DNA from: Alphaproteobacteria bacterium
Lineage (GTDB): Bacteria; Pseudomonadota; Alphaproteobacteria; CAAHEQ01; UBA3637
Direction of reading: 5' to 3'
DNA length: 39,433 bases
Assembly: GCA_015062395.1 (NCBI GenBank)
Contig: SUUS01000010.1
Span: forward strand, 1 to 39,433
Part shown: positions 1 through 39,433 of the stretch, in pieces
Layout of the letters: each line of letters starts with the position of its first letter
Numbering within the stretch: position 1 is the stretch's first letter
Position numbers and translations under genes: made by a program
Notes under the pieces: model-generated
Seen by the model: the letters and a program-made list of their open reading frames with translations, nothing else
What the model was told of the DNA's origin: nothing
The model's database searches: none

Positions 1-2
1 CT

Positions 3-1382
3 CCAGAACATGCTGCATGCTATATGTGTTCCAACTACAGATGGAATTATATGTGTGGTGGTTATTGCCAAAAATGCACTGAAACGGGGTGTGAAATAGA
101 TTATACTCAAGAAGGATGTTCTTCTTCATCCAGTTCTTCTGGCTCTTCGGGTTCCAGTGGTAGTTCGGGGTCTTCTGGTAGTTCGTCTTCCTCTAGTTCT
201 GGTTCATCTTCTTCCAGCTCAGGCTCTTCAAGCTCGAGTAGTAGTAGCTCCTCTTCTTCAAGTAGTTCTTCTTCAAGTTCTAGTAGCTCAAGTTCATCCT
301 CGAGTTCGTCGTCGAGCAGTAGTAGTTCTTCAAGCAGTTCTTCGTCCAGCTCAAGTAGTTCATCCAGCTCCTCAAGTTCCAGTTCTTCTTCTTCGAGTTC
401 GAGCAGTAGTAGTTCCAGTAGCTCGTCTTCAAGCTCTAGCTCATCTTCGAGTTCATCAAGTAGCAGTTCTAGCTCTTCAAGCTCTAGCTCCAGTAGTTCC
501 TCTTCTAGCAGTAGCTCTTCGAGTAGTTCTTCAAGCAGTAGTAGTAGTTCGTCTAGCTCGTCATCTTCGTCGAGTTCCTCAAGTTCCAGCAGTTCGAGTT
601 CTTCGAGCTCATCTAGCTCGTCTTCGAGTTCATCATCTTCCTCGAGCTCAAGTAGTTCTTCATCATCCAGTTCGAGTTCTTCGTCAAGTTCGAGTAGTAG
701 TAGTTCTTCAAGTAGTAGTTCTTCTAGTTCTAGCTCATCAAGTTCAAGCTCCTCGTCTTCAAGTTCTTCTTCGAGCTCTTCAAGTAGTAGCAGTAGCTCT
801 TCGTCCTCGAGTTCAAGTAGTTCTAGTTCTGGAGGAGAAAATCCTTGTCCTAAAGGAGAACAGCTTTACACCTATCAAGGAGAAGATATATGTTGTACAA
901 ATGATCCAAACACAAGTCCATATTTTACTTTTACAGGGCTTCCTTCAGAAGGATATGTTTGTTGTAAAGCAAATAAACCTGTTTATCATATTTCAGGATG
1001 TATGGAGCATTCTCCTACATCAAAGGAATGTTTTTATGCTTGTTTTGAGGGAAAACCAGAGCTGACATATGTGGTAGATACACCTTATAATTATTCGTAC
1101 TCTTATTGTCCAAATGGTTATGGCTCTTGGTATAGTAAAATGGCTCTAGATATAGTGGATGTTGAAGATAAAGTACAAGGTTGTCCTGATTCTCGTATCG
1201 ACTGTTGGAGAGATTGCAAAGAAATATATTGCACAGAAGCAACGAGTGTGGGTAATGAACCTATTAAGGTTTGTTGTGAAGGTGGGTCTCCTATCGCTAC
1301 ATCGTTATCATGGTCCTGTACGCTTCCTTGTCGAAAATTCACTTGTACCGTGACAGAGTGGAATCCAAATGCGGGATTCTAA
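3..1382 (+). CDS. Cys-rich poly-serine protein, 5' truncated by window edge
   Basis: I do not recognise the family. The reading frame is open to the window edge, and the first in-frame ATG (24) has no ribosome binding site, so the true start is probably upstream. The visible 459 residues have three parts. A short Cys-rich segment comes first. It is followed by a Ser tract coded by 120-830 (237 codons, interrupted only by a few Gly near its start). A Cys-rich C-terminal domain of about 180 residues follows, with many paired cysteines and Tyr/Gly. All six Ser codons are mixed, so the tract is kept at the protein level and is not a simple DNA repeat. The Cys content suggests a disulfide-bonded extracytoplasmic protein with the Ser tract as a flexible or glycosylated linker (inference). 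A bidirectional terminator follows. Confidence 0.85.
   Translation, partial: PEHAACYMCSNYRWNYMCGGYCQKCTETGCEIDYTQEGCSSSSSSSGSSGSSGSSGSSGSSSSSSSGSSSSSSGSSSSSSSSSSSSSSSSSSSSSSSSSSSSSSSSSSSSSSSSSSSSSSSSSSSSSSSSSSSSSSSSSSSSSSSSSSSSSSSSSSSSSSSSSSSSSSSSSSSSSSSSSSSSSSSSSSSSSSSSSSSSSSSSSSSSSSSSSSSSSSSSSSSSSSSSSSSSSSSSSSSSSSSSSSSSSSSSSSSSSSSSSSSSSSSSSSSSSSSSSSGGENPCPKGEQLYTYQGEDICCTNDPNTSPYFTFTGLPSEGYVCCKANKPVYHISGCMEHSPTSKECFYACFEGKPELTYVVDTPYNYSYSYCPNGYGSWYSKMALDIVDVEDKVQGCPDSRIDCWRDCKEIYCTEATSVGNEPIKVCCEGGSPIATSLSWSCTLPCRKFTCTVTEWNPNAGF
120..830 (+). repeat. Poly-serine coding tract with mixed TCN/AGY codons
   Basis: 237 consecutive codons are Ser apart from a few Gly at the N-terminal end (a GSS-like periodic start that decays into pure Ser). 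TCT, TCC, TCA, TCG, AGT and AGC are all used, in irregular order. TCN and AGY codons cannot interconvert by a single synonymous change, so their intermixing points to selection for Ser. Short AGT runs of up to four codons occur but no long perfect microsatellite. Confidence 0.95.
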
Positions 1383-1443
1383 TAGGTTTAATTGTATATG
1401 GGTTTTCCTGTTGTCGCTAGGTAAGTAATTTTATATCGCATAT

Positions 1444-1475
1444 AAAAAAAGGAGCCTAAAAAGCTCCTTTTTCTT
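1444..1475. terminator. Bidirectional Rho-independent terminator
   Basis: An A-rich run, GGAGC, a short A-rich loop, GCTCC and TTTTT form a stem with T tails on both strands. It can end both the poly-Ser gene (plus) and the small Ser/Lys gene (minus), which converge here. Confidence 0.85.
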
Positions 1476-1484
1476 TTGTTTTTT

Positions 1485-1685
1485 TTACAAGCTTGACTTT
1501 CCAGATTTAAATGCTTGCAAAATTTGAATAGAACTTGTTTCCTTTTTAGGTTTAGAAGATGAGGATTCTTTTTTCGCTGAAGAGATACTTACCTTTCCAG
1601 ATTTACTTAATAATGTAGAAAAACGATTATTCGTTGAAAAAACGATTTCTTTACTCAAAAAACTTTCTAAATTTGAAGAACCCAT
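1485..1685 (-). CDS. Small Ser/Lys-rich hypothetical protein (66 aa)
   Basis: Family not recognised. The ATG at 1685 is chosen over an upstream TTG because a strong ribosome binding site (CAGGAG, 6 nt spacing) sits just before it. The N-terminal half looks foldable (LESFLSKEIVF); the C-terminal half is Ser/Lys-rich low complexity (KKESSSSKPKKETSS). There is no signal peptide. It lies between the rpmE terminator and the bidirectional terminator, so it probably depends on read-through from rpmE or on a promoter within the rpmE 3' region. The clean start signal and defined terminator support a real gene, but there is no homology evidence. Confidence 0.6.
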   Translation of the reverse strand: MGSSNLESFLSKEIVFSTNNRFSTLLSKSGKVSISSAKKESSSSKPKKETSSIQILQAFKSGKSSL

Positions 1686-1705
1686 TATAAACTCCTGCAA
1701 TTGTC

Positions 1706-1736
1706 AAAAAAAACGTCTGCAACAAATGCAGACGCC
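1706..1736 (-). terminator. rpmE terminator
   Basis: On the minus strand GGCGTCTGC, loop ATTTGTT, GCAGACG and a run of eight T follow the rpmE stop codon: a canonical intrinsic terminator. Confidence 0.9.
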
Positions 1737-1743
1737 TTTGTAT

Positions 1744-1968
1744 TTAATTCTTTGTTGTGAAACCAGCAAAACGTTTTTGGAACTTCGATACTTGTCCTGC
1801 TGAATCAACCAAACGACGAACACCCGTCCAAGCCGGATGTGTCAATGGATCAATGTCCAAACGAATGGTATCACCTGCTTTACCAGCAGTTGTTTTTGTT
1901 GTAATTTTTTCGCCATTCGTCATGACTACTGTCACTTCGTGGTAATCTGGATGAATGTCTTTTTTCAT
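1744..1968 (-). CDS. rpmE: 50S ribosomal protein bL31
   Basis: Ribosomal protein bL31, 74 aa, a component of the large subunit at the inter-subunit bridge region. It begins [15 protein letters not shown] and has the conserved HPAWTG segment and a C-terminal FQKRFAGF, as in alphaproteobacterial L31. It lacks the CxxC pairs of the zinc-binding form, so it is the Zn-independent type usual in this class; no Cys is present. The ATG is preceded by AAGGAG with 7 nt spacing. It has its own promoter (2001-2029) and terminator, so it is mainly a single-gene unit. Confidence 0.97.
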
Positions 1969-2000
1969 TTTTATACTCCTTCAAAACTTGAACGAAACAC

Positions 2001-2029
2001 TTTATACACTATTTTTTAGTAAAATGCAA
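2001..2029 (-). promoter_or_regulatory. rpmE promoter
   Basis: Reading on the minus strand: TTGCAT (2029-2024), exactly 17 nt, TATAAA (2006-2001), about 30 nt upstream of the rpmE start. The gpsA promoter uses the same TTGCAT -35. Confidence 0.75.
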
Positions 2030-2047
2030 GTGTTTTTTCTTAAAAAA

Positions 2048-2551
2048 TTAATAACTATTTCCAAAATTGGATGATGCATTGCCCAGTCCAACTTGGGATG
2101 TGTTTAAATAAACTTCCACACGATTCGGATTTTTAACAGGCGATGGACGATGTTCTATGTGGAAAACGGCTTCTCCTGCATTAAAATCAGCCAATGCTTG
2201 CGCTACGGTTGAAGCTCTTTCTTTTGCCAATGCATCATCGATATTGGGCGCAGTAAATGATACGATTGAATAAAATCTGTTTCTTGAACGACTTAAGCGT
2301 TTGCCTAAACGGACGATTTTTTCTTGCTGATCTTTTCTGATGCCAGAAGAACCTTTGTTAAAATATATCGTGACATATGAACGTTCTGATGATTTTGCCG
2401 TCGCTGTTGTTGCTGTTGTTGCACTGGTCGTTTGCGTTTGAACAGGCATGCCTGCATATGGTAAAAAAGGTATCTTTTTCGTTTTTTGTTGAGCAAGTGC
2501 ACCTGTAGAAATGGATGCGCAAATTAAAGCTAAAATCATAAGTTTTTTCAT
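2048..2551 (-). CDS. Exported OmpA-like domain protein (167 aa)
   Basis: The N-terminus is a typical Sec signal peptide (MKKLMILALICASISTGALAQ, predicted cleavage near residue 20). A Thr/Ala-rich linker (residues about 36-55) follows. The C-terminal part (about 58-152) resembles a divergent OmpA-like peptidoglycan-binding domain: a beta strand TIYFNKGSSGI, a helix, a strand, then a helix ALAKERASTVAQAL and a terminal NRVEVYL strand. The usual TD..G and Asp/Arg peptidoglycan-contact residues are not all obvious, so binding is uncertain. AAGGAGG lies 6 nt before the ATG. The gene follows suhB by 13 nt, so it is probably the last gene of the efp operon. It likely acts in the periplasm. Confidence 0.8.
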   Translation of the reverse strand: MKKLMILALICASISTGALAQQKTKKIPFLPYAGMPVQTQTTSATTATTATAKSSERSYVTIYFNKGSSGIRKDQQEKIVRLGKRLSRSRNRFYSIVSFTAPNIDDALAKERASTVAQALADFNAGEAVFHIEHRPSPVKNPNRVEVYLNTSQVGLGNASSNFGNSY

Positions 2552-2564
2552 GTCATCCTCCTTT

Positions 2565-3431
2565 TTATTTCATTGCTTTTTGCATTTTGGGAAATAATGT
2601 CAGATTTGTCGCTAAAACAATATCAGCATCAGCCAAATCATGTAAAGCTGTTTTTCCCGATAAAGTTGCGATGCGTCCACCAGCTTCTTTGATGAATAAC
2701 GCTGCTGTAGCTATATCCCAGATGGGGGGCTTTGTTAATAAAACTGCATCCAATTGACCACTGGCAACTGCAGCTAATTCCAAAGAACTGGAACCAAAGT
2801 GTCTGAATGACCCAATTTTGGATTCCAACTTTTCACAAATGCCAACTTCTTTATTATTCAAGCCAATTAATGCAGATTTTAAATCTGTTCTGCCACTGAT
2901 TCGCATCCGTTTATTTCCTGTCGCAGTCATCATGAAAAATCCTTGCCCTTTTTCTGCATAGTACAGTTCATTAGTGACTGGGTTAAATAAAACGGCAGCA
3001 ATAATTTCATCCAAATGCTTTAATGCCAAAGATATGGCAAAATATGGAAATGCATGAATGAAGTTTGTTGTACCATCTATTGGATCAATAATCCAAGTAT
3101 AAGGCGATTCGTTTTTTGCTTCTATTTTTCCACATTCTTCTGAAATAACAGCGTAATCTGGACGAGCTTGTTGCAATAATTCAATTAATAAACGCTCTGT
3201 TTTTATGTCAGCATCGGATACGAAATCTCCTGCGCCTTTATCACGAACCTGTAATTGTCCCACTTCCCCAAAATCACGAAGCAAAGAACGTCCTGCTTTT
3301 TGAACGGATGAAACCATTACATTTAATATCGTAGATAAAGACGTTAAGCGTTGACGTTCACGCGTTTCTGCGCGCTCATAACTAGCTCTACGTCTTTCTG
3401 CTAAAGAAATTTTTCCACGAAGTTCTGCCAT
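2565..3431 (-). CDS. suhB: Inositol monophosphatase family protein (SuhB-like)
   Basis: Mg-dependent phosphatase of the inositol monophosphatase family, 288 aa. Visible motifs: DFVSDADIKTE, the metal-binding ISEE (residues about 97-100), the signature WIIDPIDGTTNF (112-123), and the C-terminal WDIATAALFIKEAGG, giving the Glu, Asp and Asp ligands. The start overlaps the efp stop by one base (TAATG), indicating translational coupling. About 35 charged N-terminal residues precede the usual family start (near NVMVSSVQKAGR), so an internal start is possible, but the coupled ATG is favoured. The efp-suhB pair recurs in Alphaproteobacteria. In vivo the substrate could be inositol phosphate or a related sugar phosphate, and SuhB also has a role in rRNA transcription in E. 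coli; neither can be decided here. Confidence 0.93.
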   Translation of the reverse strand: MAELRGKISLAERRRASYERAETRERQRLTSLSTILNVMVSSVQKAGRSLLRDFGEVGQLQVRDKGAGDFVSDADIKTERLLIELLQQARPDYAVISEECGKIEAKNESPYTWIIDPIDGTTNFIHAFPYFAISLALKHLDEIIAAVLFNPVTNELYYAEKGQGFFMMTATGNKRMRISGRTDLKSALIGLNNKEVGICEKLESKIGSFRHFGSSSLELAAVASGQLDAVLLTKPPIWDIATAALFIKEAGGRIATLSGKTALHDLADADIVLATNLTLFPKMQKAMK

Positions 3432-3994
3432 TATTTTGCTCTTTCTACGTAGGAATTGTCTTCTGTTGAAACAACAATTTTTTCACCAACTGTGACAAAT
3501 GGAGGAATAGTTGTTCTGATTCCATTTTCCAAAATAGCTGGTTTATAAGATGTTGTTGCTGTTTGATTTTTGATGCTTGGTTCTGTTTCTGCAACAGTTA
3601 AAACAACTTGAGGTGGTAAGTTAACAGAAATAGGCTTTCCTTCGATGAAGTTAACAGTCACTTCCATGTTGTCTTGTAAATACAATGCAGCTTCGCCCAT
3701 TAAATCTTCTGGAATTTCGAATTGATCGTAATTTTCAGAGTTCATGAAAATCAAATTAGTGCCTTCTTTGTACAAATAAGTGCAATCAAATTCTTCACTC
3801 ATCAATTTTTCAACAGTGTCAGCTGTCCTCCAACGTTCTTGTGTTTTAATACCGTTGTTAACATCGCGCATTTCAACTTGAATAAATGCGCCCCCTTTTC
3901 CTGGTTGAATAATATTTATTTTTGTGACAGAATACTGTTTACCATTGTGGTCTAAAACCCAACCTGGTCTGATTTGATTTGCTTGTGCTTTCAT
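3431..3994 (-). CDS. efp: Translation elongation factor P
   Basis: EF-P, 187 aa, rescues ribosomes stalled on polyproline. The KOW-like N-domain carries the modification loop PGKGGAF with Lys33 at its tip, matching the PGKGQAF loop that EpmA modifies in E. coli. Two OB domains follow, with the family signature near TVNFIEGKPISVNLPPQVVLTV and GEKIVVSTEDNSYVERAK at the end. An AGAGG ribosome binding site precedes the ATG. It heads an efp-suhB-OmpA-like operon and is divergent from epmA, its own modifying enzyme, 72 bp away. Confidence 0.97.
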   Translation of the reverse strand: MKAQANQIRPGWVLDHNGKQYSVTKINIIQPGKGGAFIQVEMRDVNNGIKTQERWRTADTVEKLMSEEFDCTYLYKEGTNLIFMNSENYDQFEIPEDLMGEAALYLQDNMEVTVNFIEGKPISVNLPPQVVLTVAETEPSIKNQTATTSYKPAILENGIRTTIPPFVTVGEKIVVSTEDNSYVERAK

Positions 3995-4002
3995 TTTATA
4001 AT
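3974..4002 (+). promoter_or_regulatory. epmA promoter overlapping efp start codon
   Basis: Plus strand TTGATT (3974-3979), 17 nt, TATAAT (3997-4002). It covers the efp start codon (3992-3994). Its transcription start (about 4009) lies inside the efp leader, so the 5' ends of the two transcripts would overlap. Confidence 0.6.
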
Positions 4003-4029
4003 ACCTCTATAGTTATAAATTCGAAAAGG

Positions 4030-4058
4030 AATATACCATAAATTAAATTAAAAGGCAA
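4030..4058 (-). promoter_or_regulatory. efp promoter
   Basis: Minus strand TTGCCT (4058-4053), 17 nt, TATATT (4035-4030), with an upstream TGG giving an extended -10. Expected transcription start is near 4023. Confidence 0.7.
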
Positions 4059-4066
4059 TAGATAAG

Positions 4067-5125
4067 ATGATGAAAAATAAAGAAAATAAATGGTGGCAAC
4101 CAGAAAATTATATGAAAAATGCAGATAAGCGAATCGCACGTATGTGTGTTTTAAAAGAGATTCGACATTTTTTTGAAGCTGAAGGATTCGCAGAAGTCGA
4201 TACACCAGCCTTGCAGGTTTGTCCTGGAATGGAGGTTCATTTAAGAGCTTTTTCAACTCAATTGGATTCGCCGTTGGGAGAAACTTCTGTCGTGCGGCAT
4301 TTACATACATCCCCTGAATTGTCGATGAAAAAGTTATTAGTTGCAGGATTGCCTAAAATTTATCAGCTGTGTCATTGCTTTCGAAATGAAGCTATTGGGC
4401 AAACGCATTTACCAGAGTTTACAATGTTAGAGTGGTATCGTAAGTCAACAGATTACACAGCTATGATGGAAGATACCGAACGATTGGTTAAAAGTTGTAC
4501 CAGAGTTTGTCAAGCTGAAGTGCTGCGATTTAAAGATATTACTTGTAATCCGTTTCAGGAATGGGAACGATTGACGGTTGCTCAAGCCTTTTTTAAATAT
4601 GCAGGTATTGATTTGATGGCAACATTAGATGAAAATCCTTGTGTCTTACCAGAACCAGATAAATTGCGTTATGAAGCTCAAGCTAAAGGTATTTGGTGTG
4701 GGCCTCAAGATAATTGGGAAGATATATTCTTTCGAATTATGATGGAAAAAATCGAACCATATTTAGGTCATAATGTTCCTACTATTTTATGTGATTATCC
4801 AACTTGTTTGGGGGCTTTGGCGCGTCAAAAACCATCAGATGCAAGGGTTTGTGAACGATTCGAAGCTTATATTTGTGGAGTGGAGTTATGTAATGCTTTT
4901 TCTGAATTAACTGATGTCGAAGAACAACGCCGTCGATTCGAAGCAGACAGTGCAATGAAAAAACAATTATACGGATATACTTACCCTATTGATGAAGATT
5001 TTTTGGAAGCCCTTTCTTTTGGAATGCCAGAGTCTTCTGGTAATGCTTTGGGTGTTGACAGATTGATAATGTTGATAACGGGAGCTGAAGATATTACAGA
5101 AACGTGTTGGGTTCCTGAAATTTAG
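4067..5125 (+). CDS. epmA: EF-P--(R)-beta-lysine ligase EpmA (PoxA/GenX)
   Basis: EpmA attaches (R)-beta-lysine to the loop Lys of EF-P. It is a class II aminoacyl-tRNA synthetase core of 352 aa without the anticodon-binding domain of LysRS. Motif 2 is visible as CFRNEAIGQTHLPEFTMLEWY and motif 3 as SGNALGVDRLIMLI; the ALG in place of the LysRS GLG/GIG is typical of EpmA. Two ATG codons are adjacent (4067, 4070); either could be used, with AAGG upstream. The divergent placement next to efp strongly supports function. EpmB (lysine 2,3-aminomutase), needed to make the beta-lysine, is not in this window. Confidence 0.95.
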   Translation: MMKNKENKWWQPENYMKNADKRIARMCVLKEIRHFFEAEGFAEVDTPALQVCPGMEVHLRAFSTQLDSPLGETSVVRHLHTSPELSMKKLLVAGLPKIYQLCHCFRNEAIGQTHLPEFTMLEWYRKSTDYTAMMEDTERLVKSCTRVCQAEVLRFKDITCNPFQEWERLTVAQAFFKYAGIDLMATLDENPCVLPEPDKLRYEAQAKGIWCGPQDNWEDIFFRIMMEKIEPYLGHNVPTILCDYPTCLGALARQKPSDARVCERFEAYICGVELCNAFSELTDVEEQRRRFEADSAMKKQLYGYTYPIDEDFLEALSFGMPESSGNALGVDRLIMLITGAEDITETCWVPEI

Positions 5126-5128
5126 AAT

Positions 5129-5156
5129 AAAAGCCCTGAAAACAGGGCTTTTTTTC
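5129..5156. terminator. Bidirectional terminator between epmA and the hydrolase
   Basis: AAAAGCCCTG, loop AAAA, CAGGGCTTTT, extended by T on the plus side and by T (A run) on the minus side. It separates two convergent genes and touches the hydrolase stop codon. Confidence 0.9.
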
Positions 5157-5859
5157 ATTTCGGTGTATCTGTATTTGCGTTTGATGAGCGTTTTTTACGC
5201 TTGATAACGCGTTTTTTGGGAATAAGCAACGGAGGAACATTTTCCTGCAATGCATCAAAGACATTTTTTAACTGGTTTGTATATAAGTGATCTGCATCTT
5301 CCAGCATGACATATTTTACTTGTACTTTTTTAAATGTATCCAATTTTTCTGCTAACATTGCCACTGCAGGTTCGGAAACAATCGTATCAGCGCCACCTTG
5401 AATGATAATGCCAGAGGCTGGGCAAGGCGAAAGATATGAAAAATCACAAACATCTGCAGGAGGGGACATAGCAACAAATCCATTAATATCTGGCCGACGC
5501 ATCAGAACAGATAAACCGACCAAAGCTCCATAAGAATAACCAGCAATCCATGTATGTGATGCTTCTGGATTCATGCTTTTCAACCATTCTAATGCAGTCA
5601 GAGTATCGGATAATTCCACTTCTTCATCAGCTCTGAAAACGCCTTGAGATTTTCCGACACCACGAGAATTAAACCGTAAAACTGAAAAACCTAGCTTTAC
5701 AAAAGCTTGGAACATTGTATAAACGACTTTATTATTCATGGTTCCACCTAATTGTGGATTCGGATGCAAAATCAATGCAATAGGAGCATCTGGTTTTGTT
5801 CCTTGTTGATAAACACCCTCTAATCGACCAGCGTCACCTGTAAAAAAAACTTCTGTCAT
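5155..5859 (-). CDS. Alpha/beta hydrolase (COG2945-like)
   Basis: Serine hydrolase of 234 aa with an alpha/beta fold. The nucleophile elbow is GYSYG (Ser109), the acid is probably Asp158 in GGADTIVS, and the base is His191 in DADHLYT. HPNPQLGGTMNNKVV and RFNSRGVGKSQG are typical of the COG2945 group of predicted hydrolases; the natural substrate is unknown. The start at 5859 (AAAGGA, 7 nt spacing) is chosen over a longer in-frame extension whose translation is hydrophobic AT-rich junk and crosses the tRNA promoter region. The C-terminal tail (KKRVIKRKKRSS) is strongly basic. It is probably cytoplasmic, since no signal peptide is seen. Confidence 0.9.
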   Translation of the reverse strand: MTEVFFTGDAGRLEGVYQQGTKPDAPIALILHPNPQLGGTMNNKVVYTMFQAFVKLGFSVLRFNSRGVGKSQGVFRADEEVELSDTLTALEWLKSMNPEASHTWIAGYSYGALVGLSVLMRRPDINGFVAMSPPADVCDFSYLSPCPASGIIIQGGADTIVSEPAVAMLAEKLDTFKKVQVKYVMLEDADHLYTNQLKNVFDALQENVPPLLIPKKRVIKRKKRSSNANTDTPK

Positions 5860-5956
5860 ACTTAATCCTTTCTGTTGTATATAAGCTATCATAACATGAA
5901 AAGGGGGATAAAAATCAAGAAAAAAATATATTTTTTTATTTTTTTTAAATTTTATG

Positions 5957-5985
5957 TTGACAAGTAAAAGAAAATAGCTTATAAC
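5957..5985 (+). promoter_or_regulatory. tRNA-Met promoter
   Basis: Perfect TTGACA (5957-5962), 17 nt, TATAAC (5980-5985), 12 nt before the tRNA 5' end. Confidence 0.85.
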
Positions 5986-5997
5986 AAGCACTGTTGT

Positions 5998-6074
5998 GGC
6001 AAAGTAGCTCAGTTGGTTAGAGCAGCGGAATCATAATCCGCGTGTCGGGGGTTCGAATCCCTCCTTTGCTACCA
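5998..6074 (+). tRNA. tRNA-Met (CAU), elongator type
   Basis: 77 nt cloverleaf. Acceptor GGCAAAG/CTTTGCT, D arm GCTC...GAGC, anticodon stem GCGGA/TCCGC with loop ATCATAA (anticodon CAT), T arm GGGGG-TTCGAAT-CCCTC with one imperfect pair, discriminator A and encoded CCA. The GGC-type start and the anticodon stem fit alphaproteobacterial elongator tRNA-Met, not the initiator (no CGC start, no GGG/CCC anticodon stem). tRNA-Ile2(CAU) is less likely. An intrinsic terminator follows. Confidence 0.95.
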
Positions 6075-6110
6075 TTTTTTTATGCACTCGAAATTGGGTG
6101 CTTTTTTTAT
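6054..6110 (+). repeat. Direct repeat copy 1: tRNA-Met 3' end plus terminator
   Basis: Begins in the T arm (CGAATCCCTCC), runs through TTTGCTACCA and the terminator hairpin to its T tail. It matches 6270-6327 over its whole length with a handful of differences and one indel. It is part of the intact tRNA gene. Confidence 0.9.
6084..6110 (+). terminator. tRNA-Met terminator (copy 1)
   Basis: GCACTC, loop GAAATT, GGGTGC, then seven T. The stem includes one G-T pair. Confidence 0.85.
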
Positions 6111-6269
6111 TTTTTTATCGTTGGGATTCGAACCCGAAAGGGGATGTGGATTGAAAAACGTCCCGATGGACGATTTTCAAACGCAAATCCAATGATACCT
6201 TATGTTTGAAAGGAAGCGACAGCGACCGTATCAAACATTAGTTTCCATTGTACGAAGGCACGCAAGTGC
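6111..6269. other. Structured non-coding insert between duplicated tRNA 3' ends
   Basis: No open reading frame is visible, and the insert looks more GC-rich than its surroundings. It holds a row of potential stem-loops. These are a T-arm-like GGGATTCGAACCC that overlaps CCC-GAAA-GGG (6134-6143 region), GAAAAACGTCC-CGAT-GGACGATTTTC (6154-6179), long imperfect arms of about 24 nt between 6190 and 6250, and GGCAC-GCAA-GTGCC (6257-6270). Two hairpins have GNRA loops, which suggests a folded RNA. Nature unknown: possibly a non-autonomous integrated element or the scar of a lost island. Confidence 0.6.
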
Positions 6270-6327
6270 CGTATCCCTCCTTTGCTACCATTTTTCTTGT
6301 GCACTCGAGAACGGGTGCTTTTTTTAT
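6270..6327 (+). repeat. Direct repeat copy 2: tRNA-Met 3' end fragment plus terminator
   Basis: CG(T)ATCCCTCC-TTTGCTACCA is followed by a second terminator GCACTCG-AGAA-CGGGTGC and seven T. It lacks the rest of the tRNA, as in an attachment-site duplicate, and its offset from copy 1 is 216 nt. Differences are concentrated in the T run and the hairpin loop. Confidence 0.9.
6301..6325 (+). terminator. Terminator (copy 2)
   Basis: GCACTCG, loop AGAA, CGGGTGC, seven T. It would end any transcript crossing the structured insert and insulates the rubrerythrin promoter. Confidence 0.85.
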
Positions 6328-6346
6328 ATCCATTTTAAAAAAATAC

Positions 6347-6376
6347 TTGACTTTTTTTATCATAAAATTGTATTCT
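6347..6376 (+). promoter_or_regulatory. Rubrerythrin promoter
   Basis: TTGACT (6347-6352), 18 nt, TATTCT (6371-6376), in a T/A-rich region directly after the second terminator. Confidence 0.6.
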
Positions 6377-6435
6377 TTTAGATGAAAGTGAAATGCTTTC
6401 TTAAGAGTAATTTTGATAAAACAGGAGTTATAAAA

Positions 6436-6975
6436 ATGGAATTAAAAGGTTCAAAAACAGAACAGAATTTACAAACAGCTTTTGCAGGAGAATCGCAAGC
6501 GCGTAATAAATATACGTATTATGCAAGTAAAGCCCGTAAAGAAGGCTATAATCAAATAGCAGATTTATTTGAAGCAACAGCAAATAATGAAAAAGAACAT
6601 GCTAAATTATGGTTTAAAGCTTTGCACAATGATGAAGTTCCTTCAACAGATGTTAATTTGGCTGATGCTGCAGATGGTGAAAACTATGAATGGACTGATA
6701 TGTACGCAAATATGGCAAAGGAAGCAAGGGAAGAAGGCTTTACTAAAATTGCTGCTCAAATGGAAATGGTCGCTAAAATTGAAAAACGTCACGAGGAACG
6801 TTATCGTAAATTGTTAGCAAACATTCAAAACGGTGAAGTTTTCCAAAAGTCCCACGTTGTTATGTGGGAATGTGGAAACTGTGGTCATATTCATGTTGGC
6901 GAAAAAGCTCCTGAAAAATGCCCTGTTTGTAATCATCCAAAAGCATATTTCTTTATGCAAGAAGATAATTTTTAA
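6436..6975 (+). CDS. rbr: Rubrerythrin
   Basis: Non-haem iron peroxidase of anaerobic and microaerobic cells that reduces hydrogen peroxide. 179 aa. The N-terminal ferritin-like four-helix domain carries the diiron Glu/His ligands ([27 protein letters not shown]). The C-terminal rubredoxin domain has two CxxC pairs ([10 protein letters not shown] and [11 protein letters not shown]) for one iron. The start at 6436 has CAGGAG 8 nt upstream; an in-frame ATG at 6382 lacks a site and adds non-homologous residues. It is a monocistronic unit with its own promoter and terminator. Electron donor genes (rubredoxin, NADH reductase) are not nearby. Confidence 0.96.
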
Positions 6976-6991
6976 TTGATGTGAAAATTAA

Positions 6992-7023
6992 GAAAGCCTC
7001 TCATTTTTTGAGAGGCTTTTTTC
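6992..7023. terminator. Bidirectional terminator after rbr
   Basis: AAAGCCTCTCA, short T loop, TGAGAGGCTTTTTT. It serves rbr on the plus strand and the convergent lipoprotein gene on the minus strand. Confidence 0.9.
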
Positions 7024-7030
7024 ATTCATA

Positions 7031-7402
7031 TTAACGACACTTTTGATGGTGTTCATGCAAATTAGATTCTGGACGAAGACGAATAATACAAGGTGTTCTG
7101 TAAGTATTGTATTTTCCATGTCCAAAATAACGACCACCGAATCCAGCATCTTCGATTCCTTGAATACCAGCACCGACAACGTTCATTGTACCGTTTGTTG
7201 CTGTATAAGTTGCATTAGCGGCAACACCAAAAATATATCTGGGGATATCTAATAAACGATCGAATGGATCACGATAAACCGTTGTATGTGTTGCGTTGCA
7301 TTTTGTTTGTGCATGTGTGCATGTTGTTGTTGTGCAACCTGTTAATGCCAATGCACCAATAGTACCAAATAATACTAATGTTTTGTTGATGTTTTTTTTC
7401 AT
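7031..7402 (-). CDS. Putative lipoprotein (123 aa)
   Basis: Function not recognised. A signal peptide of type II (MKKNINKTLVLFGTIGALALTGC) gives a lipobox LTGC with Cys23 as the lipidated residue. The first mature residues are Thr/Cys-rich (CTTTTCTHAQTKC). A middle segment (DPFDRLLDIPRYIFGVAANATY) and a Gly-rich stretch (VVGAGIQGIEDAGFGGRYFGHG) follow. Three more Cys are present. AGAGGG lies 6 nt before the ATG, and a clear promoter precedes it. Probably anchored in the inner or outer membrane, facing the periplasm. Confidence 0.85.
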   Translation of the reverse strand: MKKNINKTLVLFGTIGALALTGCTTTTCTHAQTKCNATHTTVYRDPFDRLLDIPRYIFGVAANATYTATNGTMNVVGAGIQGIEDAGFGGRYFGHGKYNTYRTPCIIRLRPESNLHEHHQKCR

Positions 7403-7462
7403 TTTATTCCCTCTTTCTTTTCAGTTAATAAACTTGGGCGAATTTTTCGCAATATCGAGAGA

Positions 7463-7491
7463 ATTATATCATGTTTTTTGAAAAAAGTAAA
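7463..7491 (-). promoter_or_regulatory. Promoter of the lipoprotein gene
   Basis: Minus strand TTTACT (7491-7486), 17 nt, TATAAT (7468-7463), with TGA before the -10 (extended -10). Nearly the same 29-nt sequence drives the next gene (8038-8066). Confidence 0.75.
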
Positions 7492-7571
7492 CAAAAAAAT
7501 TCGGAAAGAAAAACGATAAAATTCAAATAGTTATAAGATTAAAAAGGTATTTTGTTCTAAAAAAAGAGATT

Positions 7572-7596
7572 AAAAAAAACGAATCGATTCGTTTTA
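7572..7596 (-). terminator. Terminator of the ankyrin gene, built on a perfect palindrome
   Basis: AAAACGAATCGATTCGTTTT (7576-7595) is a perfect 20-bp palindrome overlapping the stop codon. On the minus strand it is followed by T residues. It contains back-to-back GAATC and GATTC, both targets of the GANTC methyltransferase. Confidence 0.7.
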
Positions 7597-8013
7597 ATGA
7601 TGTTGATTTTGGTATTCCTGATATAATAATTTTTGTATAAAACAGTATCGTCCAGCTGTTTTGGCTGCATTTAAATAAATTCTGGTTCCATTGCTTAAAA
7701 AAAGAGCATCAATAATTTTATTCAAAAAAGATGTTTTTTCTTCATATTCTTTAGCTGCAATGAGGTTTTTGTCCGAAAAACGTAAAGCTTCTAGTAAATC
7801 CAAAGTCAGTCCTAAAGTTTTTTGTGTTGTTTTTGGGTGGGTTGCCAACAAGGCTAATGCTTCATCGTTCTTGTACCATAAGGCATGCTCCAAAGCAGTA
7901 CTTCCGTTTTCATCACGTATATTTGCCGTTAATCCTTTGTCCAAGCAAAGAGAAACGAAACGATTATCTTTTCTTTGTATAGCATGTAAAAAGTCTTGTT
8001 CGATTTGAAGCAT
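7594..8013 (-). CDS. Ankyrin-repeat-like protein (139 aa)
   Basis: A short cytoplasmic protein with at least one recognisable ankyrin unit (GLTANIRDENGSTALEHALWYKNDEALALL, residues about 29-58), preceded by a helix pair (FLHAIQRKDNRFVSLCLDKGL) that fits half of a preceding repeat. The C-terminal half (LEALRFSDKNLIAAKEY... to end) is helical and degenerate. Such domains bind proteins; the partner is unknown. AAAGG precedes the ATG. The gene has its own promoter and terminator. No secretion signal is visible, so an effector role is speculation. Confidence 0.85.
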   Translation of the reverse strand: MLQIEQDFLHAIQRKDNRFVSLCLDKGLTANIRDENGSTALEHALWYKNDEALALLATHPKTTQKTLGLTLDLLEALRFSDKNLIAAKEYEEKTSFLNKIIDALFLSNGTRIYLNAAKTAGRYCFIQKLLYQEYQNQHH

Positions 8014-8037
8014 TATCGGTACCTTTCTTTAAAAAGG

Positions 8038-8066
8038 ATAATATCATATTTTTTCGATAAAGTAAA
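8038..8066 (-). promoter_or_regulatory. Promoter of the ankyrin gene
   Basis: Minus strand TTTACT (8066-8061), 17 nt, TATTAT (8043-8038) with an extended TGA. Matches the lipoprotein promoter at 24 of 29 positions. Confidence 0.75.
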
Positions 8067-8075
8067 TCGATAAAT

Positions 8076-8100
8076 AAAGGGGACTTTCAAATCCCCTTTT
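8076..8100 (-). terminator. murA terminator
   Basis: AAAGGGGA, loop, TCCCCTTT just past the murA stop on the minus strand, with a T-rich tail. Confidence 0.8.
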
Positions 8101-8107
8101 GAGTTTT

Positions 8108-9376
8108 TTATTCTTCAGATTTTATTTTAATCCGTTCAATATCAGCACCACAGACGCGTAATTTTTCTTCCATATGGTCGTATCCTCTGTCTAGGTGGTA
8201 TATTCTGCTGACAAGTGTTTCGCCTTTGGCTGCCAAGCCTGCTAATACCAAAGCTGCTGAAGCTCTTAAATCCGAAGCCATTACCTGTGCGCCAGATAAT
8301 TGAGGTACACCACGAACGATAGCTGTTCTGCTTCCTTGCAGGCGAATGTCTGCGCCCATACGGACCAATTCTTGAACGTGCATGAAACGATTTTCAAAAA
8401 TGTTTTCAGTGACAGTCGATGTTCCTTCTGCTAAACACATCAAAGCCATCATTTGAGCTTGAACATCTGTTGGAAAACCTGGAAATTCTTCGGTCGTGAT
8501 GTCGGTTGCCTTTAAGCGACAATCAGCACCCTTTACAATAATCCCATTATCTTTTTCGAAAATATCCAGCCCCATATAACATAAAGAAAAGACAACATCT
8601 TCCATTAAATAAAGATGTGCATTTTCAATGTAAAGTTGACCTTGTGTGATACCGGCTGCCACAGCATATGTTGCAGCTTCGATTCGGTCTGGAACAACTG
8701 TGTGAGATGTGCCATGTAAACTTTCAACACCGTTAACGATTAATCTTTGCGTTCCAATTCCTTTAATATCAGCACCCATTTCAACCAAACAACGTGCCAA
8801 GTCGGTCACTTCTGGTTCTGCTGCTGCATTAATAATTTCCGTTGTGCCATCTGCTAAAACAGCTGCCATTAAGGCATTCATTGTTCCACCGACGGTTTTG
8901 ATTTGGAAATAAATTTTATTACCTTTTGGTTTTCCTGTTGCCAAAACGTATCCGTTTTGAATGTCGATATTTACACCGAGTTGTTCCATCGCGTACAAAT
9001 GTCTGTCAACAGGGCGCGTTCCAATAGCGCATCCACCAGGTAAAGATACTTTGGCTTGATGAAAACGTCCAACTAATGGTCCTAAAACCCAAAAGCTTGC
9101 ACGCATTTTGGATACCAATTCATAAGGGGCGTCAAATTTATTAATGTTATTTGCCTTGATACGCAGGACATCACCTTCAAAAGAAACTTCTGCACCTAAA
9201 TGTATTAAAACGTCTGTCATTGTGCGAATGTCTGATAAATTAGGAACGTCTCGCAATACAACTTCATCTTCTGTTAATAATGCAGCAGCCATCAAAGGTA
9301 AAACTGCATTTTTAGCGCCTTTAACACGAATGTGTCCGTTTAAAGATTTTCCTCCAACGATACGAATTCTATCCAT
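8108..9376 (-). CDS. murA: UDP-N-acetylglucosamine 1-carboxyvinyltransferase
   Basis: First committed step of peptidoglycan synthesis: transfers enolpyruvate from PEP to UDP-GlcNAc in the cytoplasm. 422 aa, full length. The N-terminus [14 protein letters not shown] with [19 protein letters not shown] is typical. The catalytic cysteine is Cys116 in [12 protein letters not shown], predicting fosfomycin sensitivity at the target level (Cys rather than Asp). The start at 9376 (AAAGGA upstream) matches the family; it overlaps the dtd stop by 8 nt, so it is translationally coupled. Last gene of pepA-dtd-murA. Confidence 0.97.
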
Positions 9377-9956
9377 TTTTATTTTCCTTTTGTTGTTTGC
9401 GCAGAGCAATGTTTCTTTTCAGCATTTGCGCTTCTCGATTGAACTTTTCCATTTCTTTTTCTGTTAATCCCAGATAATTTTCAGTTTGATTTGTTTGTTC
9501 TTTTTCTTGAACTTTTTGTGGCGTTTCAATAATCATCGTCACAGGTCCATCATTGGTAATTTCAACTTTCATATCAGCTTGAAAAATACCCGTTTCAACA
9601 GGTATGTCATACTTTTTAAGTTCTTCAATAAAGTCTTTATACAACTTTTGGGCTGTTGTTGGGTGAGCTGCATCTGTAAAAGATGGACGGCGTCCTTTTT
9701 CGCAATTTCCATATAATGTAAATTGAGATATAACCAATGCCGAACCATTGATATCTTTCAAAGACAGATTCATTTTAGCATTTTCATCTTCAAAAACTCT
9801 TAAATGAGCAATTTTTTCAGCAAGCCACTCAACTTGTTTTTGACCATCTCCTTGTCCAACACCAAGTAAGACATTGAAACCTTTTCCAATTTGACCGACA
9901 ATTTGTCCATCTACGGAAACGGATGAAGCTAACACTCTTTGAACAACTGCACGCAT
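9369..9956 (-). CDS. dtd: D-aminoacyl-tRNA deacylase with C-terminal extension
   Basis: DTD removes D-amino acids (and Gly from tRNA-Ala) attached to tRNA. The first ~147 residues are a complete DTD with the two active-site signatures SQFTLYG and the cis Gly-Pro NDGPVTMI. A tail of about 45 residues then follows ([45 protein letters not shown]), strongly charged and probably helical. This is longer than the family norm of about 145-150. The start directly follows the pepA stop (TAA-ATG) and the tail overlaps the murA start, so the extension may have arisen by stop-codon loss into the murA leader. Confidence 0.95.
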
Positions 9957-11390
9957 TTATTTATCCAGAATGAATTGAGTTAATAATGCAACACCAAAAC
10001 CTGTTGCGCCTTTTGGAGCCATTGGTTTGTCTGAATCGTTCCAACAAACAGAGGCCATATCAATATGCGCCCATGCGATATCTTTTTGAATAAAGCGTTT
10101 CAAGAAACAAGCAGCTGTGGCAGAACCTGCAGCACCTTGACCTCCGATATTGCAAACGTCTGCAATGTTGGAATCCATCATTTTATCAAATGCAGCATTC
10201 ATTGGAAGTTCCCAAATTTTATCTATTGTTTGAGATGATGCATTTTTCAATTCGTCTTTCAATGTTTCATCGTTGCAGAATAGTCCAGCATATTGATCAG
10301 CAAAAACATAACGCATAACTCCAGTCAAGGTTGCAATGTCGATAATTTGACTTGGTTTGTATTTTTCTTGTCCATACCAAAGCGCATCGGCTAAAATCAG
10401 ACGGCCTTCAGCATCTGTGTTGCCAACTTCCACCGTAATTCCAGACATACTTGTCCAAATGTCATCTACGTGTTGCGCTGTAGATGACAGCATATTTTCA
10501 ACCAATGGAACAATAGCGACTACGTTTTTCTTAACGCCAATTTTTGATAAGGCTATCATTGTACCCACAACAGCTGCGCCACCAGACATGTCGTATTTCA
10601 TATGTGTTAATCCACTGGCCGGTTTTAAATTCATTCCACCACTGTCATAGCAGACGCCTTTTCCAACCAAAACGGTTGGCTTTTCGTTTTTGGGACCATT
10701 CATGTATTCCATGACAAGCAAGAACGGTTCTTTTGCAGCGCCAGAGGCAACATTTAATAACAGGTTCATGCCCAATTTTTGCATTTGTTTTGTATCAAGA
10801 ACTTTAATTTTGACTTTTGACAGTTCCATTTCTTTAACAGCTTCGACAAAATCAGCTGGAGACAACATATTCGCAGGTTCTGATATTAAATCTCTGGCTT
10901 CATAAATGCCATCCATGACTGCAAATAAATTTTCAAAAGCTTTTTCATCTTCGCTGGCTGTTTTGCTGACAATTTTTATTGATTTAGCTTCTTTTTTTTC
11001 AGATTTATATTCGTCAAAAACATAAGACCCCAAGCCCAATCCGTAAGCCAAATGTGCTGCAGGTGTTTTTGTTTGCGTCTTTTCATTTTTCAAGCCACAA
11101 GCACAAACGGAAATTTCTTTTTGGGGCAGTGTTTTTATAAAAGAAGCTATCGTTCCACCTAATTTTTGGAAAAACAAATCTGAATCGGTTTCTTCTTTTT
11201 TACCTGCACCGAATAAGTATGTTAAAAAGCCGTCCATCATGAAAGAAACTTTTTCGCCAGCCTTTCCTGTATAATTATACGCTTTGATAGCGTTTTTATC
11301 AAAATCGTCGTGCAGTTTTTGCCCTTCGAAAGTGGGGATAATTAAAACAGATGTCTTGTTTTGTTGTGGAATAATAAATTCTATTTTCAT
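9957..11390 (-). CDS. pepA: Leucyl aminopeptidase (M17)
   Basis: Two-metal cytoplasmic exopeptidase that releases N-terminal amino acids from peptides. 477 aa. The C-terminal catalytic domain has VGKGVCYDSGGMNLKP (Lys and Asp ligands) and the M17 signature NTDAEGRLILADAL with Asp/Glu ligands and catalytic Arg. The N-terminal domain is divergent, as usual. The start at 11390 (GAGG, about 5 nt spacing) is chosen; a longer frame reads into the divergent promoter region. It is the first gene of pepA-dtd-murA, divergent from the HAD gene. Confidence 0.95.
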   Translation of the reverse strand: MKIEFIIPQQNKTSVLIIPTFEGQKLHDDFDKNAIKAYNYTGKAGEKVSFMMDGFLTYLFGAGKKEETDSDLFFQKLGGTIASFIKTLPQKEISVCACGLKNEKTQTKTPAAHLAYGLGLGSYVFDEYKSEKKEAKSIKIVSKTASEDEKAFENLFAVMDGIYEARDLISEPANMLSPADFVEAVKEMELSKVKIKVLDTKQMQKLGMNLLLNVASGAAKEPFLLVMEYMNGPKNEKPTVLVGKGVCYDSGGMNLKPASGLTHMKYDMSGGAAVVGTMIALSKIGVKKNVVAIVPLVENMLSSTAQHVDDIWTSMSGITVEVGNTDAEGRLILADALWYGQEKYKPSQIIDIATLTGVMRYVFADQYAGLFCNDETLKDELKNASSQTIDKIWELPMNAAFDKMMDSNIADVCNIGGQGAAGSATAACFLKRFIQKDIAWAHIDMASVCWNDSDKPMAPKGATGFGVALLTQFILDK

Positions 11391-11410
11391 AAAAACCTCG
11401 CTTGTATTTT

Positions 11411-11440
11411 TTGTCAAAATTGAATATGATATGTACAGTT
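11411..11440 (+). promoter_or_regulatory. Probable promoter of the HAD-mrcA-prfB operon
   Basis: Extended -10 candidate TGA-TATGTA (11427-11435); TTGTCA lies upstream at 11411-11416 but is correctly spaced (17 nt) only for the alternative -10 TACAGT. The assignment of the exact -10 is uncertain. Confidence 0.4.
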
Positions 11441-11465
11441 TAAACAAAAAAGGAATTTTTTTCAA

Positions 11466-12155
11466 ATGAAAAATGATATTTTAAAACCAACAAAGGCAAT
11501 TTGTTTTCCTGAAGTTAATTTAGATGGTGTGAAAGGTGTTTTAATTGATTTAGATAATACATTGTATCACTATCGCCCTCCACATGAAAAGGCAATGCAA
11601 GCCGTTCATCGTTTCTTGTGTAAGGTACACCCTATGCCAAAAGCTGATTTTGAACAAGATTTTGAACGTGTCTGGAACAGCATTTATGAAGAGTTAGGAA
11701 ATGTCCCAATAGCACATAATCGGACATTGATTTTTCAACGTTTTGCAGAAGAAAAGGGCATTGAAAAACCATATGAATTTGGATTAAAAGCAAACACAAT
11801 TTACTTTAAAAAAGTTTTTACTTGGATGCGTCGTTTGGGACCAGATAAAAATGCTGTTTTATTTTTAAAGGAGTGTAAAAAAAGAAACTTACCAGTTTGT
11901 TTGGTGACGGATTTGTTTGCATCGATTCAGACAGAAAAATTAAAAGCCTTGAAGTTAACCAATTATGTTGATTTTATTGTGGCAAATGATGAAGTCGGAT
12001 TTGACAAACCAAATGCTAAAATGTTCACTAAAGCTTTGGAAAAAATCGGTATGACTGAAAAAGATGTCATAATGATAGGGGATCATCCTGTAAAAGATAT
12101 TCAAGGAGCTCAAAAAATAGGCATTCGAACACATCAGGTTGAACTGTTGAAATAA
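11466..12155 (+). CDS. HAD-superfamily hydrolase (pyrimidine 5'-nucleotidase-like)
   Basis: Cytoplasmic HAD phosphatase of 229 aa. Motif I is DLDNTL (nucleophile Asp28, acid Asp30), motif II is the Thr of LVTDLFAS, motif III the Lys of GFDKPNAKMF, motif IV GDHPVKDIQGA. The DLDNTLY start and an alpha-helical cap between motifs I and II fit subfamily IA, near YjjG/pyrimidine 5'-nucleotidases, but the substrate is not decided by sequence. An A-rich leader with AAGGAA precedes the ATG. It begins a plus-strand operon; mrcA starts 40 nt downstream. Confidence 0.9.
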   Translation: MKNDILKPTKAICFPEVNLDGVKGVLIDLDNTLYHYRPPHEKAMQAVHRFLCKVHPMPKADFEQDFERVWNSIYEELGNVPIAHNRTLIFQRFAEEKGIEKPYEFGLKANTIYFKKVFTWMRRLGPDKNAVLFLKECKKRNLPVCLVTDLFASIQTEKLKALKLTNYVDFIVANDEVGFDKPNAKMFTKALEKIGMTEKDVIMIGDHPVKDIQGAQKIGIRTHQVELLK

Positions 12156-12194
12156 TGCTTGCAAAAAAGGTATTTTTTTGATATTAGGAACAGT

Positions 12195-14627
12195 ATGAAA
12201 AAACAAAAAAAACATAAACTTATATCATTTTTAGTTGGTCTAGCCAGCTTGGGCTTTTTAGGAGCCTTTGTTGGGTTGGGTATTGTTTTTTTTGTAATCG
12301 TCTATTATTCAAATCAATTACCTGATTACAGACAGCTTGCAACTTATGAGCCGATGATTACGACGCGATTTTATGCATCAGATGGTCAGTTATTGGCAGA
12401 GTATGCTTCTGAAAAACGGATATTTGTTCCTGTGACAGCTATTCCAGAACAAATCATCCAAGCTTTTATTTCTGCTGAAGATAAGAACTTTTATACGCAT
12501 GGTGGGATAGATTATACTGGGATTGTTCGTGCGATTTTAGCCAATCTGAAAAACAGGGGAAGTGGCAGACGTTTAGTTGGTGCTTCTACGATTACGCAAC
12601 AAGTTGCAAAAAACTTTTTCTTATCTTCAGAAGTCAGTTATGTTCGTAAAATAAAAGAAGCTTTGTTAGCTCGCAGAATCGAGCAGACTTTTTCAAAAGA
12701 GCATATTCTAGAGCTTTATATGAACCAAATTTATTTGGGCAGACGCTCTTATGGGGTTGCATCAGCAGGGTTGATGTATTTCAATAAATCTTTGGATGAA
12801 TTGACTTTGGCTGAAAGCGCATTTTTGGCAGCCTTACCAAAAGGACCGAATAACTATGAACCTACAAAAAAATATGATGCTGCTTTGGCTCGACGCAATT
12901 ATGTTTTAGATCGAATGGTTGAAAACGGTTATATTACTTTGGTTCAGGCTGAAGAGGCTAAAAAAGAACCAATTATAACTCAAGAACGCGAATTGAATGC
13001 AACAGTTCAAAATGCTGACTTTTATAATGAAGAAACCAGACGAATAATAGAAGAAAAATATGGAGAAGATATTTTATATCAGGGAGGATTGTCTGTTCGG
13101 ACATCGTTGGATCCTAAATTACAAAATATAGCTGTATCTGTATTGGAAAAAGGATTGTTGGAATATGATAAAAGACATGGATATCGTGGGGTGGTATCGC
13201 ATTTGGAAAATCTTGAAACTTGGGAAGAACAATTAAATGATATAAAAGTCCCATCCTATTTTCCTGCAGCATGGCATAAGGCTGTTGTATTGGAATTACA
13301 AGATGATTATGCTGTAGTTGGTATAGACGATGGTTCTTTGGGGCATATTTTAACAAAGGATATGAGTTGGGCTCGTCCATGGTTGGAACATCAGCGTGTT
13401 TCAGATAAAAAAATAGAAAAATCAGCCGATGTTTTATCTGTAGGGGATGTTATTTATGTTTCGATGAAGAGTAAAAAAACAGAGCCTCAAACGTATTTTT
13501 TACAACAATATCCAAAAGTAGAAGGGGCTGTTGTTGCTTTAGACCCTCATACAGGACGTGTTTTGGCTATGGTGGGTGGGATTTCTTTTGCTAAATCTCA
13601 ATTCAACCGAGCTGTTCAAGCATATCGCCAACCAGGTTCTTCATTCAAGCCATTCGTATATTTGACTGCTCTGGACAATGGATTTACGCCATCAACATTA
13701 ATTTTGGATGCGCCAATGGTTGTGGACCAAGGTCCAGGATTGGAAAAGTGGAAACCCAAAAATTATACAAATGTTTTTTATGGTCCGTCAACTTTACGAA
13801 CAGGGATTGAAAAGTCAAGGAATTTAATGACTGTTCGTTTGGCGCAGGCTGTTGGTATTGAAAAAACTGTAGAGTATGCAAAAAAATTTGGTATATCAGA
13901 TAACTTAAGTCCTTTTTTATCTATGTCCCTTGGTTCTGGCGAAACGACTTTAATGCGTTTGACTGCAGCTTATGCAATGTTGGTAAACGGAGGCAAAAAA
14001 ATCACTCCTAATTTAATCGATAGAATTCAGGACAGAAAAGGTAAAACGATTTATAAGCACGATACACGTCCTTGCGAAGATTGCCAAGGTCAAAATGCAA
14101 CCAGTGCACAAGTTCCTGTTATAGAAGACACGCGTCAACAAATTCAAGATCCAATCAGTGCTTATCAGATGGTCAACATTATGACGGGTGTGGTTGAACG
14201 GGGGACAGGAAAAATTGCCCAAACAGTTAAAAGAACTTTAGCTGGAAAAAGTGGTACGAGTAATGATAACTTTGACACATGGTTTATTGGATTTTCTCCA
14301 GATTTGGTTGTTGGTGTTTTTGTTGGGTTTGATACACCACAGACATTGGGACCAAATGATACGGGCTCTGTTGTGGCTGCGCCTATTTTCCGAGATTTTA
14401 TGGCGCAAGCATTAAAAGATAAACCAGATACACCGTTCAGAATTCCAGAAGGAGTCCGTATGGTTCGTGTCGATGCTAAAACAGGAAAACCAGCAAAAGT
14501 CGGTACAAAAGATGCAATTTGGGAAGCGTTTCGAAAAGAAACAGATGTCAATGAAATAACGCCAGTTATAGGTCAGGATGTCATTATGACGCCAGAAGAT
14601 CAACCACAAATGGGAGGTTTGTATTAA
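12195..14627 (+). CDS. mrcA: Penicillin-binding protein 1A (glycosyltransferase/transpeptidase)
   Basis: Bifunctional peptidoglycan synthase, 810 aa, inner membrane with a large periplasmic part. Transmembrane anchor residues about 12-37. GT51 domain: SAEDKNFYTHGGID (catalytic Glu95), GASTITQQVAKN, RKIKEALLARRIE and YMNQIYLG. An OB-like insert (about 330-430) follows, then the transpeptidase with SxxK at Ser482-Ser-Phe-Lys485 (PGSSFKPF), SxN as SRN, and KSGT at 685-688. The start at 12195 has AGGA in front; an upstream TTG in frame is unsupported. Its stop overlaps the prfB start (TAATG). Confidence 0.97.
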   Translation: MKKQKKHKLISFLVGLASLGFLGAFVGLGIVFFVIVYYSNQLPDYRQLATYEPMITTRFYASDGQLLAEYASEKRIFVPVTAIPEQIIQAFISAEDKNFYTHGGIDYTGIVRAILANLKNRGSGRRLVGASTITQQVAKNFFLSSEVSYVRKIKEALLARRIEQTFSKEHILELYMNQIYLGRRSYGVASAGLMYFNKSLDELTLAESAFLAALPKGPNNYEPTKKYDAALARRNYVLDRMVENGYITLVQAEEAKKEPIITQERELNATVQNADFYNEETRRIIEEKYGEDILYQGGLSVRTSLDPKLQNIAVSVLEKGLLEYDKRHGYRGVVSHLENLETWEEQLNDIKVPSYFPAAWHKAVVLELQDDYAVVGIDDGSLGHILTKDMSWARPWLEHQRVSDKKIEKSADVLSVGDVIYVSMKSKKTEPQTYFLQQYPKVEGAVVALDPHTGRVLAMVGGISFAKSQFNRAVQAYRQPGSSFKPFVYLTALDNGFTPSTLILDAPMVVDQGPGLEKWKPKNYTNVFYGPSTLRTGIEKSRNLMTVRLAQAVGIEKTVEYAKKFGISDNLSPFLSMSLGSGETTLMRLTAAYAMLVNGGKKITPNLIDRIQDRKGKTIYKHDTRPCEDCQGQNATSAQVPVIEDTRQQIQDPISAYQMVNIMTGVVERGTGKIAQTVKRTLAGKSGTSNDNFDTWFIGFSPDLVVGVFVGFDTPQTLGPNDTGSVVAAPIFRDFMAQALKDKPDTPFRIPEGVRMVRVDAKTGKPAKVGTKDAIWEAFRKETDVNEITPVIGQDVIMTPEDQPQMGGLY

Positions 14628-15740
14628 TGTTAGCAGAACAAGAAAATATAAAACAAAAAATAGAGCAATCGTTGGTTTTGCTCAGGAGGCGTCTTTGACT
14701 GGGATAATGCTCTTTATCGACAGTCAGAACTTGAATCGTTGACAGCCGATCCTAATTTGTGGGATGATGCTTCAAAAGCGCAAAAATTGATGTCAGAAAA
14801 AAATAAATTAGATAGTGCTATTTCAGATATTTATCGTTTTGAGCAAGAATTAAAAGACTGTTGTGATTTAATCGAATTGTCCGAGATGGAAGATGATAAA
14901 GATGTTTTCCTCGAGGCTGTTTTGCAATTAGAAAATTTACAAAAAGAAGTTGCACAAAAAGAATTGGAAAGTTTGCTTTCGGGTGAAGCCGATTCAAATG
15001 ATACTTTTTTAGAAATCCATCCTGGAGCAGGGGGGACAGAAGCTCAAGATTGGGCGCAAATGTTGCTTCGTATGTACACTTTTTGGGCGAATAAGCATGG
15101 ATATTTAGTGGATGAAATGGAAATTACAGCAGGTGATGAAGCTGGTATTAAATCTGCGATTATTAAAATTAAAGGAACAAATGCATACGGATGGTTGAAA
15201 ACAGAAAGTGGCGTTCATCGTTTGGTTCGAATTTCGCCTTTTGATGCAAATGCCAGACGACATACAAGTTTTGCGTCTGTATGGGTTTATCCTGTTGTTG
15301 ATGATAGTATTCAAATTGATATAGATCCATCAGATTGCAGAATCGATACTTATCGAGCTTCGGGAGCTGGGGGACAACATGTTAATAAGACAGATAGCGC
15401 TATTCGTATTACTCACCAACCAACAGGGATTGTTGTTCAGTGCCAAAATCAGCGCAGTCAGTTTGCTAACAGAGACGAAGCTTGGGCGATGTTAAGGGCT
15501 CGTTTATATGAGTTGGAATTGCAAAAACGTCAGGAAAAAAGTCAAGCAGTTGAATCAACTAAATCTGAAATCGGTTGGGGACATCAGATACGTTCATATG
15601 TTTTACAACCATATCAATTAGTAAAAGATTTAAGAACGCAAGTAGAAACATCTGATACAGCTGGTGTGTTGGATGGAGAGATTGATTTATTTTTAAATGC
15701 TGCATTGGCCAGTGGAATTGAAAATCCATCAGAAAGTTAA
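14627..15740 (+). CDS. prfB: Peptide chain release factor 2, programmed +1 frameshift
   Basis: RF2 reads UGA and UAA. The gene is split: frame 1 from the ATG at 14627 reads 23 codons to an in-frame TGA at 14696-14698, then translation continues in the +1 frame from 14697 (GAC) to 15740. The total is about 370 aa, the normal RF2 length. The recoding site is the classical one: an internal Shine-Dalgarno AGGAGG (14684-14689), 3 nt, CTT TGA C. RF2 features downstream are the stop-recognition tripeptide SPF (ISPFDANARRHTSF) and the catalytic GGQ (SGAGGQHVNKTDSA). The stop at the site is RF2's own UGA, so low RF2 favours shifting: autoregulation. Start overlaps the mrcA stop. Confidence 0.97.
14684..14699 (+). 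promoter_or_regulatory. RF2 +1 recoding signal
   Basis: AGGAGG-CGT-CTT-TGA-C. Spacing between the internal Shine-Dalgarno and the CTT slip codon is exactly 3 nt, as in the E. coli prfB site. Confidence 0.95.
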
Positions 15741-15755
15741 AGGGGGGGAAGGTAA

Positions 15756-16409
15756 ATGGAATTAGGGTTGTTTAAAAAAACACGTGAATTAGATAATAAA
15801 ATAAATGAATTTTTTAATAATGTTTCTGAAGCTGGATTAATTTACGTACGTGCTATAGGTCTTTATTTAGAAAAAGGGATTTGTGAAGAATTTACTCAAA
15901 AAAGACAAGACGTAAGTGCTTTTGAAGCTAGAAACGATCAATTAAGACGTGATGTAGAAGCTCAACTATATGAGCATACTTTATTACCTGATTCGAGGGC
16001 TGATGTGCTAGAATTACTGGAAGGGGTTGATAAAGTTATCAATAAATATGAAAGTAATTTGTATATGTATGAAATTGAAAAACCAAACATTCCATCAGAA
16101 TTTCATGCTCAAATTAAAACGTTGGTTCAAACGGTTCAAGAATGTGTTGAGGCTTTAGTCGTTTCTGCCAGAGCTTTCTTCGCAATGAATGGAGAAATAC
16201 AAAATTCTTTGCATAAAGTGATGTTTTTTGAAAAACAAGCAGACCAACAAGGAACGGCACTTAAAACAGCTTTTTTTGAAAAAAAGAATTTGGAATTGGC
16301 TCATAAAAGACAATTACAAGATTTTGAAATGGCTACTGAACTGATTTCTGACTTTGCTGAAGATGTAGCTGATAATTTGACCGTTTTAGCTGTTAAAAGG
16401 GCTTTTTAA
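15756..16409 (+). CDS. DUF47/PhoU-like phosphate transport regulator
   Basis: All-helical cytoplasmic protein of 217 aa, of the DUF47 (TIGR00153) family that accompanies PiT transporters and resembles PhoU. The family signature is diffuse: GLFKKTRELDNKINEFFNNVSEAG near the start, alternating acidic helices, and LISDFAEDVADNL at the end. An AAGG site precedes the ATG. The pit gene starts 2 nt after its stop, which supports the assignment. It likely modulates Pit activity or assembly (family knowledge). Confidence 0.9.
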   Translation: MELGLFKKTRELDNKINEFFNNVSEAGLIYVRAIGLYLEKGICEEFTQKRQDVSAFEARNDQLRRDVEAQLYEHTLLPDSRADVLELLEGVDKVINKYESNLYMYEIEKPNIPSEFHAQIKTLVQTVQECVEALVVSARAFFAMNGEIQNSLHKVMFFEKQADQQGTALKTAFFEKKNLELAHKRQLQDFEMATELISDFAEDVADNLTVLAVKRAF

Positions 16410-16411
16410 AT

Positions 16412-17461
16412 ATGGATTTATCTACGCTTTTTTTCTTAAGTAGTGCTTTGTTCTTTGGTTGGACATTTGGTGCAAACAATATGAGTACTGTTTTTGGAAC
16501 AGCAATTGGAACTAGAATGCTTTCTTTTAAAACTGCGGCGATTATTGCTAGTGTTTTAATTTTATTTGGTGCTGTTTTTAGTGGTTCTGGAGTTTCTGAT
16601 ACTTTACAAAATTTGGGGCAAATTACAACTTTACCTGCGGCTTTTATTACGACGTTATCTGCAGCCGTGTCGTTGTTTTTGATGGCAAAAGTTGGTTTGC
16701 CTGTTTCTTCTACTCAAGCAATTGTTGGTTCGTTAATTGGTTGGAGTTTATTTGCTCATGTTCGTGTGGAATATGAAATCGTAGGGGAAATTGTTGTTTC
16801 TTGGTTTACCAGTCCATTGTTGGCTATTTTAATAGCATTCATTTTAACAATAGTTGTAAAGGGGGTTTTAAAATTTCATCCTGTCCCAATGCTGTATAGG
16901 GATGCTTATACGCGTTTAGGATTGGTTTTAGCTGGTGCTTTTTGTGCTTATACATTGGGTGCAAACAATATCGGTAATGTAATGGCTCCTTTTGTTCGAG
17001 TTGTTCATTTACCAAGTTTATATTTTACTTCGTGGTTTTCTTTGTCTTCGGAGCAACAGCTGTTTTTAGTTGGTGGTTTGGCTATTGTTGTCGGTATTTT
17101 TACGTATTCTCAAAAAGTTAATATGACGATTGGTCGGGATGTTTTACAAATGTCACCAATCGAAGCTTTTATTGTAATAATGAGTCAGGGGTTTGTTTTA
17201 TTTTTATTTTCTTCTGTAAAATTGCACAATTTTTTACTTGAAAATAGCTTGCCTACCTTTCCTTTAGTTCCTATTTCAAGTATTGGAGCTGTCGTGGGAG
17301 GGTTAATAGGTGTATCTTTAACAAAAAAAGGCGAAGGGTTAAAAGTTAAAATGTTATTTAAAATTATGCGAGCATGGATTATTACGCCAATTATTTCTGC
17401 TGCTTTTTGTTTTGTGGCATTGTTTTTTATGCAAAATGTTTTTGGGCAAGAGGTCTTTTAA
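16412..17461 (+). CDS. pit: PiT family inorganic phosphate transporter
   Basis: Low-affinity metal-phosphate/H+ (or Na+) symporter of the inner membrane, 349 aa with about ten hydrophobic segments. The internal duplication typical of PiT is visible as two signature copies: GANNMSTVFGTAIG near residue 21 and GANNIGNVMAPFV near 184. LPVSSTQAIVGSLIG is the conserved loop after the first half. The short central cytoplasmic loop fits bacterial Pit of the shorter class. Coupled to the DUF47 gene upstream. Confidence 0.95.
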   Translation: MDLSTLFFLSSALFFGWTFGANNMSTVFGTAIGTRMLSFKTAAIIASVLILFGAVFSGSGVSDTLQNLGQITTLPAAFITTLSAAVSLFLMAKVGLPVSSTQAIVGSLIGWSLFAHVRVEYEIVGEIVVSWFTSPLLAILIAFILTIVVKGVLKFHPVPMLYRDAYTRLGLVLAGAFCAYTLGANNIGNVMAPFVRVVHLPSLYFTSWFSLSSEQQLFLVGGLAIVVGIFTYSQKVNMTIGRDVLQMSPIEAFIVIMSQGFVLFLFSSVKLHNFLLENSLPTFPLVPISSIGAVVGGLIGVSLTKKGEGLKVKMLFKIMRAWIITPIISAAFCFVALFFMQNVFGQEVF

Positions 17462-17464
17462 ACA

Positions 17465-20400
17465 ATGAAGAAAACATTTAAAACTTTTTTCAGAATTTTT
17501 GAATTTATCATTGCATTTTTGATAATTTTATTGTTGCTATTATTCATTCGTTTATCTCAAGGACCTATTCAAATTAAGAATTTAACACCACAAATTATAG
17601 AAGCCTTAACGGATGCAGATAAAGATGTTCAGGTTGACATGAAAAATGCATATATAGAATTGGCTTTATCCAGAGGTCGATTAATGGATATTCAAATTCA
17701 AGATTTGATGATTTCAGATAACAATGGTTTTCTTTTAAATGTTGAAAAAGCTAATGTTTCGTTTAATCCTTTTTGGCTGTTAATAGGTCGTTTGTCTTTG
17801 CGTGATATTGATTTGGAAAAACCATATATTCAAATTAATTTAGATACGGATGTTAAGCAGCAGGATATCAAAAAAGATAAGCATGTTGGCAGAGTGCTTA
17901 ATCGTGTTCGACGCTATATGGAAAAGTTGGATACGTTGAGTGTAAAAGACGGGCAAATTTCTTTAAATGATGCAGATAAATCCGTCATTTTAATGCCAAA
18001 TGTTTTTGCAAATATATCTAAACAAATGACAGATGAAATCACTATTCAAGTAAAGGGCGATTTTTATTTGGATGCATCTTTTGTGAATTGGAATGTTGAT
18101 GGAAAATACCATTTGGAAGACATGAAAATGATTTTTAAAGCTTCTGTTAAAGGAGTCGATTTGAAAAAAATATCAAAATTGTTTCCAGCTTTAAATGATG
18201 TAAATTTTGTTTTTGATGTTTCTATGGATGGTTCTTTAGATTTGTCTGATTTAAAACAAAGTGCATATGTTGTTTTTGAAAAAATAAATTTTATAGCAAC
18301 ATCTCAACAAGGTGGGATGCTTTATTTGCCTCAACCAGTTGACACCACTTATAATATCAAAAACATAGAGCTTAAAGGGGAAGTTTTATCTGGGTTAACA
18401 TCTTTATCATTAAAAGATTCCATTTTGGATGTTGATGGTAAAACAGTGACGGTAAATGTTTTGGTCGATGATTTGAAAAAAGCAATTACGAACAAGGATT
18501 TCAATGAAATTTTGTTTCATTTAACAGCCGATATGTATGATATTCCGATGACAGATGTTCCTGAATTATGGCCTTCTTCTTTAGGCAGTTCTGCACATGA
18601 TTGGGTTAAACAAAATGTATTGGATGGAAAGGTTTCAAAGGCAACGCTTTCAATGAAAATGCTGGGTGCTGATGTGACGGATTTAAATGCTGTTTTGGAT
18701 GTTGATGATGCTACGGTGCGATATGTTGATGAAATGATGTTGGCCGAAGATGTTAAAGCGCAAGTGCTTTTTGAAAAAAACAAAATAACGATAAATGTAT
18801 TAAATGCCAGAGTTGGAAAAATAAAGGCAACTGGTGGATACGTCAGTTTCTTGGATTTAAATCAAGATTTACCACTGTTTGATATGTCTGTTTTATTTGA
18901 AGGAAAAATTAAAGATGGAATGCAGGTTGTTTCAACTCAACCATTGAATGTTTGTAGTGCTTTATTTTTAGACTGTAATACTTTTGCAGGAAACGCAAAA
19001 GGAACGCTGGATTTAAAATTTCCCTTTTTAGATGAAGGGATTGAAAATGAAATTAAATTTTCTGTTCGTGCTGATTTGGACGATGTTGGGTTGCTACTTC
19101 CTAATACAGATTGGTCTTTGGCGCAAGGAAATTTAAAATTATTTGTCGATAATGATAAGCTGACATTGGATGGACAAGCGTTATTGGATGATAAAAAATT
19201 AAAACTAGATATTGAACATTCCTTATCATCAGAAAATGTTGATTACCGTTATCAATTGAACATGCCTGTGACGGTTTCGATGCTCAAATCATATTTTGAT
19301 CATATCGGTGATTTTTTTAAAGGATCTTTGTTGTCACAAATAACGATTACCCCTTTATTGAATGATGAAATGTCTGTTGATATGGAATTTGGCTTAAAAG
19401 ATGTTGAAATATCTTTACCTATTGGTTATGTGAAGGAGTTTAATAAAGAAGGTTTATTTAAAGCAAACGCCATTATAAAAAATAATCAGTTGTTCAGCAT
19501 TCCGAATGTTTATTTATCTATTCCTCAAGATGAGATTTCGATAAGGGGGCGTGTAGATTTGGCTGAAAATATGTTGTTTAAAATTGTATTAGATGAAGTT
19601 GATGCCCCTAGAACACAAGCAAAAATGAATTTATCTTTTTTAGACAATGGAAAGTTTATCATTGATGTTGATGCAAAAAGTTTAGATATATCTAATTTGG
19701 TTCATGGGGAATTTTTATCTGAAGATAATCAGGTTTCTGTAGAACCTGTTGATTTTTTAATTTCAGGAAAAGCGAATAAGTTGTTTTTATCCGAAAAAGA
19801 CGGTTTTTCTGATGTTTCGTTGACTTTGGAAAAGAAAAATGGAAAGTGGGAACAATTTTCTGGTTATTTAAAAGGGGCTACACCATTAACTTTTTCATTA
19901 AATGAAAATAAAACGGCATTAGATATCCAAACGCAAGATGTTGGTGATTTTTTATTCAGAGCTGGTTTTACAGACAGAATAAAAGGGGGCGTTTTAAATA
20001 CTTTGTTAAAGCAAGATGAAAAAGGGAATTTAACAGGTGAACTTTTTGTTGAAAATTACGAATTAACGAAAACAAGCTTTTTTACTCAGGCAGCAACATT
20101 GTTGGGAATTGTAGATGCTTTGCGTGGTGATACAATTTCGTTTGATAAAGCGATTATTCCTTTTACCTTATCATCATCGAATGACGTTGAAATCCAAGAT
20201 GCAGTAGCCAGTGGAACGGCTGTTGGTTTAACAGCTCGAGGAACAATTAAATCAGGACAAATTGATTTGTCTGGTTCTGTTGTTCCTGCTTATGCGTTGA
20301 ACAGCTTACCTGGAAAAATTCCACTTGTTGGAACGTTGCTTTCTGGCGAAAAAGGTGGTGGACTTTTTGGTGTTTCTTATTCTGTGACAGGAAGTACGAA

Positions 20401-20476
20401 TAATCCAGAAATATCATTTAACCCAGCATCATTGCTGACACCAGGTATTTTTCGCAGATTGTTTGATGCTTTTTAA
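17465..20476 (+). CDS. AsmA/YhdP-like envelope protein (DUF3971)
   Basis: Long periplasmic protein of 1003 aa with one N-terminal transmembrane anchor (residues about 11-30) and otherwise repeated beta-strand patterns. The N-terminal region (NVSFNPFWLLIGRLSLRDIDLEKPYIQI) and the C-terminal module (FLFRAGFTDRIKGGVLNTLL, then GTAVGLTARGTIKSGQIDLSGSVVPAYALNSLPGKIPLVGTLLSGEKGGGLFGVSYSVTGS) match DUF3971/AsmA-like C-terminal proteins such as YhdP. These are thought to bridge the membranes and move phospholipid; that role is by family, not shown here. The last gene of its operon, it overlaps the gpsA stop codon tail to tail. Confidence 0.88.
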   Translation: MKKTFKTFFRIFEFIIAFLIILLLLLFIRLSQGPIQIKNLTPQIIEALTDADKDVQVDMKNAYIELALSRGRLMDIQIQDLMISDNNGFLLNVEKANVSFNPFWLLIGRLSLRDIDLEKPYIQINLDTDVKQQDIKKDKHVGRVLNRVRRYMEKLDTLSVKDGQISLNDADKSVILMPNVFANISKQMTDEITIQVKGDFYLDASFVNWNVDGKYHLEDMKMIFKASVKGVDLKKISKLFPALNDVNFVFDVSMDGSLDLSDLKQSAYVVFEKINFIATSQQGGMLYLPQPVDTTYNIKNIELKGEVLSGLTSLSLKDSILDVDGKTVTVNVLVDDLKKAITNKDFNEILFHLTADMYDIPMTDVPELWPSSLGSSAHDWVKQNVLDGKVSKATLSMKMLGADVTDLNAVLDVDDATVRYVDEMMLAEDVKAQVLFEKNKITINVLNARVGKIKATGGYVSFLDLNQDLPLFDMSVLFEGKIKDGMQVVSTQPLNVCSALFLDCNTFAGNAKGTLDLKFPFLDEGIENEIKFSVRADLDDVGLLLPNTDWSLAQGNLKLFVDNDKLTLDGQALLDDKKLKLDIEHSLSSENVDYRYQLNMPVTVSMLKSYFDHIGDFFKGSLLSQITITPLLNDEMSVDMEFGLKDVEISLPIGYVKEFNKEGLFKANAIIKNNQLFSIPNVYLSIPQDEISIRGRVDLAENMLFKIVLDEVDAPRTQAKMNLSFLDNGKFIIDVDAKSLDISNLVHGEFLSEDNQVSVEPVDFLISGKANKLFLSEKDGFSDVSLTLEKKNGKWEQFSGYLKGATPLTFSLNENKTALDIQTQDVGDFLFRAGFTDRIKGGVLNTLLKQDEKGNLTGELFVENYELTKTSFFTQAATLLGIVDALRGDTISFDKAIIPFTLSSSNDVEIQDAVASGTAVGLTARGTIKSGQIDLSGSVVPAYALNSLPGKIPLVGTLLSGEKGGGLFGVSYSVTGSTNNPEISFNPASLLTPGIFRRLFDAF

Positions 20477-21474
20477 TACTCAAATCCTTCTTCTTTGAAT
20501 GGACGGGACAATAAATCGTCCATAGCATCTTTTAGGGGAACATTGTTAAACAAAACGTCATTAACTGTTTCACAGATAGGCATTTCTATACCCAATTGTT
20601 TCGCACGTTTTATAACAGCTGGTGCCGTTAAAATACCTTCGACAGTTTTTGTATTGCTTTCTAATAAGGCCTTGGCAGAACCTAAACGCCCCAATTCATA
20701 ACCAAAACTAAAATTTCTGGATTGAGTACAGTTTGCCGTTAAAATTAAATCACCCAATCCAGACATACCCATCATTGTTCGGATGTGTCCACCCATTGCT
20801 TTTGCTAATTTTGTCATTTCATTTAATCCTCGACAAATTAAAGCAGCTCTGGCGTTGTCTCCTAATCTGGCGCCTTCAACGGTACCACTGGCCAAAGCAA
20901 TAACATTTTTGACTGAACCACCAATTTGTGGAGAAATAATATCTGTTGTTGTATATGGACGGAAAAATTTAGTTCCAATCATTTCAGCTAAAGCCATTGC
21001 ACAGTTTTCTTCTGCGCATGCAATAGTTGTTGCAGTCGGTTTCATTAATGCAACTTCATGAGCAAAACCAGGACCAGAAAGAATGGCTATTTTTGCAGAT
21101 GGAATTACTTGTTCAACGACTTCGCTTAACAGACAGCCTGTATCCAACTCAATTCCTTTTGCGCACAATATAATGCGATTTTCAGGACGGATGAAGTTTT
21201 TTATTTGTTCTAATACAGAACGTGTGTGTTGAGCCGATACAACCATTAATACATTATCGGCATAATTTAAAACTTCTTCGATATTATTTGTTGCTTTTAT
21301 TGAATCTGGTAAAGGAATATCTGGTAAATACATGGTGTTTGTATGTTGGTTATTGATGGCCGATACGACTTCATTTTCTCTGGCCCAAGCTAAAACTTCG
21401 CAATTTGCTCTAGCTGCAGTTAAAGCTAGTCCAGTTCCCCAAATACCTGTACCAATTAATCCAATTTTTTTCAT
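20473..21474 (-). CDS. gpsA: Glycerol-3-phosphate dehydrogenase [NAD(P)+]
   Basis: Makes sn-glycerol 3-phosphate from dihydroxyacetone phosphate for phospholipid synthesis; cytoplasmic. 333 aa. The Rossmann motif GTGIWG sits at residues 8-13; AKGIELDTG, LSGPGFAHEV, the catalytic Lys in GGSVKNVIALASG and GLGDLILT are all present. GGAGG lies before the ATG. It is a single gene with its own promoter, divergent from cdsA and convergent with the YhdP-like gene (4-nt overlap, no terminator between). Confidence 0.97.
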   Translation of the reverse strand: MKKIGLIGTGIWGTGLALTAARANCEVLAWARENEVVSAINNQHTNTMYLPDIPLPDSIKATNNIEEVLNYADNVLMVVSAQHTRSVLEQIKNFIRPENRIILCAKGIELDTGCLLSEVVEQVIPSAKIAILSGPGFAHEVALMKPTATTIACAEENCAMALAEMIGTKFFRPYTTTDIISPQIGGSVKNVIALASGTVEGARLGDNARAALICRGLNEMTKLAKAMGGHIRTMMGMSGLGDLILTANCTQSRNFSFGYELGRLGSAKALLESNTKTVEGILTAPAVIKRAKQLGIEMPICETVNDVLFNNVPLKDAMDDLLSRPFKEEGFEY

Positions 21475-21507
21475 GATAAAACCTCCGTTTATTTTTTTGA
21501 TATCGTT

Positions 21508-21536
21508 ATTATAAGCAGATTTGTTTTTTTATGCAA
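21508..21536 (-). promoter_or_regulatory. gpsA promoter
   Basis: Minus strand TTGCAT (21536-21531), 17 nt, perfect TATAAT (21513-21508). Confidence 0.8.
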
Positions 21537-21544
21537 TCGATTGC
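21533..21544. repeat. Palindrome GCAATCGATTGC beside the gpsA promoter
   Basis: Perfect 12-bp palindrome overlapping the gpsA -35 and lying between the divergent gpsA and cdsA promoters. It could be an operator, but only one copy is seen. Confidence 0.4.
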
Positions 21545-21607
21545 TTTTATTTTTTATGACAAACAGATGAAAAGCATAGATTTTTATAAAAAAGCGTCGA
21601 ATAGTCT

Positions 21608-21636
21608 TTGACAAGTCTGTTTTTGTTCGTTATACT
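21608..21636 (+). promoter_or_regulatory. Promoter of the cdsA-lpx envelope operon
   Basis: Perfect TTGACA (21608-21613), 17 nt, TATACT (21631-21636), 33 nt before the cdsA start. No other clear promoter or terminator is seen down to rnhB. Confidence 0.85.
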
Positions 21637-21669
21637 CGGGGGAAATAGATTTATGAAAAGGAAAGAAAA

Positions 21670-22488
21670 ATGAAAAGCAATTTATTTTTACGTGTGGTTT
21701 CTGCTTTGGTTTTGGCTCCGATAGTTTTATTTGCTATTTTTGCAGGAAACCCAGCTTTTGATATTTTGATGGCTTGTTTGGGGGCTTTGATGGCTTGGGA
21801 ATGGGTGCATATGATTACAGGCAAAGAAAGCTATGTTTCGGTCGTTTTAACTTTGATGAGTTCTATGGTCGTTTTTTTCGGGCAAAGTCATCCTTTGTTA
21901 GCATTGTCATTTATTGTTTTTTTTGCAGTATTTTTATATGTTAAAACAGGAAAACAATTATTATTGTCTTTTGGTTCCATTTATATAGGGCTTCCTTTAC
22001 TGTCGATGATGTATATTGCTTATTTCAGCGATTCTGGTAGTGGAGATTTAGATTACAGTTATATGTATGTTTTGTGGTTGTTGTTTGTCGTTTGGGCAAC
22101 GGATATCGGGGGATATGTTGTCGGAAAAACAGTAGGGGGACCAAAGCTTGCGCCCAGAATCAGTCCTAAAAAAACGTGGTCTGGTTTGATTGGCGGAATG
22201 GTTTTTAGCGCTTCTGTTACTTATGTATTTGTTTTGACAATGAATCATTACTTTGAAACAAGTTTGATTATGCATTGGTTGATAATTTCCAGTATTGCGC
22301 TGGCATTTATTTCTCAAGTTGGAGACATATTTGAATCTCGTATTAAGCGATATCTGGATATTAAAGATTCAAGCAATTTAATTCCTGGACATGGTGGAAT
22401 TTTTGATAGAGTTGATGGATTGTTGTTTGCAGCGCCTGTGGTTGCTATCTTTGTATTATTAATGAATTATTTTAAGGAAAGTTTATAA
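21670..22488 (+). CDS. cdsA: Phosphatidate cytidylyltransferase
   Basis: Inner-membrane enzyme making CDP-diacylglycerol from phosphatidic acid and CTP. 272 aa with about seven hydrophobic segments. The C-terminal signature is clear: SPKKTWSGLIGG, then SQVGDIFESRIKRYLDIKDSSNLIPGHGGIFDRVDG with the conserved Asp residues for metal-CTP. An AAAGGAAAG leader gives the ribosome site. In many Proteobacteria uppS lies upstream and dxr downstream; both are missing here, and cdsA opens the operon directly behind a strong promoter. Confidence 0.97.
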   Translation: MKSNLFLRVVSALVLAPIVLFAIFAGNPAFDILMACLGALMAWEWVHMITGKESYVSVVLTLMSSMVVFFGQSHPLLALSFIVFFAVFLYVKTGKQLLLSFGSIYIGLPLLSMMYIAYFSDSGSGDLDYSYMYVLWLLFVVWATDIGGYVVGKTVGGPKLAPRISPKKTWSGLIGGMVFSASVTYVFVLTMNHYFETSLIMHWLIISSIALAFISQVGDIFESRIKRYLDIKDSSNLIPGHGGIFDRVDGLLFAAPVVAIFVLLMNYFKESL

Positions 22489-23586
22489 ATGACTACGCTT
22501 TTTTATTTGTTTGCATTTGTTGTAATTTTATCTTTGGTTGTTATTGTCCATGAAGGAGGGCATTTCTTTGTCGCACGTCTTTGTGGTGTTCAAGTCGAAG
22601 TGTTTTCGATTGGATTTGGAAAAAAAATATGGTCTCGTAAAGATAAAAAAGGGACAGATTGGCGTATCTGCGCAATCCCATTGGGGGGATATGTTCAAAT
22701 GTTGGGCGATGAAGATGCCGCAAGTACTCAAAAGACAAAGAAAAAATTAACGCCAGAAGAAGAAAAAAGAACCTTCTTTGCTCAACCTGTTTATAAACGT
22801 GCTGCAATTATTTTTGCTGGTCCTTTTATGAATTATGTTTTGGCAATACTTATTTTTACAGTTCTTTTTTCAACGATTGGTTGGTTTCATATTCCTGCAA
22901 AAGTAGGTTCTGTTTTGGAAAATTCTGTGGCACAGGAAGCAGGTATTCAAAAAGGCGATGTTATTTTAGCTGTTAATGATAAACCAATTAAAGAATTTAA
23001 TGATTTGCGTCGTGCTATTGTATTAAATAACTATGGGCAGACGATTGATTTAAAAATTGATAGAAATGGGGAAATTTTACATTTGTCTGCGACACCAAAA
23101 TTAGTTGGCGAAGATAAAATTCCACAGCTAGGTGTTGCTGCAGATGTTAATATCGAAATGGAAAATGAAAGATATAATCCAATCAAAGCTTTTGGGATGG
23201 CGATAACAACTGTTTATGAAACAAATGTTGATACATTGGTTTATTTGGGGCAGGTTGTTTCTGGAAAAAGAAGCGCAGATGAATTGCGAGGTCCTATTGG
23301 CATAGCAGAAGCATCTGGAGATGCCGCAAAAGCAGGTTGGTTATCATTTATTTTGTTTTTAGCTCAAGTTTCTATTGGAATTGGTTTTGTGAACTTATTA
23401 CCTGTTCCAGTTTTAGATGGGGGACATTTAGTGTTCTTGGCTTATGAAGCAGTAGCGCGTCGTCCTTTAAGCCAAAAAATTCAAGATGCTTTATTAAAAG
23501 TTGGAATGGGATTGCTTTTGTTTTTATTGTGCTTTACTTTATTTAAAGATGTTCCCAGATTAATTGGAAGGGTTTTGGGACTTTAA
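22489..23586 (+). CDS. rseP: RIP metalloprotease RseP (site-2 protease)
   Basis: Zinc intramembrane protease, 365 aa. The HExxH site is HEGGH (residues 21-25) in the first membrane segment, and the second site is VPVLDGGHLVF near the C-terminus. One PDZ domain lies in the periplasmic part (VLENSVAQEAGIQKGDVILAVNDKPI). It cleaves membrane anchors such as anti-sigma factors or remnant signal peptides. The ATG is adjacent to the cdsA stop. The FSIGFGKKIW and IPLGGYVQMLGDED segments are characteristic. Confidence 0.97.
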   Translation: MTTLFYLFAFVVILSLVVIVHEGGHFFVARLCGVQVEVFSIGFGKKIWSRKDKKGTDWRICAIPLGGYVQMLGDEDAASTQKTKKKLTPEEEKRTFFAQPVYKRAAIIFAGPFMNYVLAILIFTVLFSTIGWFHIPAKVGSVLENSVAQEAGIQKGDVILAVNDKPIKEFNDLRRAIVLNNYGQTIDLKIDRNGEILHLSATPKLVGEDKIPQLGVAADVNIEMENERYNPIKAFGMAITTVYETNVDTLVYLGQVVSGKRSADELRGPIGIAEASGDAAKAGWLSFILFLAQVSIGIGFVNLLPVPVLDGGHLVFLAYEAVARRPLSQKIQDALLKVGMGLLLFLLCFTLFKDVPRLIGRVLGL

Positions 23587-23587
23587 A

Positions 23588-25858
23588 ATGATGAAAAAAA
23601 TTGCTTTTACTTTATTGTTTTCATCGGTTGTTTTTTCTTCTGCTTTTGCGCAAGAGATTGCTTCTGATTTTAAGATTGAAGGAAATCAGCGTTTAGAAAA
23701 TAACACCATTATTTCTTATTTGCCATTTAGTAAGGGTGAAACGCTTGGTCCGAATGACATAAATAAGGCCATCAAAGCTTTATATAAAACAGGCTTTTTC
23801 GACGATGTTCAGGTTGATTTAACTGATAATGTGTTATTTGTAAAGGTTGTTGAACGTCCAGTGATTAGTGCTATTTCTTTTGAAGGAAATGATAAAGTTG
23901 ACGCAGATGTTTTAAAAGGCGAACTTCAGATTAAGGTCAGAGATGTTTATATCCCATCTAAAATAAATCAAGATGTTGAACGAATGAAAATGATTTATCA
24001 GCGCATGGGGCTGTTAAATGCTGTCATCAAAACAGAAGTAAAAGAAAAATCGCGCAATCGGGTTGAAATTGTATTTAAGGTTGAAGAAGGTTCTAAAAAA
24101 TACATTCAAAATATCAAATTTGATGGAAATAAAGCATTTTCAGCTTCGGAACTTCACGAGGCGATGATGAGCAAGGAACATCGTTGGTATCGTTTTTTAA
24201 CCAGTACAGATACTTATGATCCTGATCGTTTAAATTATGATAAAGAATTGTTGCGCAGACTTTATTTTGAAAAGGGCTATATTGATTTTGAAGTTTTGGA
24301 TACCGTCGTTAATAACGATAATTTACAAGATAACTTTGATATTTTAATTAAAATTAAAGAAGGAAAACGTTATCGTATCGGAAAAGTAGAAATATCTACA
24401 CACATGCCGAAAGTCGATATTGAAAAATTAAAGCAAAAAATCAACTTGAAAGAAAAACAATTTTATGAAGCATCTGCTATGGATGACAGTATTCAAACAT
24501 TGGTTGATGAAATGGGACGAGATGGATATGCTTTTGTTGATGTGACGCCAGATTTAACTCGTCATGATGATGGGACTGTGGATGTTATTTTGAAAATTAA
24601 AGAAGGTGCCAGAGTATTTATCAATCGAATTGATATCGCTGGAAATTCAAGAACTTTGGATAAGGTTATTCGAAGAGAATTTCGCTTAAATGAAGGCGAT
24701 CCGTTTAATACAGATAAGGTTCGGAGATCTCGTCAAAGAATTGAAAATTTAGGTTATTTTGATAAAGTCGATTTAAAAACAGTTCCTGTTGCTGGTGCAG
24801 AAGATAAAACAAATTTAGCTGTGAATGTATCTGAAAAATCAACAGGTGCATTTAATATCGGTGTTGGTTGGTCCACTTATGATGGTTTAATGTTTGAAGT
24901 GGGTGTCCAAGAACGTAATTTCTTGGGAACAGGCAATATCGTTGGAATAACAGCATCTACATCTGATTCTGAAACACAAGTTGATGTCAGTTTTACAAAT
25001 CCATATTTTATGGACATGCCATTAATGGCTGGTGTTGATATGTATCATATTGTTTATGATTATACGGATGATAGTTCTTATAAATCCAAGACAACGGGGG
25101 GCGCTGTTCGTTTTGGATGGGATTATACGGAACATTTCAGACAAACGGCAAAATATACTTTACAGCAAGATCATGTGACAGATGTTGATGACGATGCATC
25201 TTTATACGTTCAAAAACAAGCTGAAGCAGGAAAAGAATTAAATTCGATGATTGGAACTGTTTTTTCTTATGATAAGCGAGATAGTTCTTTTATGCCGACC
25301 AGTGGCTATTTTACTTCTGCAGGTTTTGATTTTGCTGGTTTAGGCGCTGATGTTAAGTTTGTTAGAATGAACTTAAATGCATCTAAATACTTTGAACTTA
25401 TGGATAAATGGGTTTTGTCATTAAATGCAACTGCAGGTGCTATTAAAGGATGGGATGGGCAAGATGTTCGTATTAACCATGCTTACTTTTTAGGGGGAAC
25501 AACTTTACGTGGTTTTGAAAGTGCTGGTGTCGGAGCCAGAGATAAACAAAGTGATGATAGCTTGGGTGGCGATTGGCGTTTAACTGCAACAGCTCAATTA
25601 ATGTTTCCATTAGGTGTGCCTGAAGAGTTTGGTTTGCGTGGAAAGTTATTCGTCGATGCTGGTATGCTTGGAAAACCCAGTGGTGTGGATGATTGGAATG
25701 ATGTTTGGTATTCTAATAAACCAAGGGTATCAGCAGGTTTTGGTTTGTTGTGGCGTTCTCCGATGGGCCCTATTAATATCGACTTTGGTTTTCCTATTGT
25801 TGATGAAAAATACGATAAAAGAGAAGTCTTTCGTTTGAATTTTGGTACTGGATTTTAA
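23588..25858 (+). CDS. bamA: Outer membrane protein assembly factor BamA
   Basis: Central component of the BAM complex, folding beta-barrels into the outer membrane. 756 aa. Signal peptide MMKKIAFTLLFSSVVFSSAFAQ, then five POTRA domains (about 25-425) and a 16-strand barrel. The conserved loop-6 motif appears as LRGF (TTLRGFESAG) in place of VRGF. The C-terminal residue is Phe (RLNFGTGF), the usual beta-signal. Start at 23588 immediately after the rseP stop; the longer open frame overlaps rseP and precedes the signal peptide, so it is rejected. Confidence 0.97.
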   Translation: MMKKIAFTLLFSSVVFSSAFAQEIASDFKIEGNQRLENNTIISYLPFSKGETLGPNDINKAIKALYKTGFFDDVQVDLTDNVLFVKVVERPVISAISFEGNDKVDADVLKGELQIKVRDVYIPSKINQDVERMKMIYQRMGLLNAVIKTEVKEKSRNRVEIVFKVEEGSKKYIQNIKFDGNKAFSASELHEAMMSKEHRWYRFLTSTDTYDPDRLNYDKELLRRLYFEKGYIDFEVLDTVVNNDNLQDNFDILIKIKEGKRYRIGKVEISTHMPKVDIEKLKQKINLKEKQFYEASAMDDSIQTLVDEMGRDGYAFVDVTPDLTRHDDGTVDVILKIKEGARVFINRIDIAGNSRTLDKVIRREFRLNEGDPFNTDKVRRSRQRIENLGYFDKVDLKTVPVAGAEDKTNLAVNVSEKSTGAFNIGVGWSTYDGLMFEVGVQERNFLGTGNIVGITASTSDSETQVDVSFTNPYFMDMPLMAGVDMYHIVYDYTDDSSYKSKTTGGAVRFGWDYTEHFRQTAKYTLQQDHVTDVDDDASLYVQKQAEAGKELNSMIGTVFSYDKRDSSFMPTSGYFTSAGFDFAGLGADVKFVRMNLNASKYFELMDKWVLSLNATAGAIKGWDGQDVRINHAYFLGGTTLRGFESAGVGARDKQSDDSLGGDWRLTATAQLMFPLGVPEEFGLRGKLFVDAGMLGKPSGVDDWNDVWYSNKPRVSAGFGLLWRSPMGPINIDFGFPIVDEKYDKREVFRLNFGTGF

Positions 25859-26458
25859 ATGAAAATAAATTTGTCTTTTTTTTATAAAATCAAAAAACAC
25901 TGTTCGGTGAAACATATAATTGTAGGTTGTTTTTCTTTGCTTATTTTGTGTTTTTTATACTTCAGAGACAAACAATCTTTTGGAATGGTTGATATGGCAT
26001 ATGTTTATGAACATGCACAGGTTTTTAAAGCCATTCGTGAACAACAAAATTCTTTTGAAACACTTTGGAAAGAAAATGCAATAGAAGAAAAAGAAAAATT
26101 GGTCGAGGAAGATAAGGCTTTATCAAAGAAAAAAGCGCGTATGAAAAAAATAGCTTTTGAAAAGGAAGTCAACAAATTAAAAGAACGCATTTTAAATTTT
26201 CAAAATCAGCAAATGGCAAGGCTTGATTTAATTCGTTATCAAACATCTCAAGTTCAACAGCAAGTAGTACAAACCATTCAACCGATGATAAAGCAAATAG
26301 CTCAAGAAAGTAATTTAGATTTTGTTTTTTCTTCTTCGAATGCGCTTTACTATTCCGATGCAGTGGATATTACAACCGAATTAATTGATGACTTGGATGA
26401 AGCATTTGAAGATGGTCAATTACCTAATATACAGATTAATTTTGAAGAAGGAGTTTAA
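25859..26458 (+). CDS. skp: OmpH/Skp family periplasmic chaperone
   Basis: Skp-like, 199 aa. It holds unfolded outer-membrane proteins in the periplasm. The body is a long coiled coil (FKAIREQQNSFETLWKENAIEEKEKLVEEDKALSKKKARM...) between two strand regions, FGMVDMAYVYEHAQVFK and LDFVFSSSNALYYSDAVDIT, exactly as in OmpH. The N-terminus has a basic stretch of about 20 residues before the hydrophobic segment (HIIVGCFSLLILCFLYF) and no obvious AXA site, so it may be membrane anchored rather than free. The position after bamA and before lpxD is canonical. Confidence 0.92.
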   Translation: MKINLSFFYKIKKHCSVKHIIVGCFSLLILCFLYFRDKQSFGMVDMAYVYEHAQVFKAIREQQNSFETLWKENAIEEKEKLVEEDKALSKKKARMKKIAFEKEVNKLKERILNFQNQQMARLDLIRYQTSQVQQQVVQTIQPMIKQIAQESNLDFVFSSSNALYYSDAVDITTELIDDLDEAFEDGQLPNIQINFEEGV

Positions 26459-26461
26459 AAC

Positions 26462-27499
26462 ATGGCAGATAATCGTTTTTTTAAAAAAGCAGGTCCTTTC
26501 ACATTGGGGCAAATCGCTCAAAATTGTGAATGTAAATTAGCAGAAGGAGTAAATCCGGACACTGTTATTGAAGACGTTAAAGGGGTCGATGATGCTACAA
26601 CAGGGGATTTAACATGGGCATTTATTGCATCTGTACGGGACGCTTTGCAAAAATCAACAGCATCAGCTTGTATTACAAATGAAAAATTCGCTTCTTATGT
26701 TCCAGAAGGTGTTGCAGTATTATTGTCTAATGACCCACATCGTTCTTATGGTTTAGCTGCTCAAATGTTTTATCCAACGATTCAAGCAGGGGGTATTTCA
26801 GAAAAGGCAAATATCGATGAAACAGCCTGCTTGGGCGAAGGTTGTCGTGTTGATGCTGGTGCTTTTATCGGGGCAAATGTTGTTTTAGGAAAAGGATGTT
26901 GGGTTCAAGCAAATGCAACGATACATGAAGGCGTTCAAATGGGGGATGGATGTATTGTTGGTTCAAATGCTTGTGTCAGTCATTGCATTGCGCAAAATAA
27001 AGTCTATATATACCCAGGTTGTATGATTGGTCAGGATGGTTTTGGTTTTGCTATGGGGGTTTTAGGTCCAACAAAAGTTCCTCAATTAGGCAGAGTCTTA
27101 ATCGGTAATGATGTCGAAATCGGTTCAAATACAACTGTGGACAGAGGCGCTATGGGTGATACAGTTATTTCTGATGGCTGTCGAATTGATAATTTATGCC
27201 AAATCGCACACAACGTTAAAATGGGTAGTTGCTGCGTATTGGCTGCACAAGTGGGAATAGCAGGTTCAACGGAATTAGGTGATTTTGTCGTATTAGGTGG
27301 TCAAGCAGGATTGGCGGGTCATTTAAAAGTAGCTACTGCAACTCAAATTGCTGCACAAGGTGGTTTGATGAACAATACGAATATGGGCGATGTATTAATC
27401 GGAAGTCCTGCAATTCCTCATATGGATTTCATGCGTCAAAATGTGATTTTGCAACGCATGGTTAAAGAAAGTAAAAAAGGAAAGAAAAATAATGAGTAG
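26462..27499 (+). CDS. lpxD: UDP-3-O-acylglucosamine N-acyltransferase
   Basis: Third acyl-transfer step of lipid A synthesis, adding the N-linked 3-hydroxyacyl chain from ACP. 345 aa. An N-terminal uridine-binding domain (about 1-110) is followed by a left-handed beta-helix of hexapeptide repeats ([32 protein letters not shown] and onward) with the catalytic His in [18 protein letters not shown] precedes the ATG. It overlaps fabZ by 8 nt. Confidence 0.97.
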
Positions 27500-27956
27500 T
27501 GAATTGACAGAAAAAATAGAGTTAAACATTTCGGATATTATGCGAATGTTGCCACATCGCTATCCGTTTTTGTTGGTTGATAAGTTAATAGATGTCGTTC
27601 CAGGTAAATCAGCCGTTGGAATTAAAAATGTGACAATGAATGAACCATTCTTTACAGGGCATTTTCCAGAAAATCCAGTGATGCCTGGTGTTCTTCAAAT
27701 CGAAGCGATGGCACAAACTTCTGGTGTTGTTATTTTATCAACATTTCCAAAAGAAGAGTTGGCAACAAAAAATGTCTTGTTTATGACGATAGATAATGTT
27801 AAATTTAGAAAGCCTGTTTTGCCTGGTGATGTGCTGCAGATGCACGTAGAACATTTACAAACAATGCGCAATGTTCACAAATTTAAAGGCGAAGCATTCG
27901 TTGGCGATAAAAAAGTTTCAGAAGCTGTTTTTAGCGCCATGATTTTTGATAAATAA
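27492..27956 (+). CDS. fabZ: 3-hydroxyacyl-ACP dehydratase FabZ
   Basis: Hot-dog fold dehydratase of fatty acid synthesis; competes with LpxA/LpxD for 3-hydroxyacyl-ACP. 154 aa. The active site pair is His57 in [12 protein letters not shown] and Glu71 in [18 protein letters not shown] is the family start region. It lies within the lpx operon, as is usual, which balances membrane phospholipid and lipid A. Confidence 0.97.
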
Positions 27957-27978
27957 TTTTTTAATAGGAGTAAAAAGG

Positions 27979-28785
27979 ATGACTAATATACACCCCACAG
28001 CAATCGTTGATGCAAAAGCTGACATAGCCGATGATGTACAAATCGGTCCTTATTGTACCGTTGGTCCAAATGTTAAAATAGGTGCTGGTACACGATTAAT
28101 TTCTCATGTCGTTGTTGATGGACATACAACGATGGGGGAACGGAATTTGGTTTATCCTTTTGCTGCTATTGGTACATTGGCACAACATAAGCGTTCTCAT
28201 GTAGATGATGCTAAATTGGTTATCGGAGATGACAATACGTTCAGAGAACACGTCACTGTTCATGTTGGTTCGGAAGTTGATAATAATATAACAATCGTTG
28301 GCAACCGAAATTTGTTTTTAGTTGCTTCGCATATTGCGCATGATTGTGTTTTGGGCGACGATATTGTGATGAGCAATAATGCAACTTTAGCAGGTCATGT
28401 TCATGTCGAAGATAAAGCAATCATTGGTGGTTTAACAGCAGTTCTTCAGTTCTGTCGAATCGGTAAAGGTGCGATGATTGGGGGTATGTGTGGTATCGGT
28501 CAAGATGTTATTCCATATGGTATTGTGATGGGGGGGTATAGAGCTCCATTAGAAGGGTTGAACTTGGTTGGTTTGCGTCGCGCAGGCATTGAAAGTAAAT
28601 TGATTTTCAATTTACAAAAAGCTTATGAAGATTTGTTTTTACCTTCAGATAAAAATTTTGCAGAACGTGTTTCTGCGTTGGCTGAAAATCCAGCATATAA
28701 AGATAATCCATTGGTTCAGGATGTGATTCGCTTTGTTCAAAATCCATCTAAATATAATATCTTGCAACCAAAAATGGGCGCTTAA
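27979..28785 (+). CDS. lpxA: UDP-N-acetylglucosamine acyltransferase
   Basis: First step of lipid A synthesis: O-acylation of UDP-GlcNAc. 268 aa. A beta-helix of hexapeptide repeats opens with IHPTAIVDAKADIADDVQIGPYC. The HIAH motif (SHIAHDC) holds the catalytic His121. A C-terminal helical region (GLRRAGIESKLIFNLQKAYEDLF) is typical. The start at 27979 follows AGGAG with 8 nt spacing; an in-frame upstream ATG overlaps fabZ and lies before the ribosome site, so it is rejected. Confidence 0.97.
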   Translation: MTNIHPTAIVDAKADIADDVQIGPYCTVGPNVKIGAGTRLISHVVVDGHTTMGERNLVYPFAAIGTLAQHKRSHVDDAKLVIGDDNTFREHVTVHVGSEVDNNITIVGNRNLFLVASHIAHDCVLGDDIVMSNNATLAGHVHVEDKAIIGGLTAVLQFCRIGKGAMIGGMCGIGQDVIPYGIVMGGYRAPLEGLNLVGLRRAGIESKLIFNLQKAYEDLFLPSDKNFAERVSALAENPAYKDNPLVQDVIRFVQNPSKYNILQPKMGA

Positions 28786-29622
28786 ATGAAAAAACTGGGA
28801 ATTGTCGCAGGACAAGGTAATTTGCCTTTGATGTTAGTAAGGGCTTGTCAAGAAGAAAACAGGCCTTTTTACATCATTGCATTGAAAGAACACGCTCAAC
28901 CAGAATTGTATGAACAAGATTTGCCGATTTCGTGGATTCGTTTAGGCGATGTCGGCAAAGGGTTGAAAATAGCTCGTGATAATGGTGTTGAAGAAATCGT
29001 GATGATTGGGGCTGTAAAACGTCCTACATTATCTCAATTACGACCTGATTGGCGTGGGTTTAAATTTTTTGCAAAGGCTGGGATAAAAGCGTTGGGCGAT
29101 GATGGATTGCTTAAAGCCGTTGTTCGCGAATTGGAAAAGGAAGGCTTTTCTGTTATTGGCGCGCATGAAATTTTAAAAGACAGTTTATCTTGTTTGGGAC
29201 AATATGGAAAAGTAAAACCAGATAAACAAGCTTTAAAAGATATTGCCAAGGGTTATCAAGTCGGTAAAATTTTGGGACAAGCAGATGTTGGTCAATCTGT
29301 TGTCATTGCTGATGGTTTGACTTTGGCTGTCGAAGCTATCGAGGGGACAGATGCCCTGATATTAAGGTCTGCTGAATTGGTTCGTTCTGCTGTAAAACCA
29401 GTTTTAGTTAAGGTTAAAAAGCCCAATCAAGAAACCAGAGTTGATTTACCAACCATAGGGATTCAAACAATCATTAATGTTGCTCAAAGTGGTTTTTGTG
29501 GAATTGCAATAGAAGCAGAAAGTGCTTTTGTTGTCAATCGTCCTGAAGTAATAAAAAAAGCAAATGAGCTGGGTGTTTTTGTGTTAGGAATCGATGAAAA
29601 ATGTCAGCAAATAACCGATTAA
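28786..29622 (+). CDS. lpxI: UDP-2,3-diacylglucosamine pyrophosphatase LpxI
   Basis: Hydrolyses UDP-2,3-diacylglucosamine to lipid X; cytoplasmic/peripheral. 278 aa. It is the LpxI type found in Alphaproteobacteria, unrelated to LpxH: starts LGIVAGQGNLPLMLVRAC, with VMIGAVKRPTLSQLRPDWRG, LGDDGLLKAVVRELEKEGF and a C-terminal domain (TIGIQTIINVAQSGFCGIAIEAE). The ATG is adjacent to the lpxA stop. It overlaps lpxB by 22 nt. Confidence 0.96.
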   Translation: MKKLGIVAGQGNLPLMLVRACQEENRPFYIIALKEHAQPELYEQDLPISWIRLGDVGKGLKIARDNGVEEIVMIGAVKRPTLSQLRPDWRGFKFFAKAGIKALGDDGLLKAVVRELEKEGFSVIGAHEILKDSLSCLGQYGKVKPDKQALKDIAKGYQVGKILGQADVGQSVVIADGLTLAVEAIEGTDALILRSAELVRSAVKPVLVKVKKPNQETRVDLPTIGIQTIINVAQSGFCGIAIEAESAFVVNRPEVIKKANELGVFVLGIDEKCQQITD

Positions 29623-30770
29623 AAATTTATTTGATAACAGGCGAGCCTTCGGGTGATTTATTGGCATCTCGTTTGATGCGAGCGATGAAAGAACAAAACG
29701 ATTCTGATTTTTTCGGTGTCGGAGGGGAGGCAATGCAAGCCGAAGGATTAGAAAGCTTATTTGATATTTCTGATTTGGCTGTAATGGGAATTTTTGAAGT
29801 ATTGCCTCATTTACTTAAAATTTTTGGACGGATTCGTCAAACATTGGATGATATTGAAGCTAAAAAACCAGATATCGTTGTGACGGTTGACAGTTGGAGT
29901 TTTTCAAAGCAGATTCATTTGGGCTTAATCAAACGTGGTTTAAAAATTCCTCATATTCATTATGTTGCTCCTCAAGTTTGGGCTTGGAAGGCAAAAAGAG
30001 CAGATCAAATAAAAAAATGGGTAAATCATTTAATGATGTTATTGCCATTTGAAGAAAAATTTTTCGCAAAAAAAGGCGTTCCATTTACCTATGTCGGTCA
30101 TCCAGTCACAGAAGGTGGCGCTGATAAAGGTTCGAAAAAACGTTTTATTACGATGCATAATTTGTCAGAAAAAGATTTTATTTTGACTGTTTTACCTGGT
30201 TCTAGAAAAAATGAAATAAAGTATTTATTGCCGATTTTTGAACAAGTTGTTTTGGAAATGTCAAAAAAGCATAAAAATTTACGAGTCGTTTTACCGACCG
30301 TTGAAACAGTTCGAAAAAAAATTGAACCCATCGTTCAAAAATGGTCCGTTCCAGTTATGATTGTGAGTGGTGAATTGGCTCGGTATGATGCTTTTGCTGC
30401 TTCGAATTTGGCGTTAGCCGCTTCTGGGACTGTTAGTTTGGAACTTGCTATGGCAAAGGTGCCTCATGTTATCGCATATAAAATGAATTGGTTAACAGGT
30501 AAATTAGCTGCGCCCATTTTAAAGCGTAAAATTAGATTTGTTAATTTAATAAATATCTTGGCTGATGAAGAAATAATACCAGAATGTTTACAAGATGATT
30601 GCAATTTAGAAAAAATTATGTTTCAATTAGACAAGTTGGTTGAACAGAATGGTTCAGAGCAACTGAAAAGAACACAAAGCGTGATGCAAATGCTTGGGGC
30701 TGGAAATTCTTTGACGCCAAGTCAGAAAGCTGCACAGGTTGTAAGAAAGGTTATAAAACAGTATAAATGA
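29601..30770 (+). CDS. lpxB: Lipid-A-disaccharide synthase
   Basis: GT19 glycosyltransferase that joins lipid X and UDP-diacylglucosamine. 389 aa. Visible: the N-terminal GEPSGDLLASRLM, FFGVGGEAMQAEGL, the segment IVVTVDSWSFSKQIH, YVAPQVWAWKAKRA, LPGSRKNEI and AASGTVSLELAMAKVPHVIAYKMN. An AGGA site lies before the ATG inside lpxI. It is the last lipid A gene of the run, and its stop overlaps the GST start (ATGA). Confidence 0.97.
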   Translation: MSANNRLKIYLITGEPSGDLLASRLMRAMKEQNDSDFFGVGGEAMQAEGLESLFDISDLAVMGIFEVLPHLLKIFGRIRQTLDDIEAKKPDIVVTVDSWSFSKQIHLGLIKRGLKIPHIHYVAPQVWAWKAKRADQIKKWVNHLMMLLPFEEKFFAKKGVPFTYVGHPVTEGGADKGSKKRFITMHNLSEKDFILTVLPGSRKNEIKYLLPIFEQVVLEMSKKHKNLRVVLPTVETVRKKIEPIVQKWSVPVMIVSGELARYDAFAASNLALAASGTVSLELAMAKVPHVIAYKMNWLTGKLAAPILKRKIRFVNLINILADEEIIPECLQDDCNLEKIMFQLDKLVEQNGSEQLKRTQSVMQMLGAGNSLTPSQKAAQVVRKVIKQYK

Positions 30771-31453
30771 CGCAAGAACGAAAACATTGTACTTTGTACC
30801 ATTATCCTTTGAATCCTTTCTCAAGGACTGTTCGTTTATGCTTATATGAAAAAAATATATCGTATGTGATGGTTTTTGAAAAACCATGGGAAAGAAGAAT
30901 TGATTTTTTACGATTGAACCCAGCTGGTTCAGTGCCTGTTTTTGAAGATGAAGATGGAACGATTTTATCGGATTATCGCGCTATTTGTGAATACTTGAAT
31001 GAAACGCGCGTAGGACTTGAATTGTTTGGTCAAACACCTCAAATACGTGCTGAAGTTCGTCGTTTATTGGGATGGTTTGATATGTTGTTTTATCCAGAAG
31101 TTTATCAAACGTTGGTTGAACATAAAGCTTTGAAAAAAATACAAGGTAATGGTCAGCCGAATCCTACATTAATTCGGATTGGGCGCAGGAATTTATTGCG
31201 TCATTTGCAGTATTTGGAATGGTTGTGCGAGCGCAGAACTTGGTTGGCTGGAGAGCAATTATCTATCGCAGATTTAAATGCAGCAGCGCATTTGTCTGTT
31301 TTGGATTATTTAGCTGAAATCGAATGGGACACATATCCTGAAATGAAAATATGGTATGCAAAAATAAAATCGAGACCTTCATTTCAGTACTTGCTCAGTG
31401 ACCGATTAGCTGGTATAATACCTCCAGATAATTATTCGAATCTGGATTTTTAG
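30767..31453 (+). CDS. Glutathione S-transferase family protein
   Basis: 228 aa, cytoplasmic. N-terminal thioredoxin-like domain with the Ser region NPFSRTVRLCLYEKNI, cis-Pro in GSVPVFEDEDGT and the glutathione gamma-Glu contact SDYRAICEYL. A helical C-terminal domain includes LAGEQLSIADLNAAAHLSVLDYL. The WERRIDFLRLNPAG region is typical of alphaproteobacterial GSTs. Coupled to lpxB by a 4-nt overlap. Substrate unknown. Confidence 0.92.
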   Translation: MTQERKHCTLYHYPLNPFSRTVRLCLYEKNISYVMVFEKPWERRIDFLRLNPAGSVPVFEDEDGTILSDYRAICEYLNETRVGLELFGQTPQIRAEVRRLLGWFDMLFYPEVYQTLVEHKALKKIQGNGQPNPTLIRIGRRNLLRHLQYLEWLCERRTWLAGEQLSIADLNAAAHLSVLDYLAEIEWDTYPEMKIWYAKIKSRPSFQYLLSDRLAGIIPPDNYSNLDF

Positions 31454-31470
31454 AAGAAAAGGAACATATA

Positions 31471-31872
31471 ATGAAAAAAATAAATAAACTTTTTCTGTTT
31501 CTGACACTGGCTTTTTTAGCCAGCTGTGGTTATAAAGGGCAGACCATTTTTTATTGGGAAAAAAGTGATGTTGGTCCTGTTTGGTTTGCAAAGGAACATA
31601 ATGAATGTTTAGCTGAAGCTGATTGGTGGCCTTGGCGTGCACCTGCATGGCCTCCAGGAACAGCCAGATTGCCAGAGCTTCGTTTTGATAACGATGCAGA
31701 TAATGGTATTTGGGCTAATTTTGTTCCTTATACAGGGGCTCAACCAGTTTATGTTAATTCTTTGGTTAATGATGGTACAATGTCTCCAGGCCGATATGAA
31801 AGCTGTATGGAGAAAAAAGGCTATGTCCAACGTCAGCCAAAAGTTGTTCGTCGTCAAGTTTTGCCTGAATAA
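31471..31872 (+). CDS. Putative lipoprotein (133 aa)
   Basis: Function unknown. Lipoprotein signal MKKINKLFLFLTLAFLASC with lipobox LASC (Cys19). The mature part is Trp-rich (EADWWPWRAPAWPPGTARLP). It ends with a YxxCMxxKGY motif (GRYESCMEKKGYVQRQ), common in small alphaproteobacterial envelope proteins with a disulfide between this Cys and that of ECLAEA. AAAGGA lies 9 nt before the ATG. Placed after the lipid A and GST genes, a surface role is likely but unproven. Confidence 0.85.
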   Translation: MKKINKLFLFLTLAFLASCGYKGQTIFYWEKSDVGPVWFAKEHNECLAEADWWPWRAPAWPPGTARLPELRFDNDADNGIWANFVPYTGAQPVYVNSLVNDGTMSPGRYESCMEKKGYVQRQPKVVRRQVLPE

Positions 31873-31883
31873 AGGTTTTTTAT

Positions 31884-33011
31884 ATGAAAGTTTTACAAGT
31901 TTTGCCTGCCATGCAAGGCGGTGGTGTTGAGCGTGGTACAATTGAAATTGCGTCTGCATTGAAAAATAATAACATCGATAATATTGTTGTTTCAGGGGCT
32001 GGACGCTTGGTTGCTGATTTGCAGAAAATGGGCATCAAGCATATTGATTTGCCTGTTGGTTCTAAAAATCCTTTTCTTTGGGTGAAAAATATAAGAACAT
32101 TACGAAAAATTATCAAAGACGAGGGCGTTTCTATTGTTCATGCACGTTCTCGTATTCCAGCGTGGATTTGTTATTTTGCATTAAAAAAATGTCCAGATGT
32201 TAAGTTTTTGACGACATTTCATGGAAAATATGGAACGAAACCTAAATGGTTTAAAATTCCTTATAATCGAATTATGGTTGCAGGTGATTTGGTTATATCT
32301 ATTTCCAATTTTATTTCCGAACATATCAAAGAAACATATCATGTCGCATCAGATAAAATTCGTTTGATTTATCGTGGAGCAGATATGAATAAATTTGATC
32401 CAGTTTTGGTTTCTTCTACTCAAATTGAAGATTTGACGAAACAATGGCAAGTTCCAACGGATAAACCGGTTATTTTGATGCCTGGCAGACTTTCAAGAAT
32501 GAAAGGTCATTTGGTTGTTTTAGAAGCATTAGCTTTAATGAGGCACAAAGATGTTACTTGTATCTTTGTCGGTTCTGCGCATGGTAAGGCTGATTATCAA
32601 AAAGAATTAAAACAAAAAATTGATGCCTTATCTGAAAAAACATCGATTTTGTTGATGCCACATTGTTCACAAATGCCAACTGCGTATATGATAAGTGATG
32701 TTGTTATTTCTGCATCACTGTATCCAGAAGCTTTTGGCAGAACGATAACAGAAGCGCAAAGTATGGAACGTATTGTTATTGCCACAGCTCATGGTGGTGC
32801 AATGGAAACAATAAAAGATGGCAAAACAGGATATCTTGTTCCTGTCGGAGATGCAAAAGCGTTGGCAGAAGCTTTAGATAAGGTTTTGGATATGTCTATC
32901 AGTCAACGTGAAGAAATGGGAAAAGCTGCAGCCGCATCTGTTGCAGAAAATTTTTCTATTTACCAAATGTGCGAAAAAACTTTAGCCGTTTATAAGGAGT
33001 TAAGTAAATGA
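31884..33011 (+). CDS. GT4-family glycosyltransferase
   Basis: GT-B fold retaining glycosyltransferase, 375 aa, cytoplasmic face of the inner membrane. N-terminal acceptor domain begins VLQVLPAMQGGGVERGT. The donor domain includes PVILMPGRLSRMKGH and the E-x7-E motif EAFGRTITE, plus NG-like tail AMETIKDGKTGYLVPVGD. The context (downstream of lpx genes) suggests LPS core or surface glycan assembly; donor and acceptor are not decided. It overlaps prmA by 4 nt. Confidence 0.92.
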   Translation: MKVLQVLPAMQGGGVERGTIEIASALKNNNIDNIVVSGAGRLVADLQKMGIKHIDLPVGSKNPFLWVKNIRTLRKIIKDEGVSIVHARSRIPAWICYFALKKCPDVKFLTTFHGKYGTKPKWFKIPYNRIMVAGDLVISISNFISEHIKETYHVASDKIRLIYRGADMNKFDPVLVSSTQIEDLTKQWQVPTDKPVILMPGRLSRMKGHLVVLEALALMRHKDVTCIFVGSAHGKADYQKELKQKIDALSEKTSILLMPHCSQMPTAYMISDVVISASLYPEAFGRTITEAQSMERIVIATAHGGAMETIKDGKTGYLVPVGDAKALAEALDKVLDMSISQREEMGKAAAASVAENFSIYQMCEKTLAVYKELSK

Positions 33012-33892
33012 ACGAATTAACGCAATATCAAACTCAAATGATTATTCCAGAAAAAGCAGTTCCTTTTTTTGAACGAGCTTTAGATCCTTATGCGATTGCG
33101 TTGATGGCTTCGTTGATTGAAGAAGGCGCTCATAAAGGTGACTGGAAAATCGAAGCTATTTTTGATGGTTTACCTGATGAAGAAGTTTTAAAAGTGACTT
33201 TAGCCATTGCGTCAATGAGTGCTGAAATTGACGAACCTGATTGGGATTTAATGCCTATTCCAAAGAAAAATTGGTTAAAGGAAAACTTACTTGATTTTCC
33301 TCCTATCCAGGTTGGTCGTTATTATATTTATGGTTCTCATATTGATAATCCAGAGGTTCCACAAGGAAAAATACCATTACAAATTGATGCGGCTACGGCT
33401 TTTGGATCAGGCGAACATGCAACAACTCAAGGTTGTTTGGAAGCATTTGAAGATGTGCTTAAAATGACAAAGCCTAAAAAGATTTTGGATATGGGATGTG
33501 GTTCAGGTATTTTATCTATGGCTGCTGCTAAAATTTTAGGAAAAGAAGTTCGTATTGATGCTGTTGATATTGATCCTGAATCTGTTTATGTGACAAATGA
33601 AAACATTCGAATAAATCAGGTAGATAAAAACATAAACGTTTTTCAAAGTAATGGATATGAAAAGGTTGTTGGCGAATATGATTTGATTTTTGCAAATATA
33701 TTGGCTAGACCATTAATGGATATGGCAGATGATTTATACGCGCATTTAAAAAAGGGCGGTTGCGCTATTTTATCAGGCTTCTTAAACGGACAAAAGTCTT
33801 GGGTGATAAAGGCGCATAACGAGGCAGGTTTATCTTTTGTAAAGGGTTATAAAATAAAAGAGTGGAGTTCTGCAATTGTTGAAAAAAATTAG
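33008..33892 (+). CDS. prmA: Ribosomal protein L11 methyltransferase
   Basis: SAM-dependent methylation of ribosomal protein L11. 294 aa. An N-terminal substrate domain (about 1-95) is followed by the Rossmann methyltransferase: ATAFGSGEHATTQGCLE, motif I ILDMGCGSGILSMAAAK (159-175), DIDPESVYVTNEN and the NPPY-like ANILARPLMDMADDL. HLKKGGCAILSGFL is near the end. It overlaps the next gene by 17 nt. Confidence 0.96.
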   Translation: MNELTQYQTQMIIPEKAVPFFERALDPYAIALMASLIEEGAHKGDWKIEAIFDGLPDEEVLKVTLAIASMSAEIDEPDWDLMPIPKKNWLKENLLDFPPIQVGRYYIYGSHIDNPEVPQGKIPLQIDAATAFGSGEHATTQGCLEAFEDVLKMTKPKKILDMGCGSGILSMAAAKILGKEVRIDAVDIDPESVYVTNENIRINQVDKNINVFQSNGYEKVVGEYDLIFANILARPLMDMADDLYAHLKKGGCAILSGFLNGQKSWVIKAHNEAGLSFVKGYKIKEWSSAIVEKN

Positions 33893-35546
33893 AGCTTATT
33901 TACGTCAAATAGGTGCAAATGCAATTATTATACCACATGACGATGCGTTTTTTAGTGAAGATTTATCGCCAGAAAATGAACGTTTGGCATGGATAAGTGG
34001 TTTTACTGGTTCAGCAGGTGTCGCTATCATTACTTTGCAAAAGGCTGTTTTATTTGTTGATGGACGTTATGTGGAGCAAGCTAAAAGACAAACAACTTTT
34101 GACGTATTGCATGTTCCTCATCAAACAACGTTGCAAGATTGGTTGGCAAAATTTTTAAAAACCGATTACACTGTTGCATATAATCCATGGTTGCAAAGTG
34201 TTGCTCAAGTTGAAAAGTGGGAAACTTTGTTCGAGCAAAAAAAAGCAAAATTATTACCAATAGAATTTGATGAATTAGACGCTTTTTGGGAAAATAGACC
34301 ATTGCCAAAAAAAGTTTTAACTTTTGATTATCCAATAAAATATGCAGGTCAAACAACCCAACAAAAAACAGCGCTTGTACAAAGTGTTTTAAAAGCAAAA
34401 AACATAGATGCATTTATTTTAACGAATACAGACAGCGTATCTTGGTTATTAAATAAGCGTAGTAATGCAACAGATTTTAATCCCGTTGTTTTGGATAGAT
34501 TGATAATTTTTCAAAATGCAAAAGCCGTATCTTTTAATCAGAAAAATCTTGTAAAGTTAAAAGGTAAAACTGTCGCCATAGATAAGTTTGAAACGCCTGT
34601 AAAAATTAAACAAATGCTACAGGATGTTGGTGCTGTGGTTCAGAAGTTTAAAAACCCAGTTGTTTCACTTCAAGCGTTAAAAAATAAAGCAGAAATAAAA
34701 GGAATGAAAAAAGCTGCTCTGTTGGATAGCATTGCAGTTTGTCGTTTTTTAGCTTTATTACCTTCGCGAGTTCAGATGGATAATGAATATAATGTCGTGC
34801 AGTATTTAGATGAATTTCGCAAAGAAAATGCTTTATATTATGGTAAAAGTTTTGAGCATATTTCTGCTGTTGGAAAAAATTCTGCGTTGCCACATTATCA
34901 AGCAAAAGAAAATGATAATAAAAAATTAGCAGGTCAAAAAATTTATTTATTGGATACGGGCGCGCAGTATTTATGTGGAACAACGGATATGACAAGAACG
35001 ATTGCATTATCTGCTCCGACGCAAGAAATGAAAGAACAATATACTCAAGTATTAAAAGGGCATATTGCATTAATGCTGCAAATTTTTCCTTATGGAACAA
35101 CTGGTGGTGCATTAGACGCTCTTGCACGTCAGTTTTTATGGAATAATGCAAATGATTTTGACCATGGGACAGGGCATGGAATAGGGTGTTTTTTAAATGT
35201 TCATGAAACACCTCCATCAATCAGCCCATACGATAAAAATATATTGCAAGAAAATATGATTCTTTCAAATGAACCAGGTTTTTATAAAGCAGGACACTTC
35301 GGTATTCGAATTGAAAATATGATGCAGGTTGTTCGAAAAAAAACGACTGCAAAAACATTTTTGGGTTTTGAAGTCTTGACTTTTGTCCCATTTTGTGATG
35401 AATTAATACAAATGGAAAGTTTAAACGAATTGGAAAAGCAATGGATAAAAGCTTATTATCAGCAAATTTTGAAGTTCGTTTATCCAAAGGTTGATGTTAA
35501 AACAAAATTATGGTTATCAAAGCAGACACAAAGATGGATAGTTTAG
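33876..35546 (+). CDS. pepP: Xaa-Pro aminopeptidase (M24B), TTG start
   Basis: Metallo-aminopeptidase that cleaves N-terminal residues before Pro. 556 aa: two creatinase-like N-terminal domains (about 1-280, starting at IRAYLRQIGANAIIIPHDDAFFSEDL) and the pita-bread catalytic domain. Metal ligands: Asp360 (LLDTG), Asp371 (TTDMTR), His434 (HGTGHG), Glu466 (SNEPGF) and Glu480 (RIENMM). TTG at 33876 is used as start because GGAG lies 8 nt upstream and no in-frame ATG fits. It overlaps prmA. The gene name is by activity; this three-domain form is closer to the eukaryote-like XPNPEP type than to E. coli PepP. Confidence 0.93.
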   Translation: MLKKIRAYLRQIGANAIIIPHDDAFFSEDLSPENERLAWISGFTGSAGVAIITLQKAVLFVDGRYVEQAKRQTTFDVLHVPHQTTLQDWLAKFLKTDYTVAYNPWLQSVAQVEKWETLFEQKKAKLLPIEFDELDAFWENRPLPKKVLTFDYPIKYAGQTTQQKTALVQSVLKAKNIDAFILTNTDSVSWLLNKRSNATDFNPVVLDRLIIFQNAKAVSFNQKNLVKLKGKTVAIDKFETPVKIKQMLQDVGAVVQKFKNPVVSLQALKNKAEIKGMKKAALLDSIAVCRFLALLPSRVQMDNEYNVVQYLDEFRKENALYYGKSFEHISAVGKNSALPHYQAKENDNKKLAGQKIYLLDTGAQYLCGTTDMTRTIALSAPTQEMKEQYTQVLKGHIALMLQIFPYGTTGGALDALARQFLWNNANDFDHGTGHGIGCFLNVHETPPSISPYDKNILQENMILSNEPGFYKAGHFGIRIENMMQVVRKKTTAKTFLGFEVLTFVPFCDELIQMESLNELEKQWIKAYYQQILKFVYPKVDVKTKLWLSKQTQRWIV

Positions 35547-35827
35547 AAAAAAATTTTGATTTATTAATGAATGCTTCTGGCGATATTATGGTTGTATTTG
35601 GCGCTGTTTCAGGAAAACCAGAAAATGCTGAATTAATTTACGATGGACGAAAAAGGGCTTTTTTACGTAAAAATAAAGAAGCAGTAGTTCCATTTTTTCC
35701 CATTCCAGAAGAAGCTTGGTCTGCGATAAATAAATCAAAAGATGTTTTGTGTATCGAAATTGCAGAAGAAAAAATAGTCGCTGAATATACAGCAAAAACA
35801 GAGGTTAGAAAAAATGGCAGTCCGTAA
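35534..35827 (+). CDS. Small conserved-looking hypothetical protein (97 aa)
   Basis: Family not recognised. ATG at 35534 lies inside the pepP end (13-nt overlap) and the stop lies 14 nt inside smpB, so it fits an operon of overlapping genes. The sequence is predicted alpha/beta: MDSLEKNFDLLMNASGDIMVVFGAVSGKPENAEL, a basic YDGRKRAFLRKN turn, FFPIPEEAW, then a strand-rich end. No signal peptide, membrane segment or Cys pair. An upstream in-frame start at 35510 exists but has no ribosome site. Confidence 0.75.
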   Translation: MDSLEKNFDLLMNASGDIMVVFGAVSGKPENAELIYDGRKRAFLRKNKEAVVPFFPIPEEAWSAINKSKDVLCIEIAEEKIVAEYTAKTEVRKNGSP

Positions 35828-36293
35828 GGAGATGATAAATTCTGGTACGGTTTGTCAAAATCGTAAAGCTCGATTTAACTACACAATTGTAGAAACTTAC
35901 GAGGCTGGAATAGTTCTTTTAGGTTCAGAAGTAAAGTCGTTGCGTATGGGGGCTGCCAATATAGGCGAAGCTTATGCAATAGAAAAAGATGGTGAGTTAT
36001 TTTTGAATAATGCCTTAATTACAGCGTTGGGATCTACGGGGCATTTTAAACATATTGAAGGTCGAGCACGTAAATTATTACTCCATAAAAAAGAATTAGG
36101 TAAGTTGTTAGGGTTGATGGCTCGTAAAGGATATACAATCGTTCCTTTAGAAATATATTTTAATGACAGAGGAATTGCCAAAGTTCGTTTGGGTCTAGCT
36201 GTTGGTAAAAATGTTGCAGATAAAAGGGAAACAGAAAAAAAACGCGAATGGAATAAAGAAAAACAGCGTATTTTAAATTATAAAAACAGATAG
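35814..36293 (+). CDS. smpB: SsrA-binding protein SmpB
   Basis: tmRNA partner for trans-translation rescue of stalled ribosomes. 159 aa. OB-fold core with QNRKARFNYTIVETYEAGIVLLGSEVKSLR and the RNA-binding ARKLLLHKKEL; the C-terminal basic tail (GKNVADKRETEKKREWNKEKQR) is the part that enters the mRNA channel. AGAGG precedes the ATG. The tmRNA gene itself is not in this window. Confidence 0.97.
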   Translation: MAVRKEMINSGTVCQNRKARFNYTIVETYEAGIVLLGSEVKSLRMGAANIGEAYAIEKDGELFLNNALITALGSTGHFKHIEGRARKLLLHKKELGKLLGLMARKGYTIVPLEIYFNDRGIAKVRLGLAVGKNVADKRETEKKREWNKEKQRILNYKNR

Positions 36294-36301
36294 GATAATA
36301 T

Positions 36302-36925
36302 ATGCCTAATTTCGATTTTGAAAAACAATATACAGGTTTAGTGGCTGGTACTGATGAGGCAGGAAGAGGACCTTGGGTTGGTCCTGTCATTGCTGCAGCT
36401 GTTTGTTTTGAAAATTTATCTATTCCTGAAGAGTTAGCAAGTCAGTTAAATGATTCAAAGAAACTTTCAGCTAAAAAAAGAGAAAAATTATTTGATTTAA
36501 TATATGCCAGTGGTGCTTTAATTGGGGTGGGACAGGCTTCTGCTGAAGAAATTGATGAAATAAACATTTTGCAAGCATCTTTTTTAGCCATGAAACGCGC
36601 TTTAATGCAAATAGAAGAAAAAGGAAAATCAATAGATTTTGTTTTAATCGATGGCAATCGTTTGCCAAAAGATTGGAAATGGCCAGCTAGGGCTGTTGTC
36701 AAAGGCGATGCTTTGAGTTTATCGATTTCTGCAGCAAGTATTGTTGCCAAAGTGACCAGAGACAGATTAATGACTGTACTTGCAGAAGAATATCCTGGAT
36801 ATGGTTGGGAAAAAAATGCAGGCTATGGGACTGCAGAGCATATAATTGCGTTAAAAGAAAGGGGCGTGACTCCATATCATCGCAAGTCGTACGCCCCTAT
36901 CGCAAAGTTGTTGAACAACATTTAA
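36302..36925 (+). CDS. rnhB: Ribonuclease HII
   Basis: Removes ribonucleotides from RNA/DNA hybrids. 207 aa. Active-site residues: Asp18 and Glu19 in GTDEAGRGPWVGPV, Asp in FVLIDGNRLP and Asp in VKGDALSLSISAASIVAKVTRDR. YGTAEHIIALKERGVTPYHRKSYAPI is the characteristic C-terminus. In many Alphaproteobacteria ccrM is the immediate neighbour; here an unknown convergent gene lies between and overlaps the rnhB stop by 4 nt. Confidence 0.97.
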   Translation: MPNFDFEKQYTGLVAGTDEAGRGPWVGPVIAAAVCFENLSIPEELASQLNDSKKLSAKKREKLFDLIYASGALIGVGQASAEEIDEINILQASFLAMKRALMQIEEKGKSIDFVLIDGNRLPKDWKWPARAVVKGDALSLSISAASIVAKVTRDRLMTVLAEEYPGYGWEKNAGYGTAEHIIALKERGVTPYHRKSYAPIAKLLNNI

Positions 36926-37605
36926 TCGCGAGATTTTTGCATATTTTGACGAACCATTTGTTCGTACTGTGATATCGCTTGACTAACCAGAATTTTAGAT
37001 TGTTTTTTCATTTCTGGATAATTGACATATTCTGTTTCAGTGCTGTAATCCATAATAGACGGATCTTTACGCATCATATACCCTAAAATCATTAATTTTT
37101 GATCTTTTTCTGGTGTCATTTTTAACAAATGATAAAGTTCCATATGTGTAATCATGTAAAATTTTGTTTGGGGATGTAAGCGATGTTCATCCGTTCCAGT
37201 TCTCGGTTGAAAATAAGGACGAGATTCAGGGCATTTATCTGAATGACTCGTTTTACAACCAATACAATCGTTTCCGTATTTTTGCGCGATTTGATTTTCG
37301 ATTTTTGCTAATAATTGAATATAGCTTAAATTTGGATTTTGTTCTTTTGCTTTTAATAATTCTTCACCGACAATGCGACGTTCATAGTCAAATGTTTCGC
37401 CTGTTTCCTTGGCGTGAGCAAGGAATAAATATGGATTGTTATGAAAACAATCGTATTCAAACCAGTCAGCAATTCTGCTGGGTATATTTCTTTCTTTCGC
37501 TTCTTTTATTCCAAATATGGTTGTTGGTATTAAAACAGCTAAAGATGCTAAAGTTAATAAAGTTTTTCTTTTATTAAGATTTATTTGTACATCTTCTTTT
37601 TTCAT
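36922..37605 (-). CDS. Hypothetical protein with N-terminal membrane anchor (227 aa)
   Basis: Not recognised. A hydrophobic segment at residues about 14-33 (TLLTLASLAVLIPTTIFGI) follows a basic N-terminus, so it is a membrane-anchored or exported protein. The rest is hydrophilic and helical, with a Cys/His cluster (CIGCKTSHSDKC, near residue 115) that could bind metal, and a Met-rich HMELYHLLKMTPEKDQKLMILGYMM region. AAGGAG lies 6 nt before the ATG and a strong promoter precedes. It interrupts the common rnhB-ccrM order. Confidence 0.85.
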   Translation of the reverse strand: MKKEDVQINLNKRKTLLTLASLAVLIPTTIFGIKEAKERNIPSRIADWFEYDCFHNNPYLFLAHAKETGETFDYERRIVGEELLKAKEQNPNLSYIQLLAKIENQIAQKYGNDCIGCKTSHSDKCPESRPYFQPRTGTDEHRLHPQTKFYMITHMELYHLLKMTPEKDQKLMILGYMMRKDPSIMDYSTETEYVNYPEMKKQSKILVSQAISQYEQMVRQNMQKSRD

Positions 37606-37637
37606 AATATCTCCTTTAAATCCATAAAATATGCTTT

Positions 37638-37666
37638 AATATATCACACTTTGCTGCTTTTGTCAA
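37638..37666 (-). promoter_or_regulatory. Promoter of the 227-aa gene
   Basis: Minus strand perfect TTGACA (37666-37661), 17 nt, TATATT (37643-37638) with a TGA extended -10. Confidence 0.8.
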
Positions 37667-37697
37667 GTTTTTCTTTTTAAATTTTTTTATAAAAAAC

Positions 37698-37707
37698 GAC
37701 TCGACTC
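37698..37707. promoter_or_regulatory. Tandem GACTC (GANTC) sites upstream of ccrM
   Basis: GACTCGACTC, two adjoining CcrM target sites 63 nt before the ccrM start. In Caulobacter, methylation of GANTC sites in the ccrM promoter region controls its expression; the same logic is inferred here. No convincing -35/-10 could be fixed; a lone TTAAC at 37718-37722 is only half a CtrA motif. Confidence 0.6.
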
Positions 37708-37760
37708 AATAAATTGTTAACTTTTGAGTTTTAGACTGGAAACATAATCATTCAAAATAA

Positions 37761-38870
<1,110 letters not shown>

Positions 38871-38900
38871 ACGACAAAAATTTATGTTGTCAAAAAGACG

Positions 38901-38976
38901 CGTCATCCTGAACGTAAGTAAAGAATCCTTTTCCCGATGTATTTAGATTCTTTACCCTAAAAAGTTCAGGATGATG
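38901..38976. repeat. Palindromic intergenic repeat (REP-like) 1
   Basis: TCATCCTGAAC (38903-38913) is mirrored by GTTCAGGATGA (38964-38974), and inside it TAAAGAATC (38919-38927) by GATTCTTTA (38946-38954). The CATCCTGA...AAGAATC text resembles repeats scattered through many bacterial genomes. Confidence 0.8.
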
Positions 38977-39017
38977 TGTACCCTTTTTTCCGTCATCTAG
39001 TCCCCATTCATCCCAAC

Positions 39018-39052
39018 ACGTCATTCTGAAGGGCGTTAGCCCGAAGAATCTC
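39018..39052. repeat. Palindromic intergenic repeat (REP-like) 2
   Basis: CGTCATTCTGA-AGGGC-GTTA-GCCC-GAAGAATCTC. The core GGGC-GTTA-GCCC forms a hairpin, and ATTCT pairs with AGAAT outside. Related in sequence to repeat 1, same orientation of the CGTCAT motif. Confidence 0.8.
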
Positions 39053-39114
39053 TTGAGTTTTTCCCAAAAAATAAAAAATCTTCAAAAAAAGACCGTAGAA
39101 GGGCAAAAAAGGAC

Positions 39115-39150
39115 TTGACAGGGGGGGGGGGGGGGGGGGTATGTTATAAC
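39115..39150 (+). promoter_or_regulatory. Pilin-gene promoter with a G19 spacer, probably phase variable
   Basis: Perfect -35 TTGACA (39115-39120) is followed directly by 19 G (39121-39139), then TATGTTATAAC. Two -10 candidates: TATGTT (39140-39145, spacer 19) and TATAAC (39145-39150, spacer 24, with an extended TGT). TATAAC is the same -10 as in the tRNA promoter. For optimal 17-nt spacing the tract would be 17 G or 12 G respectively. Tract slippage would therefore change promoter strength. Confidence 0.75.
39121..39139 (+). repeat. Homopolymer G19
   Basis: Nineteen consecutive G in an otherwise AT-rich region; the longest homopolymer in the window. It cannot be explained by composition. 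Confidence 0.95.
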
Positions 39151-39151
39151 A

Positions 39152-39190
39152 ATAGCGTTGTACGACGATTTAAACGTCGTATAACGCTAT
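39152..39190. promoter_or_regulatory. 39-nt inverted repeat at the transcription start (operator or 5' hairpin)
   Basis: ATAGCGTT-G-TACGACG, loop ATTTAAA, CGTCGTA-T-AACGCTAT: 15 Watson-Crick pairs plus one G-T. It begins exactly where transcription from TATGTT should start. It may be a repressor operator, an mRNA-stabilising 5' hairpin or, with the following GTTTTTATG, a weak terminator/attenuator. Confidence 0.7.
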
Positions 39191-39234
39191 GTTTTTATGT
39201 GGGATACCCCCCCTTTTTTTGGAAGGTTTGAAAA

Positions 39235-39433
39235 ATGCAACAAAATCGTGATAAAAAAGCTTTGAAACAACACATTCAATTCGGTCGTTCGATGGTGGAA
39301 ATGTTGGGTGTATTGGCTCTGATTGGATTGTTGTTATTAGGGGGCATTGTTGGATATAAGACGGCCATGAACTATTACAGAGCCAACCAAACCATTCACG
39401 ATGTTATGTTGCGTGGATCCAATGTTCCCATGA
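39235..39433 (+). CDS. Type IV prepilin-like protein, 3' truncated by window edge
   Basis: Sixty-six codons are visible. A polar, basic leader of 17 residues (MQQNRDKKALKQHIQFG) ends in Gly. The next residues, RSMVEMLGVLALIGLLLLGG, form the class III signal: prepilin peptidase would cut after Gly17, and Glu at mature position 5 plus the following hydrophobic helix are the type IV pilin hallmark. YKTAMNYYRANQTIHDVM continues the helix. GGAAGG lies 8 nt before the ATG. It could be a major or minor pilin, or a T2SS-type pseudopilin; no pilus assembly genes are in view. The promoter has a G19 spacer, so expression is probably phase variable. Confidence 0.85.
   Translation, partial: MQQNRDKKALKQHIQFGRSMVEMLGVLALIGLLLLGGIVGYKTAMNYYRANQTIHDVMLRGSNVPM

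Follow-up and report, generated by a model that had tools for sequence, protein, structure and literature searches.

RtT RNA (Rfam RF00391) is a by-product of some tRNA operons, and CIMEs and other small integrative elements at tRNA genes are flanked by direct repeats of the tRNA 3' end. In Escherichia coli, three repeats of 178 bp lie behind tyrV, each with AATCCTTCCCCCACCACCA at its end, and the annotated end of the rttR RNA, at 1287066, lies exactly 178 nt past the end of tyrV and coincides with the CCA of the second tail. In earlier studies, rtT is reported to modulate the stringent response (Bosl and Kersten, 1991, as cited in PMC4986893), an RtT sRNA is described as increased in the cold (PMC8092127), and a 175-bp VNTR is placed at the rtT RNA of Salmonella (PMC2658671). 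PMC4986893 also describes, with Northern blots, Arrc20 and Arrc21 of Actinobacillus pleuropneumoniae, RtT-family RNAs that adjoin other tRNA genes (Asn and Lys); these are, however, gammaproteobacterial, and the passages on them do not mention a match to the resident tRNA. A general description of such tRNA-tail repeats was not found in the open-access literature, which is not proof of its absence in print.

The window, i.e., the whole stretch of 39,433 nucleotides that was analysed, belongs to an alphaproteobacterial genome of 1.36 Mb in 40 contigs (G000). It holds a tRNA-Met gene whose 3' end recurs a short distance downstream. The features of this locus, all on the plus strand, are the following:

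5998-6074, plus strand: intact elongator tRNA-Met(cat), the resident tRNA
6057-6074, plus strand: first copy of the tRNA tail (3' part of the T-loop, 3' strand of the T-arm, acceptor and CCA)
6084-6109, plus strand: intrinsic terminator of the first copy, with its stem at 6084-6101 and a T run, from the prediction of terminator-like sites
6111-6269, plus strand: gene-free spacer, the structured core, from the fold and the ORF scan
6123-6135, plus strand: reverse complement of the T-arm at 6049-6061; 6123-6127 is the 5' strand of P1, CCC at 6133-6135 the 5' strand of P2 (P2 extends to 6142)
6145-6185, plus strand: predicted long hairpin in the core, limits approximate
6190-6249, plus strand: second predicted long hairpin in the core, limits approximate
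6257-6270, plus strand: short predicted hairpin GGCAC-GCAA-GTGCC adjoining the second tail
6273-6290, plus strand: second copy of the tRNA-Met tail, 18 nt identical, its first 5 nt being the 3' strand of P1
6301-6325, plus strand: intrinsic terminator of the second copy, with its stem at 6301-6318 and a T run, from the prediction of terminator-like sites

The last 18-21 nt of the tRNA-Met and its terminator reappear 216 bp downstream. The direct repeat is 96% identical (6054-6079 against 6270-6295), and the terminator stretch 86% (6075-6110 against 6292-6327, with a shift of one base). When 6054-6110 was compared by BLAST with the window, a single other match was obtained (6273-6327, 91% over 55 bp, E 4e-13), and by this E value the repeat of tail and terminator lies far beyond chance. 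Three terminator-like sites occur within 5880-6480, where 0.4 are expected, and a stem-loop with a T run closes both copies of the tail. No ORF of more than 59 amino acids was found in the duplicated-tail stretch including the 159-bp spacer. The duplicated tRNA-Met tail and terminator around 159 bp of gene-free DNA, as described in the earlier note from the letters of the window, are thus confirmed as a real observation. The spacer is not featureless, a point that the earlier note does not mention: near its start, the 13 nt at 6123-6135 match the reverse complement of the tRNA-Met T-arm without a mismatch, and the spacer together with the second tail (6121-6290) is predicted to fold at -56.1 kcal/mol (z -4.37), a value reached by none of 200 shuffled sequences. 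In the predicted fold the unit is closed by P1 (GGGAT/ATCCC), followed by P2 (CCC/GGG).

This layout is that of the E. coli rtT repeats. These also lie behind a tRNA gene, whose final 19 nt, T-loop to CCA, reappear at the end of each unit. P1 joins this tail copy to a complement upstream of it, P2 derives from the T-arm, further hairpins follow, and the copies stand in tandem; compared by eye, P1, P2 and the hairpins are the same as in alphaproteobacterial units. The window unit, likewise, stands directly behind its tRNA gene, ends in the resident tail from the T-loop to the CCA (18 of 18 nt, 6273-6290), and carries the exact T-arm complement from which the P1 closing stem and the T-arm P2 are predicted to form. 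Its core, however, is longer and divergent. It was not detected by the RF00391 model, either in the window at the gathering threshold or in the window locus at E up to 5, and other Rfam families apart from tRNA gave sub-threshold matches alone in the spacer. Nor was it matched, with filters off, by two covariance models built for alphaproteobacterial units, R1 in the window locus and R2 in the whole window. As the core is divergent and missed by all three models, the placement of the window element rests on architecture: it is RtT-like, sharing the frame of the class but not its core, and is not filed as an RtT member. We regard it as probable that the window feature is an RtT-like tRNA-tail repeat, in which a structured core stands behind a tRNA and the resident tail is repeated after it. 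In the class, the core measures some 110-170 nt and the terminator is often duplicated; P1 is closed by the tail copy and an upstream reverse complement of the T-arm, the other half of the T-arm makes up P2, and more hairpins come after it.

A second full copy of the window unit (query 6054-6330) is not present in the same genome, its sole recurrence being a 36-nt stretch behind tRNA-Gly(tcc) on contig C40. The earlier note had proposed a search for the 216-bp unit at other tRNA 3' ends; while no full copy turned up in this genome, related units were found behind other tRNAs both here and in relatives. Inspection of the flanks of all 41 tRNAs of the genome showed, besides that of Met, repeated tails behind Arg(acg), Glu(ctc) and Ser(cga), the last with two tandem units; Ser(gga) carries a truncated unit with its tail repeated in part, and Pro(ggg) a related core with no clear tail. 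These units share a core type, GGTTCGGTGGCAAGC...GCAGACACGATGTCC...GGACAGTCC...GAGC, followed by AATC and the tail of the resident tRNA, with variation at Ser(cga) and Glu. Of 81 aligned core positions (87 alignment columns), Arg(acg) and Ser(gga) share 79, whereas the ends of the two units differ, each fitting its own tRNA. The Arg(acg) unit has no second terminator. Eight predicted unit folds mostly follow one design, with P1 formed by the tail copy and its upstream complement, P2 from the T-arm, and P3 to P6. The folds of Pro(ggg) (z -1.0) and of the unit in a related genome, G022 (z -1.2), are little better than shuffled sequence; the other units range from -2.1 to -5.6.

R1 was built from six elements, five from this genome and one from G022, and gave 85 matches in 24 of the 43 genomes of the family (E 0.1). 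We inspected 70 loci covering 72 of these matches, some of which overlap or share one array. A tRNA, in one case a tmRNA, lies within 600 nt upstream in 46 of the 70 loci, and among these the second tail is full in 25, partial in 12 and absent in 9. In the remaining 24 no tRNA was found, some of them lying at a contig start and some representing a dispersed form without a tRNA tail; with 9 of 46 lacking the resident tail and 24 of 70 lacking a tRNA, linkage to tRNA genes is not universal. Full or partial tails occur with Met, Glu, Arg, Ser, Gly, His, Pro, Val, Thr, Leu, Lys and Gln tRNAs. For tRNA-Met, such units are present in two other genera, in G017 (198 bp) and in G022 (185 bp). The G017 contig stops within a second unit (L012, 1758-1863), so that the copy number at this tRNA-Met may be hidden by assembly collapse.

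The tails fit the tRNAs behind which they lie. Among 45 elements that lie behind a tRNA, 37 have a second tail agreeing with the resident at 13 or more of 19 positions, and for 34 of the 45 the resident is strictly the best tail when set against clearly different tails among the 41 of G000. Non-resident tails of G000 reach at least 13 of 19 in 5.6% of comparisons and never reach 16. The stems co-vary strongly: over 74 distinct aligned rows, in an alignment that was fitted to R1 and so is biased towards its structure, 84.8% of cells are paired, compared to 66.4% in shuffled and 36-47% in slid structures, and changes on both sides occur in 28 of 31 pairs, including all 8 of P1. When the P1 strands of 36 elements were swapped, own partners gave -12.88 kcal/mol against a permuted mean of -9.91, and none of 10000 permutations was as low, although the own partner was the single best entry of its row in just 6 of 36. 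Without gaps, the P1 5' strand agrees with the reverse complement of the resident at 9 or more of 11 positions in 6 of 45 elements, a weak signal, compared to 0.9% for other tRNAs.

Beyond the family, R2, the alphaproteobacterial family model, matched 6 of 240 genomes in a class-wide search, three of them outside the family. The RF00391 model, for which E. coli was detected as a positive control, matched 39 of 299 Pseudomonadota genomes at E 0.01, 24 of them above the cut-off, G000 not being among them and giving no match at all. At 30 RF00391 loci, a tRNA lies upstream in 27, comprising ten anticodon species (Tyr, Lys, Ser, Gln, Arg, Asp, Val), and in these 27 the resident tail is full in 22 and partial in 2. 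E. coli rtT and other RtT loci share the same architecture. Of 31 RtT loci, R2 recognised 7, with a best E of 1.3e-6 and without that of E. coli K-12, and R1 recognised one. While E. coli rtT belongs to the tyrT-tyrV operon, the alphaproteobacterial units sit behind a dozen other tRNA kinds in a gut family. The frame, its occurrence over many tRNAs, the resident-matched tails and P1, and the presence or absence of units between close relatives are direct observations.

With regard to the latter, the earlier note had asked for strains with an empty site, and such a pair exists in close relatives. Within genus g6, the 185-bp unit follows the tRNA-Met of G022, and in G006 and G015 the site is empty, the tRNA-Met running straight into the terminator and flank that in G022 follow the second tail. 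Either an insertion or a precise loss between the tails would give this picture. In E. coli, 4680 of 5426 genomes have the RtT unit, and some strains show joined flanks without it (single-piece full-length matches H42-H44). Eighteen places of the rtT unit in the E. coli collection lie on records typed as plasmids. The other genome of the window's genus, G001, has no duplicated tail at any of its 38 tRNAs; the case of an ordinary duplication present in all relatives and without copies elsewhere, which the earlier note had named as refuting its reading, is excluded by this genome. We also surveyed 80 loci via the hydrolase that neighbours the window locus, mostly from uncultured Alphaproteobacteria, many titled rumen or gut, and including Azospirillum sp. 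CAG:239. A tRNA-Met is present in 14 of them, with a second tail within 700 nt in none of the 14; just these 14 are informative, as 66 of 80 have no tRNA-Met in the flank.

How such units came to lie behind tRNA genes can be explained in several ways. In the earlier note the duplicated tRNA end was taken as the signature of integrase attachment, and the locus as either a tiny integrative element mobilised in trans or the scar of a deleted island. An attachment-site pair, in which a tyrosine recombinase acting in trans crosses over in the T-loop, so that the tRNA tail is attL and the second tail attR, would agree with tail duplications that begin in the T-loop and with the precise pairs of occupied and empty sites in genus g6 and E. 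coli. Also the direct repeats that include the tRNA 3' end are shared with CIMEs. Tyrosine recombinases (PF00589) occur in 43 of 43 family genomes, and integrase and element counts correlate (rho 0.44, p 0.003, 43 genomes, no phylogeny correction). The units differ from CIMEs, however, in that the window unit has no integrase gene (no ORF above 59 amino acids) and no attachment sequence is common to the copies of the family: near-identical cores bear the tails of different residents, and one attP cannot serve all of them. In the 27 better genomes the correlation loses its significance (rho 0.32, p 0.11, again without phylogeny correction); G022 has six elements with one integrase match, whereas G001 has six integrase matches and no element. 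We consider the attachment-site pair unlikely. From the earlier claim there remains that the unit is small, tied to tRNA 3' ends, related to units elsewhere and found at occupied and empty sites, while ordinary integrase attachment does not fit, so that its interpretation is partly supported. The tyrosine recombinase, given its weak correlation, was not adopted as mover. A tyrosine recombinase of about 197 amino acids lies at G000:C27:2962-3486 (minus strand), a few hundred bases behind tRNA-Thr(tgt), with similar short ones on C24 and C15.

That the end of the tRNA and its terminator were simply duplicated in tandem at this place, the space between being later filled with drifted sequence and the copy kept or lost by recombination between tails, appears distinctly unlikely. 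The two terminators of the window are indeed alike, tandem units occur at Ser(cga) and in G017, and loss between 19-nt repeats would produce the observed empty sites; but the spacer is far from arbitrary, with its exact T-arm reverse complement and strong fold, the family has a shared co-varying core at different tRNAs, the terminator at Arg(acg) is single, and the tail at Ser(gga) is duplicated in part alone. For the family as a whole, ordinary tandem duplication is already disfavoured. That the locus is the scar of a larger island, with the two tails, which do look like attL and attR, as its remains, is highly improbable: the 14 informative hydrolase-flank loci show no tail duplication, the spacer is structured, and small units of the same layout recur, whose spacers hold a conserved, co-varying core and which also occur in tandem. 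Other origins were considered as well. A Y1 (RAYT) transposase of the REP type was rejected, PF01797 occurring in 6 of 43 genomes and in none of the element-rich G000, G017, G022, G021 and G049; from the counts of Y1 and tyrosine recombinases in the 43 family genomes, no mover enzyme was identified. A viral origin was rejected, as the exact pattern of the family core (not that of the window core) was present in no viral contig. Phage and plasmid records gave partial matches, none covering 80% or more of the query; the matches listed cover 23-24% and correspond to the tRNA.

For the RtT-like tRNA-tail repeat, we propose the following course of events. Readthrough of the first terminator would release a small structured RNA that ends at the CCA of the second tail, as the 3' end annotated for rttR in E. 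coli suggests. Cores may occasionally be copied beside a new tRNA gene, the new copy obtaining its tail and P1 from the resident tRNA through duplication and a copying step at the palindromic T-arm, and recombination between the two tails may remove units. The window copy, whose core is divergent, would be an old or rearranged member. Two candidate mechanisms, a template switch at the palindromic T-arm and an attachment site formed by a folded single strand, would each yield the layout. A further-reaching idea, which we regard as doubtful, is that RtT-type repeats, instead of being an RNA particular to tyrT, form a widespread class of minimal mobile cassettes, which settle at tRNA 3' ends and take a new closing stem and tail from each host tRNA, P1 on P2 acting as a self-folding attachment site, like the attC of integrons, for a host or phage recombinase. 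If this were true, P1 stacked on P2 would recreate a double-stranded T-arm in a single strand, with the core extruded at the T-loop.

The RtT design is now seen in a distant class, at about a dozen tRNA kinds, mostly with their own tails and with a shared core. An old curiosity of E. coli thereby becomes a testable question, namely what copies the core to a new tRNA and fits its tail; whether the released CCA-ended RNA does anything is a second one. A duplicated tRNA end alone is no proof of an integrase: a single attP does not explain resident-matched tails, and integrase counts do not cleanly track the elements.

Among the R1 matches, two further forms were observed. Units with a tRNA-Gln-like tail (...CAGCCA) occur at L143, L145, L129, L130 and L126 after a conserved stretch like CGTGTATTACCAGACCTCTCCAGCCA, L126 being different; in L143, L145 and L129 this stretch matched no Rfam family at the thresholds used. 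A dispersed core form, with CAAGCA-like and CAATTTACA-like ends, is found at L113 (1501-1622), L120 (1501-1621), L148, L151 and L154, where it lies behind terminators and matches no nearby tRNA tail. This form looks like an intergenic repeat that is derived from, or ancestral to, the tRNA-tail form.

Follow-up and report, generated by a model that had tools for sequence, protein, structure and literature searches.

A poly-G promoter spacer carried on dispersed cassettes is very probably a phase-variation switch of prepilin-like genes in an uncultured alphaproteobacterium

INTRODUCTION

To our knowledge, slippage within promoter spacers has been described mainly for single genes of pathogens. 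In porA, a homopolymer lies between the −35 and −10 elements, and its length sets both their spacing and the transcription of the surface-protein gene (PMC2791445; PMC7864442). Both porA and tp0126 are transcribed optimally at a spacing of 17 nt (PMC7864442). The locus described here resembles porA and fetA of Neisseria meningitidis in having a homopolymer in the −35/−10 spacer of a predicted surface-protein gene. However, porA and fetA are single loci, whereas here a cassette occupies at least 10 loci of an alphaproteobacterium, has tracts of up to G19, and precedes prepilin-like genes. Treponema pallidum tp0126, which encodes an OmpW homologue, likewise carries poly-G between −35 and −10, but it is a single gene for a different protein in a different phylum, and what we find is a repeated cassette with an extended −10.

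We conclude with high confidence that the G tract is a porA/tp0126-like promoter phase-variation switch of prepilin-like genes, deployed over many loci. A slippage switch is very probable because this genome has the device in front of 10 or more such genes, and related genomes have it in front of dozens. The type of switch is already known. In the open-access literature, we found no report of the device in this group, nor of its use at the promoters of many loci through a dispersed cassette alongside coding tracts in genes of one protein family. Several genomes of one uncultured family have ~10 to 30 such promoters each, plus a coding-tract device on an expanded prepilin-like family, which bears on the apparent confinement of multi-locus phase-variable genomes to pathogens. 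If the reading is correct, surface make-up would be set stochastically in each cell, and this would matter for adhesion, phage attack, and immune recognition.

RESULTS AND DISCUSSION

Architecture of the promoter

The window, by which we mean the whole stretch of DNA analyzed (39,433 nt), is a complete contig (G000:C8) of the source genome (G000; 1.36 Mb in 40 contigs). It carries the following features:

39019–39114, + strand: 5′ part of the dispersed cassette, beginning near CGTCATTCTGAAGGGCGTTAGCCCGAAGAATCTC (pairwise identity among ten loci)
39115–39120, + strand: −35 hexamer TTGACA, matching the consensus at 6/6 positions (sequence)
39121–39139, + strand: G19 homopolymer, the proposed slippage tract, filling the spacer (sequence)
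39140–39145, + strand: TATGTT, alternative −10 register, with a spacer equal to the tract length (n = 19; sequence)
39142–39150, + strand: extended −10 TG-T-TATAAC, with TATAAC at 39145–39150 (sequence; recurrence of TGnTAnnnT in G010)
39152–39190, + strand: leader hairpin of 16 bp followed by GTTTTTATG, terminator-like, at or close to the point where the transcript is expected to begin (RNA fold)
39207–39220, + strand: C7T7 stretch before the ribosome site (C5–C7 and T7–T9 among copies)
39221–39226, + strand: ribosome-binding site GGAAGG, 8 nt before the ATG (sequence)
39235–39433, + strand: prepilin-like gene, ATG at 39235, 66 codons, open at the window end, encoding G-RSMVE-MLGVLALIGLLLLGGIVGY (alignment; weak PilA profile matches)

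The preliminary description of this DNA had reported an exact TTGACA, 19 G, TATGTT/TATAAC, and a prepilin-like gene with a good ribosome site, and each of these can be read directly in the sequence. The same holds for the spacers it implied, which from TTGACA measure 19 nt to TATGTT and 24 nt to TATAAC. G19 runs have a chance expectation of ~1e-8, given the window's own G-after-G frequency, and next in length within the window come runs of 8 A, 8 T, and 7 C. As in a porA-type switch, the homopolymer lies between recognizable −35 and −10 elements, and it is both longer than chance allows and positionally specific, as judged from the chance expectation and from reverse-pattern controls.

Because TG-T precedes it, TATAAC forms an extended −10. 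It is also the better general −10, since TGnTAnnnT recurs in nearly all fully read sites of G010, a genome from another genus of the family; the window's version, TGTTATAAC, ends in C rather than T and is an approximate fit. TATGTT, which serves as −10 in the E. coli lac promoter, represents a possible second register. We dropped it as the main −10: Across G010 it would imply spacers of only 11 to 15 nt, versus mostly 16 to 20 nt with the extended −10.

A dispersed cassette with variable tracts

The preliminary description had suggested searching the genome for promoters of the form TTGACA-G(n)-TAT. We found nine sites in G000 where TTGACA is followed directly by G8+, with no match for the reverse-pattern control. 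A tenth cassette (C31) has TTGACG and an interrupted tract, and is the one exception to an invariant −35 TTGACA among the recurring copies. All ten loci are alike over ~100 bp up to the −35 (83 to 100% pairwise identity) and have unique outer flanks; in nearly all pairs, the shared upstream part stops ~78 to 125 nt before the −35. The leader is common to every copy long enough, and proteins of those reaching further begin MQQNRDKKAL. Each surface-protein gene would switch independently, because the cassette is one of 10 or more dispersed copies.

Tract length differs among copies at different loci of G000 that have near-identical flanks (G19, G18, G8AG5, and G9). Where both sides of a tract were read, the lengths are G19 (C8), G18 (C34), G8AG5 (C6), G9 with one T missing (C23 and C38), and G10TGAGG after TTGAC (C31); note that the assemblies are MAG-like and that misassembly may have altered tract lengths. 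Four of the ten cassettes terminate within the tract. The window contig ends 66 codons into the gene, where paralogous copies diverge. This is not surprising, given how many contigs break off in the tract or where the conserved pilin N-terminus ends.

Contig ends in or near the tract, in genomes as fragmented as these, could point to a sequencing or assembly artifact, either dark-cycle poly-G or repeat collapse. Yet the tracts are anchored on both sides and always stand beside TTGACA in several genomes, with zero reverse hits in G000, G006, and G010, and an artifact would not choose −35 boxes. In-frame poly-C tracts exist as well. We regard this explanation as largely refuted and extremely improbable.

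The cassettes themselves invite a different reading, in which the tract marks a seam of recombination: Variable pilin C-termini would be swapped between near-identical cassettes, leaving the G tract as a by-product. This is consistent with ten near-identical units (upstream 100 bp, promoter, leader, and pilin N-terminus) set in unique outer flanks, and with the window and sister contigs stopping at the end of the conserved N-terminus. It also agrees with one G010 locus (L027; G010:C15:1300) where TTGACA-G13 is joined straight to the middle of a prepilin N-terminus, with neither leader nor start codon, through recombination across the tract or misassembly. However, flanks in G010 are mostly unrelated outside the core, in-frame poly-C needs no recombination, and a seam leaves the fixed −35/−10 geometry unexplained. 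We therefore think the seam unlikely as the primary explanation, and favor the slippage switch.

Promoter geometry in related genomes

In G010, flanks are unrelated at most loci, and the core is kept: TTGACA, G11–15, and mostly TGnTAnnnT. Sequences after the tract include TATGATAGATT, TATGGTATTAT, CATGATAGAGT, TATGCTATAAG, TGGTATATT, and similar ones, nearly all of which contain TGnTAnnnT (TATGCTATAAG ends in G instead). The motif sits 2 to 3 nt past the tract in nearly all fully read sites. Total −35/−10 spacers are mostly 16 to 20 nt, with 17 and 18 present, and so lie near 17 nt. In G006, 2 to 7 additional bases precede the tract and the −10 is less regular; at several sites it is poor by consensus. 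G010 also has a poly-C version of the spacer, TTGACT-G-C13/14-TATGG-TAAAGT (L153, L166, L168, and L180). In G000, the poly-C paralogues have fixed promoters of the form TTGACT-17 nt-TAGAAT, from which we expect an optimum of 17 nt. The window spacing to TATAAC is n + 5, and the 17-nt optimum would therefore fall at G12.

This geometry also bears on the idea that the promoter is real and the tract acts other than by spacing, for example as a G-quadruplex or unusual duplex that blocks or recruits a protein. Runs of G11–19 could form such structures, and the Treponema tprL tract affects expression without a change in spacing (PMC7864442). By contrast, tp0126 and porA operate via spacing (PMC7864442). 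The −10 at a constant offset from the tract end, with total spacers around 16 to 20 nt, argues the same way for the loci studied here, and we consider a non-spacing action quite improbable.

Distribution across family, class, and phylum

Among the 43 family genomes, TTGACA-G8+ occurs outside G000 at eleven sites in G010 and is absent from the other 41. The looser pattern TTGACA-N0-8-G9+ has ~30 distinct sites in G006, 13 in G010, seven in G000, three in G040, and single sites in G001, G008, and G034 (distinct sites counted by hand from overlapping rows). Its reverse-pattern control gave one match in all 43 genomes and zero in G000, G006, and G010. Beyond the family, the strict pattern had four single sites in 380 other Alphaproteobacteria, versus five genomes with control matches, and none of 397 other sampled Pseudomonadota genomes had more than two TTGACA-N0-8-G9+ sites. 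With other genomes of the class and phylum at background, the multi-site pattern characterizes a few genera within this family. G-runs in G005 fall generally outside promoters and start codons and are also background. Three related contigs (L016–L018) had no G9+ run, and scans of IMG/VR for the leader palindrome and for the promoter core returned no match. The related records that carry names are MAGs of Alphaproteobacteria or Pseudomonadota, one of them from goat abomasum.

Targets are mostly prepilin-like proteins

Considering sites with at least 320 nt downstream, a prepilin motif follows 10 of 14 sites in G010 and 10 of 19 in G006; reading the remainder adds variants and brings the counts to ~11 and ~14. 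A binomial test run beside these counts assumed a 3% background and is a rough guide. Most targets are large Cys-rich prepilin-like proteins, some of 743, 881, and 1059 amino acids (aa) in G010. Others are ankyrin-repeat proteins (L070 in G010, L277 in G006, and L293 at the single G001 site) and an MptE-like protein (L271), and proteins of glycosylation type occur among the targets.

In the alignment, G17 and E22 are invariant (Glu at +5 after Gly) and accompanied by a hydrophobic run, as in a prepilin cleavage site and helix. The proteins thus share with type IV pilins the Gly-(4 residues)-Glu arrangement and hydrophobic helix, but differ in an atypical Arg at +1, weak profile scores, and the very long Cys-rich C-terminal parts of relatives. 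The window protein has no Pfam match, its relatives fall below the cut-off for N_methyl (PF07963), and the best solved relative is the type IV pilin PilA, a weak profile match (E = 0.011). We use the name "prepilin-like" because scores against curated profiles fall below threshold. An NCBIfam match of the pilin to "YneF" (E = 8e-4) was rejected as a hydrophobic-helix match far below cut-off. Long poly-serine stretches occur in the C-terminal parts of three G000 proteins (L087, L082, and L094).

Might the cassettes be decayed or silent, and the tract a neutral expansion? The interrupted tracts in C6 and C31, and the T missing after G9 in C23 and C38, would fit such decay. However, long open reading frames (743 to 1059 aa) stand behind intact G010 promoters, and conservation extends over the promoter core, the leader, and the ribosome site, making decay a very unlikely account of the family of loci as a whole.

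Prepilin-like genes are greatly expanded in this family, with 103 matches in G019, 90 in G027, and 78 in G028 (genomes of 1.3 to 1.8 Mb), many of them open frames of 400 to 1250 aa, and at least one match in 43 of 43 genomes. In the sister species G001, of the same genus, none of the 13 prepilin-like matches has a G7+/C7+ run in the flanks that were fetched, and most of the prepilin-rich family genomes, including G019, have no such promoter. The device is thus not needed for prepilin-like genes. Because these genes do without it in G001 and G019, it seems, from this distribution, to have been gained or lost quickly atop an older prepilin expansion.

A second device within reading frames

Six prepilin genes of G000 have poly-C or interrupted poly-C directly after ATGTCCATTAATTTATTCAAATTTA. 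In G010, G006, G008, G011, and G012, many genes have C10–15 about 7 to 10 codons past a good ribosome site. Where the sequence suffices, mostly one length in three opens a long frame. Examples are L138 (C13, 276 aa), L150 (C13, 268 aa), L136 (C14, a 426-aa prepilin), and L106 (C10, a prepilin); L137 is closed at C15, and C16 would give 205 aa. A family 2 glycosyltransferase (L174), with its tract after ~16 codons, is closed at C13 and open at C14. Poly-C genes encode prepilins, Cys-rich secreted proteins, and others (L007, L082–L084, L086, L091, L094, L106, L132–L155, L206, and L276), although some matches from the mechanical poly-C scan are weak or uninformative.

Judged by these frames, poly-C after start codons is coding-type phase variation, with the signature of a classic coding-tract switch. 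Its presence supports homopolymer slippage as a general tool of these genomes. Neisseria and Campylobacter have comparable poly-C/poly-G coding-tract loci in surface and glycosylation genes, which the glycosyltransferase here recalls. Unlike those, the poly-C device shares its genome and protein family with a promoter switch.

A model for switching

The preliminary description had taken the tract for a phase-variable promoter, a reading that our analysis supports. The arrangement recurs at many loci, both here and, amid unrelated flanks, in two other genera, and is at background elsewhere; tracts differ in length, yet the distance from tract end to −10 is constant, with spacers near the sigma-70 optimum; and targets are mostly of surface type, their paralogues having a second, coding-type tract.

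Of the spacer that separates the consensus −35 from the extended −10 (TGnTAnnnT), the G tract makes up almost all. Under the model, slipped-strand mispairing at replication would add or remove Gs, changing the −35/−10 distance (n + 5 to TATAAC). At n ~ 12 (17 nt), sigma-70 RNA polymerase would fit and the prepilin-like surface protein would be made; at tract lengths far from this, it would not. Related genes in the same genome would switch through poly-C inside the reading frame. Slippage in living cells, length-dependent transcription, and surface display are parts of this model that we infer from sequence. The earlier suggestion that transcription may be low or off at the sequenced length (n = 19) is borne out for TATAAC, whose promoter would be off at 24 nt, but less so for TATGTT, which at 19 nt could give weak transcription. 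G16–18 might reopen the promoter in the TATGTT register.

We also lean, with less assurance, towards a broader picture: an uncultured, probably host-associated lineage with a large two-device phasome, in which tens of sigma-70 promoters with slipping G tracts, spread as repeat cassettes, and many in-frame poly-C genes would yield a combinatorial prepilin-like display. Two −10 registers 5 nt apart may provide two permissive windows (n ~ 12 and ~17).

Leader hairpin and neighboring sequences

The leader (39152–39240) has a predicted RNA fold of −30.5 kcal/mol (z = −5.5), and its hairpin is identical in every copy that reaches that far. It could stabilize the mRNA or stop read-through from upstream. 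We did not adopt the 5′ hairpin as a full attenuator: The predicted transcription start falls inside its 5′ arm, and a role as 5′-end stabilizer or read-through block is therefore equally likely.

REP-like intergenic repeats, e.g., CGTCATTCTGAAGGGCGCTAGCCCGAAGAATCTC, border the cassettes (38899–39054 in the window, and others) and also occur elsewhere in the genome. They may have helped to spread the cassettes. Directly upstream of the window cassette, a gene at 37770–38855 encodes a CcrM-like DNA N6-adenine methylase with a RAMA domain, which we record as a neighbor only.
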